DNA of 64,000 bases from Luteimonas deserti (lineage in GTDB: Bacteria; Pseudomonadota; Gammaproteobacteria; Xanthomonadales; Xanthomonadaceae). A program made the position numbers and the translations under genes. The notes beneath the pieces are model-generated. The model made no database searches. It saw nothing but the letters and a program-made list of their open reading frames with translations, and was not told where the DNA came from. Of this stretch, positions 1 to 64,000 are shown piece after piece (position 1 is the first letter of the stretch; the number at the start of each line of letters is the position of its first letter). Where the stretch lies: contig NZ_JACCJZ010000020.1 in the NCBI RefSeq assembly GCF_013425765.1, positions 496,001-560,000 on the forward strand, in the 5' to 3' direction.

Positions 1-79
1 GCGGTGACGCCCCCATGCCGATCCGTCGGCACGGTCGTCGTCCTCCCAGCATCCGTACCCGGCGAGGGCAGCCTCCACG

Positions 80-1063
80 ATGACCAGCGACCGCATCTAT
101 TCCCGCATTGCAGGCACCGGCAGCTATCTGCCCGAAAAGGTGCTGACCAACGACGACCTGTCGAAGATCGTCGACACCAATGACGAATGGATCGCGGCGC
201 GCACCGGCATCCGCGAGCGGCACATCGCCGCCGAGGGCGAGACCACGAGCGACCTGGCGTTCCATGCCGCGACCCGCGCCATGGAAGCGGCAGGCGTCGT
301 CGCGTCCGAGATCGATCTGATCATCGTCGGCACCACCACGCCGGACATCATCTTTCCGTCGACCGCCTGTCTGCTGCAGGCCCGTCTCGGCGCCAACGGC
401 TGCGGCGCGTTCGACGTCAACGCCGCCTGTTCGGGCTTCCTGTTCGCGTTGTCGGTCGCCGACAAGTTCATCAAGTCGGGCGATGCGAAGACCGTGCTCG
501 TGGTCGGCGCGGAAACCCTGACCCGCATGGTCGACTGGACCGAACGCACCACCTGCGTGCTGTTCGGCGACGGCGCCGGCGCGGTCGTGCTCAAGGCGGA
601 TGCCGAGACCGGCATCCTCAGCACCCATCTCCACGCCGACGGCGCGAAGAAGGAGCTGCTGTGGAATCCGGTGGGCGTGTCGGTCGGCTTCAAGGAAGGC
701 GAGAAGAACGCCGGCGTGCGCATCAACATGGCCGGCAGCGACGTCTTCAAGTACGCGGTCAAGGCGCTCGATTCGGTCGTCGAGGAAACGTTGACGGCCA
801 ACGGCCTGGATCGCCACGACATCGACTGGCTGATTCCGCACCAGGCCAACCTGCGCATCATCGAAGCCACGGCCAAGCGGCTGGACATGCCGATGGACCG
901 TGTCGTGGTGACCGTCGACAAGCACGGCAACACCTCGTCGGGTTCGGTGCCACTGGCCCTCGACGAGGCGGTGCGTTCGGGCCGCGTGCAGCGTGGCCAG
1001 CTGGTGCTGCTGGAGGCGTTCGGCGGTGGGTTCACCTGGGGCTCGGCGCTGCTGCGTTACTGA
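80..1063 (+). CDS. fabH: beta-ketoacyl-ACP synthase III (FabH)
   Basis: This enzyme condenses acetyl-CoA with malonyl-ACP to start type II fatty acid synthesis in the cytosol. The 327-residue protein has the usual FabH length. The catalytic triad is readable: Cys117 in NAACSGF, His254 in PHQAN and Asn284 in KHGNTSSG. The C-terminal glycine-rich stretch [10 protein letters not shown] is also typical. The ATG at 80 gives the expected short N-terminus, although the upstream Shine-Dalgarno sequence is weak. It is the first gene of a fab cluster that continues with a kinase-like gene, fabD, fabG, acpP and fabF. Genes that often precede fabH (rpmF, plsX) would lie outside the window; the 79 bases before the start show nothing recognisable. 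Confidence 0.96.
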
Positions 1064-1118
1064 GTTCCGGCATCCGCATGCGCACTGTGCATGCGGACCC
1101 CGCGGCAGGAGAACCTCG

Positions 1119-1910
1119 ATGGGTGTCGAATCGATCACCGTGTCCGGGCGCGAGGCGTGGCTGAAGGCCTATGTGGACGGCGACAGCCGCCGCTTCAGCC
1201 TCGGTCTGCTCGACGCGATCGCACGTGGACTCGACATCGACGCGCTGCGTCCGCCGCCGCATCCCGGCGGCAGTGCCGCGAGACGCATCGAGGCCCGGCG
1301 CATCGCCGAGCTGGCCGCGGCCGGCGTGCACGTGCCACGCGTGCTCGGCGAGGGCGAGACGACGCTGCTGCTGAGTGATCTCGGCCCGACGCTCGCCGCG
1401 CGCCTGCGTGATGCCGACGGCGACGCGGCGCATATCGACGCGCTGGTCGCGCGCGCCATCGAGGCGATCGCCGATGCGCACAGGCGCGGCACGTACTTCG
1501 GGCAGCTCGTCCCGCGCAACATCACCATCGATGATGCCGGCCGCGTCGGCTTCATCGATTTCGAGGAAGACCCGCTCGACGTCATGTCGCTGCCGCAGGC
1601 GCAGGCGCGCGACTGGCTGCTCTTCGCCTTCGGCGCAGCGAAGTACTACGACGGCCGCACCGGCGTGCTGGCGGACATGCTGGCGCCGGCCTTGCAGCGC
1701 CAACCCGAGGTGGCGGCCCATGCCGGCCGGGTGGGGCAGCTGCAGGGCTTGGCGCGTCAACTGCGCCGGCTGGGACGTTCGGCGCGACACGTGGCGCACT
1801 CGATCCTGGTGGTGCGTGCGGCGACCGTCCTGCCGGTGGCATTGATCGTCGCCGTCGTCTGGGACCTGGTCGAGGACGGCGAACTCGAGTTGCTGCAGCT
1901 GCTGTTCTGA
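1119..1910 (+). CDS. Kinase-fold protein (RIO/LPS-kinase-like), probable pseudokinase, membrane-anchored
   Basis: This 263-residue protein resembles small bacterial protein-kinase-fold proteins (RIO, InaA/Kdo-kinase type). The ATG at 1119 follows GGCAGGAG. What I see: a helix with repeated Arg/Glu around residues 50-65, LLLSDLGPTL in the hinge area, then a catalytic-loop equivalent reading YFGQLVPRN and a metal-binding-loop equivalent FIDFEEDP. The usual HGDLHxxN loop is altered so that the catalytic Asp position appears to be Gln; the Asn and the DF-type Asp remain. The C-terminus (about residues 228-250) is a hydrophobic helix (VVRAATVLPVALIVAVVWDL) that could anchor it in the membrane. It lies between fabH and fabD. 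Its role is unknown; a regulatory pseudokinase is an inference. Confidence 0.6.
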   Translation: MGVESITVSGREAWLKAYVDGDSRRFSLGLLDAIARGLDIDALRPPPHPGGSAARRIEARRIAELAAAGVHVPRVLGEGETTLLLSDLGPTLAARLRDADGDAAHIDALVARAIEAIADAHRRGTYFGQLVPRNITIDDAGRVGFIDFEEDPLDVMSLPQAQARDWLLFAFGAAKYYDGRTGVLADMLAPALQRQPEVAAHAGRVGQLQGLARQLRRLGRSARHVAHSILVVRAATVLPVALIVAVVWDLVEDGELELLQLLF

Positions 1911-1991
1911 TCCGATGCAATACGCACCGGTACAGACAATGTCGTGCACACGCCCGTATCATCGCCCCCGTTTCAACGGCTGGAAGACCGC

Positions 1992-2936
1992 GTGACCGCA
2001 TCGCACCTCGCATTCGTGTTTCCCGGGCAGGGCTCGCAGTCGACCGGCATGCTCGGCGAACTCGCGGCGCAGCATCCGGTCGTCGGCGACACCTTCGCCG
2101 AAGCCTCCGAAGCAGCGGGCGTCGACCTCTGGGCACTCACCCAGCCAGGTGCCGAGTCGGAGCTCAATCGCACCGAGTTCACCCAGCCGGCACTGCTCGC
2201 GGCCGGCGTCGCCGTGTGGCGCGCCTGGCAGCAGCAGGGCGGGGCGGTGCCGGCCGCACTCGCCGGGCACAGCCTCGGCGAATACACCGCCCTGGTGGCG
2301 GCGGGCGTGCTGCGGCTGGACGAGGCCGCGCGTCTGGTGCGTCTGCGCGGCCAGCTGATGCAGGACGCAGCGCCCGCTGGCACCGGCGCGATGGCCGCGG
2401 TCATCGGCGCCGAGGATGCGACGGTCGAAGCGGTCTGCGGAGAGGCCTCCGGCGACACGGTGGTGGTGCCGGCGAACTTCAATTCACCGGGGCAGATCGT
2501 GATCGGCGGCCACGCCGACGCGGTCGATCGCGCCGTGGCGCTGCTCGCCGACCGCGGCGTGCGCAAGGTGGTGAAGCTGGCGGTCAGCGTGCCGTCGCAT
2601 ACGCCGCTCATGCGCGATGCGTCCGTGCGCCTGGCCGAGGCCATGGCGCAGCTCGCCTGGTCGCAGCCGATGCTGCCGGTGATCCAGAACGTGGATGCTG
2701 CCGTGCACGCGGACACCGATGCCGTTCGTGACGCACTGGTGCGCCAGCTGTACCTCCCCGTGCAGTGGACACGCTGCGTCGAGGCACTCGTCGCCCGCGG
2801 CGTGACCCGGATCGCCGAGTGCGGGCCGGGCAAGGTGCTCACCGGCCTGGTCAAGCGCATCGACAAGTCGATCGACGGCCGCGCTCTGGGCGTGCCGGCC
2901 GACTTCGATGCGGCGCTCGCCGACGGTCCGGCGTGA
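1992..2936 (+). CDS. fabD: malonyl-CoA:ACP transacylase (FabD)
   Basis: FabD transfers malonyl groups from CoA to acyl carrier protein. The N-terminal oxyanion motif FPGQGSQS, the nucleophile elbow GHSLGEY, the malonate-binding Arg in VRLRGQLMQ and the catalytic His in VPSHTPLM are all present in order. I prefer the GTG start at 1992 because it places FPGQGSQ about nine residues in, as in most FabD proteins, and gives 314 residues. The in-frame ATG at 1944 would add a 16-residue tail without family support. The gene follows the kinase-like gene by 81 bases and precedes fabG in the fab cluster. Confidence 0.95.
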   Translation: MTASHLAFVFPGQGSQSTGMLGELAAQHPVVGDTFAEASEAAGVDLWALTQPGAESELNRTEFTQPALLAAGVAVWRAWQQQGGAVPAALAGHSLGEYTALVAAGVLRLDEAARLVRLRGQLMQDAAPAGTGAMAAVIGAEDATVEAVCGEASGDTVVVPANFNSPGQIVIGGHADAVDRAVALLADRGVRKVVKLAVSVPSHTPLMRDASVRLAEAMAQLAWSQPMLPVIQNVDAAVHADTDAVRDALVRQLYLPVQWTRCVEALVARGVTRIAECGPGKVLTGLVKRIDKSIDGRALGVPADFDAALADGPA

Positions 2937-3033
2937 TGCGAGCAGCGCGCGTGCGCGCAGATGGCCGGGTAGCGCTGTGCGCCGGCCCGGAATCCGGGTC
3001 GATCCCGGCCCGAACCGCCTGATGGAGCCTGAC

Positions 3034-3777
3034 ATGTCGAAACTTCTGCAGGGTGAGATCGCCCTCGTCACCGGCGCCAGCCGCGGCATCGGCGCCGCGA
3101 TCGCCGATACCCTGGCCACGCAGGGGGCGACCGTGATCGGCACTGCCACCAGTGAAGCAGGCGCATCCGCGATCGGCGAGCGTCTGTCGGCGCACGGCGG
3201 CCACGGCCGCGTGCTCGACGTGGTCCAGACGGGCGCGATCGAAGCGCTGATCGAGGGGATCGCGTCGGAGTTCGGCGCGGTGTCGATTCTGGTCAACAAC
3301 GCCGGCATCACCCGCGACAACCTGCTGATGCGGATGAAGGACGAGGACTGGCAGGCGATCCTCGACACCAACCTCACCAGCGTCTATCGCAGTTCGAAGG
3401 CGGTGATGCGCGGCATGATGAAGGCGCGCAAGGGCCGCATCATCAACATCGCTTCGGTGATCGGCGTGACCGGCAATGCCGGGCAGGCCAACTACGCCGC
3501 AGCCAAGGCCGGCATCATCGCGTTCAGCAAATCGCTGGCGAAGGAGATCGGTTCGCGCGGCGTCACCGTCAACGTGGTCGCACCCGGCTTCATCGCCACC
3601 GACATGACCCGCGATCTGCCCGAGGCGTCGAAGGCCGCGTTGACCGAACAGATCGCGCTCGGTCGTCTCGGCGAGCCCGACGACATCGCGCAGGCCGTTG
3701 CATTTCTTGCCGGCCCGTCGGCCGCCTACATCACGGGCGAAACGCTGCACGTCAACGGCGGCATGTACATGGCCTGA
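3034..3777 (+). CDS. fabG: 3-oxoacyl-ACP reductase (FabG)
   Basis: This NADPH-dependent short-chain dehydrogenase reduces 3-ketoacyl-ACP to 3-hydroxyacyl-ACP in each elongation cycle. The cofactor motif TGASRGIG lies near residue 12, followed by NNAG, the catalytic Ser in INIASVIG and the YAAAK Tyr/Lys pair. The length of 247 residues is standard. The ATG at 3034 is chosen because a GGAG sits six bases upstream; another in-frame ATG at 3022 lies on top of that sequence. Its position between fabD and acpP supports the fatty-acid role over other SDR functions. Confidence 0.95.
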   Translation: MSKLLQGEIALVTGASRGIGAAIADTLATQGATVIGTATSEAGASAIGERLSAHGGHGRVLDVVQTGAIEALIEGIASEFGAVSILVNNAGITRDNLLMRMKDEDWQAILDTNLTSVYRSSKAVMRGMMKARKGRIINIASVIGVTGNAGQANYAAAKAGIIAFSKSLAKEIGSRGVTVNVVAPGFIATDMTRDLPEASKAALTEQIALGRLGEPDDIAQAVAFLAGPSAAYITGETLHVNGGMYMA

Positions 3778-3906
3778 GAGGGTCTGGAACAACGCCTCGA
3801 TTCGAGGGCAAGTCGTTGAATGGCAAGGGCTACGATGGTGGTGCGCCCGTCGCCCGGCTTTCCCTTACACTATCCACCGAAATCGCCTCCCCGGAGCAGA
3901 CTACCC

Positions 3907-4146
3907 ATGAGCAACATCGAAGAGCGCGTCAAGAAAATCGTCATCGAACAGCTGGGCGTGAAGGAAGACGAGGTCAGCAACAGCGCTTCGTTCGTCGACG
4001 ATCTCGGCGCAGACTCGCTGGACACCGTCGAGCTGGTGATGGCGCTGGAAGAAGAATTCGAGTGCGAGATTCCGGACGAGGAAGCCGAGAAGATCACCTC
4101 GGTGCAGCAGGCGATCGATTACATCAAGGCGCACACCAAGGGCTGA
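3907..4146 (+). CDS. acpP: acyl carrier protein (AcpP)
   Basis: A 79-residue acidic carrier protein that shuttles acyl chains on a 4'-phosphopantetheine arm. The attachment serine is Ser37 in the classic [10 protein letters not shown] motif, inside the usual four-helix fold sequence. The 129-base gap upstream of the ATG holds a TACACT sequence at 3866-3871 that could be a -10 element, so acpP may also have its own promoter in addition to readthrough from fabG, which is common because ACP is very abundant. fabF follows after a gap containing a strong hairpin. Confidence 0.97.
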
Positions 4147-4226
4147 TGCCCGCGTCGGCGTCCCGGACCCATCCGAACGGACGCACGACCGGTCCGGCCG
4201 CAGCGCGGCCGGCCATCCAGGTTCTA

Positions 4227-4253
4227 GCACGAGGCCGCACTGCGGCCTCGTGC
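4227..4253 (+). terminator. Perfect 13-bp hairpin between acpP and fabF
   Basis: The sequence GCACGAGGCCGCA is followed, after one base, by its exact reverse complement. There is no downstream T run, so it is not a canonical intrinsic terminator. It may attenuate transcription or stabilise the acpP mRNA 3' end so that ACP is made in excess over FabF. The function is inferred. Confidence 0.6.
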
Positions 4254-4303
4254 ACATGGGCGGCCGCGCACCGCGCCGCCACCGACTTGTCAGGAGTTGA
4301 GCA

Positions 4304-5545
4304 ATGGCCAAGCGCCGCGTCGTGATCACGGGCATCGGCATCCTCTCGCCGCTGGGCAACGACCTGGCCTCGAGCTGGGACGGCATCGTCAACGGTCGTT
4401 CGGGCATCGGTCCGATCACCCATTTCGACGCGTCGAACTTCGCCACGCGCATCGCAGGCGAGGTGAAGGGCTTCGACGCCACCCAGTGGATCGCGCCCAA
4501 GGACGTCAAGAAGATGGATCCCTTCGTCCACTACGGCGTCGCCGGCGGACTGATGGCGATCGCCGACGCCGGTCTCGCGATCCGTGATGCGGACGACGCC
4601 GAGCGGATCGGGGTCGCGATCGGTGCGGGCATCGGTGGCCTCAAGGGCATCGAGGACACCGCGATCAAGTACCACGAGGGCGGTCCGCGCAAGATCTCGC
4701 CGTTCTACGTGCCGTCGACGATCATCAACATGATCTCCGGCCAGGTTTCGATCATGACCGGGGCGAAGGGTCCCAACATCGCCGCGGTCACCGCCTGCAC
4801 CACGGCCACGCACAACATCGGCCTGGCGATGCGCATGATCCAGTACGGCGATGCGGACGTGATGATCGCCGGCGGCGCCGAGTTCGCCACCACGCCGACA
4901 TCGGTGGGCGGGTTCTGTTCGATGAAGGCCCTGTCCACCCGCAACGACGATCCCACCGGTGCGTCGCGTCCCTGGGACCAGGAACGCGACGGCTTCGTCA
5001 TGGGCGATGGCGCAGGCGTGCTGGTGCTGGAAGAGTACGAGCGGGCCAAGGCGCGCGGCGCGCGCATCTACGCCGAGCTTGCCGGCTTCGGCATGAGCGG
5101 CGACGCCTTCCACATGACCGCACCGGCCGAGAACGGCGAGGGTGGTGGGCGCTGCATGCGCGCGGCGATCCGCGATGCGGGCATCGATCCGTCGCAGATC
5201 GGCTACATCAACGCCCACGGAACGTCGACGCCGGCCGGCGACGTCGCCGAGACGATGGGGATCAAGGGTGTACTGGGCGAGCACGCGTCGAAGGTCATGG
5301 TCAGCTCCACCAAGTCGATGACCGGCCACCTCCTCGGCGCAGCCGGCGGCGTGGAGGCGGTGTTCTCCGTGATGGCCCTGCACACCGGCGTGATCCCGCC
5401 GACGATCAACCTCGAGCATCCGGGCGAGGGTTGCGATCTCGACTACGTGCCGCACACCGCGCGCGAGCATCAGGTGGAGTACGTGATGTCGAACTCCTTC
5501 GGCTTCGGCGGCACCAACGGCTCGCTGGTGTTCCGCAAGGTCTGA
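4304..5545 (+). CDS. fabF: beta-ketoacyl-ACP synthase II (FabF)
   Basis: FabF elongates acyl-ACP by decarboxylative Claisen condensation with malonyl-ACP. The 413-residue sequence shows the nucleophilic Cys in [10 protein letters not shown], the first active-site His in [11 protein letters not shown] and the second in [15 protein letters not shown], plus the C-terminal [10 protein letters not shown]. This is the KAS II type (Cys-His-His), not FabH type. A GGAG Shine-Dalgarno precedes the ATG. It is the last gene of the fab cluster and is followed 25 bases later by a rho-independent terminator. Confidence 0.96.
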
Positions 5546-5570
5546 GCGCGGTCTTTCGCGTCTGCAGCAG

Positions 5571-5592
5571 AAGGCCCGCGGAAGCGGGCCTT
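5571..5592 (+). terminator. Terminator after fabF
   Basis: A 9-bp perfect stem, AAGGCCCGC paired with GCGGGCCTT around a GGAA tetraloop, lies 25 bases past the fabF stop and is followed by TTCG-rich sequence (the T run is short). It closes the fab operon. The stretch from here to 5825 shows no gene I can support. Confidence 0.75.
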
Positions 5593-5825
5593 CGTTCGCC
5601 GGACGGGCCGACCTCGTCGGTGCGATCCCGCTGCCCGCGGCGGTTCGGTCACGAAGCGTGGCGGTGTCGGCGCCGACGCTGCCGCGATGGGCGCGATCGC
5701 AAATTTCGCGGTCGGTTCGCAGGCGACACGCAGTCCGGCCGCGTCTTCAGTCGACCCGTCGGGCGCAGGCGCGGCGGTCATGCATCCATCGATCCGCCGC
5801 GGGAAGACGGAGCCGTCGCGTTCCC

Positions 5826-7193
5826 TCAGCCGCGCTTCCAGCGCACGCCCTGAGGCGTGTCCTCGAGCACGATCTTCTCGGCGGCGAGCTGGTCGCGGAT
5901 GGCGTCCGCGCGGGTGAAGTCGCGGGCCTGTTTGGCCGCGACGCGCTCGTCCACCAGGGCCTGGATACGGGCGTCGTCGTCCTCGCTCACACCCCGGGCG
6001 AACCAGTCGGCCGGCGCCTGCTGCAGAAGGCCAAGCGCACGCCCGGCGCCGAGCAGGTCGGCCTTCAGCGCGGCCCGCGTCACGGAATCGCCGGCCCTGC
6101 GCGCCTCGCCTGCGATCCGCGCGAGCTCGGCCAGTGCGGCCGGCGTGTTGAGGTCTTCGTCGAGCGCGGCTTCGATGCTGGCCGGGATATGCGGCGTGGC
6201 ATCGACGTCGGCCAGGTCGCGCAGCGTGCCGTAGAGCCGGTCGAGCGTGCGCACCGATTGCTCGATCAGCGCATCGGACCAGTCGAGGGGCTGGCGGTAG
6301 TGCGCGGACAGAAGGGAGTAACGCAGCGCTTCGGGCGGATGGGCCCGGACCAGGTCGTGCACCCGCTCGATGTTGCCGACCGACTTGGACATCTTGCTGC
6401 CGGCGAAGGTGAGCATGCCGTTGTGCAGCCAGACCCGTGCGAACGGCGCCCCGCCATGGGCGCACTCGCTCTGCGCGATCTCGTTCTCGTGGTGCGGAAA
6501 CTGCAGGTCGACGCCGCCCGCGTGGATGTCGATCGTCTCGCCGAGATGCGCCGCCGCCATTGCCGAACATTCGATGTGCCAGCCCGGTCGACCCCGGCCC
6601 CAGGGCGAATCCCAGCCCGGCAGGGCGTCGGTGCTCGGCTTCCACAACACGAAATCGCCGGCACCGCGCTTGTACGGCGCCACTTCGATGCGGGCACCGG
6701 CGAGCATGTCGTCGAGCTCGCGCCGCGACAGCTTGCCGTAGCCCGCATAGCTGTCCACCGCGAACAGCACGTGACCCTCGGCCGCATAGGCGTGGCCCGT
6801 CTCGATCAGGCGCTCGATCATCGCGATGATCTCGGCGATGTGCGCGGTCGCGGCCGGTTCGATGTCCGGCGGGGCGATCCCGAGCGCCGCCATGTCCTCG
6901 CGATAGGCCGCCGCGAACCGGTCGGTGATCGCGGCGATCGGCACGCCCTGTTCCTGCGCCGCGGCATTGATCTTGTCGTCCACGTCGGTGATGTTGCGCG
7001 CGTATCGAAGCCCGCCGTGACGGCGCCGCAGCAGGTCGGCGAGCACGCCGAACACGACCGGGCCGCGCGCGTTGCCGATGTGTACGTAGTTGTAGACCGT
7101 GGGACCGCAGACGTAGAGCGTGGGGCAGGCGGGATCGAGCGGCGCGAACGGCTCCAACTGGCGGCTGAGGCTGTTGTACAGGTGGAGGGGCAT
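5826..7193 (-). CDS. cysS: cysteinyl-tRNA synthetase (CysS)
   Basis: A class I aminoacyl-tRNA synthetase that charges tRNA-Cys. The 455-residue protein carries the zinc-ligand Cys in the N-terminal [18 protein letters not shown] block, whose HIGN is the HIGH motif, further metal-site residues in [10 protein letters not shown] and HHENE, and the KMSKS motif in [10 protein letters not shown]. It is transcribed on the minus strand, convergent with fabF and divergent from the exported-protein gene at 7341. The length is normal for bacterial CysRS (about 460). Confidence 0.96.
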
Positions 7194-7340
7194 CGCGGGT
7201 CCTGCCGAATGAATCCTGCGATTCTAAGCCGGCCCGTGTGGCGGGCGAAGCCCGGGAGGGCCAGGGCCGCGGCGCGCGCCTGTCCGTTCACGACAGCGGC
7301 GATTCAGCCCGCTGCAGAAGGGCGCGCCTACACTGGGTCA

Positions 7341-7844
7341 GTGCGTTTCCTTCCTATTCGAACCTTCAGTGTCGCGCTGCGGACCGTCCCGTGGGTGCTG
7401 GCCGCGTGCGTCCTGCCGGCGTCCGCGCAGGCGCCCGCGCCAGGCGCCCAGGCTGCGCCGCAGAACACGCGCATGGAATACGCGCAGGTCCTGCGCGCCG
7501 AGCCGGTGTACCAGACCCTGCGCGCCACCAGCATGGTGGAGCGCTGCGAAGCGGCGACCCCGGTCGGCGAGCAGGAGGAACGGCGCGGCCTGGCCCGCAT
7601 GGTCGGCGCGGTGAAGGACGTGCTGCGGTCCGACGGCGAGCGCGTGGACGAGGTGGATCGCTCGGCCGGAGGCAATTGCCGCATGGTGCCGATCGAACGC
7701 GAGTTCCGCCGGCCCATCGCCTTCGACGTGGACTACGTGCACAAGGGCGTGAAGTACAGATCGCGCCTGCCCTACGACCCGGGCAACCGCCTGCGCGTGC
7801 GGGTGACCGTGGTGCCGGTGGTGACGCCGGCCGAGTCGCGGTGA
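7341..7844 (+). CDS. Exported protein resembling the flanks of glycine-zipper 2TM proteins
   Basis: A 167-residue protein with an N-terminal signal peptide (positively charged start, hydrophobic core, likely cleavage after PASAQA around residue 30). I use the GTG at 7341; no suitable ATG precedes the signal peptide. After the leader comes MEYAQVLRAEPVYQTLR and a later Cys, and the C-terminal third reads FDVDYVHKGVKYRSRLPYDPGNRLRVRV. Both blocks recall the conserved ends of xanthomonad glycine-zipper outer-membrane proteins. Here, however, the glycine-zipper helices that normally lie between them are absent, replaced by a charged stretch with RRGLARMVGAVKDVLR. The function is unknown. It is divergent from cysS. 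Confidence 0.7.
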   Translation: MRFLPIRTFSVALRTVPWVLAACVLPASAQAPAPGAQAAPQNTRMEYAQVLRAEPVYQTLRATSMVERCEAATPVGEQEERRGLARMVGAVKDVLRSDGERVDEVDRSAGGNCRMVPIEREFRRPIAFDVDYVHKGVKYRSRLPYDPGNRLRVRVTVVPVVTPAESR

Positions 7845-8040
7845 GGCGGCGGGCCGTATTGCAGCAGGGCGGGTGGCGTGCGAGGATGCGCGCCTCATGA
7901 ACGCCCTTCGCGCCGACGCCGATATCCTCACCTCCGCCCGCATGGCGTCGGGGATGACCTCGCGTGCGCGTCGACCGGAAGCCCACATTTTCCCGGGCTA
8001 GTCGGAACGCGTTCGTTTGCACGTGCAGTTCTGCAGAAGA

Positions 8041-8062
8041 CCCGGCCGATGCCGGGTTTTTT
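8041..8062 (+). terminator. Intrinsic terminator upstream of argF'
   Basis: CCCGGC-CGAT-GCCGGG is followed directly by TTTTTT, a textbook rho-independent terminator. It lies 197 bases past the end of the exported-protein gene and 66 bases before the argF' start. It could end the upstream transcript or act as an attenuator in an arginine operon leader; I see no obvious arginine-rich leader peptide, so simple termination is more likely. Confidence 0.8.
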
Positions 8063-8127
8063 CGTTTCCGGCACACCGATGTCACCGTTCCGTCCCATCC
8101 TTGCCTCCTGCCTCCACGAGATTTCCG

Positions 8128-9138
8128 ATGACCGCGATCCGACACTTCCTCAACACGCAGGACTGGTCCCGCCCCGACCTCGACGCCCTGCTGGCCGACG
8201 CCGCGGCGTTCAAGCGCGAGAAGCTCGGCGACGCGCTCAAGGGCCGCTCGATCGCGCTGGTGTTCTTCAATCCCTCGATGCGCACGCGCACCAGCTTCGA
8301 GCTGGGCGCGTTCCAGCTCGGCGGCCACGCCATCGTGCTGCAGCCGGGCAAGGACGCGTGGCCGATCGAGTTCGAGCTGGGCACGGTGATGGATGGCGAC
8401 ACCGAGGAACACATCGCCGAAGTGGCCCGCGTGCTCGGTCGCTATGTCGACATGATCGGCGTGCGCGCGTTCCCGAAGTTCGTCGACTGGTCGGTCGATC
8501 GCGAAGACCGGGTGCTCAAGGCGTTCGCCCAGTACTCGCCGGTGCCGGTCATCAACATGGAGACCATCACCCATCCCTGCCAGGAACTGGCGCACGCGCT
8601 GGCGCTGCAGGAGCACTTCGGCACCTCGGACCTGCGCGGCAAAAAGTACGTGCTGACCTGGACCTACCACCCCAAGCCGCTCAACACCGCAGTCGCGAAT
8701 TCCGCGTTGACCATCGCCACGCGGATGGGCATGGACGTGACCCTGCTGTGTCCGACGCCGGACTACGTGCTCGATCAGCGCTACATGGACTGGGCGGCGC
8801 AGAATGTCGCCGAAAACGGCGGCTCGCTCAATGTGAGCCACGACATCGACAGCGCCTACGCCGGCGCCGACGTCGTCTACGCCAAGAGCTGGGGCGCGCT
8901 GCCGTTCTTCGGCAACTGGGCGCCCGAAAAGCCGATCCGCGACCAGTATCAGCACTTCATCGTCGACGAACGGAAGATGGCGCTGACCAACAGCGGCGTT
9001 TTCAGCCACTGTCTGCCGCTGCGCCGCAACGTCAAGGCGACCGACGCGGTGATGGATTCGCCGCAGTGCATCGCCATCGACGAGGCCGAGAACCGGCTGC
9101 ACGTGCAGAAGGCGGTCATGGCGACCCTGATGCGCTGA
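8128..9138 (+). CDS. argF': N-acetylornithine carbamoyltransferase (AOTCase)
   Basis: This enzyme carbamoylates N-acetyl-L-ornithine to N-acetyl-L-citrulline, the hallmark of the acetylated arginine route found in Xanthomonas and Bacteroidetes. The 336-residue sequence has the carbamoyl-phosphate motif [12 protein letters not shown], a KDAWPIEFE loop containing the tryptophan that distinguishes AOTCase from ordinary OTCase, [10 protein letters not shown], and the C-terminal [13 protein letters not shown] with the lysine reported to be carbamylated in the Xanthomonas enzyme. I chose the ATG at 8128 because it gives the family N-terminus; the longer in-frame extension is arginine-rich noise. 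It opens the arg cluster, and the downstream deacetylase gene fits the same pathway. Confidence 0.95.
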
Positions 9139-9191
9139 CGCGCACACCGCACTTCTTCCGAATTCTTTTCCGCATCCCCACGGACATCTCC

Positions 9192-10397
9192 ATGACCAGC
9201 GCCCACACCTCCCGCGACATCGTCCTCGCCTTCTCCGGCGGCCTCGACACCAGCTTCTGCGTGCCCTACCTCAAAGAGCAGGGCTGGACCGTGCACACCG
9301 TGTTCGCCGACACCGGCGGCGTCGATGCCGAGGAGCGCGCCTTCATCGAGCAGCGCGCGGCCGAACTCGGTGTCGCCAGCCACGTCACCGTCGACGGTGG
9401 CGCGGCGATCTGGGACGGCTTCGTCAAGCCGTTCGTCTGGGCCGGCGAGGCCTACCAGGGCCAGTACCCGCTGCTGGTGTCGGACCGCTATCTGATCGTC
9501 GACGCCGCGCTCGCGCGTGCTGCCGAGCTCGGCACCAACGCGGTCGCGCACGGCTGCACCGGCATGGGCAATGACCAGGTGCGGTTCGACCTGGCGGTGA
9601 AGGCGCAGGGTGAGTACCGCATCGTGGCGCCGATCCGCGAGATACAGAAGGAACACACGCAGACGCGCGCCTATGAGCAGGCCTATCTCGAAGAACGCGG
9701 TTTCGGCGTGCGCGCCAAGCAGCAGGCCTACACGATCAACGAGAACCTGCTGGGCCTGACGATGTCCGGCGGCGAGATCGACCGCTGGGAAGCGCCGGGC
9801 GAGGGCGCCCGCGGCTGGTGCGCGCCGCGCGCCGAATGGCCGGAAGCGCCGCTGCTGGTGAAGGTGCGCTTCGAGCAGGGCACCGCGGTCGCGCTCGACG
9901 GTGAAATGCTGCCGGGCGCGCAGATCCTGGCCAAGCTCAATGCCCTGTTCGCGCCCTACGGCGTGGGCCGCGGCGTCTACACCGGCGACACCGTGATCGG
10001 CCTCAAGGGCCGCATCGTGTACGAGGCACCGGGTCTGATCTCGCTGCTCGCCGCGCACCGCGCGCTCGAGGACGCGGTGCTGACCAAGCAGCAGAACCGC
10101 TTCAAGCCCGAAGTCGCGCGCAAGTGGACCGAGCTGGTCTACGAGGGTTTCTTCCACGATCCGCTCAAGGCCGACATCGAAGCCTTCCTCGCGTCCTCGC
10201 AGGCCAAGGTCACCGGCGACGTGGTGCTGGAAACCCGTGGCGGCCGCGTCGATGCGGTGGCGGTGACCTCGCCGCACATCCTCAACGCCAAGGGCGCGAC
10301 CTATGCGCAGTCGGCCGATTGGGGTGTCGAGGAGGCCGAAGGCTTCATCAAGCTGTTCGGCATGAGCAGCACGCTCTACGCACAGGTCAATCGCTGA
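9192..10397 (+). CDS. argG: argininosuccinate synthase (ArgG)
   Basis: ArgG joins citrulline and aspartate using ATP to form argininosuccinate. The 401-residue protein begins with the PP-loop ATP motif AFSGGLDTS and continues with [15 protein letters not shown], the characteristic substrate-binding block, and [17 protein letters not shown]. It starts 53 bases after argF' and is probably co-transcribed. In this pathway it acts after ArgE' has removed the acetyl group from acetylcitrulline. Confidence 0.96.
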
Positions 10398-10469
10398 GCG
10401 TGTGCTGCCGCGGCGGAGCATGAGTTCCGCGCAGCGGCGGCAGTGATGAACATCCAGGGCGCACCGTCG

Positions 10470-10826
10470 ATGTCCGATCCCACCATCCCCGTCGCCCGGC
10501 AGTTCGAGGCGTACAACCGCCACGACCTGGCGGCGTTCGTCGCGTGCTTCGCCGCGGACGTCCAAGCGTTCCGCATGCCCGCGCAGCAGCCGTCGCTGCA
10601 GGGCATCCGGGCGCTGGAGGCGTTCTATGCCGAGCATCGCTTCAATAATCCGGCGCTGCGCGCCGAGCTGATCTCGCGCACGGTGCTGGGCCGGCTGGTG
10701 TTCGATCACGAACGCATCCACGGCCTGCAGGCGCAGCCGATGGAGAGCATCGCGGTGTTCGAGGTCGAAGACGCGCTGATCAAGACCGCCTGGTTCTATG
10801 TGTCCGATGCTCCATCCTCGACGTGA
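10470..10826 (+). CDS. SnoaL/NTF2-like protein
   Basis: A 118-residue single-domain protein. The start VARQFEAYNRHDLAAFVACFAADV matches the first helices and strand of SnoaL-like (NTF2 fold) proteins, and the C-terminal strands (SIAVFEVEDALIKTAWFY) complete the cone-shaped fold. I take the ATG at 10470; an ATG at 10446 would add eight residues and neither has a decisive ribosome site. It lies inside the arg cluster between argG and argE', ending four bases before argE', so it should be translated with the pathway. A role in arginine synthesis is not established; such proteins can be enzymes or ligand binders. Confidence 0.75.
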   Translation: MSDPTIPVARQFEAYNRHDLAAFVACFAADVQAFRMPAQQPSLQGIRALEAFYAEHRFNNPALRAELISRTVLGRLVFDHERIHGLQAQPMESIAVFEVEDALIKTAWFYVSDAPSST

Positions 10827-10830
10827 AGCC

Positions 10831-11931
10831 ATGACCGACCTGCTCAACCAGACCCTCGACCATCTCGGACAGCTGGTGTCCTTCGACACCCGCAACCCGC
10901 CGCGTGCGATCAAAGCCGAGGGCGGGATCTTCGATTACATCCGCAGTCGCCTGCCGGGCTTCGAGGTCGAGGTCGTCGACCATGGTGCCGGCGCGGTGAG
11001 CCTGTTCGCAGTGCGTGGTGCGCCGAACGTACTGTTCAATGTGCATCTGGACACCGTGCCCGATTCGCCCGACTGGAGCGCCGATCCGCATGTGATGCGC
11101 CGGCAGGCCGATCGGGTGGTCGGACTCGGTGTCTGCGACATCAAGGGCGCGGCCGCGGCCTTGATCGCCGCCGCCAATGCCGGCGACGGCGATGCCGCGT
11201 TTCTGTTCTCCTCCGACGAGGAAGCCAACGATCCGCGTTGCATCGCAGCCTTCCTCGCGCGCGGGCTGCAGTTCGACGCGGTGCTGGTGGCCGAGCCGAC
11301 GAACTGCGAAGCGGTGCTCGCGCATCGCGGCATCAGTTCGGTGCTGATGCGCTTCGCCGGCACGGCCGGGCATGCGTCGGGCCGGCAGGATCCGGCGGCG
11401 AGCGCGTTGCACCAGGCGATGCGCTGGGGCGGACGCGCGCTCGATCACGTCGAATCGCTGGCGCATGCGCGCTTCGGTGGGCTGACCGGTCTGCGCTTCA
11501 ACATCGGCCGGGTCGAGGGCGGCATCAAGGGCAATGTCATCGCGCCGGCGGCCGAGTTGCGTTTCGGCTTCCGGCCGTTGCCGTCGATGGATGTCGACGA
11601 CCTGCTGGCGACGTTCGCCGGGTTCGCCGAACCGGCCGCCGCGCATTTCGAGGAAACCTTCCGCGGGCCGAGTCTGCCGTCCGGAGACGTTGCGAATGCC
11701 GAGGAACGCCGCCTCGCCGCGCGCGACATCGCCGATGCCTTCGATCTACCGATCGGCAACGCGGTGGACTTCTGGACCGAGGCCTCGCTGTTCTCCGCCG
11801 GTGGCTACACCGCCTTCGTGTTCGGACCGGGCGACATCGCGCAGGCGCATACGGCCGACGAGTTCGTCACCCTGGACCAACTGCAGCGTTATGCCGACGC
11901 CGTGCGCCGGATCATCAACACGCCGGCCTGA
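10831..11931 (+). CDS. argE': N-acetyl-L-citrulline deacetylase
   Basis: An M20/ArgE-family metallohydrolase of 366 residues. Metal-binding sites are visible: [31 protein letters not shown] and, at the C-terminus, [15 protein letters not shown]. In Xanthomonas this lineage cleaves acetylcitrulline, and the neighbouring AOTCase gene makes the same substrate assignment likely here, rather than acetylornithine. I chose the ATG at 10831 because it starts at [16 protein letters not shown]; upstream codons overlap the previous gene. It starts four bases after the SnoaL-like gene. Confidence 0.93.
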
Positions 11932-11983
11932 GCCGCGCGACCCGTCTTCCCCTATCCGTCGTTCCATCCACACAAGCCGACCC

Positions 11984-13309
11984 GTGAACATTCCCGCGAC
12001 CCACGTCCAGACCCGTCAGACCATCGTGCGCCTGCTCTCGAGCATGGCCAGCGCGAAGGAGATCAGCCAGTACCTCAAGCGCTTCTCGCAGCTCGATGCC
12101 AAGCGCTTCGCCGTGGTCAAGGTCGGTGGCGCGGTGCTGCGCGACGAGCTCGACGATCTGACGTCCTCGCTGTCGTTCCTGCAGGAAGTCGGCCTGACCC
12201 CAATCGTGCTGCACGGCGCCGGCCCGCAGCTGGATGCGGAACTCGCCGCCGCCGGTATCGAGAAGAACACCGTGAACGGCCTGCGCGTGACCACGCCCGA
12301 GGCGCTGGCCATCGTGCGCCGCGTGTTCCAGGCCGCGAACCTGCGCCTGGTCGAGGCCCTGCAGCGCAACGGCGCGCGCGCGACCTCGATCACCGGCGGC
12401 GTGTTCGAAGCGACGTATCTCGACCAGGCGACCTATGGTCTGGTCGGTGAAGTGAATGCTGTGAACCTCGCGCCGATCGAAGCGAGCCTGCAGGCCGGCT
12501 CAATCCCGGTGATCACGAGCCTGGGCGAAACCGCGTCGGGGCAGATCCTCAACATCAATGCCGATTTCGCCGCCAACGAACTCGTGCGCGAGCTGCAGCC
12601 CTACAAGATCATCTTCCTCACCGGCACCGGCGGTCTGCTCGATGCTGACGGCAAGGTCATCGACTCGATCAACCTGTCGACCGAGTACGACCATCTCATC
12701 CAGCAGCCGTGGATCCACGGCGGCATGAAGGTCAAGATCGAACAGATCAAGGCGCTGCTCGAAGGCCTGCCGATGGCGTCGTCGGTGTCGATCACGCGGC
12801 CGGCGGATCTGGCCAAGGAACTGTTCACCCACAAGGGCTCGGGCACGCTGGTGCGTCGCGGCGAACGGGTCCTGCGGGCTGTCGACTGGTCGGAGCTGGA
12901 TCTGGAACGGCTCAAGTCCTTGATCGAGTCGAGCTTCGGCCGCGAACTCGCGCCGGACTACTTCGAGCGCACGCCGCTGCTGCGCGCCTACGTCAGCGAG
13001 AACTACCGCGCCGCGGTGATCCTGACCGATGCCGAGGGCTCGGTGTATCTGGACAAGTTCGCGGTACTCGACGACGCGCAGGGCGAGGGCCTCGGCCGCG
13101 CGGTCTGGAACGTGATGCGCGAGGAAACGCCGCAACTGTTCTGGCGCTCGCGCCATCACAACCAGGTCAACATTTTCTATTACGCCGAGTCCGACGGCTG
13201 CATCAAGCAGGAGAAATGGAAGGTGTTCTGGTACGGCCTCGACGGCTTCGAGCAGATCCAGCGCTCGGTCGCGCATTGCGCGACCCGCCCGCCGACGCTG
13301 ATCGGCTGA
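11984..13309 (+). CDS. argB: Bifunctional N-acetylglutamate kinase/synthase (ArgB, NAGK-NAGS fusion)
   Basis: A 441-residue fusion. Residues 1 to about 285 are an amino-acid kinase domain ([50 protein letters not shown]). The remainder is the GNAT-like synthase domain of vertebrate type ([39 protein letters not shown]). Together they catalyse the first two steps of arginine synthesis. The GTG at 11984 is chosen because it includes the mobile N-terminal helix [12 protein letters not shown] found in the Xanthomonas homologues as I remember them; the longer in-frame ORF upstream is antisense-like noise. argC follows ten bases later. Confidence 0.94.
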
Positions 13310-13319
13310 GGAGATCGCC

Positions 13320-14270
<951 letters not shown>

Positions 14271-14279
14271 TTTTCCGTC

Positions 14280-14345
14280 TAGGAGCGCGCTCGCGTGCGA
14301 ATGCGCTTCACCGGCACCGCCTCATCGCGCGCGAGCGCGCTCCTA
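14280..14345. repeat. REP-type palindrome (GTAG family), copy 1
   Basis: A perfect 16-bp inverted repeat, TAGGAGCGCGCTCGCG and its complement, encloses a 34-base loop and nearly fills the argC-argH gap. The same stem sequence recurs at 30496. It resembles the extragenic GTAG palindromes of Stenotrophomonas and related xanthomonads, which are spread by RAYT transposases. No RAYT gene is in the window. Confidence 0.85.
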
Positions 14346-14367
14346 CAAATACTGCAAGGACATCGAC

Positions 14368-15663
14368 ATGAGCACTCTCCTCTGGCAGAAGCCCGGCGTC
14401 GCCGTCGACACGCAGATCCAGGCGTTCCTCGCCGGTGACGACGTGATCCTCGACCGCGAATTCTTCCTGCACGACATCGCCGCGAGCGCCGCGCATGCCG
14501 AAGGTCTGCAGCGCGTCGGCATCCTCTCCGGCGACGAACTCGACGGGCTCAAGCGCGAACTCGCCACGCTGGCCGACGACTTCCGCAGCGGCGCTTTCGT
14601 GCTCGACGAACGCTTCGAGGACGGACATTCGGCGATCGAGGCCCGGCTGACCGAACGGCTCGGCGATGCCGGCCGGCGCATCCACACCGGCCGCAGCCGC
14701 AACGATCAGGTGCTGGTCGCCACGCGCCTGTGGCTGAAGGAAAAGCTCGCACGTCTGGCCGCGCTGTCGCGCGAGATCGCGACGGTCGCGCTCGACCGCG
14801 CAGAGGCGGAAGCGCACCTGCCGATTCCCGGCTACACGCACATCCAGCGCGCCGTGCTGTCGTCGGGCGGCATGTGGTGGTCGGGCTGGGCCGAGGCCTT
14901 CATCGACGATGCGGTACGCGCGCGCGACACGCTCGCGCTGATCGACTGCAATCCGCTCGGCACCGCGGCCGGCTACGGCGTGAACCTCGCGCTCGATCGC
15001 GACCACACCACGGCCGCGCTCGGCTTCGCCCGCCTGCAGGTCTCGCCGGTCTACGCGCAGCTCTCGCGCGGCAAGTTCGAACTGGCCGCGCTCGAAGCGC
15101 TGGGCAGCGCGACGCTGGATCTGCGTCGTCTGGCCTGGGACCTGTCGCAGTTCACCAGCGCCGAATACGGCTTCGTCGCGCTGCCGGCGCAATACACGAC
15201 CGGCAGTTCGATCATGCCGAACAAGCGCAATCCCGACGTCGTCGAACTGATGCGCGCCACCCATGCCAGCGTCGCCGCGGCACGCACCGAGATCGAACAG
15301 TTGCTGTCGTTGCCATCGGGCTACCACCGCGACCTGCAGAGCTCCAAGGGCGCGATCTTCCACGGTTTCGGTCGTGGCCTGGCCGCGCTGGAACTGTTGC
15401 CGGCGCTGCTGGCGAATCTGGAATGGCGCGAAGACCGCCTGCGCGCGGCCGTCGATTCGGGCATGTACGCCACCGATGTCGCGGTCGAAGCGGCGATTGC
15501 CGGCGTGCCGTTCCGCGAGGCCTACCAGGCCGCCGCGGCCAGCGCCGACACGGCCGGGCAGGGGCGTACGCCGGAAGGCAGCCTCGCCGCACGCACCTCG
15601 CCGGGTGGCGCGGCGGACCTGCGGCTCGATACCTTGCGCGCCCGTCTGACGGCGCTGGACTGA
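14368..15663 (+). CDS. argH: argininosuccinate lyase (ArgH)
   Basis: ArgH splits argininosuccinate into arginine and fumarate, the last step of arginine synthesis. The 431-residue protein belongs to the fumarase/aspartase superfamily. [10 protein letters not shown] holds substrate-binding residues, [10 protein letters not shown] contains the catalytic-site histidine, and the flexible signature loop reads [13 protein letters not shown]. The C-terminal part is slightly shorter than the E. coli protein (about 457). It follows the REP palindrome. Confidence 0.95.
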
Positions 15664-15689
15664 GGCAGACGGCGCACGCATAGTCGGTC

Positions 15690-15715
15690 GGGCGCGCTCT
15701 CGGGTGCGCGCGCCC
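15690..15715 (+). terminator. GC-rich hairpin after argH
   Basis: GGGCGCGC pairs perfectly with GCGCGCCC across a 10-base loop, 26 bases past the argH stop. It has no T run. It could mark the end of the arg transcript or stabilise it. Confidence 0.45.
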
Positions 15716-15810
15716 GGATGAAGAGCGTGCGTCACGGGTTCGTGTCGCCGCCGCCGGGTCGAAGCGCAGTGGAACCGCAATGCCCGGAAACGATTGGAGG
15801 AGACCGTCAC

Positions 15811-16068
15811 GTGAAACGCTATCTGGTGCTCGCGATGCGCCGGCCGACATTCGACGCGGCCGTCGTGGCAGCCCACAAGGCGTTCCTCGACGATCTGCGT
15901 GCACGCGATCTGCTCGATTGCACGGGCGGGTTCAGCGACGGCAGCGGCGGCGCCTACGTCTTGCGCAATCTCGACAGTCTCGCGGAGGCGCAGGCGCTCG
16001 TGGCGCAGGATCCGCTGGTGCTGCAACACGCATCCGATCTCACCGTGCACGAGTGGAATCTGCGCTGA
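15811..16068 (+). CDS. YciI-like small protein
   Basis: An 85-residue protein of the YciI-like (dimeric alpha/beta barrel) type. It begins VKRYLVLAMRRPTFD, has an invariant-looking His in VVAAHKAFLDDL, and ends with the strand HASDLTVHEWNLR. The GTG at 15811 is preceded by TTGGAGGAGA at 15794-15803, a strong ribosome site that decides the start. It ends eight bases before proB, suggesting co-expression. YciI proteins have been described as small enzymes or accessory subunits, but no specific role is assigned here. Confidence 0.78.
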   Translation: MKRYLVLAMRRPTFDAAVVAAHKAFLDDLRARDLLDCTGGFSDGSGGAYVLRNLDSLAEAQALVAQDPLVLQHASDLTVHEWNLR

Positions 16069-16075
16069 CACGTCG

Positions 16076-17224
16076 ATGCCCACGACACCCGCCGCCGATT
16101 TCCCCGAACAACCGCTGCCGCCCTGGCGGCGCGCGGTACTCAAGGTCGGCAGCAGCCTACTGGCGGCCGACGGCGGCGGCCTGTCGGACCAGTACGCCGC
16201 GGCGCTGGCCGGCTTCGTGCGCGCGAGTCACGCGGCCGGACGCGAACTCGTGGTGGTGTCGTCGGGCGCCGTGGCGGCGGGCCGCGCGATCCTGCATGCG
16301 AACCTGGCCCCCGGCGCACCGATGGCCGAGCGCCAGGCATTGGCCGCGTTGGGCCAGGCGCGCCTGACCGGTTTCTGGCAGGGCTTCTTCGAACGTCCGG
16401 TCGCGCAGGTGCTGTTGACCCACGACGACCTGCGCAACCGCCGCCGTTATCTCAATGCCCGCGCGACGCTGACCGCGCTGCTGCGCCATGGCGCGCTGCC
16501 GGTGGTCAACGAGAACGACACGGTGTCGGTCGACGAACTCAAGCTCGGTGACAACGACAATCTCGCCGCGATCGTGGCCGCGCTGGTCGATGCGGACGTG
16601 TTGTTCATCGCCACCGACATCGATGGCCTGTTCGATGCCGACCCGCGCATCGAGCCGCATGCGCGGCCGATGCCGCTGGTCGCGAAGATGAGCGCGTCGT
16701 TGCTGGCCGTGGCCGGCGGCGCCGGCAGCAGTGTCGGCACCGGCGGCATGCGCACCAAGCTCGAGGCCGCGCAACGCGCCGCATCGGCGGGCGTGGCAAC
16801 GGTGTTGTTCAACGGCCGCCGCGCCGACGTGCTCGAAGGCCTCGCCCACGATCGCCTGCGCGGCACGCGCATCCATCCGCTGCGCACGCGAATGGCCGCG
16901 CGCAAGCACTGGCTGCAGAACGCGCCGGCCGAAGCGGGCGCGATCCTCGTCGACGACGGCGCCGCGAATGCGATGGTCGAGAAGGGCGCGTCGCTGCTGC
17001 CCGGTGGCGTGCTCGCCGCCGAAGGATCGTTCCGGCGCGGCGATCTGGTGTCGGTGTTACTGCTTGATGGCGACGCGCGCGAACCGATCGCGCGGGGCGT
17101 GACCCAGTATTCGGCCGACGACATCCGCCGGCTGGCGCGCCGGCACTCGCGCGATATCGAGGCGACGCTGGGCTACAGCTACGGCGAGACGATCGTGCAT
17201 CGGGACGATCTGGTGCTGGTGTAG
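16076..17224 (+). CDS. proB: glutamate 5-kinase (ProB)
   Basis: ProB phosphorylates glutamate, the first and feedback-regulated step of proline synthesis. The 382-residue protein has an amino-acid kinase domain (AVLKVGSSLLA, VVSSGAVAAGR, PVVNENDTVS, KLGDNDNLAA, GTGGMRTKLEAA). It is followed by a C-terminal PUA domain from about residue 290 (GAILVDDGAANAM to the end). The ATG at 16076 is eight bases downstream of the YciI-like gene. proA lies 349 bases further on, in the same direction. Confidence 0.95.
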   Translation: MPTTPAADFPEQPLPPWRRAVLKVGSSLLAADGGGLSDQYAAALAGFVRASHAAGRELVVVSSGAVAAGRAILHANLAPGAPMAERQALAALGQARLTGFWQGFFERPVAQVLLTHDDLRNRRRYLNARATLTALLRHGALPVVNENDTVSVDELKLGDNDNLAAIVAALVDADVLFIATDIDGLFDADPRIEPHARPMPLVAKMSASLLAVAGGAGSSVGTGGMRTKLEAAQRAASAGVATVLFNGRRADVLEGLAHDRLRGTRIHPLRTRMAARKHWLQNAPAEAGAILVDDGAANAMVEKGASLLPGGVLAAEGSFRRGDLVSVLLLDGDAREPIARGVTQYSADDIRRLARRHSRDIEATLGYSYGETIVHRDDLVLV

Positions 17225-17573
17225 CGCCGGGGCTGTTCCGCACGCGTCCGGCCGTCGTTCTCCTGGTGAAGAGGCCCGCCAATCGTTGCGCCTTTCGCCC
17301 GTCTGAGCGGCCCCGGCGGGCTCGGAGCGATTGCGGAATCACGTGTGATCCGGCGCGATGCATCGGCGCCGTGGCGGAGCCGAGGAGTCGCCGGTGCCCT
17401 GATACGAGCGGGGCCCGATCGGCGGGAGATGGCCCCGTCCACCGCCCGGCCGACGGAAACACCCGCACCGCATCCTTCTCCACCCGGCGGCGGGCGGCGA
17501 TCAGATGCTCGCCGGCGTCGCGCCCACCGGCGCGTCGCGCTAACGTGGCACGCTCCGCCGACCGTCCACGTCC
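17225..17573. other. Intergenic region between proB and proA
   Basis: About 350 bases without a supportable gene. Short open frames here are arginine/proline-rich and lack ribosome sites. Some dyad-like GC-rich segments occur but no terminator with a T run. It probably holds a proA promoter. Confidence 0.5.
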
Positions 17574-18827
17574 ATGAGCGAGATCCGAACCGCCGCCCTG
17601 GCCTGTCGCGACGCCGCCGCGCAGCTGGCGATGCTCGACACCGACGCGCGCAATGCGCTGCTGCGGTCGATGGCCGCTGCGCTGGACACGAATTCCGATG
17701 TGATCCTCGCCGCCAACGTGCGCGATATCGATGCCGCGCAGGCGCGTGGCACGACCGGCGCACTGCTGGATCGACTGCGCCTGGATCGGGCGCGGCTCGC
17801 CGGCATGTCCGCAGCGGTGCGCGATGTCGCCGACCTGCCGGATCCGGTCGGCCAGGTGACCCGCGACGACGTGCGGCCCAACGGATTGCGCGTACGCAAG
17901 GTCCGGGTGCCGCTGGGGGTGGTCGCGATGATCTACGAGGCGCGGCCGAACGTGACCGCCGACGCGGCGGCATTGTGTATCAAAGCCGGCAACGGCGTGA
18001 TCCTGCGCGGCGGCAGCGAGGCGATCCACTCGAACACCGCGATCGCCGACGCGTTGCGGGCGGCGATCGCGGCGCAAGGTGTCGACGCTCACGCGCTGAC
18101 CCTGGTGCGCGACCTGCGCCGCGAGTCGATGCTCGAACTGTTGCAGCTCAGCGACATCGTCGACCTCGCGATTCCGCGCGGTGGCGAGGGCCTGATCCGT
18201 TTCGTCTCCGAACACGCACGCGTCCCGGTGATCAAGCACTACAAGGGCGTCTGCCACCTGTTCGTGGACGCCAGCGCCGATCCGGCTGTCGCTCTGGCCC
18301 TGCTCGTCGACGGCAAGACCGGCCGGCCCGCCGCCTGCAATGCACTTGAAACCCTGCTGGTGCACGCCGATGTCGCGGATGACTTCGTGCCGCGCGCGGT
18401 TGCGGCATTGCGCGAGCGGGGGGTGGAGGTCCGTGGCGATGCGTGTATCGCATCTCGCGCCGAGGGCGTCGTGCCGATCGGCGAGGACGATGACGCCGCC
18501 GAGTTCCTGGATCTGGTGATCGCCGCGCGTGTCGTCGATTCGCTCGATGCCGCGCTCGCGCACATCCGGCGCTACGGCTCGGACCACACCGAGGTCATCG
18601 TCACCCGGGACGATGCCAGCGCGCAGCGGTTCATCGCATCGCTCCGTTCGGCGGTCGTCATGGTCAACGCCTCGTCCCGTTTCAGCGACGGCGGTGAGCT
18701 GGGACTGGGCGCCGAGATCGGGATCTCGACGACCCGGTTGCACGCCTATGGACCCATGGGGCTGGAGGCCCTCACGGTGGAGCGTTTCGTGGTCACCGGC
18801 GCCGGTCAGGTGCGCACGCCTGTCTAA
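17574..18827 (+). CDS. proA: gamma-glutamyl phosphate reductase (ProA)
   Basis: ProA reduces glutamyl 5-phosphate to glutamate semialdehyde with NADPH. The 417-residue aldehyde-dehydrogenase-fold protein shows [31 protein letters not shown] and [12 protein letters not shown], then the catalytic cysteine in [30 protein letters not shown] near the C-terminus is the family signature. It shares the proline pathway with proB upstream. Confidence 0.95.
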
Positions 18828-18891
18828 GATCAGCCCGCTCACCCCATGATGAGCAGCGGGACTGCCGTTTTCACTCGATCAGGGCAAAAGT

Positions 18892-18906
18892 TGACCCCGA
18901 GGGTCA
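18892..18906. promoter_or_regulatory. Operator-like palindrome upstream of glycosyltransferase gene
   Basis: TGACCC-CGA-GGGTCA is a perfect 6-bp inverted repeat with a 3-base spacer, about 110 bases before the glycosyltransferase start. A compact dyad with TGA/TCA ends looks like a transcription factor site rather than a terminator. The factor is unknown. Confidence 0.4.
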
Positions 18907-19018
18907 CAAGCCCGTGGCGTGTGTGCGACGTGAGTAGGATGTGAAGATGGCACGCGATGTGCTTACAGAGCGGGAACGTTTTTCGTGACCCCACTCACAT
19001 TTCGCTTGAGAACCTCTT

Positions 19019-20440
19019 GTGCTGGATGCTCCCACCGCTGCACCGCGTCTCGACCCTACACCCTTTGATCCGATCACGCCGCCTTCCGCGCCTGTCCTGT
19101 CGCCGGACCGGTCCAGGCGCCACCGGTTCTATCTGCCCGTACCGGTCAAGTTCGTACTGGTCCTCGCCTTTGCCGCCGTCTGGATGGGCATCAGCATCCG
19201 TCTTTCCCAGCCCTGGCTGGACGGGCTGACGGGACTCGTCGGCTTCGCCCTTGCGCTCTTCGTCATCGCGTTCATCGCCTACGTGCCCGGCTTCATGAAC
19301 GCCTTCCTGATCGGTTCCATCCTCGCGGATCGCCGGCCGCACCGCCGCCATATCGAGACGTTTCCCGATCTCTGCGTGCTCGTGGCGAGCTACAACGAGC
19401 GCGAGAACATCGCCGACACGCTGAGGAGCCTGACCCGCCAGGATTATCCCGGCCGGGTCTCGGTGCTGGTGATCGATGACGGCTCCACCGACGGCGCCCT
19501 CGAGATCGCGCAGGCGGAGGCCGCCGTGCAATCGCGGCCGGGGATGCAGATGCGCGTGCTCGCGATGCCGCGCAACGGCGGCAAGTCGAGGGCCCTCAAT
19601 GCGGGCCTCGCGGATACGGACGAGGCCCTGGTGGTCACGGTCGATGCGGATTCCTACCTCCGGCAGGATGCGCTGCGCAAGCTGGTCGAGCGCTTCCTGT
19701 CGGATCCGCCCGACACCGTGGCGGTGGCGGGATGCGTGCTGGTGCGAAATTCGCGCGAGAACTGGCTGACCCGTGGCCAGGAGTGGGACTACTTCCACGG
19801 CATCGCGGCCGTCAAGCGCATGCAGAGCATGTATCACGGCACGCTGGTCGCGCAGGGGGCGTTCTCGCTCTACACGCGCTCGGCGCTGGTGCAGGTGGGC
19901 GGCTGGCCGGAATGCGTCGGCGAGGACATCGTGGTGTCCTGGGCGCTGCTCGCCACCGGTGCACGCGTCGGCTACTGCGAGGAGGCATGTCTGTTCACCA
20001 AGGTGCCGACCACGGTGCTGCAGTTCGCCCGTCAGCGGCAGCGCTGGTCACGCGGCCTGATGGAAGCCTTCGCGCGCCACGGGCGTTTGTTGTTCAAGGC
20101 CCGCATGTCCACGCTCTTCATCTGGTGGAACCTGCTGTTTCTGCCGCTCGACCTGGTCTACACCCTGGCGTTCCTGCCCGGTCTGGTGCTGGCCCTGTTC
20201 GGCTACTACTGGATCGCGGGCGTGATGACCCTGCTGGTGCTGCCGCTGGCGGCAGTGTGGAACCTGATCATCTTCCGGGTGCAGTCGCAGATGTTCAAAT
20301 CGCAGAACCTCAAGGTGCGCCGCAACGTACTCGGTTTCCTGTTCTACACCGTGGGGTACACCATGCTGCTGCAGCCGGTGTGCGTCATGGGTTACACGGC
20401 CGAGCTGCTGCGGTTGCGCAAGACCTGGGGCACGAAATGA
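19019..20440 (+). CDS. Processive family 2 glycosyltransferase (PgaC/NodC-like)
   Basis: An inner-membrane polysaccharide synthase candidate of 473 residues. Two N-terminal transmembrane helices (about residues 43-62 and 70-100) precede the GT2 domain. The catalytic signatures are VIDDGSTD, VTVDADSYL, CVGEDIVVSW and the processivity motif RQRQRWSRG. At least three more membrane helices follow (about 360-440). The order and motifs match poly-N-acetylglucosamine or cellulose-type synthases, with PgaC the closest in layout. I read the start as GTG at 19019, the only start in frame before the first helix. The next gene overlaps its stop codon and encodes a probable outer-membrane beta-barrel. Confidence 0.85.
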   Translation: MLDAPTAAPRLDPTPFDPITPPSAPVLSPDRSRRHRFYLPVPVKFVLVLAFAAVWMGISIRLSQPWLDGLTGLVGFALALFVIAFIAYVPGFMNAFLIGSILADRRPHRRHIETFPDLCVLVASYNERENIADTLRSLTRQDYPGRVSVLVIDDGSTDGALEIAQAEAAVQSRPGMQMRVLAMPRNGGKSRALNAGLADTDEALVVTVDADSYLRQDALRKLVERFLSDPPDTVAVAGCVLVRNSRENWLTRGQEWDYFHGIAAVKRMQSMYHGTLVAQGAFSLYTRSALVQVGGWPECVGEDIVVSWALLATGARVGYCEEACLFTKVPTTVLQFARQRQRWSRGLMEAFARHGRLLFKARMSTLFIWWNLLFLPLDLVYTLAFLPGLVLALFGYYWIAGVMTLLVLPLAAVWNLIIFRVQSQMFKSQNLKVRRNVLGFLFYTVGYTMLLQPVCVMGYTAELLRLRKTWGTK

Positions 20441-21369
20441 CGCGGTCACTTTTGGTATCCCTCATGGCGCTGGCCCTGCTGTCGGGCCCGGCCTGCGCGG
20501 ACGATGGCGCAGACAGGGCGCTGCGGCCCGAACTGATGGTGGCCTCGGACGCCGACGGCACCGAGGTCTGGAAAGCCGGCATGGGCTGGGACTGGCATCG
20601 GGCGGACCGCGAGCACTGGGCGGGCATCGATCTGCAACGTGCGCGCTTTTCGGGTGAGGGCTGGTCGCACGGCGAGGAGCGTCTCTATGGTCGCGCAGCG
20701 GGAACGCTGGGCAGCGGCGATGTCGATGACGACACATGGCGATGGCAGGTCAAGCTCGGCACCAACGGCCACACCGCATTGGGCGGCGCGACGCTGCATA
20801 CCGAGGGCCCGCACCGGCGCGAGGTGTTCTTCGAGCGCGAACTGCTGGAGACGGAAGCCGGCGTGGCACGCCGCCAGATTTACAACTATCTCGGCGCGGC
20901 GATCGACCAGCCCTTCACCGCGCGCTGGAGCGGAACCGCGCTGGCGGGCGCGCAGACCTTCGGCGACGGCAACCTGCGGACCCATCTGCGGGGCAACCTG
21001 GTCTATGCGCTGGTGCCGGCCCAGGGCCTCAGCGCGCAGCTGCGGACGCGATACCACAGCAACAGCGATCCCTATCTCGGCGGGTACTACTCGCCATCGT
21101 GGTATGCCGAGGCGATCGGCGTGCTGGGTATGCGGCGGGCGGTCGGTGGGCACGTGTGGCGCGGCGCGGCCGGCTTCGGACGCCAGCGCAGCGCGGACGA
21201 ATCGTGGAAGCGTGCACGGCTGGTCGAGCTGGGGTACGAGTCTCCGCGCTGGCGGCAGAGCTGGCTGCGGGTCAGTGCCGGCTACACCGACACGCCGGTG
21301 GCGGCGAGCAGTGGAACGGCCCGCTACAGCTACCGGTACCTGATGCTGGAATCGGTCGTCGCGTTCTAG
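20437..21369 (+). CDS. Predicted outer-membrane beta-barrel protein
   Basis: A 310-residue protein with a signal peptide (SLLVSLMALALLSGPACA, cleavage near residue 22). The mature part alternates hydrophobic and polar residues and is rich in Trp, Tyr and Gly (WKAGMGWDWHR, WRWQVKLGTNG, RYSYRYLMLESVVAF). It ends in Phe, the typical C-terminal residue of a BAM substrate. The start overlaps the glycosyltransferase stop (ATGA), so the two are translationally coupled. By analogy with the barrel part of PgaA it could let the polysaccharide cross the outer membrane, but no TPR region is present and the role is inferred. Confidence 0.7.
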   Translation: MTRSLLVSLMALALLSGPACADDGADRALRPELMVASDADGTEVWKAGMGWDWHRADREHWAGIDLQRARFSGEGWSHGEERLYGRAAGTLGSGDVDDDTWRWQVKLGTNGHTALGGATLHTEGPHRREVFFERELLETEAGVARRQIYNYLGAAIDQPFTARWSGTALAGAQTFGDGNLRTHLRGNLVYALVPAQGLSAQLRTRYHSNSDPYLGGYYSPSWYAEAIGVLGMRRAVGGHVWRGAAGFGRQRSADESWKRARLVELGYESPRWRQSWLRVSAGYTDTPVAASSGTARYSYRYLMLESVVAF

Positions 21370-21495
21370 CGACGCGCCGGGGCAGGTGGCGCGTGCGCAC
21401 CGCGAGCAGACGTCGGCGCGCGGGCGGTGGCGCCGCGCATCGCGGGGCCCGCGCTCGCCTGCCCGCAGCCGCGCCGCCGGGAATCGTTCGATGCG

Positions 21496-22749
21496 TCAGC
21501 GCTGCGGACCGTGCAGCGGCCGCCAGCTGTCCTCCAGTGCCCGCGGCCGGCAGGCCAGCCAGCCGCCCAGCAGGAGCACCGCGATGAAGCCGTACAGCAT
21601 CGCGAAGGGCCAGTGCCAGCTGCCGGTACGTCCGTGCAGGATTCCGAACAGCAGCGGGCCTGCGCAGCTGAAGGCGTAGCCGACGCCCTGCATGAAGCCC
21701 GACAGCGCGGCCGAGCCGACGGGCGTGCGCGTGCGCAGGTTGATCAGGGTCAGGCTCAGCGGGAAGGTCGACGCGCCGAGTCCGAGCAGCGTGACCCACA
21801 ACACCGGGGCGGCCAGCGGCGCCAGCAGCAGGCCGGTGAACGCCAGCGCATTGCATCCTGCGCACAGCAGCACCAGCCCGAACGGATTGCGCAGGCGCAC
21901 GGCCATCGACGGCACACCGAGCGCGCCGACGAGGCCGAGCGCGGCGAACAGCGCGACCATGCTGCCTCCGAACGCCGGTGACGCGCCGGCCCCTGTGAAC
22001 AGCGCAGGCAGCCAGGTGAACATGGCATAGGTCACCAGCGACGTGGTGCCGAACATCAGCGCCATGCCCCAGGCGAGCGGCGAGCGCCACGCCCGTCCGG
22101 CAGCCGAGGCGTCCGCCAGCACCGGCGCGGGTACCTGCAGCTCGAGTCCGCTGGCCGGTCGACGCGCCAGCAGCAGCAGGCCGATCCAGGGCAGCGCGGC
22201 CGCCACCGCCGTCAGCGCCCATGCACCGAGCGCCACACGCCATCCCGCGGCCGTCGCCAGCGGGACCGCGGCGAGCGCCGGCAGCATCGTTCCCAGCTGC
22301 AGCACCGTGATGTACAGGGTGCTGACCGCGCCGATGCGCGCGGGGAAGTAGCGCTTGACCAGTGGCGGCAGCACCACGTTGCCGATGCCCATGCCGGCAA
22401 GCGCGACGATCGAGCCCAACATCAGCACGCCCACGCCGCCGGCACATGCACGCAGCACCAGTCCGGCCGCCGCGAGCGCCATCGCCAGCAAGGCGGTGCG
22501 CTCGATGCCGATGCGGCGGGCGAGGGCAGGAGTGACGACGCCGAACACGGCGAAGGCCGCGGTCGGCAGCATGCCGAGCACGCCGGCCGTGGTCGAACCG
22601 AAGCCGAAGCTGCGGCCGAGCAGGTCGAGCAGCGGGGTCAGCGAGGTCACCGCCGTGCGCAGGTTGAACGCGGACAGGGCGATTCCGAGCAGCACGAGGA
22701 TCCGCACGACGGCGGCGTACGGGCGGGGTCGGGCAGGGGCCGGCGTCAT
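21496..22749 (-). CDS. MFS transporter, CynX/NimT-like
   Basis: A 417-residue major facilitator with about twelve hydrophobic segments. The N-terminal [19 protein letters not shown] and the [17 protein letters not shown] loop between helices 2 and 3 recall the cyanate/2-nitroimidazole transporter group (CynX, NimT/YeaN). I start at the ATG at 22749; the 27 upstream in-frame residues are arginine-rich and sit in the tRNA terminator. The substrate cannot be told from sequence. It is convergent with the beta-barrel gene and downstream of tRNA-Pro on the same strand, separated by a terminator. Confidence 0.85.
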
Positions 22750-22796
22750 CGCAGGCGGAACTCCGCGGCGGCCGCGAACCGGGCACGGCCGGAAAC

Positions 22797-22821
22797 GAAA
22801 AACCGGCCGCAAAGGCCGGTT
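22797..22821 (-). terminator. Terminator of tRNA-Pro
   Basis: Read on the minus strand, AACCGGCC and GGCCGGTT form an 8-bp perfect stem around a 5-base loop, followed by a T-rich tail (TTTTTCGTTT). It starts 15 bases past the tRNA CCA end. Confidence 0.85.
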
Positions 22822-22835
22822 CCGGTTCACCAGAT

Positions 22836-22912
<77 letters not shown>

Positions 22913-23101
22913 ACAGGTGAGCCGCGCATTCTACCGATGCCCTCCGGCCGAGGGCAAGAGGTTCGTGCCGATCGAAGCGCAGCGGCAGCCGCGATGCGTG
23001 CCGCGTGCCTCGTCGCCGCGGCGGGCTGCGATACTAGCGTGGGCCTTGCGTCGCCGCCGCGGCGACGGGCCGTGTCCACACTGCAGGAACCCGTCGTTTC
23101 C

Positions 23102-24790
23102 ATGACTCCGCCGCCACCCGGCGCGGACCCGAGCGGTCCGCAGCGACGCCTCCGTTCGCGTTGGCTCGACGCCCAGCTCGTTCCGGCGCGCGCGCATCAC
23201 CGTGTCGCGACGGCGTGCCAGGTGGTGACGGGGTGGTTGTGGATACCTCAGGCCTGGGCCATCGCCTGGGGCGTGGACGCGGCCTTGTTCGCCGGGCGCG
23301 GCGCGGCCGCGCTGCAAGCGCCGCTCGTACTGCTGGCGGGCGTTTTGCTGTTGCGCGTGCTGCTGGGCTGGGTGGGCCAGCGGGCCAGCGCCGATTGCGT
23401 GGAAGCGACGCTCGAACGCGTGCGGATCGGCCTCGCCCGTGCAGCCATCGCGCGCGGGCCGCTGTGGCTGCGGGGGCAGCGCAGCGGCGAGCTCGTCGCG
23501 TTGTCCACGAGTCACACCGATGCTGTCGCGCCGTATTACGGCGGGTACCTGATGGCGCGCGCCGAAGTGGCCTGCGTGCCGGTCGCGATCCTGTGCGCGG
23601 TATTCGCGGCCGACTGGATCGTCGGTCTCGTCCTGCTGATGACCGCGCCGCTCGCGCCGGTGTTTATGATGCTCATCGGCATGGGCGCGGAGACCGCCGG
23701 CCGACGCCAGCTTTCCGCACTCGCGCGGGCGGGCGCGCATTTCACCGACCGGCTTCGCGGCCTGGATCTGATCCACGTCTACGGCCGCGGAGATGCCGAG
23801 CTGGCCGAGGTGGGCGCGGCGACGGAGACGATCCGTGAGCGCAGCATGCGCGTGCTGCGCATCGCCTTTCTTTCTTCGGCCGTGCTGGAGTTCTTCGCGT
23901 CGGTCAGCGTCGCCCTGGTGGCGGTGTACTTCGGCTTCACCTATCTGGGCATGCTGGATCTGCGCGGCACGCCGCTGGCGCTGTCAACCGGGCTGTTCTG
24001 CCTGCTGCTGGCGCCGGAGTTCTATGCGCCGCTGCGCCGGCTCGCCGCGCATTACCATGACCGCTCCAACGCCCTCGCAGCGGTGGCCGAGATCGAAGCC
24101 GCGTTCGGTGGCCTGCCGGTGCTGGACCCCGCGCCGCGCGACGACGATGCCCACCTTCCGTCCGCGCCCAGCGTGGCGGTCACGGGCCTCGCTCTGCGCT
24201 ACCCGGGCGTCGCCGCCCCGGTGCTGCGGAACATCGCGTTCGAGGTGCCGGCGGGCACGCGGCTGGCCCTGCTCGGCCCCAGCGGATCGGGCAAGAGCAC
24301 GCTGCTCGACGCGCTGGCAGGCTGGCATGTGCCCGAGACCGGATCCATCTCGATTCCGCCCGGAACGCGGGTCGCACTGGCGGGGCAGCGTCCCTGGCTC
24401 TTCCACGGCAGCATCGCCGACAACCTGCGCATCGGCGCGCCGGATGCAGGCGCGGAGGAGATCGAGACGGCGACCCGGATCGCCCAGGTCCTGCCGTTCG
24501 CCGAGCGCCTGCCCCGGGGACTGGACACGGTGATCGGCGAGCGTGGCTTCGGTCTCTCCGGCGGCGAGGCGCGACGCGTCGCGCTGGCGCGAGCGTTGCT
24601 CCGCCGGCCCCAGCTGCTGCTGCTCGACGAGCCCACGGCGTTCCTCGACCCGCGCACCGAGGCGGCGCTGCTCGAGGCGTTGGACGCACATCTCGAGAAC
24701 TGCACCGTCGTCGTCGCCACCCACAGCGACGCGGTGGCGCGCTGGGCGCATGCGGTGTGGACGGTGCCGGAGCAGGGGGGCGGCGCATGA
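23102..24790 (+). CDS. cydD: Thiol exporter ABC subunit CydD
   Basis: CydDC exports glutathione and cysteine to the periplasm and is needed to assemble cytochrome bd oxidase. This 562-residue half-transporter has an N-terminal six-helix membrane domain (about 40-330) and an ATPase domain with Walker A GPSGSGKST, signature LSGGEARRVALARAL and Walker B LLLLDEPTAFLD. I take the ATG at 23102; the in-frame extension back to 22937 is noise beside the tRNA. cydC overlaps the stop codon. The cydAB genes are not in the window. Confidence 0.92.
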   Translation: MTPPPPGADPSGPQRRLRSRWLDAQLVPARAHHRVATACQVVTGWLWIPQAWAIAWGVDAALFAGRGAAALQAPLVLLAGVLLLRVLLGWVGQRASADCVEATLERVRIGLARAAIARGPLWLRGQRSGELVALSTSHTDAVAPYYGGYLMARAEVACVPVAILCAVFAADWIVGLVLLMTAPLAPVFMMLIGMGAETAGRRQLSALARAGAHFTDRLRGLDLIHVYGRGDAELAEVGAATETIRERSMRVLRIAFLSSAVLEFFASVSVALVAVYFGFTYLGMLDLRGTPLALSTGLFCLLLAPEFYAPLRRLAAHYHDRSNALAAVAEIEAAFGGLPVLDPAPRDDDAHLPSAPSVAVTGLALRYPGVAAPVLRNIAFEVPAGTRLALLGPSGSGKSTLLDALAGWHVPETGSISIPPGTRVALAGQRPWLFHGSIADNLRIGAPDAGAEEIETATRIAQVLPFAERLPRGLDTVIGERGFGLSGGEARRVALARALLRRPQLLLLDEPTAFLDPRTEAALLEALDAHLENCTVVVATHSDAVARWAHAVWTVPEQGGGA

Positions 24791-26469
24791 GCACACCGCT
24801 GCGCGACGCGCCAGGCAGCACCCGCCTGCTGCTGCGCCGGCACCACCGCCATGTCGCCCTGGCGGTCCTGCTGCTCGCGCTCACCCTGATCGCCGGCGTG
24901 GGCCTGCTCGGTGTCTCCGGCGGCTTCCTCACTGCCGCGGCACTCACCTACGGCACGCTCGGCAGCTTCAATTTCTTCACCCCCTCGGCCGGCATCCGCG
25001 GGCTGACCCTCGCGCGGATCGTCTCGCGCTATCTGGAAAAGCTGGTCGGCCACGACGCGATGCTGCGGATCGCGCGCGACCTGCGCAGCTGGTTCTTCGC
25101 GCGCGCGTTGCGGCTCACCCCCGGTCAGCTGGGGCGCCTGCGCACCGGCGATCTGCTCGCACGCCTGATGGGCGACATCGATGCCGTCGACGGCCTGCTG
25201 CTGCGCGCCACGGGGCCGTTGCTCGCCCTGGCCGGGGCGGGCCTGCTCGGCCTCGTTGCCGCGCTGTGGCTGCATCCGCCGAGCGCTGCGGTGCTCGCAC
25301 TGGTGGGGCTTGCGACGGGCATCGGCGTGCCCTGCATCGTGGCCCGCGGCCGGGCCGCCGAGGAAACCGAGCGCGCGCGCCGGCGCTCGGCCCTGCGCGC
25401 GCGGCTGCACGAGCTGTATGAAGGCCACGCCGATCTCGCCGCGCTGGACGCGCAGGCCGGCTGGTTGGCGCGCGTGCAGGACGATGGACATGACGTTGCG
25501 GCGTTCGAACGTGCGCGTCGCCGGCAACTCGCGAACGGCGGCCTGTGGCACGGCCTGGTCACCGCGGCCGGCCTGGTGGCCGTGCTCTGGGTGGCGGTGT
25601 CCGCCGGCGCGCGAGGCACGCTGCCACCCGCGCATGCCGCGGCCCTGTTCTTCATCGCCGTGGGCCTGTTCGAGGCCTGGGCCGGCGCGGGCCTGGCCTG
25701 GCAGGCGCTGACCGCGGCACGCGCATCGATCGCGCGGCTGGACGCGGTGGCCGGGGACGAGCCTGCGGTCCGCGATCCGGCCGCACCGGCCGCCGTGCCC
25801 GACACCGGCGCGCTGGTGTTCGAAGATGTGCGTTTCACCTGGTCGGCCGGCACCCGGGAGGTGCTGCAGGGGCTCGACCTGCGCATCGGACCGGGCGAGC
25901 GGGTGGCGATCAGCGGCGACAGCGGGGCCGGCAAGTCGACCCTGACCGCGTTGCTGCTGCGTAGCGCCGAGCCGGACGCCGGCCGGGTCCACTTCGGCGG
26001 CGTCGACCTGCGCGCAATGCGGGCCCGGGACTGGTTCGCGCGCGTGGCCTGGCTGCCGCAGAACGCGCCGGTGTTCGCGGGCACGCTGCGCGACAACCTG
26101 GCTCTGGGTGCGCCCGATGCCGACGACGCGCGGCTGTGGGATGCGCTCGCCCGCGTGCGGCTGCAACGCTGGGCCCAGCGTCTCGGCGGGCTGGAGGCCT
26201 GGGTGGGCGAAGCCGGCGCGACGATGTCCGCCGGCCAGGCGCGGCGCCTGGCGCTGGCCCGCGCCCTGCTGCGCGACGCCCGCCTGGTGGTCCTGGACGA
26301 GCCCACAGAAGGCCTCGATCAGGACACGGCCGATACGCTGATGGGCGAACTGCCGGCCCTGCTCGGCGACCGCAGTCTGCTGTTGATCACCCATGCGGTA
26401 CTGCCGGCCGGCGTCGTTCACCGGCATCTCCGGCTGCAGGACGGACGCCTGACACCGGCTGCCCGGTAG
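24787..26469 (+). CDS. cydC: Thiol exporter ABC subunit CydC
   Basis: The second half of the heterodimeric CydDC exporter, 560 residues. It has a membrane domain beginning with [12 protein letters not shown]-type helix sequence and an ATPase domain with [24 protein letters not shown] and [12 protein letters not shown]. The ABC signature is MSAGQ instead of LSGGQ. Its ATG overlaps the cydD TGA, so the partners are translated together in a likely 1:1 ratio. Confidence 0.92.
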
Positions 26470-26512
26470 ACTATCCGGCCTGGTTTTCCGCCGTTTTGCA
26501 AAGAGCCCGACG

Positions 26513-27898
26513 ATGATCAAGCCCCGGACCCCGCCCGGCGTGATGGAACTGCTGCCGCGCGACCAGATCGCCTTCCAGCGCATGCTGGACACGATCCGCC
26601 GCACGTTCGAGGGCTTCGGCTTCCTGCCGATCGAGACGCCGGTGTTCGAGCTGTCGGAGACACTGCTGACCAAGTCCGGTGGCGAGACCGAGCGCCAGGT
26701 GTACTTCGTGCAATCGACCGGCGCACTGGCCAAGTCGTCCGAAGGCGGGCAAACCGACGGCCTGCCGGAGCTCGCGCTGCGCTTCGATCTCACCGTGCCG
26801 CTGGCGCGCTACGTCGCCGAGCACGAGCACGATCTCGCGTTCCCGTTCCGCCGCTACCAGATGCAGCGGGTCTACCGCGGCGAGCGCGCGCAGCGCGGCC
26901 GCTTCCGCGAGTTCTACCAGTGCGACATCGACGTCATCGGCAAGGATTCGCTGTCGCCGCGTTACGACGCCGAAGTGCCGGCGGTGATCAGCGCGGTGTT
27001 CGCCGCGCTGGACATCGGCGAGTTCACGATCCAGCTCAACCACCGCAAGCTGCTGCGCGGCTATTTCGAAGGGCAGGGCATCGACGACGCGCGGCAGATG
27101 ACCGTGCTGCGCGAGATCGACAAGCTCGACAAGCGCGGCGAGGACGCGGTGCGCGCGACGCTGACCGGCGAGGACTTCGGCCTGTCCGATGACGTCGCCG
27201 AACGCCTGCTCGCGTTCTCGCGCGTGCGCTCGACCGGCCACGACGATGCGCTGGCGAAGCTCGACGCGCTCGGCGCCGGCACCGATCTGTTCGAGGCAGG
27301 CCGCAACGAACTGCGCGACCTACTCAACCAGCTGCGCGCACTCGGCGTGCCGGAATCGCGTTACGCGCTGAACCTGTCGATCGCGCGGGGTCTCGATTAC
27401 TACACCGGCATGGTCTACGAGACGGTTCTCGATGCGCACCCGCAGATCGGTTCGATCTGTTCGGGCGGCCGCTACGACAACCTGGCCAGCCACTACACCA
27501 AGTCGAAGCTGCCGGGCGTCGGCATCTCGATCGGCCTGACGCGTCTGTTCTGGCAGCTGCGCGAAGCGGGGTTGATCGCGACGGCCGACAGTTCGGTCGA
27601 CGTGCTGGTCACGCTGCTCGACGATGCCTCGCTGCCCGATGCGCTCGCGCTGTCGCAGCGCCTGCGCGGCGCGGGCCTCAACGTCGAAACCCAATTGGAG
27701 CCGCGCAAGCTCGCCAAGCAGATGCAGTACGCCGATCGCGCCGGCATCCGCTTCGTCGTGATCCGCGGCGAGGACGAGATCGCCAAGGGCGTGGTCGCGG
27801 TCAAGGACCTGCGCCGTGGCGAGCAGTTCGAAGTGACGGACGACGATCTGCCGCGCACGCTGCTGGTCGAGCGCGAGCAGTGGCAGGCGATGCGATGA
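26513..27898 (+). CDS. hisS: histidyl-tRNA synthetase (HisS)
   Basis: A class II synthetase that charges tRNA-His. The 461-residue protein shows motif 2 in [16 protein letters not shown] and the histidine-specific motif [18 protein letters not shown] and motif 3 in [12 protein letters not shown] follow, with an anticodon-binding domain from about residue 360. It is somewhat longer than the E. coli enzyme (424). The lipoprotein gene overlaps its stop codon. Confidence 0.95.
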
Positions 27899-28212
27899 AC
27901 CTGCGGTCGCCGGGGCTCCTGGCCCTGTCGCTGCCGATCCTCCTGTCGCTGGCGGCCTGTTCGCCGTTCGACACCCGGTTCAAACGCGTCACGCCCGGCG
28001 TTTACCACGTCGAAAGTGTCCAGTGCGACACGTCCGGTGATGCATCCGCGGCGCTGGCCGACATCGTGGCGAAGGCCGAGCGCCGCTGTCGTGGCGGCCA
28101 TCGCCTCGACGACACCGACACGTTGTTCCTCGGCACCCGCGGCAGCGTATTCGGCGAATGCCCGGCCGCCCGCGTCACCACGACCGTGACCTGCATGGAG
28201 TCCACACGATGA
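27895..28212 (+). CDS. Small lipoprotein of unknown function
   Basis: A 105-residue predicted lipoprotein. The leader [15 protein letters not shown] ends in a lipobox with the acylated Cys near residue 22. The mature part is small, with four further cysteines (CDTSG, RRC, GEC, TCM) that could form disulfides in the periplasm. The ATG overlaps the hisS stop (ATGA) and its own stop overlaps the next ATG, so it is translationally linked to both neighbours. I do not recognise a family. Confidence 0.7.
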
Positions 28213-30125
28213 AATCCATCCGCCTCGACGGCCGTTCGCTGAGCCGTGCCCACCTGGTCATGGTCGCGCACGGCGCGCCGGTCGATCTGGACGAGGGCGC
28301 GCTGCAGGCGGTCGCCCGCGCCGCCGATTTCCTCGCCGAACAGGTGCGCCGCGAGGAGCCGATCTACGGCGTTTCGACCGGGTTCGGCAGCAATGCCGAC
28401 CGCCTGCTCGGCGCGCGTCCGCTGCGCGACGACCTGCCCGGGGCGACGCCGTCGAACCGCTCGCTGCACGAGGAACTGCAGGTCAACCTGATCGTGACCC
28501 ACGCGGTCTGTGTCGGCGAGCCACTGCCGGCCGACGTGGTGCGCGCGATGCTGTGCATCCGCATCAACACGCTGCTGCGCGGCCATTCGGGCATCCGCGT
28601 CTCGACGTTGCAGGCGCTGACCGCGCTGCTGAACTCCGGCATCGTGCCGGTGGTGCCGGCACTGGGCTCGGTGGGCGCCTCCGGCGACCTCGCGCCGCTG
28701 TCGCATCTGGCGATCGTGCTGCTCGGCGGCGGCGAGGCCTTCGTCGACGGCGAGCGGATGCCGGGCGCCGAGGCCTTGAAGCGCGCCGGTCTCGCGCCGG
28801 TCACGCTCTCGTACAAGGAAGGCCTGGCGCTCAACAACGGCACCGCGCAGATGCTGGCCACCGGCGTGCTCGCGCTGCAGAAGCTCGATGCGCTGCTCGA
28901 CACCGCCGATCTCGCCGCGGCGATGACCATCGACGCCTTCGCCGGCCGCCTCGGCGCGTTCGATGCCGAGGTGCACGCCCTGCGTCCGCACCCGGGCCAG
29001 GTCGAGGTCGCCGCGCATCTGCGCGAGCTGCTCGACGGCTCCACGCTCGCCGACATTCCCTACCACCTCGTACCGCGCTTCCGCCCCTGGCTGCCCGGCA
29101 GCTGGGACACCGCCGAGGCGCAGGCGCTGCGTTTCGACATCGGCTGGGACTGGGTGCCGAGCGACCAGCGCCACGGGCGCGAGAAGTTCTACACGCGCTT
29201 CCGCCCGTTCCGCGGCGGCAAGAAGCACCAGCCGCAGGACAGCTACTCGCTGCGCTGCATTCCGCAGGTGCACGGCGCCGTGCGCGACGCGGTGGAGCAG
29301 GCCAAGCGTGTGTTCGAGATCGAGCTCAATGCGGTCACCGACAATCCGCTGGTGTTCCCGGATCGCGAGGCCGAGCACGTCGAGGAGCAGGTCATCTCCG
29401 CCGGTCATTTCCACGGCATGCCGCTGGCGCTGGCGATGAGCTACGTCAAGGCCGCGATTCCGGTGCTGGCGTCGATCTCCGAGCGCCGTCTCAACAAGCT
29501 GGTCGACCCGGCGACGAACGACGGCCTGCCGGGCTTTCTGATCGGCAACGAGGACGCGACCGAATCGGGCTACATGATCGTGCAGTACACCGCCGCGGCG
29601 ATCGTCAACGATCTCGCCACGCGCGCGCACCCGGCCAGCGTCTATTCGATCCCGACCAGCGCGAACGCCGAAGACCACGTGTCGATGGGCACCAACGAGG
29701 CGCGTCACGTGTTGTCGATGGCCGAGGATCTTGGAAAAGTGCTGGCGCTGGAGCTCTACACCGCCGCCCAGGCGCTGGATCTGCGGACCGACATGATCAA
29801 CGCGGCGCGCGATCTGGCCCGGCGCGGCGACGCGATGGCATTGGCCGCCAAGGTGCAGGGCGGCCCGCCGGCCGATGGCGCGACGCGCACGACATTCGAC
29901 GCCGAGGTCGAGGGCCTGCGCGCCGAACTGGCCGCCTGTGAGGCCTTCCACCCCGGCGCCGTCGTGGCGGCCGCGCATGCCCGCATCCGCGAGGTCATCC
30001 CCTTCCTCGACCGCGACCGGGCCCTGGACGGCGAAGTCGCCGCCGCGGTACGCCTGGTGGCCGAGGGTGCGCTGCTGTCGGTGCTGCCGCGCTGGCATGC
30101 TGGCGAAGTCGTGCCCGACGCGTGA
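28209..30125 (+). CDS. HAL/PAL/TAL-family aromatic amino acid ammonia-lyase, enlarged
   Basis: A 638-residue lyase whose active site is the MIO cofactor formed from Ala157-Ser158-Gly159 in GSVGASGDLAPLSH. YGVSTGFG at the N-terminal side, DNPLVF, and YSIPTSANAEDHVSMGTNE are family landmarks. The Glu of AEDHVSM and the His of the VTHAV segment match the pattern of histidine ammonia-lyases more than of TAL or PAL. The protein is about 125 residues longer than typical HutH. Roughly residues 283-340 are an extra segment rich in Arg, Trp and Phe, and there is a long C-terminal extension. It is coupled to the lipoprotein gene and not next to hutU, hutI or hutG. The substrate is therefore inferred. 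Confidence 0.82.
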   Translation: MKSIRLDGRSLSRAHLVMVAHGAPVDLDEGALQAVARAADFLAEQVRREEPIYGVSTGFGSNADRLLGARPLRDDLPGATPSNRSLHEELQVNLIVTHAVCVGEPLPADVVRAMLCIRINTLLRGHSGIRVSTLQALTALLNSGIVPVVPALGSVGASGDLAPLSHLAIVLLGGGEAFVDGERMPGAEALKRAGLAPVTLSYKEGLALNNGTAQMLATGVLALQKLDALLDTADLAAAMTIDAFAGRLGAFDAEVHALRPHPGQVEVAAHLRELLDGSTLADIPYHLVPRFRPWLPGSWDTAEAQALRFDIGWDWVPSDQRHGREKFYTRFRPFRGGKKHQPQDSYSLRCIPQVHGAVRDAVEQAKRVFEIELNAVTDNPLVFPDREAEHVEEQVISAGHFHGMPLALAMSYVKAAIPVLASISERRLNKLVDPATNDGLPGFLIGNEDATESGYMIVQYTAAAIVNDLATRAHPASVYSIPTSANAEDHVSMGTNEARHVLSMAEDLGKVLALELYTAAQALDLRTDMINAARDLARRGDAMALAAKVQGGPPADGATRTTFDAEVEGLRAELAACEAFHPGAVVAAAHARIREVIPFLDRDRALDGEVAAAVRLVAEGALLSVLPRWHAGEVVPDA

Positions 30126-30484
30126 ACCTGCCGCTGCACCTCGGCTGGCTCGGCGTGCTCGAAGCCGCCGGCATCGCGCTGCTGGTCGGCGCGCTGTGTT
30201 TCTCGCTGTTCCACTGGCTGGGCGTGCGCAACCGCTGGGCGCACGGCCCCAGCCTCGGCTGGGGCTGTCTGACCGCGCTGGCGATCGCCACCGGCATCGA
30301 TGCCTGGAGCCTGTTCTACATGGGCGTGGTGCGGCTCGAATCGCCGGTGTATGCGCGGATCGCACTGGCGAAGATCCACGATCCCGACTTCCTCGGCACC
30401 CGCGTGCTGATGTCCTCGATCGGCGCGCTGTCGGGTGTTGCGCTGGCCTGGATGGCGCTGCACGCACGGCGCCCCAGGGAATAG
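30122..30484 (+). CDS. Small membrane protein
   Basis: A 120-residue protein with three hydrophobic helices (about residues 10-30, 46-66 and 98-113). The GTG start at 30122 overlaps the lyase stop codon (GTGA), so it is coupled to the ammonia-lyase gene. I do not recognise a family. Conserved context could make it a partner of the lyase, but that is inference. Confidence 0.65.
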   Translation: MNLPLHLGWLGVLEAAGIALLVGALCFSLFHWLGVRNRWAHGPSLGWGCLTALAIATGIDAWSLFYMGVVRLESPVYARIALAKIHDPDFLGTRVLMSSIGALSGVALAWMALHARRPRE

Positions 30485-30495
30485 GCACGCCGCCC

Positions 30496-30562
30496 TGTAG
30501 GAGCGCGCTCGCGCGCGATTGCGTTTCCCCGTTGGCGCATCGCGCGCAAGCGCGCTCCCACA
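30496..30562. repeat. REP-type palindrome (GTAG family), copy 2
   Basis: TGTAGGAGCGCGCTCGCG begins a 24-bp arm that pairs with the right arm at 22 of 24 positions, with a 19-base loop. The core arm is identical to that of the copy at 14280. It lies between the small membrane protein gene and the convergent TPR gene. Confidence 0.85.
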
Positions 30563-30629
30563 CGAGCTACCCGCACGCTCTCGGGACGGACGGCTCAAAG
30601 CGAACGCGTCCTGGGCGTTGCCTGTTCGC

Positions 30630-30953
30630 CTAGGACATCACCTGCCGCCCGCGCGCGATCCGCCGCAGGAACACCGTCATCGCCTTCGACGACTGCACGT
30701 CCCCGCGCCGCGCCGCCGCATCGAGCCCCGCGCGCCATGCCGCTTCGGCTTCACCGTCACGCCCGAGCGCGAGCAGCGCCTTGCCGAGCAGTGTCCACGC
30801 CGCCGAGTACTCCGGGTCGTGCCGCGTCGCCGCTGCCAGATGCGTCGCCGCCGCGTCCATGTCGCCGGCCTGCAGGCACGCAGTGCCCAGCCCGAAGCGC
30901 AACAGCGCATCGTCGCGTCCTGCATCGAGCGGGGCTTGCAGGCGTTCGCGCAT
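30630..30953 (-). CDS. Small TPR-repeat protein
   Basis: A 107-residue all-helical protein with two to three tetratricopeptide repeats. The segments RFGLGTACLQAGDMDAAATHLAAA and AWTLLGKALLALGRDGEAEAAWRAGL carry the small/large residue pattern of TPR helices A and B. It lacks a signal peptide and is probably cytosolic. It reads divergently from the his regulator. No partner can be named. Confidence 0.7.
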   Translation of the reverse strand: MRERLQAPLDAGRDDALLRFGLGTACLQAGDMDAAATHLAAATRHDPEYSAAWTLLGKALLALGRDGEAEAAWRAGLDAAARRGDVQSSKAMTVFLRRIARGRQVMS

Positions 30954-31151
30954 GGCATCTCCCGATGCGAGGTCGTAACGCCGATCGTCGCCGCGCCCCG
31001 CATGAATCGGGTGGAACGCTGCAGTTCAACCGGGTCCCGAACGGTATTGCCGCTGCGTCAGCGGCGGGTTTCGTCGCGTTCCCAGGCCGTCTGGATGCTG
31101 ACGTCCGTCCGTCCCGTGCTCGGCCCGGTTGACTTCATGCCGGATCGGAGT

Positions 31152-31175
31152 AATGTACTAGCACGCTATTACATT
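31152..31175. promoter_or_regulatory. 24-bp dyad, probable operator of the his-operon regulator
   Basis: AATGTAcTAGC and its mirror GCTAtTACATT face each other around a central AC; ten of twelve position pairs are complementary. It lies 19 bases before the preferred GTG start of the YerC/TrpR-like gene. Its CTAG element recalls TrpR operator half-sites (ACTAG). Autoregulation of the his operon is the natural reading but is inferred. Confidence 0.65.
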
Positions 31176-31194
31176 GATACGTCCACCCACGCCC

Positions 31195-31518
31195 GTGAAG
31201 CAGCGCCCCGAACCCCTGCCGGACCATGAAGCCAGCGCCTCGCTGACGGCGCTGGCGCGTGCGTTCGCGGGGCTGAAGACGGCCGACGAGGTCGCGCGTT
31301 TTCTCGACGATCTGTGCACGCCGGCCGAGCTGGAAGCGCTGGTCGATCGCTGGCGCGTGGTGCCGCTGCTGCAGCAGGGCGTGCCGTATCGCGAGATCCA
31401 CGACCGCACGGGCGTCAGCGTGACGACGGTCGGCCGCGTCGCGCGCACGCTCGATCGCGGCGCCGGCGGCTACGCGATCGCGGCACGCCGCGTCTCTCGC
31501 ACCAACGAATCCCACTGA
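31195..31518 (+). CDS. YerC/YecD-type TrpR-like regulator of histidine synthesis
   Basis: A 107-residue helical DNA-binding protein of the TrpR superfamily. [22 protein letters not shown] is the dimer part, [19 protein letters not shown] the middle, and [25 protein letters not shown] the helix-turn-helix. In Xanthomonas and Firmicutes such genes precede or accompany hisG, and this one ends ten bases before hisG. I favour GTG at 31195; an in-frame TTG at 31174 would lie inside the 24-bp dyad. The combination suggests a repressor controlling the operon through that dyad. The effector is unknown, with histidine a guess. Confidence 0.85.
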
Positions 31519-31528
31519 GGTCACCCTG

Positions 31529-32443
31529 ATGAGTCCTGTGAACGGCGGCGCCACGCGCGATCGCCTGCGTATCGCCATCCAGAAGTCCGGCCGCCTGAGC
31601 GAGCCGGCGCGTGGCCTGCTGGCGTCCTGTGGTCTGTCCTGGCGCGAGAGCCGCGACAAGCTGTTCTGCTACGGCGAAACGCTGCCGGTCGATCTGCTGC
31701 TGGTCCGCGACGACGACATCCCCGGCCTGCTCGCCGATGGCGTCTGCGACTACGGCATCGTCGGCCGCAATGTGCTCGACGAAGTCGGCGCCGACCGTGC
31801 GCTCAAGGGCCTGCCGCAGGTGTCGAAGGCGGTGCGCGGCCTCGGCTTCGGCGGCTGCCGGCTCGACATCGCGATTCCGGAATCGGCCGAATGGACCGGT
31901 CCGGCGCAACTGCAGGGCAGCCGCATCGCGACGAGCTATCCCGGCCTGCTGCAGCAATGGCTGGACGCGAACGGCGTCGAGGCGACCATCGTCAACCTGT
32001 CGGGCTCGGTGGAGATCGCGCCGCGCCTCGGCCAGGCCGACGTGATCTGCGATCTCGTCTCCAGCGGCGCCACGCTGACCGCGAACCAGCTCAAGCCCGC
32101 AGTCACGCTGATGACCAGCGAAGCGGTGCTGGCCGGCCCAGTAACGCCCTTGTCCGACGTGCGCGGCGATCTCGCGTCGCTGCTGCTGCGCCGGCTCGAC
32201 GGCGTGCTGCGGCTGCGCGACAGCCGGCTGGTGATGTTCCAGTCGCGCCGCGACGGCGTGGACGCGCTGCTCAAGCTGCTGCCCGACGCCGAGGCGCCGA
32301 CCCTGCTGCAGGTCGACGGCAGCGACAAGGTCGCGCTGCAGGTGCTGTGCCACGGCGAGATGACCTGGCCGCGCCTCGAAGCCCTGAAACAGGCCGGCGC
32401 CGCCGGACTGATGGTGTTGCCGGTGGAGCGGATGCTGGCATGA
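31529..32443 (+). CDS. hisG: ATP phosphoribosyltransferase (HisG, long form)
   Basis: HisG joins ATP and PRPP in the first step of histidine synthesis. The 304-residue size and a C-terminal domain ([22 protein letters not shown] onward) show the long, self-regulated form that does not need HisZ. N-terminal [14 protein letters not shown] and the PRPP-binding segment [14 protein letters not shown] are characteristic. The final ATG/TGA overlap leads into hisD. Confidence 0.95.
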
Positions 32444-33780
32444 GCACGCAGACCGCAACGACGACGCTCGACGACGTGATTCCGGCGATCGTCGACTGGT
32501 GCGAGGCCGATGCCGATGCGCGCACCGAGCTGCTGCGCCGGCCGACGCAGGCCGTGGCCGCGCAGACGCGCAGCGCGGTCGCCGACGTGCTCGACGACGT
32601 GCGGACGCGGGGCGACGATGCCTTGCGCGAATTGACCGAGCGCTTCGATCGCGTGGTGCTCGAGGACTTCGAAGTCGGCGTCGACGAATTCGCCGCTGCC
32701 GAGGCCGCGGTGCCTGTGGAGCTACGCGAGGCGATGGTCAACGCCGCCGCGCGTATCGAGCGTTTCCACGCGGCGGGCATGACCGCCGGCTACAACGTCG
32801 ACACCGCCGACGGCGTCAACTGCGCGCGCATCGTGCGGCCGATCCCGCGCGTCGGCCTGTACGTGCCGGCCGGCACCGCGCCGTTGCCGTCGACCGCGCT
32901 GATGCTGGGCGTGCCGTCGCGCCTGGCCGGATGTCGCGAGGTCGTGCTGTGCACGCCGCCGCGGCCTGACGGCAGCGCCGATCCGGCGGTGCTGGTGGCC
33001 GCAAGGCTCACCGGCGTGCACCGCGTGTTCAAGCTGGGCGGCGCGCAGGCGATCGCGGCGATGGCCTTCGGCACCGCGCGCGTGCCCGCCTGCGACAAGC
33101 TGTTCGGCCCCGGCAACAGCTTCGTCACCGAGGCCAAGCAGCAGGTCGCGCAGGGCGGGACGGTGGCGATCGACATGCCGGCCGGTCCCTCGGAAGTGCT
33201 GGTGATCGCGGACGCCGGTGCCGATGTCGCGTTCGTCGCCGCCGATCTGCTGTCGCAGGCCGAACACGGCCCCGATTCGCAGGTGCTGCTGCTGTCCGAC
33301 GACGATGCGCTGCTGGAGAACGTTCGCGCGGAGCTGTCTACACAGCTGGCGGCCCTGCCGCGCGCGGCGATCGCCCGTCAGGCGATGGCGCGTTCGCGCC
33401 TGCTGCGGGTGGATACGCTCGACACCGCGTTCGACATCAGCAATCGCTACGCGCCCGAACACCTGATCCTCGCGCTGCGCACGCCGCGCGACTGGCTCGA
33501 TCACGTCGAGGTCGCCGGTTCGGTGTTCCTCGGCGACTGGACGCCCGAAGCGCTCGGCGATTACTGCAGTGGCACCAACCACGTCCTGCCGACCGGCGGC
33601 GCGGCGCGGGCCTGGAGCGGGGTCAGCGTGTCGAGCTTCCAGAACACGGTTAGCGTGCAGTCGGCGAATGCCGCCGGCATCCGCGCGATCGGTCCCGATG
33701 CGGTGACGATGGCGCGCGCCGAAGGCCTGGATGCGCACGCGAACGCGGTCGCGCTGCGGATCGCGAAGGCGGCGGCATGA
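32440..33780 (+). CDS. hisD: histidinol dehydrogenase (HisD)
   Basis: HisD performs the last two oxidations, histidinol to histidine, with NAD. The 446-residue protein includes [18 protein letters not shown] and [15 protein letters not shown], then [15 protein letters not shown] and [12 protein letters not shown] with zinc- and substrate-site residues. [17 protein letters not shown] is the signature near the C-terminus. The ATG at 32440 overlaps the hisG stop. hisC overlaps its end by four bases. Confidence 0.95.
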
Positions 33781-34859
33781 GCAGCGTGCGCGATCTGGTC
33801 CGCGAGGACCTGCGTGATTTCGCCGGCTATTCCTCGGCGCGCACGCAGCGGCTCGAAGGCGACGTCTGGCTCAACGCCAACGAGGCGCCATTGGCGAATC
33901 CCGGCGATGCCGAGGGACGTTGCCGGCGCTATCCGTCGCCGCAACCGCCCGAACTGCAGGCGCGGCTGGCCGAGGTATATGGCATCGAGGTCGAGCAGTT
34001 GCTGATCGGCCGCGGCAGCGACGAGGCGATCGATCTGTTGGTGCGCGCGCTGTGCGTGCCCGGCCGGGATGCGGTGCTGGCGACCCCACCGGTGTTCGGC
34101 ATGTACGCGGTGAGCGCGCGGCTGCAGGGCGCGGCGTTCGTCGAAGTGCCGTTGATCGACGGACCGGATGGATTTGCTGTGGACGTCGCCGCAGTGCGCA
34201 ACGCGGCGCTCGCGCGCAACGCGAAGCTCGTGTTCCTGTGCTCGCCGTCCAATCCGACCGGCGGCCTGGTGCACCTGGCCGAGGTCGATCATCTGGCCGA
34301 TGCATTGACGGGCCGGGCGATCGTCGTCGTCGACGAGGCCTATATCGAATTCGCGGGGACGGCCTCGGCCACGACGCTGCTCGCCGCGCACGAGAATCTC
34401 GTCGTATTGCGCACGCTGTCGAAGGCGCATGCGCTTGCGGCCGCCCGGATCGGCGTGGCGATCGGCCACCCCGATCTGATCGCGGTGCTGCGCCGTTGCC
34501 AGGCGCCGTATCCGGTGCCGACGCCCTGCGCCGATCTCGCGCTGACCGGGCTGTCGGCGGACGCGCTCGCGCTGACGCAGGCGCGCGTCACTGAGACCAT
34601 CGTCGAGCGCGATGCGCTCGCCGCAGCGCTCGCGGACATGCCGGGCGTGCGCCAGGTCTATCCGTCGGCCGGCAACTATCTTCTGGTGCGCTTCGTCGAT
34701 GCGGATCGTGCGTTCGCCGCGCTGCTCTCGGCCGGCATCGTCGTGCGCGACCAGCGCGCCGCGCCGCAGCTCGGCGACGCGCTGCGCATCAGTCTCGGCA
34801 CGCCTGCGCAGAACGCGCGCGTGCTGTCCGCCCTGCAAGCCTTGGAGATCGCGGCATGA
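33777..34859 (+). CDS. hisC: histidinol-phosphate aminotransferase (HisC)
   Basis: A PLP-dependent fold-type I aminotransferase of 360 residues that converts imidazole acetol phosphate to histidinol phosphate. [11 protein letters not shown] at the start, [35 protein letters not shown] and the PLP-lysine motif [15 protein letters not shown] appear in the right order. ATGA overlaps on both sides tie it to hisD and hisB. Confidence 0.95.
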
Positions 34860-35941
34860 GTGCGCGCGGCAAGAAGATCCTGTTCGTCGACCGCGATGGC
34901 ACCCTGATCGAGGAGCCGGCGGATTTCCAGATCGATGCGTTCGAGAAGCTGCGCTTCGTGCCGGGCGTGATCCCCGCGATGCTGCGGCTGCGCGATGCCG
35001 GCTTCGAGTTCGTCATCGTCACCAACCAGGATGGCCTCGGCACCGAGGGCTATCCGCAGGCGACGTTCGACGGCCCGAACGACCTGATGCTGGGCATCTT
35101 CGAAAGCCAGGGCATCGTGTTCCGCGAAGTGCTGATCGACCGCAGCTGGCCTGCCGACAACGCACCGACGCGCAAGCCGGCTCTGGGCCTGGTGATGCAC
35201 TACCTGCGCGATCGCGGCATCGATCTCGACAAATCGGCGATGGTCGGCGACCGAGATACCGACATCCAGTTCGCCGAAAATCTGGGCATCCGCGGCTTCA
35301 AGCTGCGCACGGCGCAGTTCGGCGGCGAGTGGGACTGGGCCGGCATCGCGCACGCACTCTGCGACGCGCCGCGCCGCGCGACCGTCGTCCGCAACACGAA
35401 GGAAACCCGCATCCGCGTCGAACTCGATCTCGATGCCGCGGCGGATGCGCGCGTCTCGACCGGCCTGCCGTTCTTCGACCACATGCTCGACCAGATCGGC
35501 AAGCACGCCGGCATCTCGCTGGTCGTGCAGGCCGAAGGTGACCTGCAGATCGACGAACACCACACGATCGAGGACACCGGCATCGCGCTGGGTCAGGCAC
35601 TGCGCGAAGCGCTCGGCGACAAGCGCGGCATCGGCCGTTACGGTTTCACCTTGCCGATGGACGAGACCCTGGCGAGCGCCGCACTCGATTTCGGTGGCCG
35701 GCCGTATCTCGTCTTCGATGGCCGCTTCGTGCGCGAACGCGTCGGCGACATGCCGACCGAACTCGTCGAGCATTTCTTCCGCTCGGTCTGCGACTCGGCG
35801 GCGTTGAACCTCAACCTGAAGGTCGAAGGCGACAACGATCACCACAAGGTCGAAGCCTGCTTCAAGGTCTTCGCCCGCGCGCTCGGCCAGGCCGTGCGAC
35901 GCAGTGGCGATGCGCTGCCGAGTACGAAGGGGACGTTGTGA
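34856..35941 (+). CDS. hisB: Bifunctional histidinol-phosphatase/IGP dehydratase (HisB)
   Basis: A two-domain enzyme of 361 residues. The N-terminal HAD-type phosphatase ([28 protein letters not shown]) hydrolyses histidinol phosphate. From about residue 180 the imidazole-glycerol-phosphate dehydratase domain begins ([48 protein letters not shown]), with the manganese-binding histidines visible. The fusion is typical of Enterobacteria and Xanthomonadales. Unlike other junctions in this operon, 211 bases separate it from hisH. Confidence 0.95.
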
Positions 35942-35991
35942 TGCGCATGGTGATGATCCACGCCTGGACAGTGGCTGGCGGTATGCACGAG

Positions 35992-36018
35992 GCGCCTGCG
36001 CAGCGGGTGCGCAGGCGC
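35992..36018 (+). terminator. Perfect 11-bp hairpin inside the his operon
   Basis: GCGCCTGCGCA and its exact complement flank a GCGGG loop in the 211-base spacer between hisB and hisH. No T run follows. It may reduce readthrough or protect the upstream mRNA. It stands out because every other junction from hisG to hisI overlaps. Confidence 0.5.
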
Positions 36019-36152
36019 GTAACGATCGCCGCAGCGCGGTGCATGGCCGGCGCCGCGACCCATCGCAGGGCGGTCGATCCCGCACGCGTCGATGCCGCCA
36101 CGCGCGACGCCGCATGCAGCCTCCCTGTCGGCAGGGCCCGCCGGAGCCTCGC

Positions 36153-36782
36153 ATGCGTGTCGTGATCATCGATGCCGGCGGTGCCAATACCGGTTCGGTC
36201 CGCTACGCCTTCGAGCGCCTCGGTATCGAAGCCGCACTCGTCACCGACGCGGCGAGCATCCGTCTGGCCGACCGCGTCGTGTTGCCGGGGGTCGGGACGG
36301 CTGCGCAGGTGATGGCGCGGCTGCGCCAGCTGGATCTCGTCGATGTCCTGCGCTCGCTCGAGCAGCCGTTGCTCGGCATCTGCGTCGGCATGCAGCTGCT
36401 TTACGAACGCTCCGAAGAGGGAAACGTGCAGGGGCTCGGTCTGCTGCCCGGTACGGTTGCACGGCTCGCTGGCGCCGGCGGCATGCGTGTCCCGCACATG
36501 GGCTGGAACCGGCTGCGGCACACCGCCCCCGGCACGCTCGCCACCGGCATCGCCGAAGGCGATCATGCCTTCTTCGTGCACAGCTTTGCCGCGCCGGTCA
36601 CTCCCGACTGCATTCTGGCCAGCGACCACGGGGCGCCGTTCGCGGCCGCGGTGCAGCGTGGGCACATCGGCGGCGCGCAGTTCCACCCCGAGCGCTCGGC
36701 CACGGTCGGTGCACGCCTGTTGCAGAACTTTCTTGCGCCGGGTGTCGTCCCGGCGGTCTCGCCCAACGGATCACCCGCATGA
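36153..36782 (+). CDS. hisH: Imidazole glycerol phosphate synthase, glutaminase subunit (HisH)
   Basis: A class I glutamine amidotransferase of 209 residues that supplies ammonia to HisF. The nucleophile Cys lies in [18 protein letters not shown], the oxyanion strand is [11 protein letters not shown], and the catalytic His and Glu are in [11 protein letters not shown] chose the ATG at 36153 because it begins at the first strand [16 protein letters not shown]. hisA overlaps the stop. Confidence 0.94.
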
Positions 36783-37516
36783 CCGGCTTCACCGTCTATC
36801 CCGCCATCGACATCCGCGATGCACGCGTCGTGCGTCTCGCGCAGGGCGACTACGCGCGGGAAACCCGTTACGGCGACGATCCCCTGGCACAGATCCAGCG
36901 CTATGCGGACGCCGGGGCACGCTGGCTGCACCTGGTGGACCTGGACGCCGCGCGCGAGGGCGGCTATACGCTCGCCCCGCTGCTCGAGCGGATCCGTGCC
37001 ACCACGGGCCTGTGCGTGCAGACCGGTGGCGGCGTGCGGTCCGCCGACGATGTACGGCGCATCCTGGATGCAGGGGCCGATCGCGTGGTCGTCGGTTCGC
37101 TGGCCGTGCGCGAGCCGGCCCTCGTCGAGGCGTGGATCGTGTCGTTCGGCGCAGAACACATCACGGTGGCGCTGGACACCCGGCTCGACGCCGACGGCGT
37201 GTGGCGCCTGCCTGTGCACGGCTGGACCGAGGTGGGACAGGACACCCTCGGCGCGCTCGCCGTGCGTTATGCACGCGCGGGTCTCGTCCACCTGCTGAGT
37301 ACCGATATCGCCCGCGACGGCATGCTCTCCGGGCCCAACGCGGATCTCTACGCACACCTGCGCCTGATCGCGCCCGCACTGCGGGTGCAGGCGTCCGGCG
37401 GGGTGCGCGAGCTGGGTGACGTGGCAGCGGCGCGCGCGCAAGGCTGCGCGGGCATCGTGCTGGGGCGGGCCCTGCTCGAACGCCGCTTCGAGCTGTCGGA
37501 GGCGCTGGCGTGCTGA
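36779..37516 (+). CDS. hisA: ProFAR isomerase (HisA)
   Basis: A (beta/alpha)8-barrel isomerase of 245 residues. It opens with [19 protein letters not shown], which contains the catalytic Asp, and continues with [44 protein letters not shown] (second Asp) and [13 protein letters not shown]. These half-barrel repeats are shared with HisF. The ATG overlaps the hisH stop. The next gene overlaps by seven bases. Confidence 0.95.
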
Positions 37517-38283
37517 GCCGCCGCATCATTCCCTGCCTCGATGTGCGCGACGGGCGCGTGGTCAAGGGCGTGCGCTTCCGCGACCACGTCGACATGGGCG
37601 ACATCGTCGAGCTCGCGCTGCGCTACCGCGACGCGGGCGCCGACGAGCTGGTGTTCTACGACATTTCCGCCAGTCCCCAGGGCCGCTCGGTCGACCGCGG
37701 CTGGGTGGAGCGGGTCTCGCGCCTGATCGACATTCCGTTCTGCGTGGCCGGCGGCATCCGCGATGTCGAGACCGCGCGCGCAGTGCTGCATGCCGGTGCC
37801 GACAAGATCTCGGTCAACACGCCGGCGCTGGAGCGTCCCGCGCTGATTTGCGAGCTGGCCGACGCCTTCGGGGTGCAATGCGTCGTGGTCGGCATCGATT
37901 CGATCCGAGAAACAGACGGGCAGTGGCGCGTGCGGAGCCACACCGGCGATCCCGACCGCACCCGCGAATTGCCGACTCGCACATTGGACTGGATCGCCGA
38001 AGCCGTGCGCTTGGGAGCCGGTGAGATCGTCCTCAACTGCATGGACAAGGACGGCGTGCGCACCGGCTACGATCTCGAACAGCTCTCGGCTGCACGCGCG
38101 GTGTGCGCGGTCCCGCTGATCGCCTCGGGCGGTGCAGGCGAGATCGCCCATTTCGCCGACGCGTTCCTGCAGGCCGACGTCGACGGCGCGCTGGCGGCCA
38201 GCGTGTTCCACAGCGGCCGCATCGCCATTCCCGAACTCAAGCGCGCGCTCGCCGCACAGCACATCGAGGTCCGCTGCCCATGA
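37510..38283 (+). CDS. hisF: Imidazole glycerol phosphate synthase, cyclase subunit (HisF)
   Basis: HisF closes the imidazole ring using ammonia from HisH and releases AICAR for purine synthesis. The 257-residue barrel starts with [18 protein letters not shown] (catalytic Asp), and contains [28 protein letters not shown] (second catalytic Asp) and [12 protein letters not shown]. The start codon is GTG at 37510, inside the hisA 3' end. hisI overlaps its stop. Confidence 0.95.
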
Positions 38284-38900
38284 CATCCACCGCCCTTGCC
38301 GGTGCGCCCGACGTCGACGCACTCGACTGGTCCAAGGGCGACGGCCTGCTCCCGGCCGTCGTGCAGGACGCCGCGACGCTGCGCGTGCTGATGCTCGGCT
38401 ACATGGACCGCGCCGCCTACGCGGAGACGCTGCGCCGCGGCCAGGTGACCTTCTTCAGCCGCAGCAAGAACCGGCTGTGGACCAAGGGCGAACAGTCCGG
38501 TCATGTGCTGGAACTGGTCTCGATCGAGACCGACTGCGATTCGGACACCCTTCTGGTGATGGCGCATCCGCACGGCCCCACCTGCCACCTGCAGCGTCCG
38601 AGCTGTTTCCCCGGCGCGCCGGCCGGCGTGCTCGCCGAACTCGACGCATTGATCGCCACCCGCGCGCGCGAGCGGCCCGAGGGCAGCTACACCACGCGGC
38701 TGCTCGAGGGCGGCATCCGCCGCATCGCGCAGAAGGTGGGCGAGGAGGGCGTCGAGACCGCACTTGCCGGCGTGGTGCAGGACGACGACGCACTGCTGGG
38801 CGAAAGCGCGGACCTGCTGTACCACCTGATCGTGCTGCTGCGCGCGCGGGACCTGTCGCTGACGGACGTGGAGCGGGTGCTGCGGACACGGGGCGGCTGA
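38280..38900 (+). CDS. hisI: Bifunctional PR-AMP cyclohydrolase / PR-ATP pyrophosphatase (HisIE)
   Basis: A 206-residue fusion performing the second and third steps of histidine synthesis. The N-terminal cyclohydrolase half shows [31 protein letters not shown] and the metal-binding DCDSDTLLV followed by CHLQRPSCF. The pyrophosphatase half from about residue 115 shows [19 protein letters not shown] and [11 protein letters not shown], then [13 protein letters not shown]. It is the last his gene; 101 bases separate it from the M20 peptidase gene. Confidence 0.95.
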
Positions 38901-39001
38901 GCGCCACCGTGTGGGCTCGCATGGGCGCGCAGACCCGGCCCCGGTTTGCGCGGACGCCGATCGCGGGCATGATCCGGTGACCTGACCCGGGAGTGCCAAG
39001 G

Positions 39002-40555
39002 ATGCGCCTGCCCACCATCGCCCTGACGTCCGCGCTCGTGCTGGCGATCGCATCGGCCCACGCCGAGCGCCCCGTCTATCCGTTCACCACGCAGGCGCGG
39101 TTCGATTCCACCGCGGTGCCGGCCTACGCCGGCCGCCACGACGCGGTCTACGCGCACATCGACGCGCAGCAAGATGCGCACATTGCACAGCTGCAGCGCT
39201 GGGTGCGCCAGCGCTCGATCAGTGCCGAGAACGACGGCATCGACGCGATGGCCGATCTGCTGGCCGAGGATCTGCGCGGGCTGGGCTTCCAGGAGGTGCG
39301 TCGGGTGGAGACACCCGGCCATCCGGGCGTGCTCGGCCACTACGACGCCGGCGCGCCGGTCACGCTGGTGGTCTACATGATGTACGACGTGCAGCCGGTC
39401 GAGCCGAACTGGCGGATCGCCGATCCCTTCGCCGGCGAGCTGGTCGACCACGAGTTCGGCACCGTGCTGATGGCGCGTGGCGCGATGAACCAGAAAGGCC
39501 CGCAACGGGCATTTCTCAATGCGGTCGCGTCGATGCTGGCGGTCGACGGCACCTTGCCGGTCAACCTCTACGTCGTCGCCGAGGGCGAGGAGGAACTGGG
39601 TTCGCCGAACTTCGGTGCGGTACTGGCGCCCTGGCGCGAGCGGCTGCGCGCGGCCGACGGCGCGTTCTTTCCGATGCTGGTGCAGAGCGCCGCGGGCGAT
39701 GCCCAGCTCAACCTCGGCGTGAAGGGCATCATCTATTTCGAACTCGAAGCGCGTGGCGGTGCGCGCGGCGGTCCGACCCGCGCGGAGATCCACGGCTCGT
39801 TCAAGTCCCTGGTCGACGCACCGGCGCTGCGCCTGGTGCAGGCCATCGCCTCGCTGACCTCGGCCGATGGCAATACGGTGGCGATTCCCGGCTACTACGA
39901 GGCGGTCACTCCGCCCACCGAAGCCGAGCAGTCCCTGGTCAACGCGCTGGCCGCGGATGTCGACGACGCCGCGCTGCAGCGCTCGCTCGGGGTGGAGCGC
40001 TGGGTGGACGGGCTGACCGGGCGCGAGGCCATCGTGCGCAACCTGTGGGAGCCGACGCTCAATATCGACGGCCTGTGGAGCGGCTACACCGGCGAGGGCA
40101 TGAAGACCATCCTCCCGCACGTGGCCACGGCCAAGCTGGACTCGCGCCTGCCGCCCGGCCTCGAGCCCGACGCCGCCTACGCGATGATCCGCGCGCACCT
40201 GGACGCAGGCGGCTTCAGGGACATCGTGCTGCGTCCGCTGTCGGGCTATCCGGCCGCGTCGACCGCCGCCGACACGCCGCTGGTGCAGGCCGCGATCGGC
40301 GTCTTCAACAAATACGGCGTCAAGGCGCGCGTGGCGCCGTGGCTCGCGGGCAGCGCGCCGTTCTACCAGTTCACGCGCACGCTGGACCTGCCGTTCGTGT
40401 TCGGCGGCCTGGGCCACGGCTGGGGCGCACACGGGCCGGACGAGTACATGCTGATCCGCCCGGCCGAGGGCGTGGGTGCGGCGGGCCTGGCCGAGGTCGA
40501 GAAGTCCTATGTCGACCTGCTGCACGCGCTGGCCGAGGGTGCCCGCGCGCAATGA
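39002..40555 (+). CDS. Secreted M20-family metallopeptidase
   Basis: A 517-residue M20 (carnosinase/CPG2-like) peptidase with a signal peptide (LTSALVLAIASAHA, cleavage near residue 21), so it probably works in the periplasm or outside. Catalytic metal motifs are MMYDVQPVEPN, VLMARGAMNQKGP and VVAEGEEELGSPN, with the C-terminal GLGHGWGAHGPDEYM containing a histidine ligand. I chose the ATG at 39002, which follows GGGAG; the GTG three codons upstream is less likely. The GNAT gene overlaps its stop and the borosin-type methyltransferase gene follows, all in one direction. A role in peptide maturation is possible but unproven; general peptide scavenging is the default. Confidence 0.85.
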   Translation: MRLPTIALTSALVLAIASAHAERPVYPFTTQARFDSTAVPAYAGRHDAVYAHIDAQQDAHIAQLQRWVRQRSISAENDGIDAMADLLAEDLRGLGFQEVRRVETPGHPGVLGHYDAGAPVTLVVYMMYDVQPVEPNWRIADPFAGELVDHEFGTVLMARGAMNQKGPQRAFLNAVASMLAVDGTLPVNLYVVAEGEEELGSPNFGAVLAPWRERLRAADGAFFPMLVQSAAGDAQLNLGVKGIIYFELEARGGARGGPTRAEIHGSFKSLVDAPALRLVQAIASLTSADGNTVAIPGYYEAVTPPTEAEQSLVNALAADVDDAALQRSLGVERWVDGLTGREAIVRNLWEPTLNIDGLWSGYTGEGMKTILPHVATAKLDSRLPPGLEPDAAYAMIRAHLDAGGFRDIVLRPLSGYPAASTAADTPLVQAAIGVFNKYGVKARVAPWLAGSAPFYQFTRTLDLPFVFGGLGHGWGAHGPDEYMLIRPAEGVGAAGLAEVEKSYVDLLHALAEGARAQ

Positions 40556-41115
40556 GCGGCGATGGCGGGCGCGTCGATGTGTCGGCGGTCTGGCCCGGCG
40601 CGTTCACCACCACGCGTCTGCGGGCCACACCGCTGTGCGAGGCCGATGGCGCGCTGTTCGCCGCGCTGTACGGCGATGCGGAGACGATGGCGCAGGTCGG
40701 CGCGCCGCTCGACGCGGACGCCGCGGGCCGCGCACTGGCGGCCGCGCTGCGCCAGATGCGCAGTGAGCCGCCCAGGGCGCGCTATTGGCGGCTGGACGAA
40801 GGGCCGCACGCTCTCGGGCTGTTGTCGCTGGTGGTCGACGCGGCGCGGACGACGGCCGAGACCGGCCTGCTGTTGGGCGCAGGCGCGCGCGCAAGGGGAA
40901 TTGCCCGCGAAGCGCTGACGGCGCTGCTGCCGTACGTGCTCGGCACCGGTGGCCTCGATGCTGTGTGGACGCGCCATCGGACCGGCCACACCGCGGCGGA
41001 GGGCCTGATGCAGTCGCTCGGATTCGCGCCGCTCGATGCCGAGGCCGGCTGGATACGCTGGCGGATGGACCGGACGCGCCTGCAGCCGCTTGCCGCGACG
41101 CCGGTCACAGTCTAG
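40552..41115 (+). CDS. GNAT family N-acetyltransferase
   Basis: A 187-residue acetyltransferase of the RimJ/RimL-like GNAT type. TTRLRATPLCEADGALFAALYGD is the usual N-terminal segment. The acetyl-CoA pyrophosphate-binding loop appears as GAGARARGIAREALTALL, and the last helix-strand pair GLMQSLGFAPL is typical. The acceptor substrate is unknown. Its ATG overlaps the peptidase stop and it ends 32 bases before the methyltransferase gene. It could therefore belong to the same transcriptional unit as the borosin-like locus. Confidence 0.82.
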   Translation: MSGDGGRVDVSAVWPGAFTTTRLRATPLCEADGALFAALYGDAETMAQVGAPLDADAAGRALAAALRQMRSEPPRARYWRLDEGPHALGLLSLVVDAARTTAETGLLLGAGARARGIAREALTALLPYVLGTGGLDAVWTRHRTGHTAAEGLMQSLGFAPLDAEAGWIRWRMDRTRLQPLAATPVTV

Positions 41116-41147
41116 ATTGCCGCCTTCGCACGGGGGGCGGATCACGC

Positions 41148-41927
41148 ATGGGCAGCCAGGGCCGATTGGCCTGTGTGGGTGTGGGCATGATGCTGGGCGC
41201 GCACCTGGGGCCCCGGGCCCGCCGCCACATCGAGACCGCGGACGTGGTGTTCGTCGCCGTCTCCGACCCGTTGGTGGAGCAGTGGGTGATGCGAATGAAC
41301 CCCGACTGCCGCAGCCTGCAGCCGTTCTATCGCGAAGGCCGGTCGCGCCACCGCACCTATGCCGACATGGTCGAGGCGATGCTCGCCGAGGTCCGCGCTG
41401 GGCGCGAGGTCTGCGGGGCCTTCTACGGCCATCCGGGCGTGTTCGCCCGCGTGCCGCACCGGGCGATCGCCGCCGCGCGCGCCGAGGGCTTCCAGGCCGT
41501 GATGGAGCCGGGCATTTCGGCCGAGGACTGCCTGTATGCGGATCTGGGCGTCGACCCGGGCGAGGTCGGCTGCCAGCACTACGAGGCCAGCCAGTTCATG
41601 TTCTACCGCCGCGTCACCGATCCCTCCGCGTGGCTGGTGCTGTGGCAGGTGGGCGTGGCCGGAATCCGCGACACAGGCCGTTTCAGCAATACGGCCGCCG
41701 AGCGGGCGCTGCTGGTCGACCGTTTGTCGGAGGACTACCCCCTGGACCATGTCGTGACACTCTATGAAGCTGCTACGCTCGCGGTCGCGCGGCCCCGGGT
41801 GGAGCGGGTGCCGCTCAGGGGGCTCGTCGACGCCGCGCTGCACCAGCACACCACGCTCGTGGTGCCGCCGGGGCGGGCGATGGCGCGGAACGAAGCGATG
41901 TGGGCAGCCGCGGGTACCGGTGCGTGA
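41148..41927 (+). CDS. Borosin-type peptide backbone alpha-N-methyltransferase (split, stand-alone)
   Basis: A 259-residue SAM-dependent enzyme of the tetrapyrrole-methylase fold. The SAM loop LACVGVGMMLGAHLGPRA opens it. From memory the following blocks match the fungal omphalotin enzyme OphMA almost position by position: YREGRSRHRTYADM (61-74), FYGHPGVFA (92-100), GISAEDCLYADLGVDP (122-137), GCQHYEASQFMFYRR (141-155), VLWQVGVAGI (164-173). Tyr61, Arg67, Tyr71 and Tyr93 correspond to the catalytic Tyr66, Arg72, Tyr76 and Tyr98 of OphMA. In this family the enzyme methylates backbone amides of a peptide. Unlike fungal borosins, no precursor is fused at the C-terminus (it ends MWAAAGTGA), so the substrate must be supplied in trans, as in bacterial split borosins. 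The ATG at 41148 gives the family N-terminus, with a GGGGGGCGG stretch upstream. Confidence 0.9.
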   Translation: MGSQGRLACVGVGMMLGAHLGPRARRHIETADVVFVAVSDPLVEQWVMRMNPDCRSLQPFYREGRSRHRTYADMVEAMLAEVRAGREVCGAFYGHPGVFARVPHRAIAAARAEGFQAVMEPGISAEDCLYADLGVDPGEVGCQHYEASQFMFYRRVTDPSAWLVLWQVGVAGIRDTGRFSNTAAERALLVDRLSEDYPLDHVVTLYEAATLAVARPRVERVPLRGLVDAALHQHTTLVVPPGRAMARNEAMWAAAGTGA

Positions 41928-41971
41928 GTCAGGTGTCCGCGGTGCCACCGTGTAGAACCAAGGGGGAATGA

Positions 41972-42208
41972 ATGTTGGATGTGATCGCGGAACTTGAAGC
42001 CTACGGCATGGAGACGGCGTTCAACGTCGAAGTCGGAAGCTCCACAACGTTTGAGAGCGGCCAGTGGAATCTGCGACTCGGTTCGTCGGTGATGGCTTGT
42101 CTGATCATGACGCCAGACGGCGGAGAGACCGAACCACAGAGCGATCAACCGGATCAGGACGATGACGGTAAGCGGGACGAGGATGAGCAGGCCCCACTGG
42201 ACGCGTAA
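41972..42208 (+). CDS. Candidate borosin precursor peptide (78 aa)
   Basis: This small gene starts 44 bases after the methyltransferase gene, and AAGGGGGA lies just upstream of its ATG, one of the best ribosome sites in the window. The peptide has three parts: a short helix-like start (LDVIAELEAYGMETA, residues 2-16); a middle with GSS at 22-24 and again at 37-39, the second leading into the hydrophobic VMACLIM (40-46); and a very acidic tail in which 13 of the last 30 residues are Asp or Glu. Base composition is visibly less GC-rich than the neighbours. I do not recognise it as one of the helical borosin-binding-domain precursors. The proposal that residues about 38-48 form the methylated core and the acidic tail a follower is inference. 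It could instead be an unrelated small acidic protein. Confidence 0.65.
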   Translation: MLDVIAELEAYGMETAFNVEVGSSTTFESGQWNLRLGSSVMACLIMTPDGGETEPQSDQPDQDDDGKRDEDEQAPLDA

Positions 42209-44072
42209 GTCCGATTCTTCGTGGCGACGAGCGTTCGGCAGAGAGCGCCTGTTCGTATTTGCGCTTGTGCTTGCATTCTTCGGATGTGGACCATTGCAAG
42301 CGCAGCCATCATTGGATCGGCTGATTCAGGACGCCGATGCAGTGCGAACTTCGGATGCTCGCCGTTTTGCGGAGCTTCTGGGGCAAATCGACGCACTGGC
42401 CGAACAGGCGACGGCGCGACAGATCAACCGTATCCGTATGCTTCGGGTCCACCAGTCGATCACGACCGGACGTTCGGCAGAAGCGATCGTAGAGCTCAGA
42501 CGGATCCTCGTCGATGCAGTGGACGCAGAGACTCGGTTTCTCGCAGCGTCCATGCTCGCAAATACGCACGCCGTCCAACGCCAGTTCGAGGACTCCCTCC
42601 GCGCGTTGGATGCCATGCTTCCGCTCGTCGAAGGCGTCGAGGATCGCGAACTCCGGCACCGTGGACTGATGGTCGCGGCGATCGTCTACAACCAGGTGGG
42701 CGAATACGGGCTTGCCTTGCGCCACGTCGAGACCGTGGCCCAGGACCAGCCTGTACCGCGGACCGTCTGTGCGATCGGGAGCATCACGCTGGAGGCGAAG
42801 AACGGGCTGGGTCAGTCGTTCGACGATCGCATGGCCCACGACGTGCTGGAGAAATGCGCCGACGAGCCGATCTTCGCGGCATTCGTGCGCTGGCATCTCG
42901 CCCGCCAGATGGAAGCCCAGGGACGTTTGAGCGACGCGATCGCCCTCCTGACCCGCCACTTGCCGGAGGTCGAGGCCACCGGGTATCCCTTCATCATCGC
43001 GCAGTACCACGCCGCGCTGGCGGAGCTGTCGATGAAGGCCGGCGAGCCGGCCGCGGCACGGGTCCATTCCGACAAGGCACTGTCGATCAGCACGGAGGCC
43101 ATGTCGGCCGAAGCGATCGTCAAGGCGCACCATGTGCAGTACCTGCTCGCACTGCAGGGCAACGACATGGAGTCCGCGCTGTCTGCCTACAGGCTGTACG
43201 CCGAAGCCGAGCGTGCGCACTTCAATGACGTGAAGTCGCGCGAGATGGCCTATCAGGTCGTGCGCCACCAGTCGCTGCAGCAGGCGCAGCAGATCGAGCT
43301 GCTGCATCAGAAGAACGAAGTTCTGGAACTGCAGAAGCGGGTGACCGAGCAGCGTGCGCAGAACTGGCTGTTGCTGGCGTTGGTGCTCGTCGCCGGCATG
43401 ACCTCGGTCGGCTACTGGGCCTACAAGACGAAGCGGCTGCAGGTGCGCCTGAAGCGCATGACCGAGACCGATGCGCTGACCGGAATCTGCAACCGGCAGC
43501 ATTTTTCCGAGCGCGCGGGCAGTGCGCTCGCGCAGTGCGAGCGCGCTGGCGAACCTGCCGTGCTGGTCATGTTCGATCTCGATCACTTCAAGCAGGTCAA
43601 CGACCGCTTCGGGCATGCCGCCGGAGACTGGGCCTTGCGTCAGGTCGCCGATGCGGTGCGTCCGCTGTGCCGGGGAATCGACGCATTCGGGCGCCTGGGC
43701 GGAGAGGAGTTCGCCCTGTTTCTCCCCGGTCTCGATGCGTCGGCGGCAGCGCGCCTGGCGAACGATGCCCAGGTCCGGATCCAGGCGATCGACGGCGCGG
43801 AGGATGGCTACGCGTTCCGTATCACCGCGAGTTTCGGTGTGGCCGACGTGGCCGATGGGCAGTACGACCTGACCTCGCTGATGCGTCAGGCCGATCAGGC
43901 GATGTATGCCGCAAAGCGCGGCGGCCGACGCCAGGTGCGCATCTACGATTCGGCGCTGGAGTCCGATGACGGCCCTCCGCCGCCGGTGGAGCTGCTGCGG
44001 GGTGTGGCACGGGACCCGGTGCCGGCGGCGACGACGCCCGCAGGCGCCGACGCGCGACGCGCGATCGCCTGA
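42183..44072 (+). CDS. TPR-transmembrane-GGDEF diguanylate cyclase
   Basis: A 629-residue enzyme predicted to make cyclic di-GMP. A signal peptide (about 1-41, FVFALVLAFFGCGPLQAQ) sends the TPR-like sensory region (about 45-360) to the periplasm. A coiled coil rich in Gln and Glu (about 365-393) and one membrane helix (about 394-415) connect it to a cytosolic GGDEF domain. The active site is intact as GGEEF at 506-510, and the product-inhibition I-site R497-x-x-D500 lies five residues before it. TDALTGICNRQHF begins the catalytic domain. I start at the ATG at 42183, which is inside the 3' end of the small peptide gene; an ATG at 42162 is also possible. Either way the two genes overlap, suggesting coupled translation. 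Confidence 0.88.
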   Translation: MSRPHWTRKSDSSWRRAFGRERLFVFALVLAFFGCGPLQAQPSLDRLIQDADAVRTSDARRFAELLGQIDALAEQATARQINRIRMLRVHQSITTGRSAEAIVELRRILVDAVDAETRFLAASMLANTHAVQRQFEDSLRALDAMLPLVEGVEDRELRHRGLMVAAIVYNQVGEYGLALRHVETVAQDQPVPRTVCAIGSITLEAKNGLGQSFDDRMAHDVLEKCADEPIFAAFVRWHLARQMEAQGRLSDAIALLTRHLPEVEATGYPFIIAQYHAALAELSMKAGEPAAARVHSDKALSISTEAMSAEAIVKAHHVQYLLALQGNDMESALSAYRLYAEAERAHFNDVKSREMAYQVVRHQSLQQAQQIELLHQKNEVLELQKRVTEQRAQNWLLLALVLVAGMTSVGYWAYKTKRLQVRLKRMTETDALTGICNRQHFSERAGSALAQCERAGEPAVLVMFDLDHFKQVNDRFGHAAGDWALRQVADAVRPLCRGIDAFGRLGGEEFALFLPGLDASAAARLANDAQVRIQAIDGAEDGYAFRITASFGVADVADGQYDLTSLMRQADQAMYAAKRGGRRQVRIYDSALESDDGPPPPVELLRGVARDPVPAATTPAGADARRAIA

Positions 44073-44102
44073 CCGGCCTGTTTCGTATGGAAGCAACCCG
44101 GT

Positions 44103-45563
44103 TCAGGCCGGGTCGCGGATCACCAGCAGGCGTTCCTCGGTCATGTCGCGGATCGCGTACTTCACGCCTTCGCGGCCGATGCCGGAATCCTTGATGCCGC
44201 CGTAGGGCATGTTGTCCACCCGGAAGCTCGGCACGTCGCCGACCACGACGCCGCCGGCCTCGATCCGGTCCCAGGCCCGCATCGCGTGGGTGAGATTGCC
44301 GGTGAACACGCCGGCCTGCAGGCCGAAGTCGCTGTCGTTCACCCGCGCGATCGCCTCGTCGAAGCTGTCGACCGGTTCCAGCAGTGCGACCGGGCCGAAG
44401 ACTTCCTTGCGCTCGAGATCCGCATCGCGCGGCACCTTCTCCAGCAGCGTCGCCGGAATGATGTTGCCCTCGCGCTTGCCGCCGGCGATGACCTTGGCGC
44501 CGGCCTTGCGGGCGGCATCGATCCAGGATTCGATCCGGTCGGCCGCATCGCTGTCGATGACCGGGCCGACGAAGGTGCTTTCGTCGCGCGGATCGCCGCT
44601 GCGCAGCGCGCCGATCGCCTTCTTGAGCTTGCGGCGCAGGGCCTCGTGCACGCTGCGGTGCGCGTAGATGCGTTGCACGCCGATGCAGCTCTGGCCGGAC
44701 TGGTAATACGCGCCGAACACGAGGCGCTCGACCACCTTGTCCAGCGGCAGGCCCGGATCCTCGTCGACGATGCAGGCCGCATTGCCGCCGAGTTCCAGCA
44801 CGACCTTCTTCTTGCCGGCGCGCGCCTTGAGATCCCAGCCGATCAGGCCGCCGGTGAAACTCAGCAGCGCGATGCGCTCGTCCTCGGTCAGTGCCGCTGC
44901 GTCCTCGTTGCTGCACGGAATCACCGAGAACGCACCCTTGGGCAGGTCGGTTTCGGCCAAAATCTCGCCGATGATCAGCGCGCCGACCGGCGTCTTCGCG
45001 GCCGGCTTGAGCACGAAGGGGCAGCCGGCCGCGATGGCCGGTGCGACCTTGTGCGCGACCAGGTTCAACGGGAAGTTGAACGGCGTGATGAAGCTGCACA
45101 CGCCGATCGGCACCCGCTTGACCATGCCGCGATAGCCGCGCGTTCGCTCGGAGATCTGCAGCTCGATCACTTCGCCTTCGCCGCGCGTGGCCTCGCCGGC
45201 GGCGATGCGGAACGTATCGATCAGGCGGGTGACTTCGCCACGCGCATCCTTGATCGGCTTGCCGGCCTCGATGCAAAGCGCCAGCGCGAGCTCCTCATAG
45301 CGTTCCTCGAAGCGGCGCACGCAGTGCTCGAGCACGTCGCGGCGCTTGTCGGGCGGGAAATCGGCCATCGGCCCGCGCGCCTTGTGCGCGGCGACGATCG
45401 CCTTGCGGATCGCCGCGGCGTCGCCCATCGCCACGCGCGTGGCGACCTTGCCGCTGTACTTGTCGCGCACCTCGAGATCGGTGTTCGCGGCCACCGCGGC
45501 ATTGGCGAGGTAGTAGGGATAGCTGCGGGCGAGGCCCGGCGTGGTCTTCGATGTCTTGGCCAT
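44103..45563 (-). CDS. NAD(P)-dependent aldehyde dehydrogenase
   Basis: A 486-residue aldehyde dehydrogenase. The general-base Glu is in KKVVLELGGNAACIVDED and the nucleophilic Cys in YYQSGQSCIGVQRIY. FITPFNFPLNLVAHKVAPAI and GFRHGR-like end regions are typical (here GIKDSGIGREGVKYA). Its sequence is closest in feel to the lactaldehyde/glyceraldehyde/phosphonoacetaldehyde group; the substrate is not assigned. It sits 32 bases downstream of the acetolactate-synthase-like gene on the same strand, so the two are likely co-transcribed. It is convergent with the diguanylate cyclase gene; a weak ACCCGG/CCGGGT hairpin spans the junction. Confidence 0.88.
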   Translation of the reverse strand: MAKTSKTTPGLARSYPYYLANAAVAANTDLEVRDKYSGKVATRVAMGDAAAIRKAIVAAHKARGPMADFPPDKRRDVLEHCVRRFEERYEELALALCIEAGKPIKDARGEVTRLIDTFRIAAGEATRGEGEVIELQISERTRGYRGMVKRVPIGVCSFITPFNFPLNLVAHKVAPAIAAGCPFVLKPAAKTPVGALIIGEILAETDLPKGAFSVIPCSNEDAAALTEDERIALLSFTGGLIGWDLKARAGKKKVVLELGGNAACIVDEDPGLPLDKVVERLVFGAYYQSGQSCIGVQRIYAHRSVHEALRRKLKKAIGALRSGDPRDESTFVGPVIDSDAADRIESWIDAARKAGAKVIAGGKREGNIIPATLLEKVPRDADLERKEVFGPVALLEPVDSFDEAIARVNDSDFGLQAGVFTGNLTHAMRAWDRIEAGGVVVGDVPSFRVDNMPYGGIKDSGIGREGVKYAIRDMTEERLLVIRDPA

Positions 45564-45595
45564 TGCGGGAGACTCCGGTTGCGGTCGCGGGGACC

Positions 45596-47242
45596 TCAGT
45601 CGAGGGCGGCGCTGCGCCGTGGGATATCGGCGTTGAGCAGGGCGTCGTCGAGGCTGTAGTCGATGGCGAGATCGATCAGGTCGACCCCGGGAGTGGCCAG
45701 GGCATCGCGCAGGGTCGAGGCGAAGGCCTCGGCGCTCGCGGGGCGATGGCCGCGCGCACCGAACGCTTCAGCGTAGCGTACGAAGTCCGGGTTGCCGTAG
45801 TCCATTCCGTAGCTGGGATAGTCCTCGTGCTGCTGTTTCCACTTGATCATGCCGTAGGCATCGTCACGCAGCACCACGACCACCAGGTCCACGCCGAGCC
45901 GTACGGCGGTCTCGAGCTCCTGCGAGTTCATCATGAAGCCACCGTCGCCGCACACTGCGACGACCTTGCGATCGGGATGCACGAGCGCGGCGGCGATGGC
46001 CGAAGGCAGGCCGGCACCCATCGTGGCCAGCGCGTTGTCCAGCAGCAGGGTGTTCGGCGCACGGCACCGGTCGTTGCGCGCGAACCAGATCTTGTACAGG
46101 CCGTTGTCGAGACAGACGATGTCGGTGTCCGACAGCACCCCGCGGAGCGACTGCACCAGATGCGGAATGCGCATCGGAAAATGTGTATCGCCGGCGAGCG
46201 TGGCGATGTCCTCGCACAGCGCCGTGCGCACCCGGTCGAAGAAGGCGAAGTCCCAGTGCGGTTGCGGGTCGAGCGCTTCGGCCAGCTGCCATACCGCGTT
46301 CGCGATGTCGCCGATCACCTCGATCTGCGGGAAGTACACCTGGTCGACCGCCGCGCTCAGGTAATTGACGTGGATCACCGTGCGTCGGCCATCGTGCATC
46401 GCGAACGGCGGCTTCTCGATCACGTCGTGCCCGATGTTGATGATGCAGTCCGCAGCCTCGATGGCGCGGTGCACGAAATCGTCCTTCGACAGCGCTGCGG
46501 TGCCGAGCCACAGCGGATGCCGCTCGTCGAGAACGCCCTTGCCCATCTGGGTGCTGAAGAAGGGAATCCCGAGCCGGTCGACGAAGGCGCGGAGCATCTT
46601 CGAGGTCGTCTTGCGGTTGGCGCCCGCGCCGATCATCAGCAGCGGGTGCTTCGCGGAACGGACGGCCTCGGCGGCGCGGGCGACCGCCTTGTGTTCGGCC
46701 AGGGGCCGGCGCGCGTGCGAGGGCGGCAACAGTGACGCTTCGGTGTCGTCGCCGGCCACGTCCTGTGGAAGCTCGAGATGGGTGGCGCCGGGGCGCTCTT
46801 CCTCGGCCAGGCGGACGGCTTCGCGGACGCGCGCGGGAATGCTGTCGGCGGCGACCAGCTGGCGGGTGTACTTGGTGAGAGGCCGCATCATGTCGACGAT
46901 GTCGACGATCTGGAAATGGCCCTGTCTGCTGCTGCGGATCGGCTTCTGCCCGGTCAGCATCAGCATCGGCATCGCACCGAGCTGGGCGTAGGCCGCGGCG
47001 GTCACCAGGTTGGTCGCGCCGGGGCCAAGGGTCGCCAGGCACACGCCGGCGCGTCCGGTCAGTCGTCCGACCGTCGCCGCCATGAACCCGGCGGCCTGCT
47101 CGTGCCGGGTGAGCACCAGCTCGATCGGCGAGGCGCGCAGGGATTCGAGCAGGTCGAGATTCTCTTCGCCGGGAATGCCGAAGACATGGGTGACGCCTTC
47201 GGCCTCCAGCGCCGAGACGAACAGGTCGGACGCCTTGGTCAT
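45596..47242 (-). CDS. Acetolactate-synthase-like ThDP enzyme
   Basis: A 548-residue thiamine-diphosphate enzyme of the acetohydroxyacid synthase family. The N-terminal domain shows FGIPGEENLDLLESL with the catalytic Glu near residue 50 (LTRHEQAAGFMAA). The C-terminal ThDP/Mg motif is CGDGGFMMNSQELETAV. It resembles the catabolic, FAD-independent AlsS type more than IlvB, and no regulatory subunit gene follows. I use the ATG at 47242 (MTKASDLFVSALEAEG); another in-frame ATG lies at 47278. Paired with an aldehyde dehydrogenase gene, it may act in overflow or aldehyde metabolism; the physiological substrate is unproven. Confidence 0.85.
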   Translation of the reverse strand: MTKASDLFVSALEAEGVTHVFGIPGEENLDLLESLRASPIELVLTRHEQAAGFMAATVGRLTGRAGVCLATLGPGATNLVTAAAYAQLGAMPMLMLTGQKPIRSSRQGHFQIVDIVDMMRPLTKYTRQLVAADSIPARVREAVRLAEEERPGATHLELPQDVAGDDTEASLLPPSHARRPLAEHKAVARAAEAVRSAKHPLLMIGAGANRKTTSKMLRAFVDRLGIPFFSTQMGKGVLDERHPLWLGTAALSKDDFVHRAIEAADCIINIGHDVIEKPPFAMHDGRRTVIHVNYLSAAVDQVYFPQIEVIGDIANAVWQLAEALDPQPHWDFAFFDRVRTALCEDIATLAGDTHFPMRIPHLVQSLRGVLSDTDIVCLDNGLYKIWFARNDRCRAPNTLLLDNALATMGAGLPSAIAAALVHPDRKVVAVCGDGGFMMNSQELETAVRLGVDLVVVVLRDDAYGMIKWKQQHEDYPSYGMDYGNPDFVRYAEAFGARGHRPASAEAFASTLRDALATPGVDLIDLAIDYSLDDALLNADIPRRSAALD

Positions 47243-47701
47243 TGCGCGCAGCTCCGTCGTGACAGCGGCGCCCAGCATGTCAGCCTGCACGTGAGCGACG
47301 GGCGAGGGCACCCGGAACGCTGCGTGTCACGGCCGCCTCCGTATGCGCAGGGTCCGAGGCCGACGCAAGGCCGTCGGTCCGCGCTCTGCACGTCCGGAAT
47401 CCCTCCGGAACGCCTCGGCCGCGATCCGGTCCCGTCGAGCGGGCGGATGATCGCGCCGGTCTCGCCAAAGTGGGATCGGAGCGACCCGGCGGTGTCACGG
47501 GGTGAGGCGGTGTCGGGTCCGACCGTCGGCAGGTTCGGTCGCGGCAACCGCGGCCATCGAGGCGGCGAAGGCTGTCGCAGATCTGCGCCCGGTCCGGCCC
47601 GACTCACTCTGCACGGAGGGGAGGCGACCTCCAAGCACGCGGGCGGGTCCACCGCGCCCGTTCCGCGAGCAAGGGGGCGGCGTGCCGCCAGGACGGGTCG
47701 T
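47243..47701. other. Intergenic region between ALS-like gene and xseA
   Basis: About 460 bases with no supportable gene. Open frames are arginine/glycine-rich shadows. The promoter of the minus-strand ALS-ALDH pair should lie near 47245-47330. I find no hairpin with a T run and no repeat shared with the rest of the window. Confidence 0.5.
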
Positions 47702-49045
47702 TCAGCCGCGGTCCGGCTCCACGTGCAGGCGCAGCCGACCGTCCACCACGCGGGCCTCGACCGTGTCCCCGGCGACGACGTCGCGCACGCTGCGCACCAC
47801 GCTGCCATCGTCGCGCTGCAGGATGCTGTAGCCACGGGCGATCGTGGCAAGCGGGCTTACCGCCTCCAACGAGCGGGCGAGACCGCGCAGCTGCAGGGCG
47901 TCGCGCTGGAGGCGCTGCGCGAGCGCCGCACCGGGCCGTCCGCGCAGGCGCGCCAGACGCTCGCGCAGCGGCTGCAGACGCCGTGCCGGGGCGTGCGCCC
48001 GGAGCCCGGCCTCCGCATGGCGGAGACGGGCGCGCTGCTGGTGCAGCTGGCGCTCCAGCGCGGCCGCGAGCCGCCGCAAGGCGGTGGCCTGGCGGATGCG
48101 CAGGGCATCGAGCCGCGCCTGCGGACGCAGGGCCTGCAGGCGCAGGGCCAGGCGGTCCACGCGCTGCGCCCGGGCCTGCGCCGCGCGCAGTTGCGCGCCG
48201 TCCACGCGCCGCCCGAGCTGGCGGATGCGACCGAGCAGGTCCCCCCGGTCCGGAGTCAGCAGTTCGGCCGCGGCCGACGGGGTGGGCGCGCGCAGGTCGG
48301 CCGCGAAATCGCAGAGGCTGAAGTCGGTTTCGTGACCCACGGCCGAAACCACCGGAACCGGCGCGCGCGCCACCGCCCGGACCAGCGCCTCGTCGTTGAA
48401 CGCCCACAGGTCCTCGAGCGAACCGCCACCGCGGGTCAGCAGCAGGGCGTCGTAACGACCCGAAGCGCCGGCGGCCTCGAGCATGCGCAGCAGCTGGGCC
48501 GGCGCCTCGGCGCCCTGCACCAGGGCCGGCAGGATATCGACCTCCAGCAGCGGGAAGCGTCTCGCGAGCACGCTGAGCACGTCGCGCACGGCCGCACCCG
48601 AGGGCGAGGTGATCACGCCGAGCCGCCCCGGAAAGGCCGGCAGCGGGCGCTTGCGTGTGGCGTCGAACAGGCCTTCGGCCTGCAGCCTCGCCTTCAGGGC
48701 GTCGAACTCGCGGCGCAGCGCGCCCTCGCCGGCTTCCTCCATCGTGTCGAGGATCAGCTGGTAATCACCGCGCGCCTCGTACAGCGTGACCCGGCCCCGC
48801 GCACGCACCTGCAAGCCGTCGCGTGGAACGAAGCGCAGCCACTGGCTCTTGGGCTTGAACAGCGCGCAGCGCACCTGCGCGCGGGCATCCTTCAGAGTGA
48901 AATAGAGATGCCCCGATGCCGGGCGCGACACGTTGCACAGCTCGCCTTCGACCAGCACCTGCGGGAAGGCGTCCTCGAGCAGGCCGCGCGCGAGCGTATT
49001 GAGCTGACTCGGGGTGAGAACGGCGGGGCCGGGCGCGTCGTGCAT
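47702..49045 (-). CDS. xseA: Exonuclease VII large subunit (XseA)
   Basis: XseA is the catalytic subunit of exonuclease VII, which degrades single-stranded DNA in mismatch repair and damage responses. The 447-residue protein has an N-terminal OB fold ([24 protein letters not shown]). The central catalytic region follows ([64 protein letters not shown]), then a long Arg/Ala/Leu-rich coiled coil and a C-terminal [11 protein letters not shown] segment. The ATG at 49045 is preferred over an in-frame start 20 codons upstream. The small subunit gene xseB is not adjacent. Confidence 0.94.
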
Positions 49046-49249
49046 CACGACAGGATACCGGGGCGGGGCGGGTCCGGCTGCGACACCCGGTCGCATGGGC
49101 GGCACCAGGGGATGCGTCTAGCCTGCACGACCGCGTGATCGACGGCTGCGGACGCGGCCGCCGGACGTCGCGCCGCTGCGCGGACCGGCATGCGCGCAGC
49201 GATAATCGACCCCCGCCGGCGTGCCCGCCGGCATCGCTTGGAGTGCGCC

Positions 49250-49777
49250 ATGTCCCTATGTTTCCGTCTCGTCGCCGTCTGTGCCGCCGCGCTCGTCCTC
49301 GGCGCCTGCCGGGCGCCCGCACCGGCCGATGCGGACGCCGGCACCGGCGCGGCCGGGGCCGTGGCCGTGGAGGAGGGTGTTTCGGTGAGCGACACATGGA
49401 TCCGCGAGACCCCGCCCACCGCGGCCGTGGCCGGCGGCTACCTCACGCTGCGCAGCGGCGCCGACGATCGCCTGGTCCGGGTGGAGACCGCGGCCGCCGC
49501 CAGCGTCGAGATCCACGAGATGCGCCACGACGGCGGCATGATGCGCATGCGCGAACTGCCCGACGGGGTGCCCCTGCCGGCCGGCGCGGAAGTGCGTCTG
49601 GCGCCCGGCGGCAACCACCTGATGTTCATCGGGCCGGTGGAACCGATGCGCGCCGGTGCCGCGATCGACGCGACCCTGGTGTTCGAGCACGCGCCGCGCC
49701 AGGACGTGCGTTTCGAGGTCCGGCCGCTCGCCGGCGATGCCCCGGCTGCCGGCGGCCACGACGGCCACGCGCACTGA
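49250..49777 (+). CDS. PCu(A)C-type copper chaperone, lipoprotein
   Basis: A 175-residue periplasmic copper chaperone. A lipobox (VLGAC, Cys near residue 20) indicates a lipoprotein. The copper-binding H(M)X10MX21HXM-type pattern is readable as IHEMRHDGGMMRMRELP followed by GGNHLMFIG. The C-terminus GGHDGHAH adds extra histidines. Such proteins deliver Cu(I) to cytochrome oxidase CuA sites. It is divergent from xseA and convergent with the RegA-like gene, whose predicted role in redox regulation fits respiratory copper use only loosely. Confidence 0.88.
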   Translation: MSLCFRLVAVCAAALVLGACRAPAPADADAGTGAAGAVAVEEGVSVSDTWIRETPPTAAVAGGYLTLRSGADDRLVRVETAAAASVEIHEMRHDGGMMRMRELPDGVPLPAGAEVRLAPGGNHLMFIGPVEPMRAGAAIDATLVFEHAPRQDVRFEVRPLAGDAPAAGGHDGHAH

Positions 49778-49783
49778 GCGAAG

Positions 49784-50356
49784 TCAGTCGAACGGCGGGC
49801 GCCGCTCCGGCCCGGGGCGCTTGGCCAGCTTGCGTTGCAGGGATCGGCGGTGCATGCCGAGCAGGCGCGCAGTGGCGGAGATGTTGCCACCGGTCTCGTT
49901 GAGCGCCTGCTGGATGTGCTCCCACTCCAGCCGGTGCAGCGGAATCATCGTCGGACTTTCGAGCGATGCGTCCTCCTCGCGCTCGCCGGCGTCCGGTGCG
50001 GGCGCGAGGGCGGCGTCGAGCAGGATCCGCTGCAGGGTATCGGCCGAGACCGGCTTGGGCAGATAGTCGTCGGCGCCGCGCTTGATCGCCTCGACCGCGG
50101 TGGCGATGCTCGCGTAGCCGGTGACGAGCAGAATGCGCATGTCGGCGCGGATCGCGCGCAGAGGCTCGATCAGTCCGAGGCCCGACGTCTCGCCGAGCTT
50201 GAGGTCGACCAGCGCGAAATCCGGCCGCGTGCGCGCGGCCACCGCCAGCGCCGCCGCCGCGTCGGGTGCGGTTTCGCACTCGATGCCGCGCCGGCGCAGC
50301 GCGCGTTGCAGCGCCTCGAGGTACAGCGTGTCGTCGTCGACCAGCAGACCGTTCAT
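49784..50356 (-). CDS. RegA/PrrA/ActR-like response regulator
   Basis: A 190-residue response regulator. The receiver domain (1-120) has the acidic pair in LLVDDDTLYLEAL, the phospho-Asp in FALVDLKLGETSG, the Thr in ILLVTGYAS and the Lys in DDYLPKPVS. A short C-terminal Fis-type helix-turn-helix ends in GGNISATARLLGMHRRSLQRKLAKR, the hallmark of the RegA/ActR/PrrA group, which controls respiration and redox balance. Its ATG overlaps the 3' end of the sensor kinase gene. Target genes cannot be read from this window. Confidence 0.9.
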   Translation of the reverse strand: MNGLLVDDDTLYLEALQRALRRRGIECETAPDAAAALAVAARTRPDFALVDLKLGETSGLGLIEPLRAIRADMRILLVTGYASIATAVEAIKRGADDYLPKPVSADTLQRILLDAALAPAPDAGEREEDASLESPTMIPLHRLEWEHIQQALNETGGNISATARLLGMHRRSLQRKLAKRPGPERRPPFD

Positions 50357-51588
50357 CGCGGCGCCCCAGTCGATGCGGGCGCGTCGTCCACCGGGACCCG
50401 GAAGTGCACACGGGCACCGCCGCCGTCCGCTTCTTCCATGTCCAGCTCGCCGCCGATCTGCTCGATCGCGGCATGCGACAGCGCGAGGCCGATGCCGAGG
50501 CCGTCCGGCTTGCCGCTGCGGAACAGCACCGGCAGGAACGGCGCCTGGGCGTCGAATCCGGTGCCGTAATCGCGGATCGCCCCGTGGAGCACGCCGTCGT
50601 CGATCTGCAGTCGCAGGTCCACCCGGCGGCTGCCGTTGGCCTCGCTGGCATCGGCGGCGTTGTTGAGCAGGGCGAGCAGCAGGTGGCCGATGGTGCGTTC
50701 GACGCGCTGGTGCGGGCCGGCGTTGCCTTCGCGCGCCAGCACGATCGCCGGACGCACCAGCTGCCAGTGTTCGAGCACGCGACCGATGTCGACGCGGGTG
50801 CTGGCCATCGGATCGGCCGGATCGGCCAGCGAGCGCACGCGGTCGCGGCAGGTGTCGACCAGGCGACGCAACGTGGCCACGTCGGCAGCACCGTCGCTGC
50901 CCAGCGCGCTGGTGTCCAGATCGTCCAGCAGCAGGGTCATCGTGCCCAGCGGCGTATTGAGTTCGTGGGCGACCGACGCGGCGTGCGTGGCCAGGGCGAG
51001 GATGCCCTCGTTGCGCACGAAGCGTTCGCGCAGGGCGGCCAGCTCGCGCTCGCGCCGGTCGCGGGCGGCGGCGAGGCGCACCAGGAAATACAGCACCAGG
51101 CCCAGCGAGAGTACGAAATTGACCGCCATGCCGGCCAGGTGCAGATCGAAGCCGTCGTGCAGGTGCGGCAGGGGCTGGCCGAACTGCACCGCCAGCAGGT
51201 AGCCCATCAGTCCGGCCAGCGCGCTGGCCACCGCCCAGGCCGCGGGCAGCGCCATCGCGGTCAATGCGATCGGCAGCAGGAACAACGACGCGAACGGATT
51301 GGCGATGCCCCCGGTCCAGGCGATCAACCAGGAGAGCACCGCGGTGTCGAGCAGCACGTGGGCGAAGGCTTCGGCCGGGACCGCGTCGCGGCTGCTGCGC
51401 AGGCGCAGATGGACGGCCACGTTGAAGAGCGCGAGCAGGGCCACCGGCCCCCACAGAGGGCCCGGCGGGAGAGCCATGTGGAAGCCCTGGGTGGCCCACA
51501 GGATGGTCAGCGACTGCCCGCCCACCGCCAGCCAGCGCAGGCTGTAGAGGGTGCGCAGCAGGGCGGTGGCGGGAGGCTGGGGATGCAC
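50353..51588 (-). CDS. RegB/PrrB-like sensor histidine kinase
   Basis: A 411-residue membrane sensor. About six N-terminal hydrophobic helices include WTGGIANPFASLFLLPIAL, in which GGIANPF matches the quinone-sensing GGxxNPF motif known in RegB. The H-box is ASVAHELNTPLGTM, with the phospho-accepting His near residue 206. The N box is ALLNNAADASEA, and the G boxes are DYGTGFD and GLGIGLALSHAAIEQIGG. It pairs with the downstream RegA-like regulator, with which it overlaps by four bases. It is divergent from ispG. Confidence 0.9.
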   Translation of the reverse strand: MHPQPPATALLRTLYSLRWLAVGGQSLTILWATQGFHMALPPGPLWGPVALLALFNVAVHLRLRSSRDAVPAEAFAHVLLDTAVLSWLIAWTGGIANPFASLFLLPIALTAMALPAAWAVASALAGLMGYLLAVQFGQPLPHLHDGFDLHLAGMAVNFVLSLGLVLYFLVRLAAARDRRERELAALRERFVRNEGILALATHAASVAHELNTPLGTMTLLLDDLDTSALGSDGAADVATLRRLVDTCRDRVRSLADPADPMASTRVDIGRVLEHWQLVRPAIVLAREGNAGPHQRVERTIGHLLLALLNNAADASEANGSRRVDLRLQIDDGVLHGAIRDYGTGFDAQAPFLPVLFRSGKPDGLGIGLALSHAAIEQIGGELDMEEADGGGARVHFRVPVDDAPASTGAPR

Positions 51589-51700
51589 CGGGTCATCCTA
51601 GAGCACGCCCGCGCCGACCGCCCTGCGGCAGGCGGTCGCACCCGGCGCCGGTTTCGCGGCGCGTCAGCGCCGGTCACCGGCAAGCCGGTAAACTGCGTGC

Positions 51701-52996
51701 ATGTCCGCCCAGTCCGTCGCCGCGCCTGCCGCCTGCCTGTCCGATCCCGTCGCCTTGCCCGCCTTCGGCGCCGCGCCGCGCCGCGGCACGCGCCAGGTGC
51801 ACGTGGGCGGTGTCGCCCTCGGCGGCCACGCGCCGGTGGTGGTGCAGTCGATGACCAATACCGACACCGCCGACGTCGCCGGCACCGCCAGGCAGATCGG
51901 CGAGCTGTGGCGCGCGGGTTCCGAGCTGGTGCGCATCACGGTCAACAATCCCGAATCGGCGGCCGCCGTGCCGCGGATCGTCGAGCGGCTGGCGATGCAG
52001 GGCATCGAGGTGCCGATCATCGGCGACTTCCACTACAACGGGCACCAGCTGCTGGCCGGCGAGCCGGCCTGCGCCGAGGCACTGGCGAAGTACCGCATCA
52101 ATCCGGGCAACGTCGGCTTCGGCAAGAAGCGCGACACCCAGTTCGCCCAGCTGATCGAATTCGCGATGCGCTACGGCAAGCCGGTGCGCATCGGTGCGAA
52201 CTGGGGATCGCTCGACCAGTCGCTGGCGGCCACGCTGATGGACGAGAACGCTCGGCGCGCCGTGCCCTGGGACGCAGGAAAGGTGTTGCGCGAAGCGCTG
52301 ATCCGCTCGGCGGTGGATTCCGCCGAACGCGCGGTGGAGCTGGGCCTCGGCCGCGACCGCATCGTGCTCAGTGCCAAGGTCAGCGGCGTGCAGGAACTGG
52401 TCGCGGTTTACCGCGACCTCGCCGCGCGCTGCGATTTCGCGCTGCATCTGGGGCTCACCGAAGCCGGCATCGGCAGCAAGGGCATGGTGGCCTCCAGCGC
52501 CGCGCTGGCGATCCTGATGCAGGAAGGCATCGGCGACACCATCCGCATTTCGCTGACGCCCGAGCCCGGCGCCTCGCGCACCAAGGAGGTCGTCGTCGCC
52601 CAGGAACTGCTGCAGACCATGGGCCTGCGCGCGTTCACGCCGATGGTCACCGCCTGCCCGGGCTGCGGCCGCACCACCTCCGAGTTCTTCCAGGAGCTGG
52701 CCGGCGTGGTCCAGGACCACGTGCGCGAGAAAATGCCGGAGTGGAAGATCACCCATCCGGGCGCTGAGAACATGACGCTCGCGGTGATGGGCTGCGTGGT
52801 CAACGGGCCGGGCGAATCGCGCCACGCCAACATCGGCATCTCGCTGCCCGGTACCGGCGAGGCGCCCTCGGCGCCGGTGTTCATCGACGGCGAGAAGGCG
52901 GTGACGCTGCGCGGCGAGAACATCGCGCACGAATTCGTCGCGCTGGTCGACGACTACGTGCACCGCCATTACGGGCGCGGTGCCGATGGCGCCTGA
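51701..52996 (+). CDS. ispG: 4-hydroxy-3-methylbut-2-enyl diphosphate synthase (IspG/GcpE)
   Basis: IspG is the penultimate enzyme of the MEP isoprenoid route and uses a [4Fe-4S] cluster. The 431-residue protein includes [14 protein letters not shown] at the N-terminal barrel, [13 protein letters not shown], and the cluster ligands in [13 protein letters not shown] plus GCVVNGPGE with its catalytic Glu. It is longer than the E. coli enzyme (372), with an N-terminal extension and an internal insertion, which I recall as common in Xanthomonadales. The PAP2 gene overlaps its last codons. Confidence 0.95.
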
Positions 52997-53738
52997 CGCC
53001 GGCGAGGTCCTCGTTGAGGGCTCGCGCGCGACAGGCGGTCTGCTGCGGCGCCACGGCTGGAAGGTCCTGCTGCTGTTCCTCGGCGTGCTGCTGCCGATGT
53101 GGGTGTTCATGGAACTCGCCGACGAGATCCATGAGTCGGAGACCATCGCGTTCGACGAGCCGATCCTGATGTTCGCCAACGGCATGGCGCGCGAGGGCTT
53201 CGACCGGATCTTCCTGTTCTTCTCCGAGCTCGGCTACGCCTGGGGCGTGGTGCCGGCCGACATCGGCCTGGTCGTGGTGATGCTGGCCCTGCGACGCTGG
53301 CGGCACGCGGTGTTCGTGGCCCTGTCGACCGGTGGCTCGGCCCTGCTCAACATGGCGACCAAGCAACTGTTCGCGCGCGAGCGGCCCGGCCTGTGGGAGT
53401 CGATCGCGCCGGAAGCGACCTTCAGTTTCCCCAGCGGACACGCGATGGGCTCGGCGACGCTGGCGATGGTGCTGGTGCTGCTGGCCTGGCCGACCCGCGC
53501 GCGCTGGTGGGTGGTGGCCGCGATGGCCGTGTTCGTGCCGATGGTCGGGCTGTCCAGGATCTACCTCGGCGTGCATTACCCCTCCGACATTCTGGCCGGC
53601 TGGGCGGCGGCGTCGATCTGGGTGGTGGGCGTCTATCTGGTGCTGTATCACCCGCCGCGCGGCGGGTGGCGGCGGCGACGCGGCCCGGGCCACGGCGATG
53701 CCATTGCACTCGAGGCACGCGCGTCGGATCGACGCTGA
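52986..53738 (+). CDS. PAP2-family membrane phosphatase
   Basis: A 250-residue integral-membrane phosphatase with about six helices. The three PAP2 active-site motifs are [18 protein letters not shown] and [14 protein letters not shown]. Such enzymes dephosphorylate lipid phosphates, for example undecaprenyl diphosphate (BacA-independent recycling), phosphatidylglycerol phosphate or phosphatidic acid. The gene overlaps the end of ispG, the pathway that ultimately supplies undecaprenyl phosphate, so a C55-PP role is attractive but unproven. I use the ATG at 52986; a GTG two codons earlier is also possible. Confidence 0.88.
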
Positions 53739-53784
53739 GCGCGGATCGCGCTGCAGCCGGCCGGCCATCCCGGCGCCCGGCGAT

Positions 53785-54318
53785 CTACAGCGGAAGGCGG
53801 ATGTCCGACAGGCGCCAGCGGATGCCCGAGCGCGTGAGCACGAACATCACCGGACGCCCGGCCTCGTCGTGGACGGTCGCGGTGAAGCGCGAAGGCGACT
53901 CGTAGCGATAGACGGCGTCGGCGAGCGGAGCGGGACCGGTGCGCTCGGTGCCGTCGCGAAGCAGGGGCGCGCCGCCGGCCAGGCTCCAGAGGCGCCGGCC
54001 ACGCATCAGTGCGGCCAGGCCGACCGGGTTGACCATCGCGTCGACGCCCGTGCCCGCCGCGCGCGAGGCGATGTTCAGACCGATCGCGCCGAGCAGGCTG
54101 GACTGGACGTCCGCGCCGGCCTCACGGACCATCGCATCCGACACCTGCAGGCGCAGGCTGTGGCGCAAGGCGGGAAAATCGACCTGTCGTGACAGCGCCC
54201 TGGAGTCTTCGTCCTGCACCGCGTTGCGGATCGCATGCATGGTCAGGTACGGGCCTGCCGCGGTGTAGGCGAGCAGCAGCACGGCGATGGCCAGAGCGAG
54301 CCAGGCGAGTTTCTTCAC
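53785..54318 (-). CDS. DUF2939-family membrane-anchored protein
   Basis: A 177-residue protein that begins with one transmembrane helix (LAWLALAIAVLLLAYTAAGPYL). The remainder, probably periplasmic, begins MHAIRNAVQDEDSRALSRQVDFPALRHSLRLQV, which matches the DUF2939 pattern, and ends in GIRWRLSDIRLPL. The function is unknown. It stands alone, convergent with the PAP2 gene. Confidence 0.8.
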   Translation of the reverse strand: MKKLAWLALAIAVLLLAYTAAGPYLTMHAIRNAVQDEDSRALSRQVDFPALRHSLRLQVSDAMVREAGADVQSSLLGAIGLNIASRAAGTGVDAMVNPVGLAALMRGRRLWSLAGGAPLLRDGTERTGPAPLADAVYRYESPSRFTATVHDEAGRPVMFVLTRSGIRWRLSDIRLPL

Positions 54319-54408
54319 GGACGGCTCCTCTTCGGCGCGGACCGGCGATTGTCACCGGGGCCGGCGCGGGCCGGATGAACGGCGCGTGGAACGAGACGAC
54401 GCGCGGAC

Positions 54409-55095
54409 TCAGAACTCCAGGTCGAGCGCGGCGCACAGATAGTCCACGAACGGGCCCAGGGTGACGAGATCCCTGGCGATGGTCCTGCGCAGGTTCGGCC
54501 CGGTCATTGTCGCGTCGTCCAGCGAGCGCCAGAACACCCAGTTGCGATGCTTGAGATCCTCGACGAACTCGAAATCGGCGGGAAATCCGCGCGGCGCACG
54601 TACCAGCCGTTCACTGGTCTCCAACTCGAACGCCTTGCGCAGCTTCGGCGCGTGCGCGGCGGCCTTCCAGCCGCCCGGGTTGTCGACGATGAACTGGCGC
54701 ACGCGGCGCTGGGTCTCCGACTCGGGATGCCACAAGCCCGCGCCGACGAAGCTCTCGCCAGGCTGCAGGTGGATGTAGAACGACGGTGCCGGCACCTCCC
54801 GCCGGCGCGCATGGAACAGCCGCGCACCCTGCCAGGTCTTGTAGGGCGACTTGTCGTTGGAGAACCGGGCGTCGCGGTGGATCCGGAACAGCGATCCGCC
54901 GACGGTGCGGGGGTCGGCGCGGAACTGCGGACTCACCGCAGCGACATCGGGTTGCAGGTCGCCGATCAGGCGCAGGAACGGTTGGCGCACGTGCGCTTCG
55001 TAGTCGGCGCGGTGGGCCTCGAACCAGGGCTTCTCGTTGTTGCGGGCGAGGCTGCGCAAAAAGCGCAGGCTCCTGTCATTGAAGTAGACCGTCAT
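54409..55095 (-). CDS. DUF2461 (TIGR02453) family protein
   Basis: A 228-residue cytosolic protein. FNDRSLRFLRSLARNNEKPWFEAHRADYE at the start, SLFRIHRDARFSNDKSPYKTW in the middle and FYIHLQPGESFVGAGLWHPE are the conserved blocks of DUF2461. The function is unknown. I start at the ATG at 55095, which overlaps the sbcB stop codon (ATGA), so it is coupled to exonuclease I. Confidence 0.88.
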   Translation of the reverse strand: MTVYFNDRSLRFLRSLARNNEKPWFEAHRADYEAHVRQPFLRLIGDLQPDVAAVSPQFRADPRTVGGSLFRIHRDARFSNDKSPYKTWQGARLFHARRREVPAPSFYIHLQPGESFVGAGLWHPESETQRRVRQFIVDNPGGWKAAAHAPKLRKAFELETSERLVRAPRGFPADFEFVEDLKHRNWVFWRSLDDATMTGPNLRRTIARDLVTLGPFVDYLCAALDLEF

Positions 55096-56549
55096 GCGGG
55101 ATCCGTGCCGTGGAGCTGGACGTGCAGTTCCCGGCCCCAGTCGCGCAGGGCGTCGAGCAGGGCGAGGCGCTGCGGCTGACCGGTATTTTCGGCGCACAGG
55201 GCGTCGATCAGGGTGAAATAGCCGGCGAAATCATGTTCGGACTGCAGCGTGCCCGGGGCCAGGCGCGCGCGGCGGCACGCATCCCAGCGCCGGCGTTCCT
55301 CGGTCGACAGGGTGTCGGGCCAGTTGCGCGCGCGGTACCGGAACAGCAGCTCGTCGAGCCGCTGGTCCTCGAAGCCGAAATCGCGCATGGCAAGCTGGGT
55401 CGGCGGCGTCGCCCGCACCTGCTGCACGCGTCGGCGGTCGCCGTCGCCGAAGAAGCCGCCGTACAGCGAGCCGTCGACGTCCGGGGCCGGGAACTCGCGC
55501 TCCACCGCGAACACCTCGCGCACCTTGGCCGCCAGCGCCGGCCCGGCCGCGCGCAGCCGGGCGGCGCGACCCTCGACGGCATCGACATCGATCGACAGGC
55601 GCTCGAAATCCTCCGCACGCAGATGCGTCCAGGCGACGAGGGCCGGGCAGCGGTTGCTGTGCACCTCCTTGAGCGGGATCCGCGCGACGCCTTCGGGCAG
55701 ATCCTCGCGGCGCGCGAACACGCGCGCGGCGATCGCGTCGGCATCCAGATCCAGCAGCGCGTCGGGTTCGGCGTCGAGGTCGAATACCACGACCCGGGTG
55801 TCGATCTTCGGATGCCGGGCGAGCGGCAGCACCGGCGCGGCGCACAGGCGCGCGGCCGGATAGCGCTGCGAGACGTGCAGCACCGGCGTCATGCCGATGG
55901 TGTCGAGCAGCGAGGACGCATGCCGCTTGTCGCGCAGCCGGGCGGCGTAGTCCCACAGCCGCGGCTGCGCGGCACGCATCAGCCGGGCGATGCCGATCAG
56001 TGCACGCACGTCCGACAGGGCCTCGTGCGCATCGCCGGTGCGCACGCCGTTGGCGGCGGCCAGGTGTTCGAGCTTGAACGACGTGGCGCCGTCTTCGCGC
56101 TGCGGCCAGGTCAGGCCCTCGGGCCGCAAGGCATGCCACAGGCGCATCACGTCGAGCAGGTCCCAGCGGCAATTGCCGCCGCGCCACTCGCGTTCGTAGG
56201 GATCGAAGAAATTGCGGAACAGGCCGAAGCGCACGAACTCGTCGTCGAAACGCAGTGAGTTGTAGCCGAGGGTGCAGGTCTTGGGACGCGCCATCTCGTC
56301 GAAGATCCGGGCGAACGCGTCGGCTTCCGGAATGCCGTCGCGCATGGCCTGCTGCGGCGTGATGCCGGTGACCAGCGTCGCCGCCGGCGAGGGCAGCAGA
56401 TCGTCCGCGGGGCGCACGAACAGGTCGATCGGATCCTCGATCTCGTTGAGCGCGGCATCGGTGCGGATCGCCGCGAACTGGGCGATCCGGCTGCGCCGCG
56501 GGTCGGTGCCGAACGTCTCGAGGTCGTAGAAAAGAAAGCTGTCGGTCAT
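55092..56549 (-). CDS. sbcB: Exodeoxyribonuclease I (SbcB)
   Basis: SbcB degrades single-stranded DNA 3' to 5' during recombination and repair. The 485-residue protein begins with the DnaQ/DEDD motif FLFYDLETFGTDP, continues with the second Asp region YNSLRFDDEFVRFGLF, and has the third in DAHEALSDVRALI. The C-terminal half (SH3-like and helical domains) includes LYGGFFGDGDRR and RYRARNWPDTL. I use the ATG at 56549 because the residues before it are arginine-rich and lack family similarity. Confidence 0.94.
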   Translation of the reverse strand: MTDSFLFYDLETFGTDPRRSRIAQFAAIRTDAALNEIEDPIDLFVRPADDLLPSPAATLVTGITPQQAMRDGIPEADAFARIFDEMARPKTCTLGYNSLRFDDEFVRFGLFRNFFDPYEREWRGGNCRWDLLDVMRLWHALRPEGLTWPQREDGATSFKLEHLAAANGVRTGDAHEALSDVRALIGIARLMRAAQPRLWDYAARLRDKRHASSLLDTIGMTPVLHVSQRYPAARLCAAPVLPLARHPKIDTRVVVFDLDAEPDALLDLDADAIAARVFARREDLPEGVARIPLKEVHSNRCPALVAWTHLRAEDFERLSIDVDAVEGRAARLRAAGPALAAKVREVFAVEREFPAPDVDGSLYGGFFGDGDRRRVQQVRATPPTQLAMRDFGFEDQRLDELLFRYRARNWPDTLSTEERRRWDACRRARLAPGTLQSEHDFAGYFTLIDALCAENTGQPQRLALLDALRDWGRELHVQLHGTDPA

Positions 56550-56649
56550 TGCGCAAGTATCGGCGATGCGGGGCCGTGCCCGGTCGCCCCGGGCGCGGAC
56601 ACGCAAGGACTCCAGCCCCGGGCGCGACCTGCGGCCGGGCGCACGCCGC

Positions 56650-58026
56650 TCACGCGGGCACATCCTCCAGCGGTGTCAGCCGCGCCAGCACGTCGGCATC
56701 GATGGCGGCCCAGTCCAGCGCGTCCAGGGTCGAACGGCCTGCGGTCGCGCGCTCGAGGATGCCGCGCTGGACGTCGGTGCGGGTCATGGCCAGCGAGTAG
56801 GGAATGCGCATGAAGGTCACCATGGCGTAGTGCGGGACGAAGCGCCCCGGATGGCGCGCCTGCAGGGCCAGTTCCAGCGCCCGCTGCAGCAGATAGTCGG
56901 CATCGTCGACGCGGTCGCGCATCTCCAGGTAGTTGTCGAGCGCCATGCGCTGGATCGCGGCGGCGTCGGGTTTGCGCTGTGCTTCGAACGCCGCGAATGC
57001 GCCGGCGAGGTCGGGATGCGCATCGAGTTGCCCGGCCAGCGCCACGCAGTCCTCGAACGCGCAGTTCATGCCCTGGCCGTGGAACGGGACCATGGCGTGC
57101 GCCGCGTCGCCGAGCAGGACCGCACGCCCGTCCAGATGCCAGTGCTCGAGATACAGCGTGCCCAGCTGGCCCACGGGATTGGCCGCCCAGTCCCGTTCGA
57201 ATGCCGGGATCAGGGCCAGCGCCGATGGAAACTCCCGCTCGAAGAACGTGCGCGCTGCTGCGGTGTCGCGGATCTGGTCGAACGCCGGCCCGTCACCCGC
57301 AGCGGCCTGGTGGGGCAGGAACAGGGTCACGGTGAAGGTCTTTTCGTCATTGGGCAGCGCGATGCACATGTAGTGGCCGCGCGGCCAGATGTGCAGTGCG
57401 TGGGGCTCGATGCGGAAGCCACCGTCGTCGTCGGGTGGGATCTCCAGCTCCTTGTAGCCGTGGTCGAGAAAATCGCTGCGCTCACCGAGATCGCGCACGC
57501 GATGCATCGCGGCGCGCAGCGCCGAGCCCGCACCGTCGGCGCCGACCAGTGCGCGGAAGGGCACCTCGCGGCGCGAGCCATCGCGCGCGTCGGCGAACAC
57601 CGCGACGCGCGAGTCGAAGTTCACGCCCGCCAGCCCGAGATCGAAATGCAGGCGCGCGCCCGCGGCCTGCGCCAGTTCCAGCAGCACCAGGTTGAGATCG
57701 CCGCGGTGCACCGACCAGATCACTTCGCTGTCGTCGCGGCCGTAGCGCTGCAGCGCCGGCTCGGCCGCGTCCACGTGGACCATGCGGCCGCGCATCATGA
57801 TCGCGTGCCGCATCACCGCTTCGTCTGCATCGGCCGCGCGCAGCGCATGACGGCCGCGTTCGGCCAGCGCCAGATTGATCGAACGCCCGCCCTCGTAGCC
57901 CCGCAGACGGGGATCGCCGCGTTTCTCGTACAGGTCCACCTCCCAACCCCGGCGGCGCAGCAGGATGCCGAGCAGGGCGCCGGCGAGACCCGCACCGATG
58001 ATGGTGAGGTGGCGGGGTGCGCTCAC
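56650..58026 (-). CDS. kmo: kynurenine 3-monooxygenase (Kmo)
   Basis: This FAD-dependent monooxygenase hydroxylates kynurenine to 3-hydroxykynurenine in tryptophan catabolism. The 458-residue sequence starts with the FAD dinucleotide motif IIGAGLAGALLGILLRRRG. RGYEGGRSINLALAERG and the second FAD motif VLLGDAAHAMVPFHGQGMNCAFED follow. The C-terminal region (TFMRIPYSLA) carries the expected membrane-proximal block. The start is GTG at 58026, overlapping the kynU stop (GTGA). It is the last gene of the kynurenine group on this strand. Confidence 0.94.
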   Translation of the reverse strand: MSAPRHLTIIGAGLAGALLGILLRRRGWEVDLYEKRGDPRLRGYEGGRSINLALAERGRHALRAADADEAVMRHAIMMRGRMVHVDAAEPALQRYGRDDSEVIWSVHRGDLNLVLLELAQAAGARLHFDLGLAGVNFDSRVAVFADARDGSRREVPFRALVGADGAGSALRAAMHRVRDLGERSDFLDHGYKELEIPPDDDGGFRIEPHALHIWPRGHYMCIALPNDEKTFTVTLFLPHQAAAGDGPAFDQIRDTAAARTFFEREFPSALALIPAFERDWAANPVGQLGTLYLEHWHLDGRAVLLGDAAHAMVPFHGQGMNCAFEDCVALAGQLDAHPDLAGAFAAFEAQRKPDAAAIQRMALDNYLEMRDRVDDADYLLQRALELALQARHPGRFVPHYAMVTFMRIPYSLAMTRTDVQRGILERATAGRSTLDALDWAAIDADVLARLTPLEDVPA

Positions 58027-59291
58027 GCGTCGCGCCAGCGCTGCACGGCGCGCACGAACCGCAATACGTCGGCATGGTTGTTGTAGAGCGGAGCGGGGGA
58101 GATGCGGATCACATCGGGTTCCCGCCAGTCGCCGAGCACACCGTTGCCGGCCAGGTGCTCGAACAGATTGCGTCCCTGCTCGCGTCCGCCGCGCACGCGC
58201 AACGAGAGCTGCGCCCCGCGACGGGCGGGATCGGCCGGCGTGGCGATGTCGAGCACCGCGTCCAGCTCGCTGCGGATCAGGGTGGCCAGGTACCCCGTCA
58301 GCGCCTCCGACTTCGCGCGCAGCGCCGGCATGCCGGCCTCGGTGAACAGGTCGAGCGATGCACGCAGCGGCGCCAGACCGAGAATCGGCGGATTGCTGAG
58401 CTGCCAGCCATCGGCGCCGGGCGTGGGCTGGAAGTCGGGGCCCATGCGGAAACGCGTCGACGCGTCGTGGCCCCACCAGCCGGCGAAGCGCGGGCGATCC
58501 GTGTCGGCATGGCGCGCATGGACGAACGCACCGGCCACCGCACCGGGGCCGCTGTTGAGGTACTTGTAGTGGCACCACACCGCGAAATCGGCTCCGCTGT
58601 CGTGCAGCCGCAGCGGCAGGTTGCCGGCCGCATGCGCGAGATCGAAGCCGACGATGGCGCCTGCCGCGTGGCCGAGCCGGGTGATCTCGGCAAGGTCGAA
58701 GGCCTCGCCGGTGCGGTACTGCACGCCCGGCCACAGCACCAGCGCGAGCCGGTGACCGTGCTCGGCGACGGCCGCGGCGATCGCGTCGATGCCGAACAGG
58801 CCGTCGTCGCCCGGCTGTACCTCGATCAGGTCGGTCGCGGGATCGAAGCCGTGGAAGCGCACCTGCGATTCCAGCGCATACCGGTCGGACGGAAACGCTC
58901 CGGCCTCCATCAGGATCGCCGGGCGCTCCGCGGTCGGCCGGTAGAAACCCACCATCAGGAAATGCAGATTCGCGGTCAGCGAGTTCATCGCGACCACTTC
59001 CTCGGGCTGCGCGCCGACGATCTCCGCCAGCTGCGCGCCGACCAGGCCGTGGTAGGTCATCCATTGCGAGTTGCCGCGGAAATGACCTTCGACCGCTTCC
59101 ATCGCCCACTTGTCGAGCACGTCCTCGACCTGCGCGCGCGCACCGCGCGGCTGCAGCCCCAGCGAATTGCCGACGAAATAGGCCTGCTCGACATCGCCGA
59201 AGCGCGGCATGTGGAACTGCGCGCGGAAGCGCCGCAGCGGATCGGCCGCGTCGGCGGACGCGGCGTAGTCGTCGGTGAACAGATCGCTCAT
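58023..59291 (-). CDS. kynU: kynureninase (KynU)
   Basis: A PLP enzyme of 422 residues that cleaves kynurenine or 3-hydroxykynurenine to anthranilate or 3-hydroxyanthranilate plus alanine. QAYFVGNSLGLQPRGA, MNSLTANLHFLMVGFY, VGFDLAHAAGNLPLRLHD (the PLP Asp region) and the lysine motif WCHYKYLNSGPGAV are all present. The ATG at 59291 overlaps the stop of the CHMI-like gene. With Kmo downstream, it feeds 3-hydroxyanthranilate to the dioxygenase encoded upstream. Confidence 0.95.
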   Translation of the reverse strand: MSDLFTDDYAASADAADPLRRFRAQFHMPRFGDVEQAYFVGNSLGLQPRGARAQVEDVLDKWAMEAVEGHFRGNSQWMTYHGLVGAQLAEIVGAQPEEVVAMNSLTANLHFLMVGFYRPTAERPAILMEAGAFPSDRYALESQVRFHGFDPATDLIEVQPGDDGLFGIDAIAAAVAEHGHRLALVLWPGVQYRTGEAFDLAEITRLGHAAGAIVGFDLAHAAGNLPLRLHDSGADFAVWCHYKYLNSGPGAVAGAFVHARHADTDRPRFAGWWGHDASTRFRMGPDFQPTPGADGWQLSNPPILGLAPLRASLDLFTEAGMPALRAKSEALTGYLATLIRSELDAVLDIATPADPARRGAQLSLRVRGGREQGRNLFEHLAGNGVLGDWREPDVIRISPAPLYNNHADVLRFVRAVQRWRDA

Positions 59292-59671
59292 GAACGGGTC
59301 TCCGGTACGACACGGGGTGCGTGCGTACTCTTGGTATAGGTGGCGGCCTGCAGTTCCACGACCTCGACGCACAGCTGGCAGTGCAGGTCGAGTGACGGCA
59401 GGCAGGGCGCGAGCGCGTCGTGCACGAGCCGACCCAGCGCGGCGCGCAGCGTCTCGCTGCGGCCAGGCAGGATCTTCAGCGTGGCATGGACGAACGCCTG
59501 GCCGGCGTCCGCGTCGCCGACGCGGTAACGGTCGAGCACGAGCGCGCGACTCTTGATCGCGATCGCCTCGAACTGGCCGCTGTCGACCAGCGCGCGGTTG
59601 GCGACGGCCAGTGCAGCATCGGGATCGAACCCGGTGAGGTTCGCGGTGTGGTGCAGGATCAGATGGGGCAT
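59288..59671 (-). CDS. 5-carboxymethyl-2-hydroxymuconate isomerase-like tautomerase
   Basis: A 127-residue protein of the CHMI branch of the tautomerase superfamily. It begins Met-Pro, so the mature N-terminus is the catalytic Pro1, followed by HLILHHTANL. RVGDADAGQAFVHATLKILPGR and LCVEVVEL are the further family blocks. In homoprotocatechuate degradation this enzyme isomerises CHM, but here it lies between ACMSD and kynU genes. A tautomerisation of 2-hydroxymuconate/4-oxalocrotonate downstream of aminomuconate is a plausible inferred role. It overlaps kynU by four bases. Confidence 0.85.
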   Translation of the reverse strand: MPHLILHHTANLTGFDPDAALAVANRALVDSGQFEAIAIKSRALVLDRYRVGDADAGQAFVHATLKILPGRSETLRAALGRLVHDALAPCLPSLDLHCQLCVEVVELQAATYTKSTHAPRVVPETRS

Positions 59672-59681
59672 CGATGTGTCG

Positions 59682-60701
59682 TCAGCTGAACCGGCCGGCG
59701 GGCAGGCCGAGCCATTCGAGCGCGGTGCCGTGGAAGAGGCGGGCCCGCTCGGGCGCGGCCAGCGCGATCTCCTCGATACCCGCGCCCGGCACCTGTTCGC
59801 CCAGCGGGAACGGATAATCGGTGCCCAGCATCACCCGGTCCGGGCCGCAGGTGTCGAGCAGATACCGCAGCGCCCGGGAATCGGCGACCCACGAATCGAA
59901 GTACAACTGCTTGAGATAGCCGCGCGGGTTGTGCGGATTGTCGGTCGCCACGAGGTCGGGTCGCATGTTGAAGCCGTGCTCGATGCGGCCGATCGTGTAC
60001 GGAAAGCTGCCACCGCCGTGCGCCATGCAGATCTTGAGTTTCGCCAGCCGCTCCAGCACGCCACCGAAGATCAGGCAACAGGCCGCGCGCGACTGCTCGG
60101 CCGGCATGCCCACCAGCCACGGCAGCCAGTACTTGGGCATCGACTCGCTGCCCATCATGTCCCAGGGGTGCACCAGAATCGCTGCACCGAGATCCGCCGC
60201 CGCCTCGAAGAACGGGAACAGGTCCGGTGCGTCGAGATTCCAGTCGCCGATGTGGCTGCCGATCTGCACGCCCTGCAGGCCCAGCTGATCCACGCAGCGC
60301 TCCAGCTCCTGGATCGCGAGCCGCGGCGACTGCATCGGCACTGTGCCGATGCCGGCGTAGTGGCGCGGATGCGCGGCGACGGTCGCCGCCATGTGGTCGT
60401 TGAGCGACTGGTGCAGTTCCAGCGCGTGCGCAGGTTTCGCCCAGTAACTGAACATCACCGGCACCGTGCTGATGACCTGCACCTGCACGCCGAAGCGCGC
60501 GTAGTCCTCGATGCGCTCGCGCGCATCCCAGGTCTTGGACCAGATCTCGCGGAAGAAGCGGCCATCCTTGTAGATGCGGTGGCGGCCGTCGGCGGTGTGA
60601 TGGATCACCGGGAAGCGCGCGTCGCCGTACTTGCCCGCCAGGTCCGGCCAGTCGCGCGGCAGGTAGTGGGCGTGGATGTCGATCTTCAGCATGGCGGTCA
60701 T
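59682..60701 (-). CDS. Amidohydrolase, ACMSD-type decarboxylase
   Basis: A 339-residue zinc enzyme of the amidohydrolase-2 family, matching 2-amino-3-carboxymuconate-6-semialdehyde decarboxylase. The metal-binding HxH is in IDIHAHYLP. WDARERIEDYARFGVQVQVIST follows, then the metal His in ILVHPWDMMGSE, MAHGGGSFPY, and the metal Asp in MLGTDYPFPLGE. The ATG at 60701 or the one at 60692 could be used; both give the same domain. The product of 3-hydroxyanthranilate dioxygenase, encoded nearby, is its substrate. It releases CO2. Confidence 0.92.
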   Translation of the reverse strand: MTAMLKIDIHAHYLPRDWPDLAGKYGDARFPVIHHTADGRHRIYKDGRFFREIWSKTWDARERIEDYARFGVQVQVISTVPVMFSYWAKPAHALELHQSLNDHMAATVAAHPRHYAGIGTVPMQSPRLAIQELERCVDQLGLQGVQIGSHIGDWNLDAPDLFPFFEAAADLGAAILVHPWDMMGSESMPKYWLPWLVGMPAEQSRAACCLIFGGVLERLAKLKICMAHGGGSFPYTIGRIEHGFNMRPDLVATDNPHNPRGYLKQLYFDSWVADSRALRYLLDTCGPDRVMLGTDYPFPLGEQVPGAGIEEIALAAPERARLFHGTALEWLGLPAGRFS

Positions 60702-61251
60702 CGTAGACGACCGGCCGGCGACGATCACGTCGCGGGCGCACGGCGGGTTCGGGGCGCGCCTGGGGCGGCGCGCGGCGTTTGCGACGCGACCGCTCGGTCG
60801 CCGGGGGCAGGCCGCACCGGTCGACGCCGCCATCTCGCCGATGCGGGCCGTGCCCTGGAGAGCGAGGGCACGCCCATCCACGCGCGCTCGGCATCCTCGA
60901 CCGCGTCATGGGATACCGCATGCAGGAATACGCCTGCGTCGCTGCCCCGGTACTGCGTGCCGTGGCACTGCGGTTGCAGCCGCGCGGCCACGATGCGATT
61001 CCGGCACGCTGCAACCGGCCGGCGGACACGCGGCGCGCCGGGCGCCAGCGTGGGACGCGTCTGCGCGATGCGGATGTGCCCGAGTCCCCGGCCGTGCCGG
61101 AAGACCATCCCGCATGCGCGTGGTTGACGGCGGTGAGCAAGCCGTCTGTGCGCATAGCGCCGACACGCGGGCGCGACGCTCGACCTCTTTGCGGGACACC
61201 GTCGCCCAGTCAATGTTCGCCCCGTCCGCACGTGCCGCCTGGTCCTGGCGA
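60702..61251. other. Intergenic region upstream of the ACMSD gene
   Basis: About 550 bases without a supportable gene. Candidate frames on both strands are Arg/Ala/Pro-rich and lack ribosome sites. It interrupts an otherwise tight minus-strand operon, so a promoter for ACMSD-CHMI-kynU-kmo may lie here. I find no clear -35/-10 pair or operator. Confidence 0.45.
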
Positions 61252-61347
61252 TCAGGCGGCATGCTCGGCGTGGTCGCCGATCTGCGCATGCGCCGACGTG
61301 CGCATCGCCAGCAGGGCAGCCCAAAGAGTCGGAACGACACGACGCAT
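61252..61347 (-). CDS. Possible 31-residue secreted peptide
   Basis: Read on the minus strand, this ORF begins with ATG after GGGAGGGG at a suitable spacing, 29 bases past the dioxygenase stop. It encodes a signal-peptide-like leader (MRRVVPTLWAALLAM through TSAHAQ) and only about nine further residues with two His (IGDHAEHAA). It may be a small exported peptide, the stump of a longer decayed gene, or chance. No family is recognised. Confidence 0.35.
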   Translation of the reverse strand: MRRVVPTLWAALLAMRTSAHAQIGDHAEHAA

Positions 61348-61376
61348 GTGGCGGCCCCTCCCGCAGGAACGTCGCT

Positions 61377-61925
61377 TCACCCGTGCTCGACGGGCGTCCC
61401 GGACTCGGGGCCGTAGCGATCCGGACGCGGATTGAGATGGCCGCAGGCCTGGCAGGTCCGCAGATCCGTCGCACCGTAGAAGCGGTCGAAGACCGGCGGA
61501 AAATCCTGTTCGATGTCGCCGAGTTCGAAATACTGTTCGAACAGCTTGTGGTTGCAGCGCTCGCAGAACCACAGCAGACCGTCCTTCTCGTGCGGCAGGC
61601 GTTTGCGCTCGATCACCAGCCCGATCGAACCGGCGCCGCGTTGCGGCGAATGCGGCACTTTCGGTGGCAGCAGGAAGGTCTCGCCGGCGCGGATCGGGAT
61701 GTCGCGCGCGCGGCCGTCCTCCTGGATGCGCAGCACCATCTCGCCCTCCAGCTGGAAGAACCACTCCGGACCTTCGTCGTAGTGGTAGTCGGTGCGCGCG
61801 TTCGGCCCGCCGACGATCATCACGATGAAGTCGCCGTCGTAGACGCACTTGTTGCCGACCGGCGGCTTGAGCAGGTGGCGGTGTTCCTCGATCCACGCGG
61901 TGAGGTTGAGCGGAGCAGGCAGCAT
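61377..61925 (-). CDS. nbaC: 3-hydroxyanthranilate 3,4-dioxygenase
   Basis: A cupin iron dioxygenase of 182 residues that opens the ring of 3-hydroxyanthranilate. Iron ligands are in [17 protein letters not shown] (His and Glu) and PKVPHSPQR (His). The C-terminal rubredoxin-like site typical of the bacterial enzyme is visible as CERC and CQAC. I chose the ATG at 61925, which gives the standard N-terminus [17 protein letters not shown]. The SbtA-like gene ends 14 bases upstream, so both are probably in one transcript. Confidence 0.95.
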
Positions 61926-61939
61926 GGAGACCTCCTGGG

Positions 61940-62911
61940 TCAAGCGGCGAGCCGGCCCGCCAGGGCCGCGTACAGGGGGATGCCGACGGCGAGGTTGAAC
62001 GGGAACGTGATGCCCAGCGCGGCGGTGATGCAACGGCCGACGTCGGCCTCCGGCAGTCCGGCGCGCACGGCGGCGGGCGCCGCGATGTAGGACGCACTCG
62101 AGAGCATGGTCGCGAACACCACGACGCCGCCCAGCGACAGGCCCATGGCGTGCCCGATCGCAACGCCGGCGACACCGTGCAGCAGCGGCACCGCCAGGCA
62201 GTACCCCAGCAGACGGAGCCAGCCGCGGCGCAGTTCCGAGAGGCGTTGCGCGGCGATCATGCCCATGTCGAGCATGAACAGCATCAGCACGCCCTGGAAC
62301 AGCGCGAAATACATCGCGTCGACCGACTTGATGCCGCCCGGACCGGTGATCGCCCCGATCGCCAGGCCGCCGAGCAGCAGCACCGCGGTCTTGCCGGTGA
62401 ACACCTCGCGCAGCGCGTGGTGCGAGCCGCCGGCATGGGCGCCGCCCGTGCCGCGCGATCCGCGCTGCCCCAGCGCCAGGCCGATCAGCAGTGCCGGTAC
62501 CTCGAGTGCGACCAGCAGGGCCACCAGCACGCCTTCGGCCGGATTGCCCGTGCGTTCGACGAACTGGCTGGCCGCGATGAAGGTCACCGCCGACACCGAG
62601 CCGTAATGCGCGGCCATGGCGGCCGCTTCGCGCCGGATGTCGCCCAGCATCCAGCGGGCCAGCGCATAGGCGCTCATCGCCGTCGCCGCGCCGGCGGCAA
62701 GGGTGACTCCGAGCATCATCGCCAGCTGCGCCGGATCCTGTCCACGCAGTGCGACGCCGCCCTTCAGGCCGATGGCGAGCAGCAGGAAGATCGACAGGTA
62801 GGTCTGGATCTGCGGCGGGATGGCCAGGTCGCTGCGGATCGCACGCGCGATGATCCCCAATGCGAATGCAAGCACGACAGGGGAGGCGATGTTGGCGGTG
62901 AGCAGTTCCAT
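61940..62911 (-). CDS. SbtA-like sodium-dependent bicarbonate transporter
   Basis: A 323-residue integral-membrane protein with about ten helices in two related halves. [55 protein letters not shown] and the mirrored [25 protein letters not shown] match the DUF897/SbtA family of bicarbonate permeases. It lies between RidA and 3-hydroxyanthranilate dioxygenase genes with only a few bases on either side. Bicarbonate as substrate is inferred from the family and from the carbonic anhydrase gene two places upstream. Confidence 0.85.
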
Positions 62912-62915
62912 GGCT

Positions 62916-63353
62916 TCAGCGCCCCTCCTTCGGGTGCAGGGTGGCCACGCATTTGAGCTCGATCGCGATCGGCGTCGGCAGCGCGTCGATGCCGAGGGTG
63001 GTGCGGCAGGGGGCGGTTTCGACGTCCGGGAAGTACTCGGCCCAGACGCGGTTGTAGGCGGCGAAATCGCCGGCCATGTCGGTCAGATACACGGTCACGT
63101 CGATCAGGTCCTCCCAGCAGGCAGCGCTGGCCTCGAGCACGGCGCGGACGTTGGCGAAGACCGCGTGGGTCTGCGCGACGATGTCGTGCCCCACCAGCCG
63201 GCCTGCGGCATCCAGCGTATTGCCGGGGACGCGGTCACTCGCGGGGTCGCGCGGGCCGATGCCCGACAGGAACAGCAGGCCGCCCGCGCGGCGTGCATGC
63301 GGGTAGCGGCCCACCGGCGCCGGGGCGGCGTCGGCGCGGATGGCGTCACCCAT
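62916..63353 (-). CDS. RidA-family deaminase, probable 2-aminomuconate deaminase
   Basis: A 145-residue YjgF/RidA-fold protein. GGLLFLSGIGPRDPASDR, QTHAVFANVRAVLEASAACWEDLIDVTVYLTDM and the C-terminal TLGIDALPTPIAIELKCVA are diagnostic; the Arg that binds carboxylate in many RidA proteins is in PCRTTLGI. In the nitrobenzoate and kynurenine pathways, 2-aminomuconate deaminase (AmnD/NbaF) belongs to this family, and the surrounding genes make that assignment likely over general enamine clearance. I take the ATG at 63353, which overlaps the carbonic anhydrase 3' end by eight bases. Confidence 0.82.
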   Translation of the reverse strand: MGDAIRADAAPAPVGRYPHARRAGGLLFLSGIGPRDPASDRVPGNTLDAAGRLVGHDIVAQTHAVFANVRAVLEASAACWEDLIDVTVYLTDMAGDFAAYNRVWAEYFPDVETAPCRTTLGIDALPTPIAIELKCVATLHPKEGR

Positions 63354-64000
63354 CGCGACGGCCCTGCATGGCGACGCGCGCGACGTCGGCCACCGCCGCC
63401 TCGTAGGCCGGACCGATGCCCTCGTGCGCGCCGACCTGCATGCCCAGCTCGCGCACCCGGCCGTCGCCGACCGCATAGACCCAGCCGTGCACGGTGAGCG
63501 ACTGTCCACGCGCCCAGGCGTCGCGGACCACGGTGGTCTGGCAAACGTTGAGCGCCTGCTCGATGGCATTGAGTTCGCACAGGCGGGCATGACGCAGGCC
63601 GGGGTCGTCCACCGCGGCCAGCAGCCCCGCATGCTTGTGGGCGATGTCGGACACGTGGCGCAGCCAGTTGTCGACCAGGCCGACCCGGGCGCCGGTCATC
63701 GCGGCATGGACGCCACCGCAGCCGTAATGGCCGACCAGCAGGATGTGTTCCACCTGCAGCACATCGACCGCGAACTGGATCACCGAGAGCGCGTTGAGAT
63801 CGCCGTGCGAGAGCACGTTGGCGATATTGCGGTGTACGAAGACCTCGCCCGGATCGAGTCCGAGGATCTGGTTCGCCGGCACCCGCGAGTCGGAACACCC
63901 GATCCACAGGTATTTCGGTGCCTGCTGGTTCTCCAGCCGGTGGAAGAAATCCGGGTCGTCGCGCACCACGCGTTCGGCCCAGTCACGGTTGCTGCTCAGG
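63346..64000 (-). CDS. can: Beta-class carbonic anhydrase (partial, N-terminus outside window)
   Basis: Hydrates CO2 to bicarbonate. The visible 218 codons read into the window edge with LSSNRDWAERVVRDDPDFF, close to the start of E. coli Can, so only about ten residues are missing. Zinc ligands and the Asp-Arg dyad are in WIGCSDSRVPAN and LLVGHYGCGGVHAAM. LCELNAIEQALNVCQTTVVRDAW and SLTVHGWVYAVGDG complete the fold. It heads the group with RidA, SbtA-like and kynurenine genes and overlaps the RidA start. Confidence 0.93.
   Translation of the reverse strand, partial: LSSNRDWAERVVRDDPDFFHRLENQQAPKYLWIGCSDSRVPANQILGLDPGEVFVHRNIANVLSHGDLNALSVIQFAVDVLQVEHILLVGHYGCGGVHAAMTGARVGLVDNWLRHVSDIAHKHAGLLAAVDDPGLRHARLCELNAIEQALNVCQTTVVRDAWARGQSLTVHGWVYAVGDGRVRELGMQVGAHEGIGPAYEAAVADVARVAMQGRRDG

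Follow-up and report, generated by a model that had tools for sequence, protein, structure and literature searches.

The gene at 41148–41927 of the window, by which we mean the whole stretch of 64,000 nucleotides of Luteimonas deserti DNA analysed here, was originally predicted to encode a stand-alone borosin-type alpha-N-methyltransferase in a 'Lysobacter-like' genome. This raises the question of which peptide such an enzyme would act on and what role the methylated product might have. As to the genome, its nearest named relatives belong mostly to Luteimonas, so that 'Luteimonas-like' is the better description. The following features are referred to in the text:

40552–41115, + strand: GNAT acetyltransferase, possible tailoring enzyme (PF13302, 3e-14)
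41148–41927, + strand: stand-alone borosin alpha-N-methyltransferase, 259 residues, with a SonM match among PDB chains and conserved catalytic residues
41850–43250, no strand: hypervariable block by identity to L002 and L003, comprising the 3' end of the enzyme gene, the precursor and most of the TPR sensor
41972–42208, + strand: separate precursor peptide, 78 residues, with a profile homolog in the loci of relatives
42086–42127, + strand: predicted core region SVMACLIMTPDGGE, with putative boundaries, aligning with the core region of relatives
42162–44072, + strand: membrane TPR-GGDEF protein, predicted diguanylate cyclase, 636 residues from the first ATG (PF00990, 2.5e-39)
42294–43361, + strand: predicted TPR sensor domain of the cyclase, all-helical according to AlphaFold2 and putatively periplasmic

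The methyltransferase and its precursor peptide

The enzyme frame opens with the ATG at 41148 and ends with a stop codon at 41927. A phmmer search against all PDB chains, of the kind proposed along with the original prediction, matches the product to SonM of Shewanella oneidensis over residues 5–258 (4.6e-74; 121 of 257 positions identical in the pairwise alignment) and to OphMA and dbOphM, fungal enzymes of the fused type, at 2e-49 to 3e-53, far ahead of the best ordinary tetrapyrrole methylase (0.0014). According to PMC8429565, SonM has a length of 263 residues and forms, together with SonA, a type IV split borosin system with solved structures, in which Y58, R67, Y71 and Y93 of SonM stabilize the substrate. 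These four residues align with Y61, R67, Y71 and Y93 of the window enzyme, the very Tyr/Arg cluster that had been singled out as catalytic, and SonM F99, E146, W166 and Q167 are likewise retained. All eight are invariant in the 64 aligned enzymes, that is, in the window enzyme and 63 relatives. SonM Q178, I234 and the top-clamp residue E173 are absent from the corresponding positions of the window enzyme in the pairwise alignment; our assessment of the substrate pocket consists of this comparison of conserved residues. The blocks FYGHPGVF, GISAEDCLYADL, YEASQF, VLWQVGVAGI and RSRHRTYADM, to which the original prediction had pointed, are all found in the enzyme, while the absence of RSRHRTYADM and YEASQF from ordinary tetrapyrrole methylases was gauged through phmmer scores.

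The enzyme belongs to PF00590 (3e-21), a membership that would also suit a methylase acting on tetrapyrroles (porphyrins or corrins) or one of the RsmI type. Its scores lead us to reject this identity, to which we assign a negligible probability: among PDB chains, SonM reaches 252 bits versus 21.5 bits for a uroporphyrin methylase, and the seven NCBIfam models listed, which include porphyrin and corrin methylases and none for RsmI, stay far under their cut-off (at best 35 bits versus 525).

At its C-terminus, the enzyme stops as SonM does, without a fused clasp or core, and a separate precursor gene adjoins it, as anticipated for a split system. OphMA shares the catalytic domain family (~1e-50), but its core is fused to the enzyme, whereas that of the window lies on the separate precursor. 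Given the homology, the catalytic residues and the adjacent precursor gene, enzyme and precursor are assigned by sequence to the known type IV split borosins. Like SonM-SonA, they combine a stand-alone enzyme of ~260 residues, the same catalytic residues and a small separate precursor next to it; unlike SonM-SonA, they feature an acidic tail after the core and an upstream GNAT gene. The enzyme is therefore less novel than had been implied, since structures of this type are already solved (PMC8429565) and a contig scan yielded 63 relatives, which span Luteimonas, Lysobacter, Pseudoxanthomonas, Dyella, Rheinheimera and Shewanella. Their fetched loci carry L numbers in the following and make up 64 loci together with the window. 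In its own genome, the enzyme gene is present in one copy.

The precursor gene is preceded by a ribosome-binding site, aaggggga at 41960–41967, as judged by eye. The small genes that accompany these enzymes have in common an N-terminus of the form MSNVIxFLExLG, a hydrophobic segment, which often contains Cys and leads into P(D/E), and a tail of acidic character. With an iterated profile, a precursor homolog is found at no more than 1e-3 in 63 of the 64 loci, including the window, the remaining one being L062 (0.0036); the window precursor itself, which is part of neither profile, reached 0.012 with the seed and 1.1e-5 with its successor. Five near relatives (L002–L006) keep the precursor frame, its first ~15 residues and the core region. 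When searched against the PDB, the precursor sequence on its own gave chance matches and did not recover SonA, and the precursor profile matched SonA chains weakly (0.0054–0.011), ranked under spurious WD-40 repeats. Because this match is weak, precursor homology rests on gene position and the iterated profiles. A search of the own genome for a second, intact precursor that might act in trans, with the precursor of one relative as query, gave no match; as this query also missed the divergent precursor of the window itself, the result carries little weight. Within the window precursor, the SVMACLIMTPDG segment is the predicted methylation target, and, judging from the sequences, the enzyme very probably methylates the backbone of this 78-residue peptide.

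The leader preceding the core comprises 36–41 residues in the window clade (38 in the window) and 56–59 in most other relatives measured, the exceptions being L041 (52 residues), L047, where the script misplaced the core, and four loci for which it detected none. Leader identity in the window clade is 0.32–0.53 where enzyme identity is 0.82–0.98; in other pairs with an enzyme identity of at least 0.88, it is 0.72–0.95, except in L029/L035 (0.59). It is the middle of the leader that varies most in the window clade, and the core is better conserved (0.58–0.79 identity to L002–L006), unlike in Shewanella. AlphaFold2 predicts a single helix (residues 3–15) at low confidence (pLDDT 66, pTM 0.22), a model in which no counterpart of SonA's five-helix borosin binding domain is evident. 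Thus, unlike SonA, the window precursor has a leader that is shorter by ~20 residues and is predicted without a helix bundle. In the window clade, the leader appears shortened and fast-evolving and the enzyme docking domain eroded, while the enzyme itself is conserved.

Some precursors of other loci show peculiarities of their own. That of L134 (3851–4333), located upstream of the enzyme, contains repeated core-like segments (xFCWVATPEE, xFCGVLTPEE), and no cyclase was found in the stretch fetched for this locus. The precursors of L031 and L037 have long Lys-rich C-terminal tails.

A GNAT homolog is located within the fetched flanks of 50 of the 64 loci. In L031 and L037, GNAT and enzyme share one open frame (492 and 476 residues; the enzyme frame spanning position 4001), which suggests that the GNAT protein acts in the pathway. 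The acetyltransferase of L004 has 55–56% amino acid identity to those of L002, L003 or the window, whereas the respective enzymes are 94–96% identical. The upstream M20 peptidase (38993–40555), considered as a maturation protease, was dropped, as it is present in only 8 of the 64 loci.

The adjacent TPR-GGDEF gene

While the original prediction was right about the type of enzyme and precursor, it overlooked a conserved TPR-GGDEF gene, which lies directly after the precursor gene and overlaps its end. The start of this gene is uncertain, with the ATG at 42183 as an alternative. Its GGDEF domain carries the motif GGEEF at residue 513 and hence the GG(D/E)EF signature of diguanylate cyclases. Hydrophobic stretches occupy residues 30–48 and 402–420, the N-terminus is basic by eye, and matches to TPR families are weak and under the cut-off. 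Modelled alone with AlphaFold2 from a 66-row alignment, the sensor domain is composed of helical hairpins and a terminal helix of 64 residues (pLDDT 91.4); two Cys columns are invariant in 66 rows and retained in 99% and 98% of 113 operons. The hydrophobic stretches, the basic N-terminus and the Cys pair would be compatible with a TPR domain that lies in the periplasm and contains a disulfide.

In a fold search with this model (Foldseek, VIA-align), the eukaryotic TPR proteins APPBP2 and APC/C rank at the top (Z 25–27). Of the bacterial proteins within the 50 entries shown, RapF, phage Rap and NprR, all receptors for peptide pheromones, match best (Z 22–24, rmsd 3.9–5.3, 301–310 residues aligned). 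By this match, the sensor has the TPR superhelix in which RRNPP receptors (Rap, NprR, AimR) bind a small peptide signal, although unrelated TPR proteins match equally well or better; the modelled fold permits peptide binding, and it does not do more than that. RRNPP receptors are cytoplasmic proteins of Gram-positive bacteria or phages with phosphatase or DNA-binding outputs. The window protein differs in its predicted membrane attachment and its GGDEF domain, and with these and its two hydrophobic stretches it does not qualify as a member of a family of cytoplasmic proteins with phosphatase or HTH effectors.

In 63 of the 64 window-type loci, the precursor is directly followed by a TPR-GGDEF homolog in the same orientation, with alignments extending from residue 59 or before to residue 592 or beyond; the record of the remaining locus, L025, stops 78 bases beyond the precursor frame. 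In 60 genomes of Shewanella, the genus of L055, we found 73 enzyme matches in 52 genomes. In all of the first 20 of these stretches (11 SonM-like, 9 window-like), the precursor is immediately followed by a GGDEF frame, whose sensor part matches that of the window at 1e-3 in 18 cases, and one locus with a cyclase carries an enzyme that is 99% identical to SonM. SonM-like loci thus resemble the window in this respect. Likewise, the operon is clean in 19 of 20 further Shewanella stretches; in the exception, L202, the GGDEF match extends over two frames after the precursor (4485–6284), as in a broken cyclase gene or through a sequencing error. No cyclase was found in the 7.7–10 kb fetched around six out of six more distant borosin enzymes (33–44% identity). 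L187 (47% identity) is rearranged, with the order precursor, a 990-residue frame with a TPR match, enzyme, and a separate GGDEF frame of 607 residues. In the own genome, the sensor domain is matched once only, whereas GGDEF domains are matched 31 times in 3.72 Mb, which, assuming ~3,400 genes, corresponds to a chance of roughly 1% for a GGDEF gene as one neighbour.

Among 198 genomes of the family, enzyme and sensor occur together in 62, the enzyme without the sensor in 15, the sensor without the enzyme in 2 and neither in 119, with thresholds of E 1e-20 for the enzyme (77 genomes) and E 1e-10 for the sensor (64 genomes); the sensor counts may be low, as many genomes had more candidates than were scored. 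Fisher's p for this co-occurrence (3e-34) ignores kinship and is therefore indicative only. Of the 81 enzyme matches, 63 are followed by a sensor in the same orientation at a distance of no more than 2.5 kb, 15 are fused with GGDEF in one open frame and 3 have neither. In the fusions, the enzyme is located at the C-terminal end (13 frames of 842–881 residues, one of 1005 and one of 579 that starts at a contig edge); a TPR sensor is recognized at 1e-3 in 6 of them, whereas in the other 9 only GGDEF and enzyme are recognized, and a SonA-like precursor frame adjoins 14 of the 15 fused genes. A borosin architecture with a GGDEF domain has already been published (Figure 1 legend of PMC11395268) and is probably the fused form as in L117–L132. 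The window has in common with it the link between GGDEF and borosin architecture; unlike in that type, the cyclase is encoded separately from the enzyme, and the TPR sensor and the precursor form the variable unit.

Precursor and cyclase remain together whether the enzyme is separate, parted from them by a GNAT gene, or fused. Two precursor-cyclase pairs are found behind one enzyme gene in L066 (Dyella), in L073, L074 and L075 (Rheinheimera) and in L069, which comes from an unclassified gammaproteobacterium. In L071, no cyclase was found, and the cyclase frame of L070 failed the motif filter. One precursor followed by two tandem TPR-cyclases occurs in L072 and L076, and also in L010, L020 and L022, while L135 and L136 have a TPR-cyclase with no enzyme or precursor match in the fetched stretch.

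Divergence and co-variation of precursor and sensor

When the window is compared with L002 and L003, nucleotide identity is 0.81–0.99 in the acetyltransferase and enzyme genes (0.86–0.99 in the latter), 0.50–0.79 over ~41850–43250, which covers the precursor and most of the sensor, and back to 0.78–0.92 at the membrane span and the first part of the GGDEF domain. A second dip to 0.60–0.78 at ~43750–44150 involves part of the GGDEF domain and the end of the cyclase gene, beyond which identity is 0.89–0.97. Against L002, L003 and L004, the pS of the N-terminal sensor region (sensor-N) is 0.69, 0.77 and 0.68, and that of the enzyme 0.19, 0.23 and 0.26; given this high synonymous divergence, relaxed constraint alone is an insufficient explanation. 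These three pairs also show an elevated GGDEF pS (0.49–0.57), so that divergence in the window extends beyond precursor and sensor. In L003/L004, the GGDEF pS is 0.14, and the edges of the block are sharper there and in Shewanella than in the window pairs.

For a broader view, 135 loci gave 130 operons, 113 of them unique; the five loci without an operon in this set are L008, whose cyclase frame opens before the enzyme and thus fell to a script rule, L025, L071, L202 and L070. The sensor-N pS exceeds the enzyme pS by at least 0.2 in 22 of 52 close pairs (enzyme identity of at least 0.90), or in 22 of the 37 with an enzyme pS below 0.5; these hypervariable pairs involve 26 operons and are non-independent. 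For 18 of these 22, sensor pS lies at least 0.2 above GGDEF pS as well, while in 6, including all three window pairs, the GGDEF pS exceeds the enzyme pS by as much. No sensor excess is seen in the other 30 close pairs, such as the flat pairs L020/L022, L017/L018, L049/L050, L034/L039 and L044/L064, although in 15 of the 30 the enzyme pS is at least 0.5 and an excess hardly detectable. The Shewanella pair L167/L168 has enzymes that are 99%, GGDEF domains that are 97% and sensor-N regions that are 40% identical; its block extends from ~950 to 2000 bases past the enzyme start, and identity dips again immediately before the enzyme gene (-250 to +50). A breakpoint of this pair precisely between leader and core was considered and dropped, since L168 carries an additional precursor that makes the site unreadable.

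When enzyme, leader and GGDEF distances are removed and the precursor next to the sensor is used, the distances of core and sensor-N are correlated across 29 SonM-type operons at a partial r of 0.52 (0 of 1999 permutations). The corresponding value is 0.03 for core and enzyme and 0.15 for core and GGDEF, a weak correlation (24 of 1999). With the first precursor after the enzyme instead, the core-sensor partial r is 0.42 and L198 is mismatched; the switch to the sensor-adjacent precursor was made after the data had been seen, and both results are therefore given. L212, for which the C-terminal sensor piece is empty, was excluded from both tests. At 60% identity, the sensors form 18 clusters, and as only 5 of these have several members, core-sensor matching can be judged in few. 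In cluster A (L167, L195, L196, L170), the core reads [AT]F[LI]LVNHGNN in four of four members, and in cluster B (L168, L169, L171, L197, L198) it reads YL[IV]ISxGxG[DE] in five of five, where both patterns were derived after clustering and L198 matches only via its second precursor, next to the sensor. L168 belongs to cluster B though its enzyme is nearly identical to that of L167 in cluster A. Across pairs with an enzyme identity of at least 0.85, median core identity is 0.76 where the sensor alleles agree (18 pairs) and 0.31 where they differ (51 pairs). In 61 window-type operons, where the first precursor was used, the whole precursor tracks the sensor at 0.34 (0 of 999 permutations) and the GGDEF domain at 0.07, a value given without permutations; this set omits L025, which has no sensor, L052, the same species and match as L051, and L062 with its weak precursor.

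Tandem precursor genes are present in L168, L198 and L214. The first precursor of L168 and of L198 resembles the core type of the other allele and is perhaps the remnant of an exchanged block.

Could these patterns arise without any contact between peptide and cyclase? The precursor and cyclase genes touch or overlap (with a median of -2 bases between the stop of the precursor and the cyclase frame), so that one recombination tract moves both, and co-segregation alone is no proof of contact. The system might then be an ordinary split borosin with the cyclase as a mere operon neighbour, its co-variation reflecting linkage in a recombination hot spot. In agreement with this, the leader also tracks the sensor, and not the core alone (partial r 0.51, 0 of 1999, in the 29 SonM-type operons), and the GGDEF domain is likewise diverged in the window pairs; linkage could indeed lie behind part of the core-sensor co-variation. 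As a full account we nevertheless find it unlikely, given that the adjacency holds from Luteimonas to Shewanella and persists when the enzyme is relocated behind a GNAT gene or into a fusion, that the precursor-cyclase pair is found duplicated, and that the sensor has diverged beyond the GGDEF domain in most hypervariable pairs, up to synonymous saturation.

Two further alternatives do give the cyclase a role. It might sense something else and control the production or release of the borosin, with c-di-GMP upstream of the peptide and not its output; RiPP operons often include their own regulators, and TPR domains bind many ligands. A regulator of production, however, need not vary with the core, which follows the sensor and not the enzyme in the SonM-type operons, and we regard this option as quite improbable. 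The peptide might also serve in antagonism or kin recognition, with the cyclase arming a response to self or non-self. The sharing of alleles across species (L167/L170 versus L168/L169) is also typical of kin-recognition loci, and nothing specific speaks against this reading; still, we hold it to be very improbable.

A possible peptide signal and its receptor

The simplest account of the observations, in our view, is that the TPR-cyclase has the methylated peptide as its ligand and that the two diversify in step, as matched alleles of ligand and receptor. The enzyme would methylate amide nitrogens in the core of the precursor with SAM, by the mechanism of SonM, and the trimmed N-methylated peptide would leave the cytoplasm. 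It would then bind to the periplasmic TPR domain of the neighbouring diguanylate cyclase in the inner membrane, and the binding signal would reach the GGEEF domain via the long helix at the C-terminal end of the sensor and through the membrane span, so as to change c-di-GMP in one direction or the other. We consider the chances evenly divided on whether the N-methylated peptide serves as a polymorphic signal for the cognate cyclase. In the window clade, it is the middle of the leader and not the core that is most variable, which fits poorly with a ligand made of the core only; the ligand may there include residues 16–38.

Core and sensor would exist as matched alleles in the manner of the agr or ComX/ComP pherotypes. 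In the agr and comQXP loci, a hypervariable ligand gene and sensor input region lie within conserved genes, the output is a histidine kinase, and the peptide chemistry differs from that of borosins. The operon described here has the same layout, with a hypervariable putative ligand and sensor input amid conserved genes, but a GGDEF domain as its output, which in the window is diverged as well.

In the main text of the SonM-SonA paper, the terms GGDEF and diguanylate do not occur (PMC8429565), and the review PMC11285071, in the sections considered here, gives no function for type IV borosins. We found no report of a borosin with a polymorphic TPR-cyclase receptor in the literature searched, although Imani 2022 and Lee 2024, which lie outside that search, may contain one.

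We therefore propose tentatively, and with confidence somewhat short of even, that split borosins are polymorphic pheromones of Gram-negative bacteria, read by a co-diversifying membrane TPR-diguanylate cyclase, with alleles exchanged between species. A conserved neighbouring cyclase with a core-matched sensor offers a concrete and testable role for the split borosin peptide. If the proposal is true, the locus would represent a RiPP-to-c-di-GMP system in which backbone N-methylation matures the signal, and it would add to c-di-GMP signalling a branch that senses peptides, together with a collection of ligands and receptors paired by nature.
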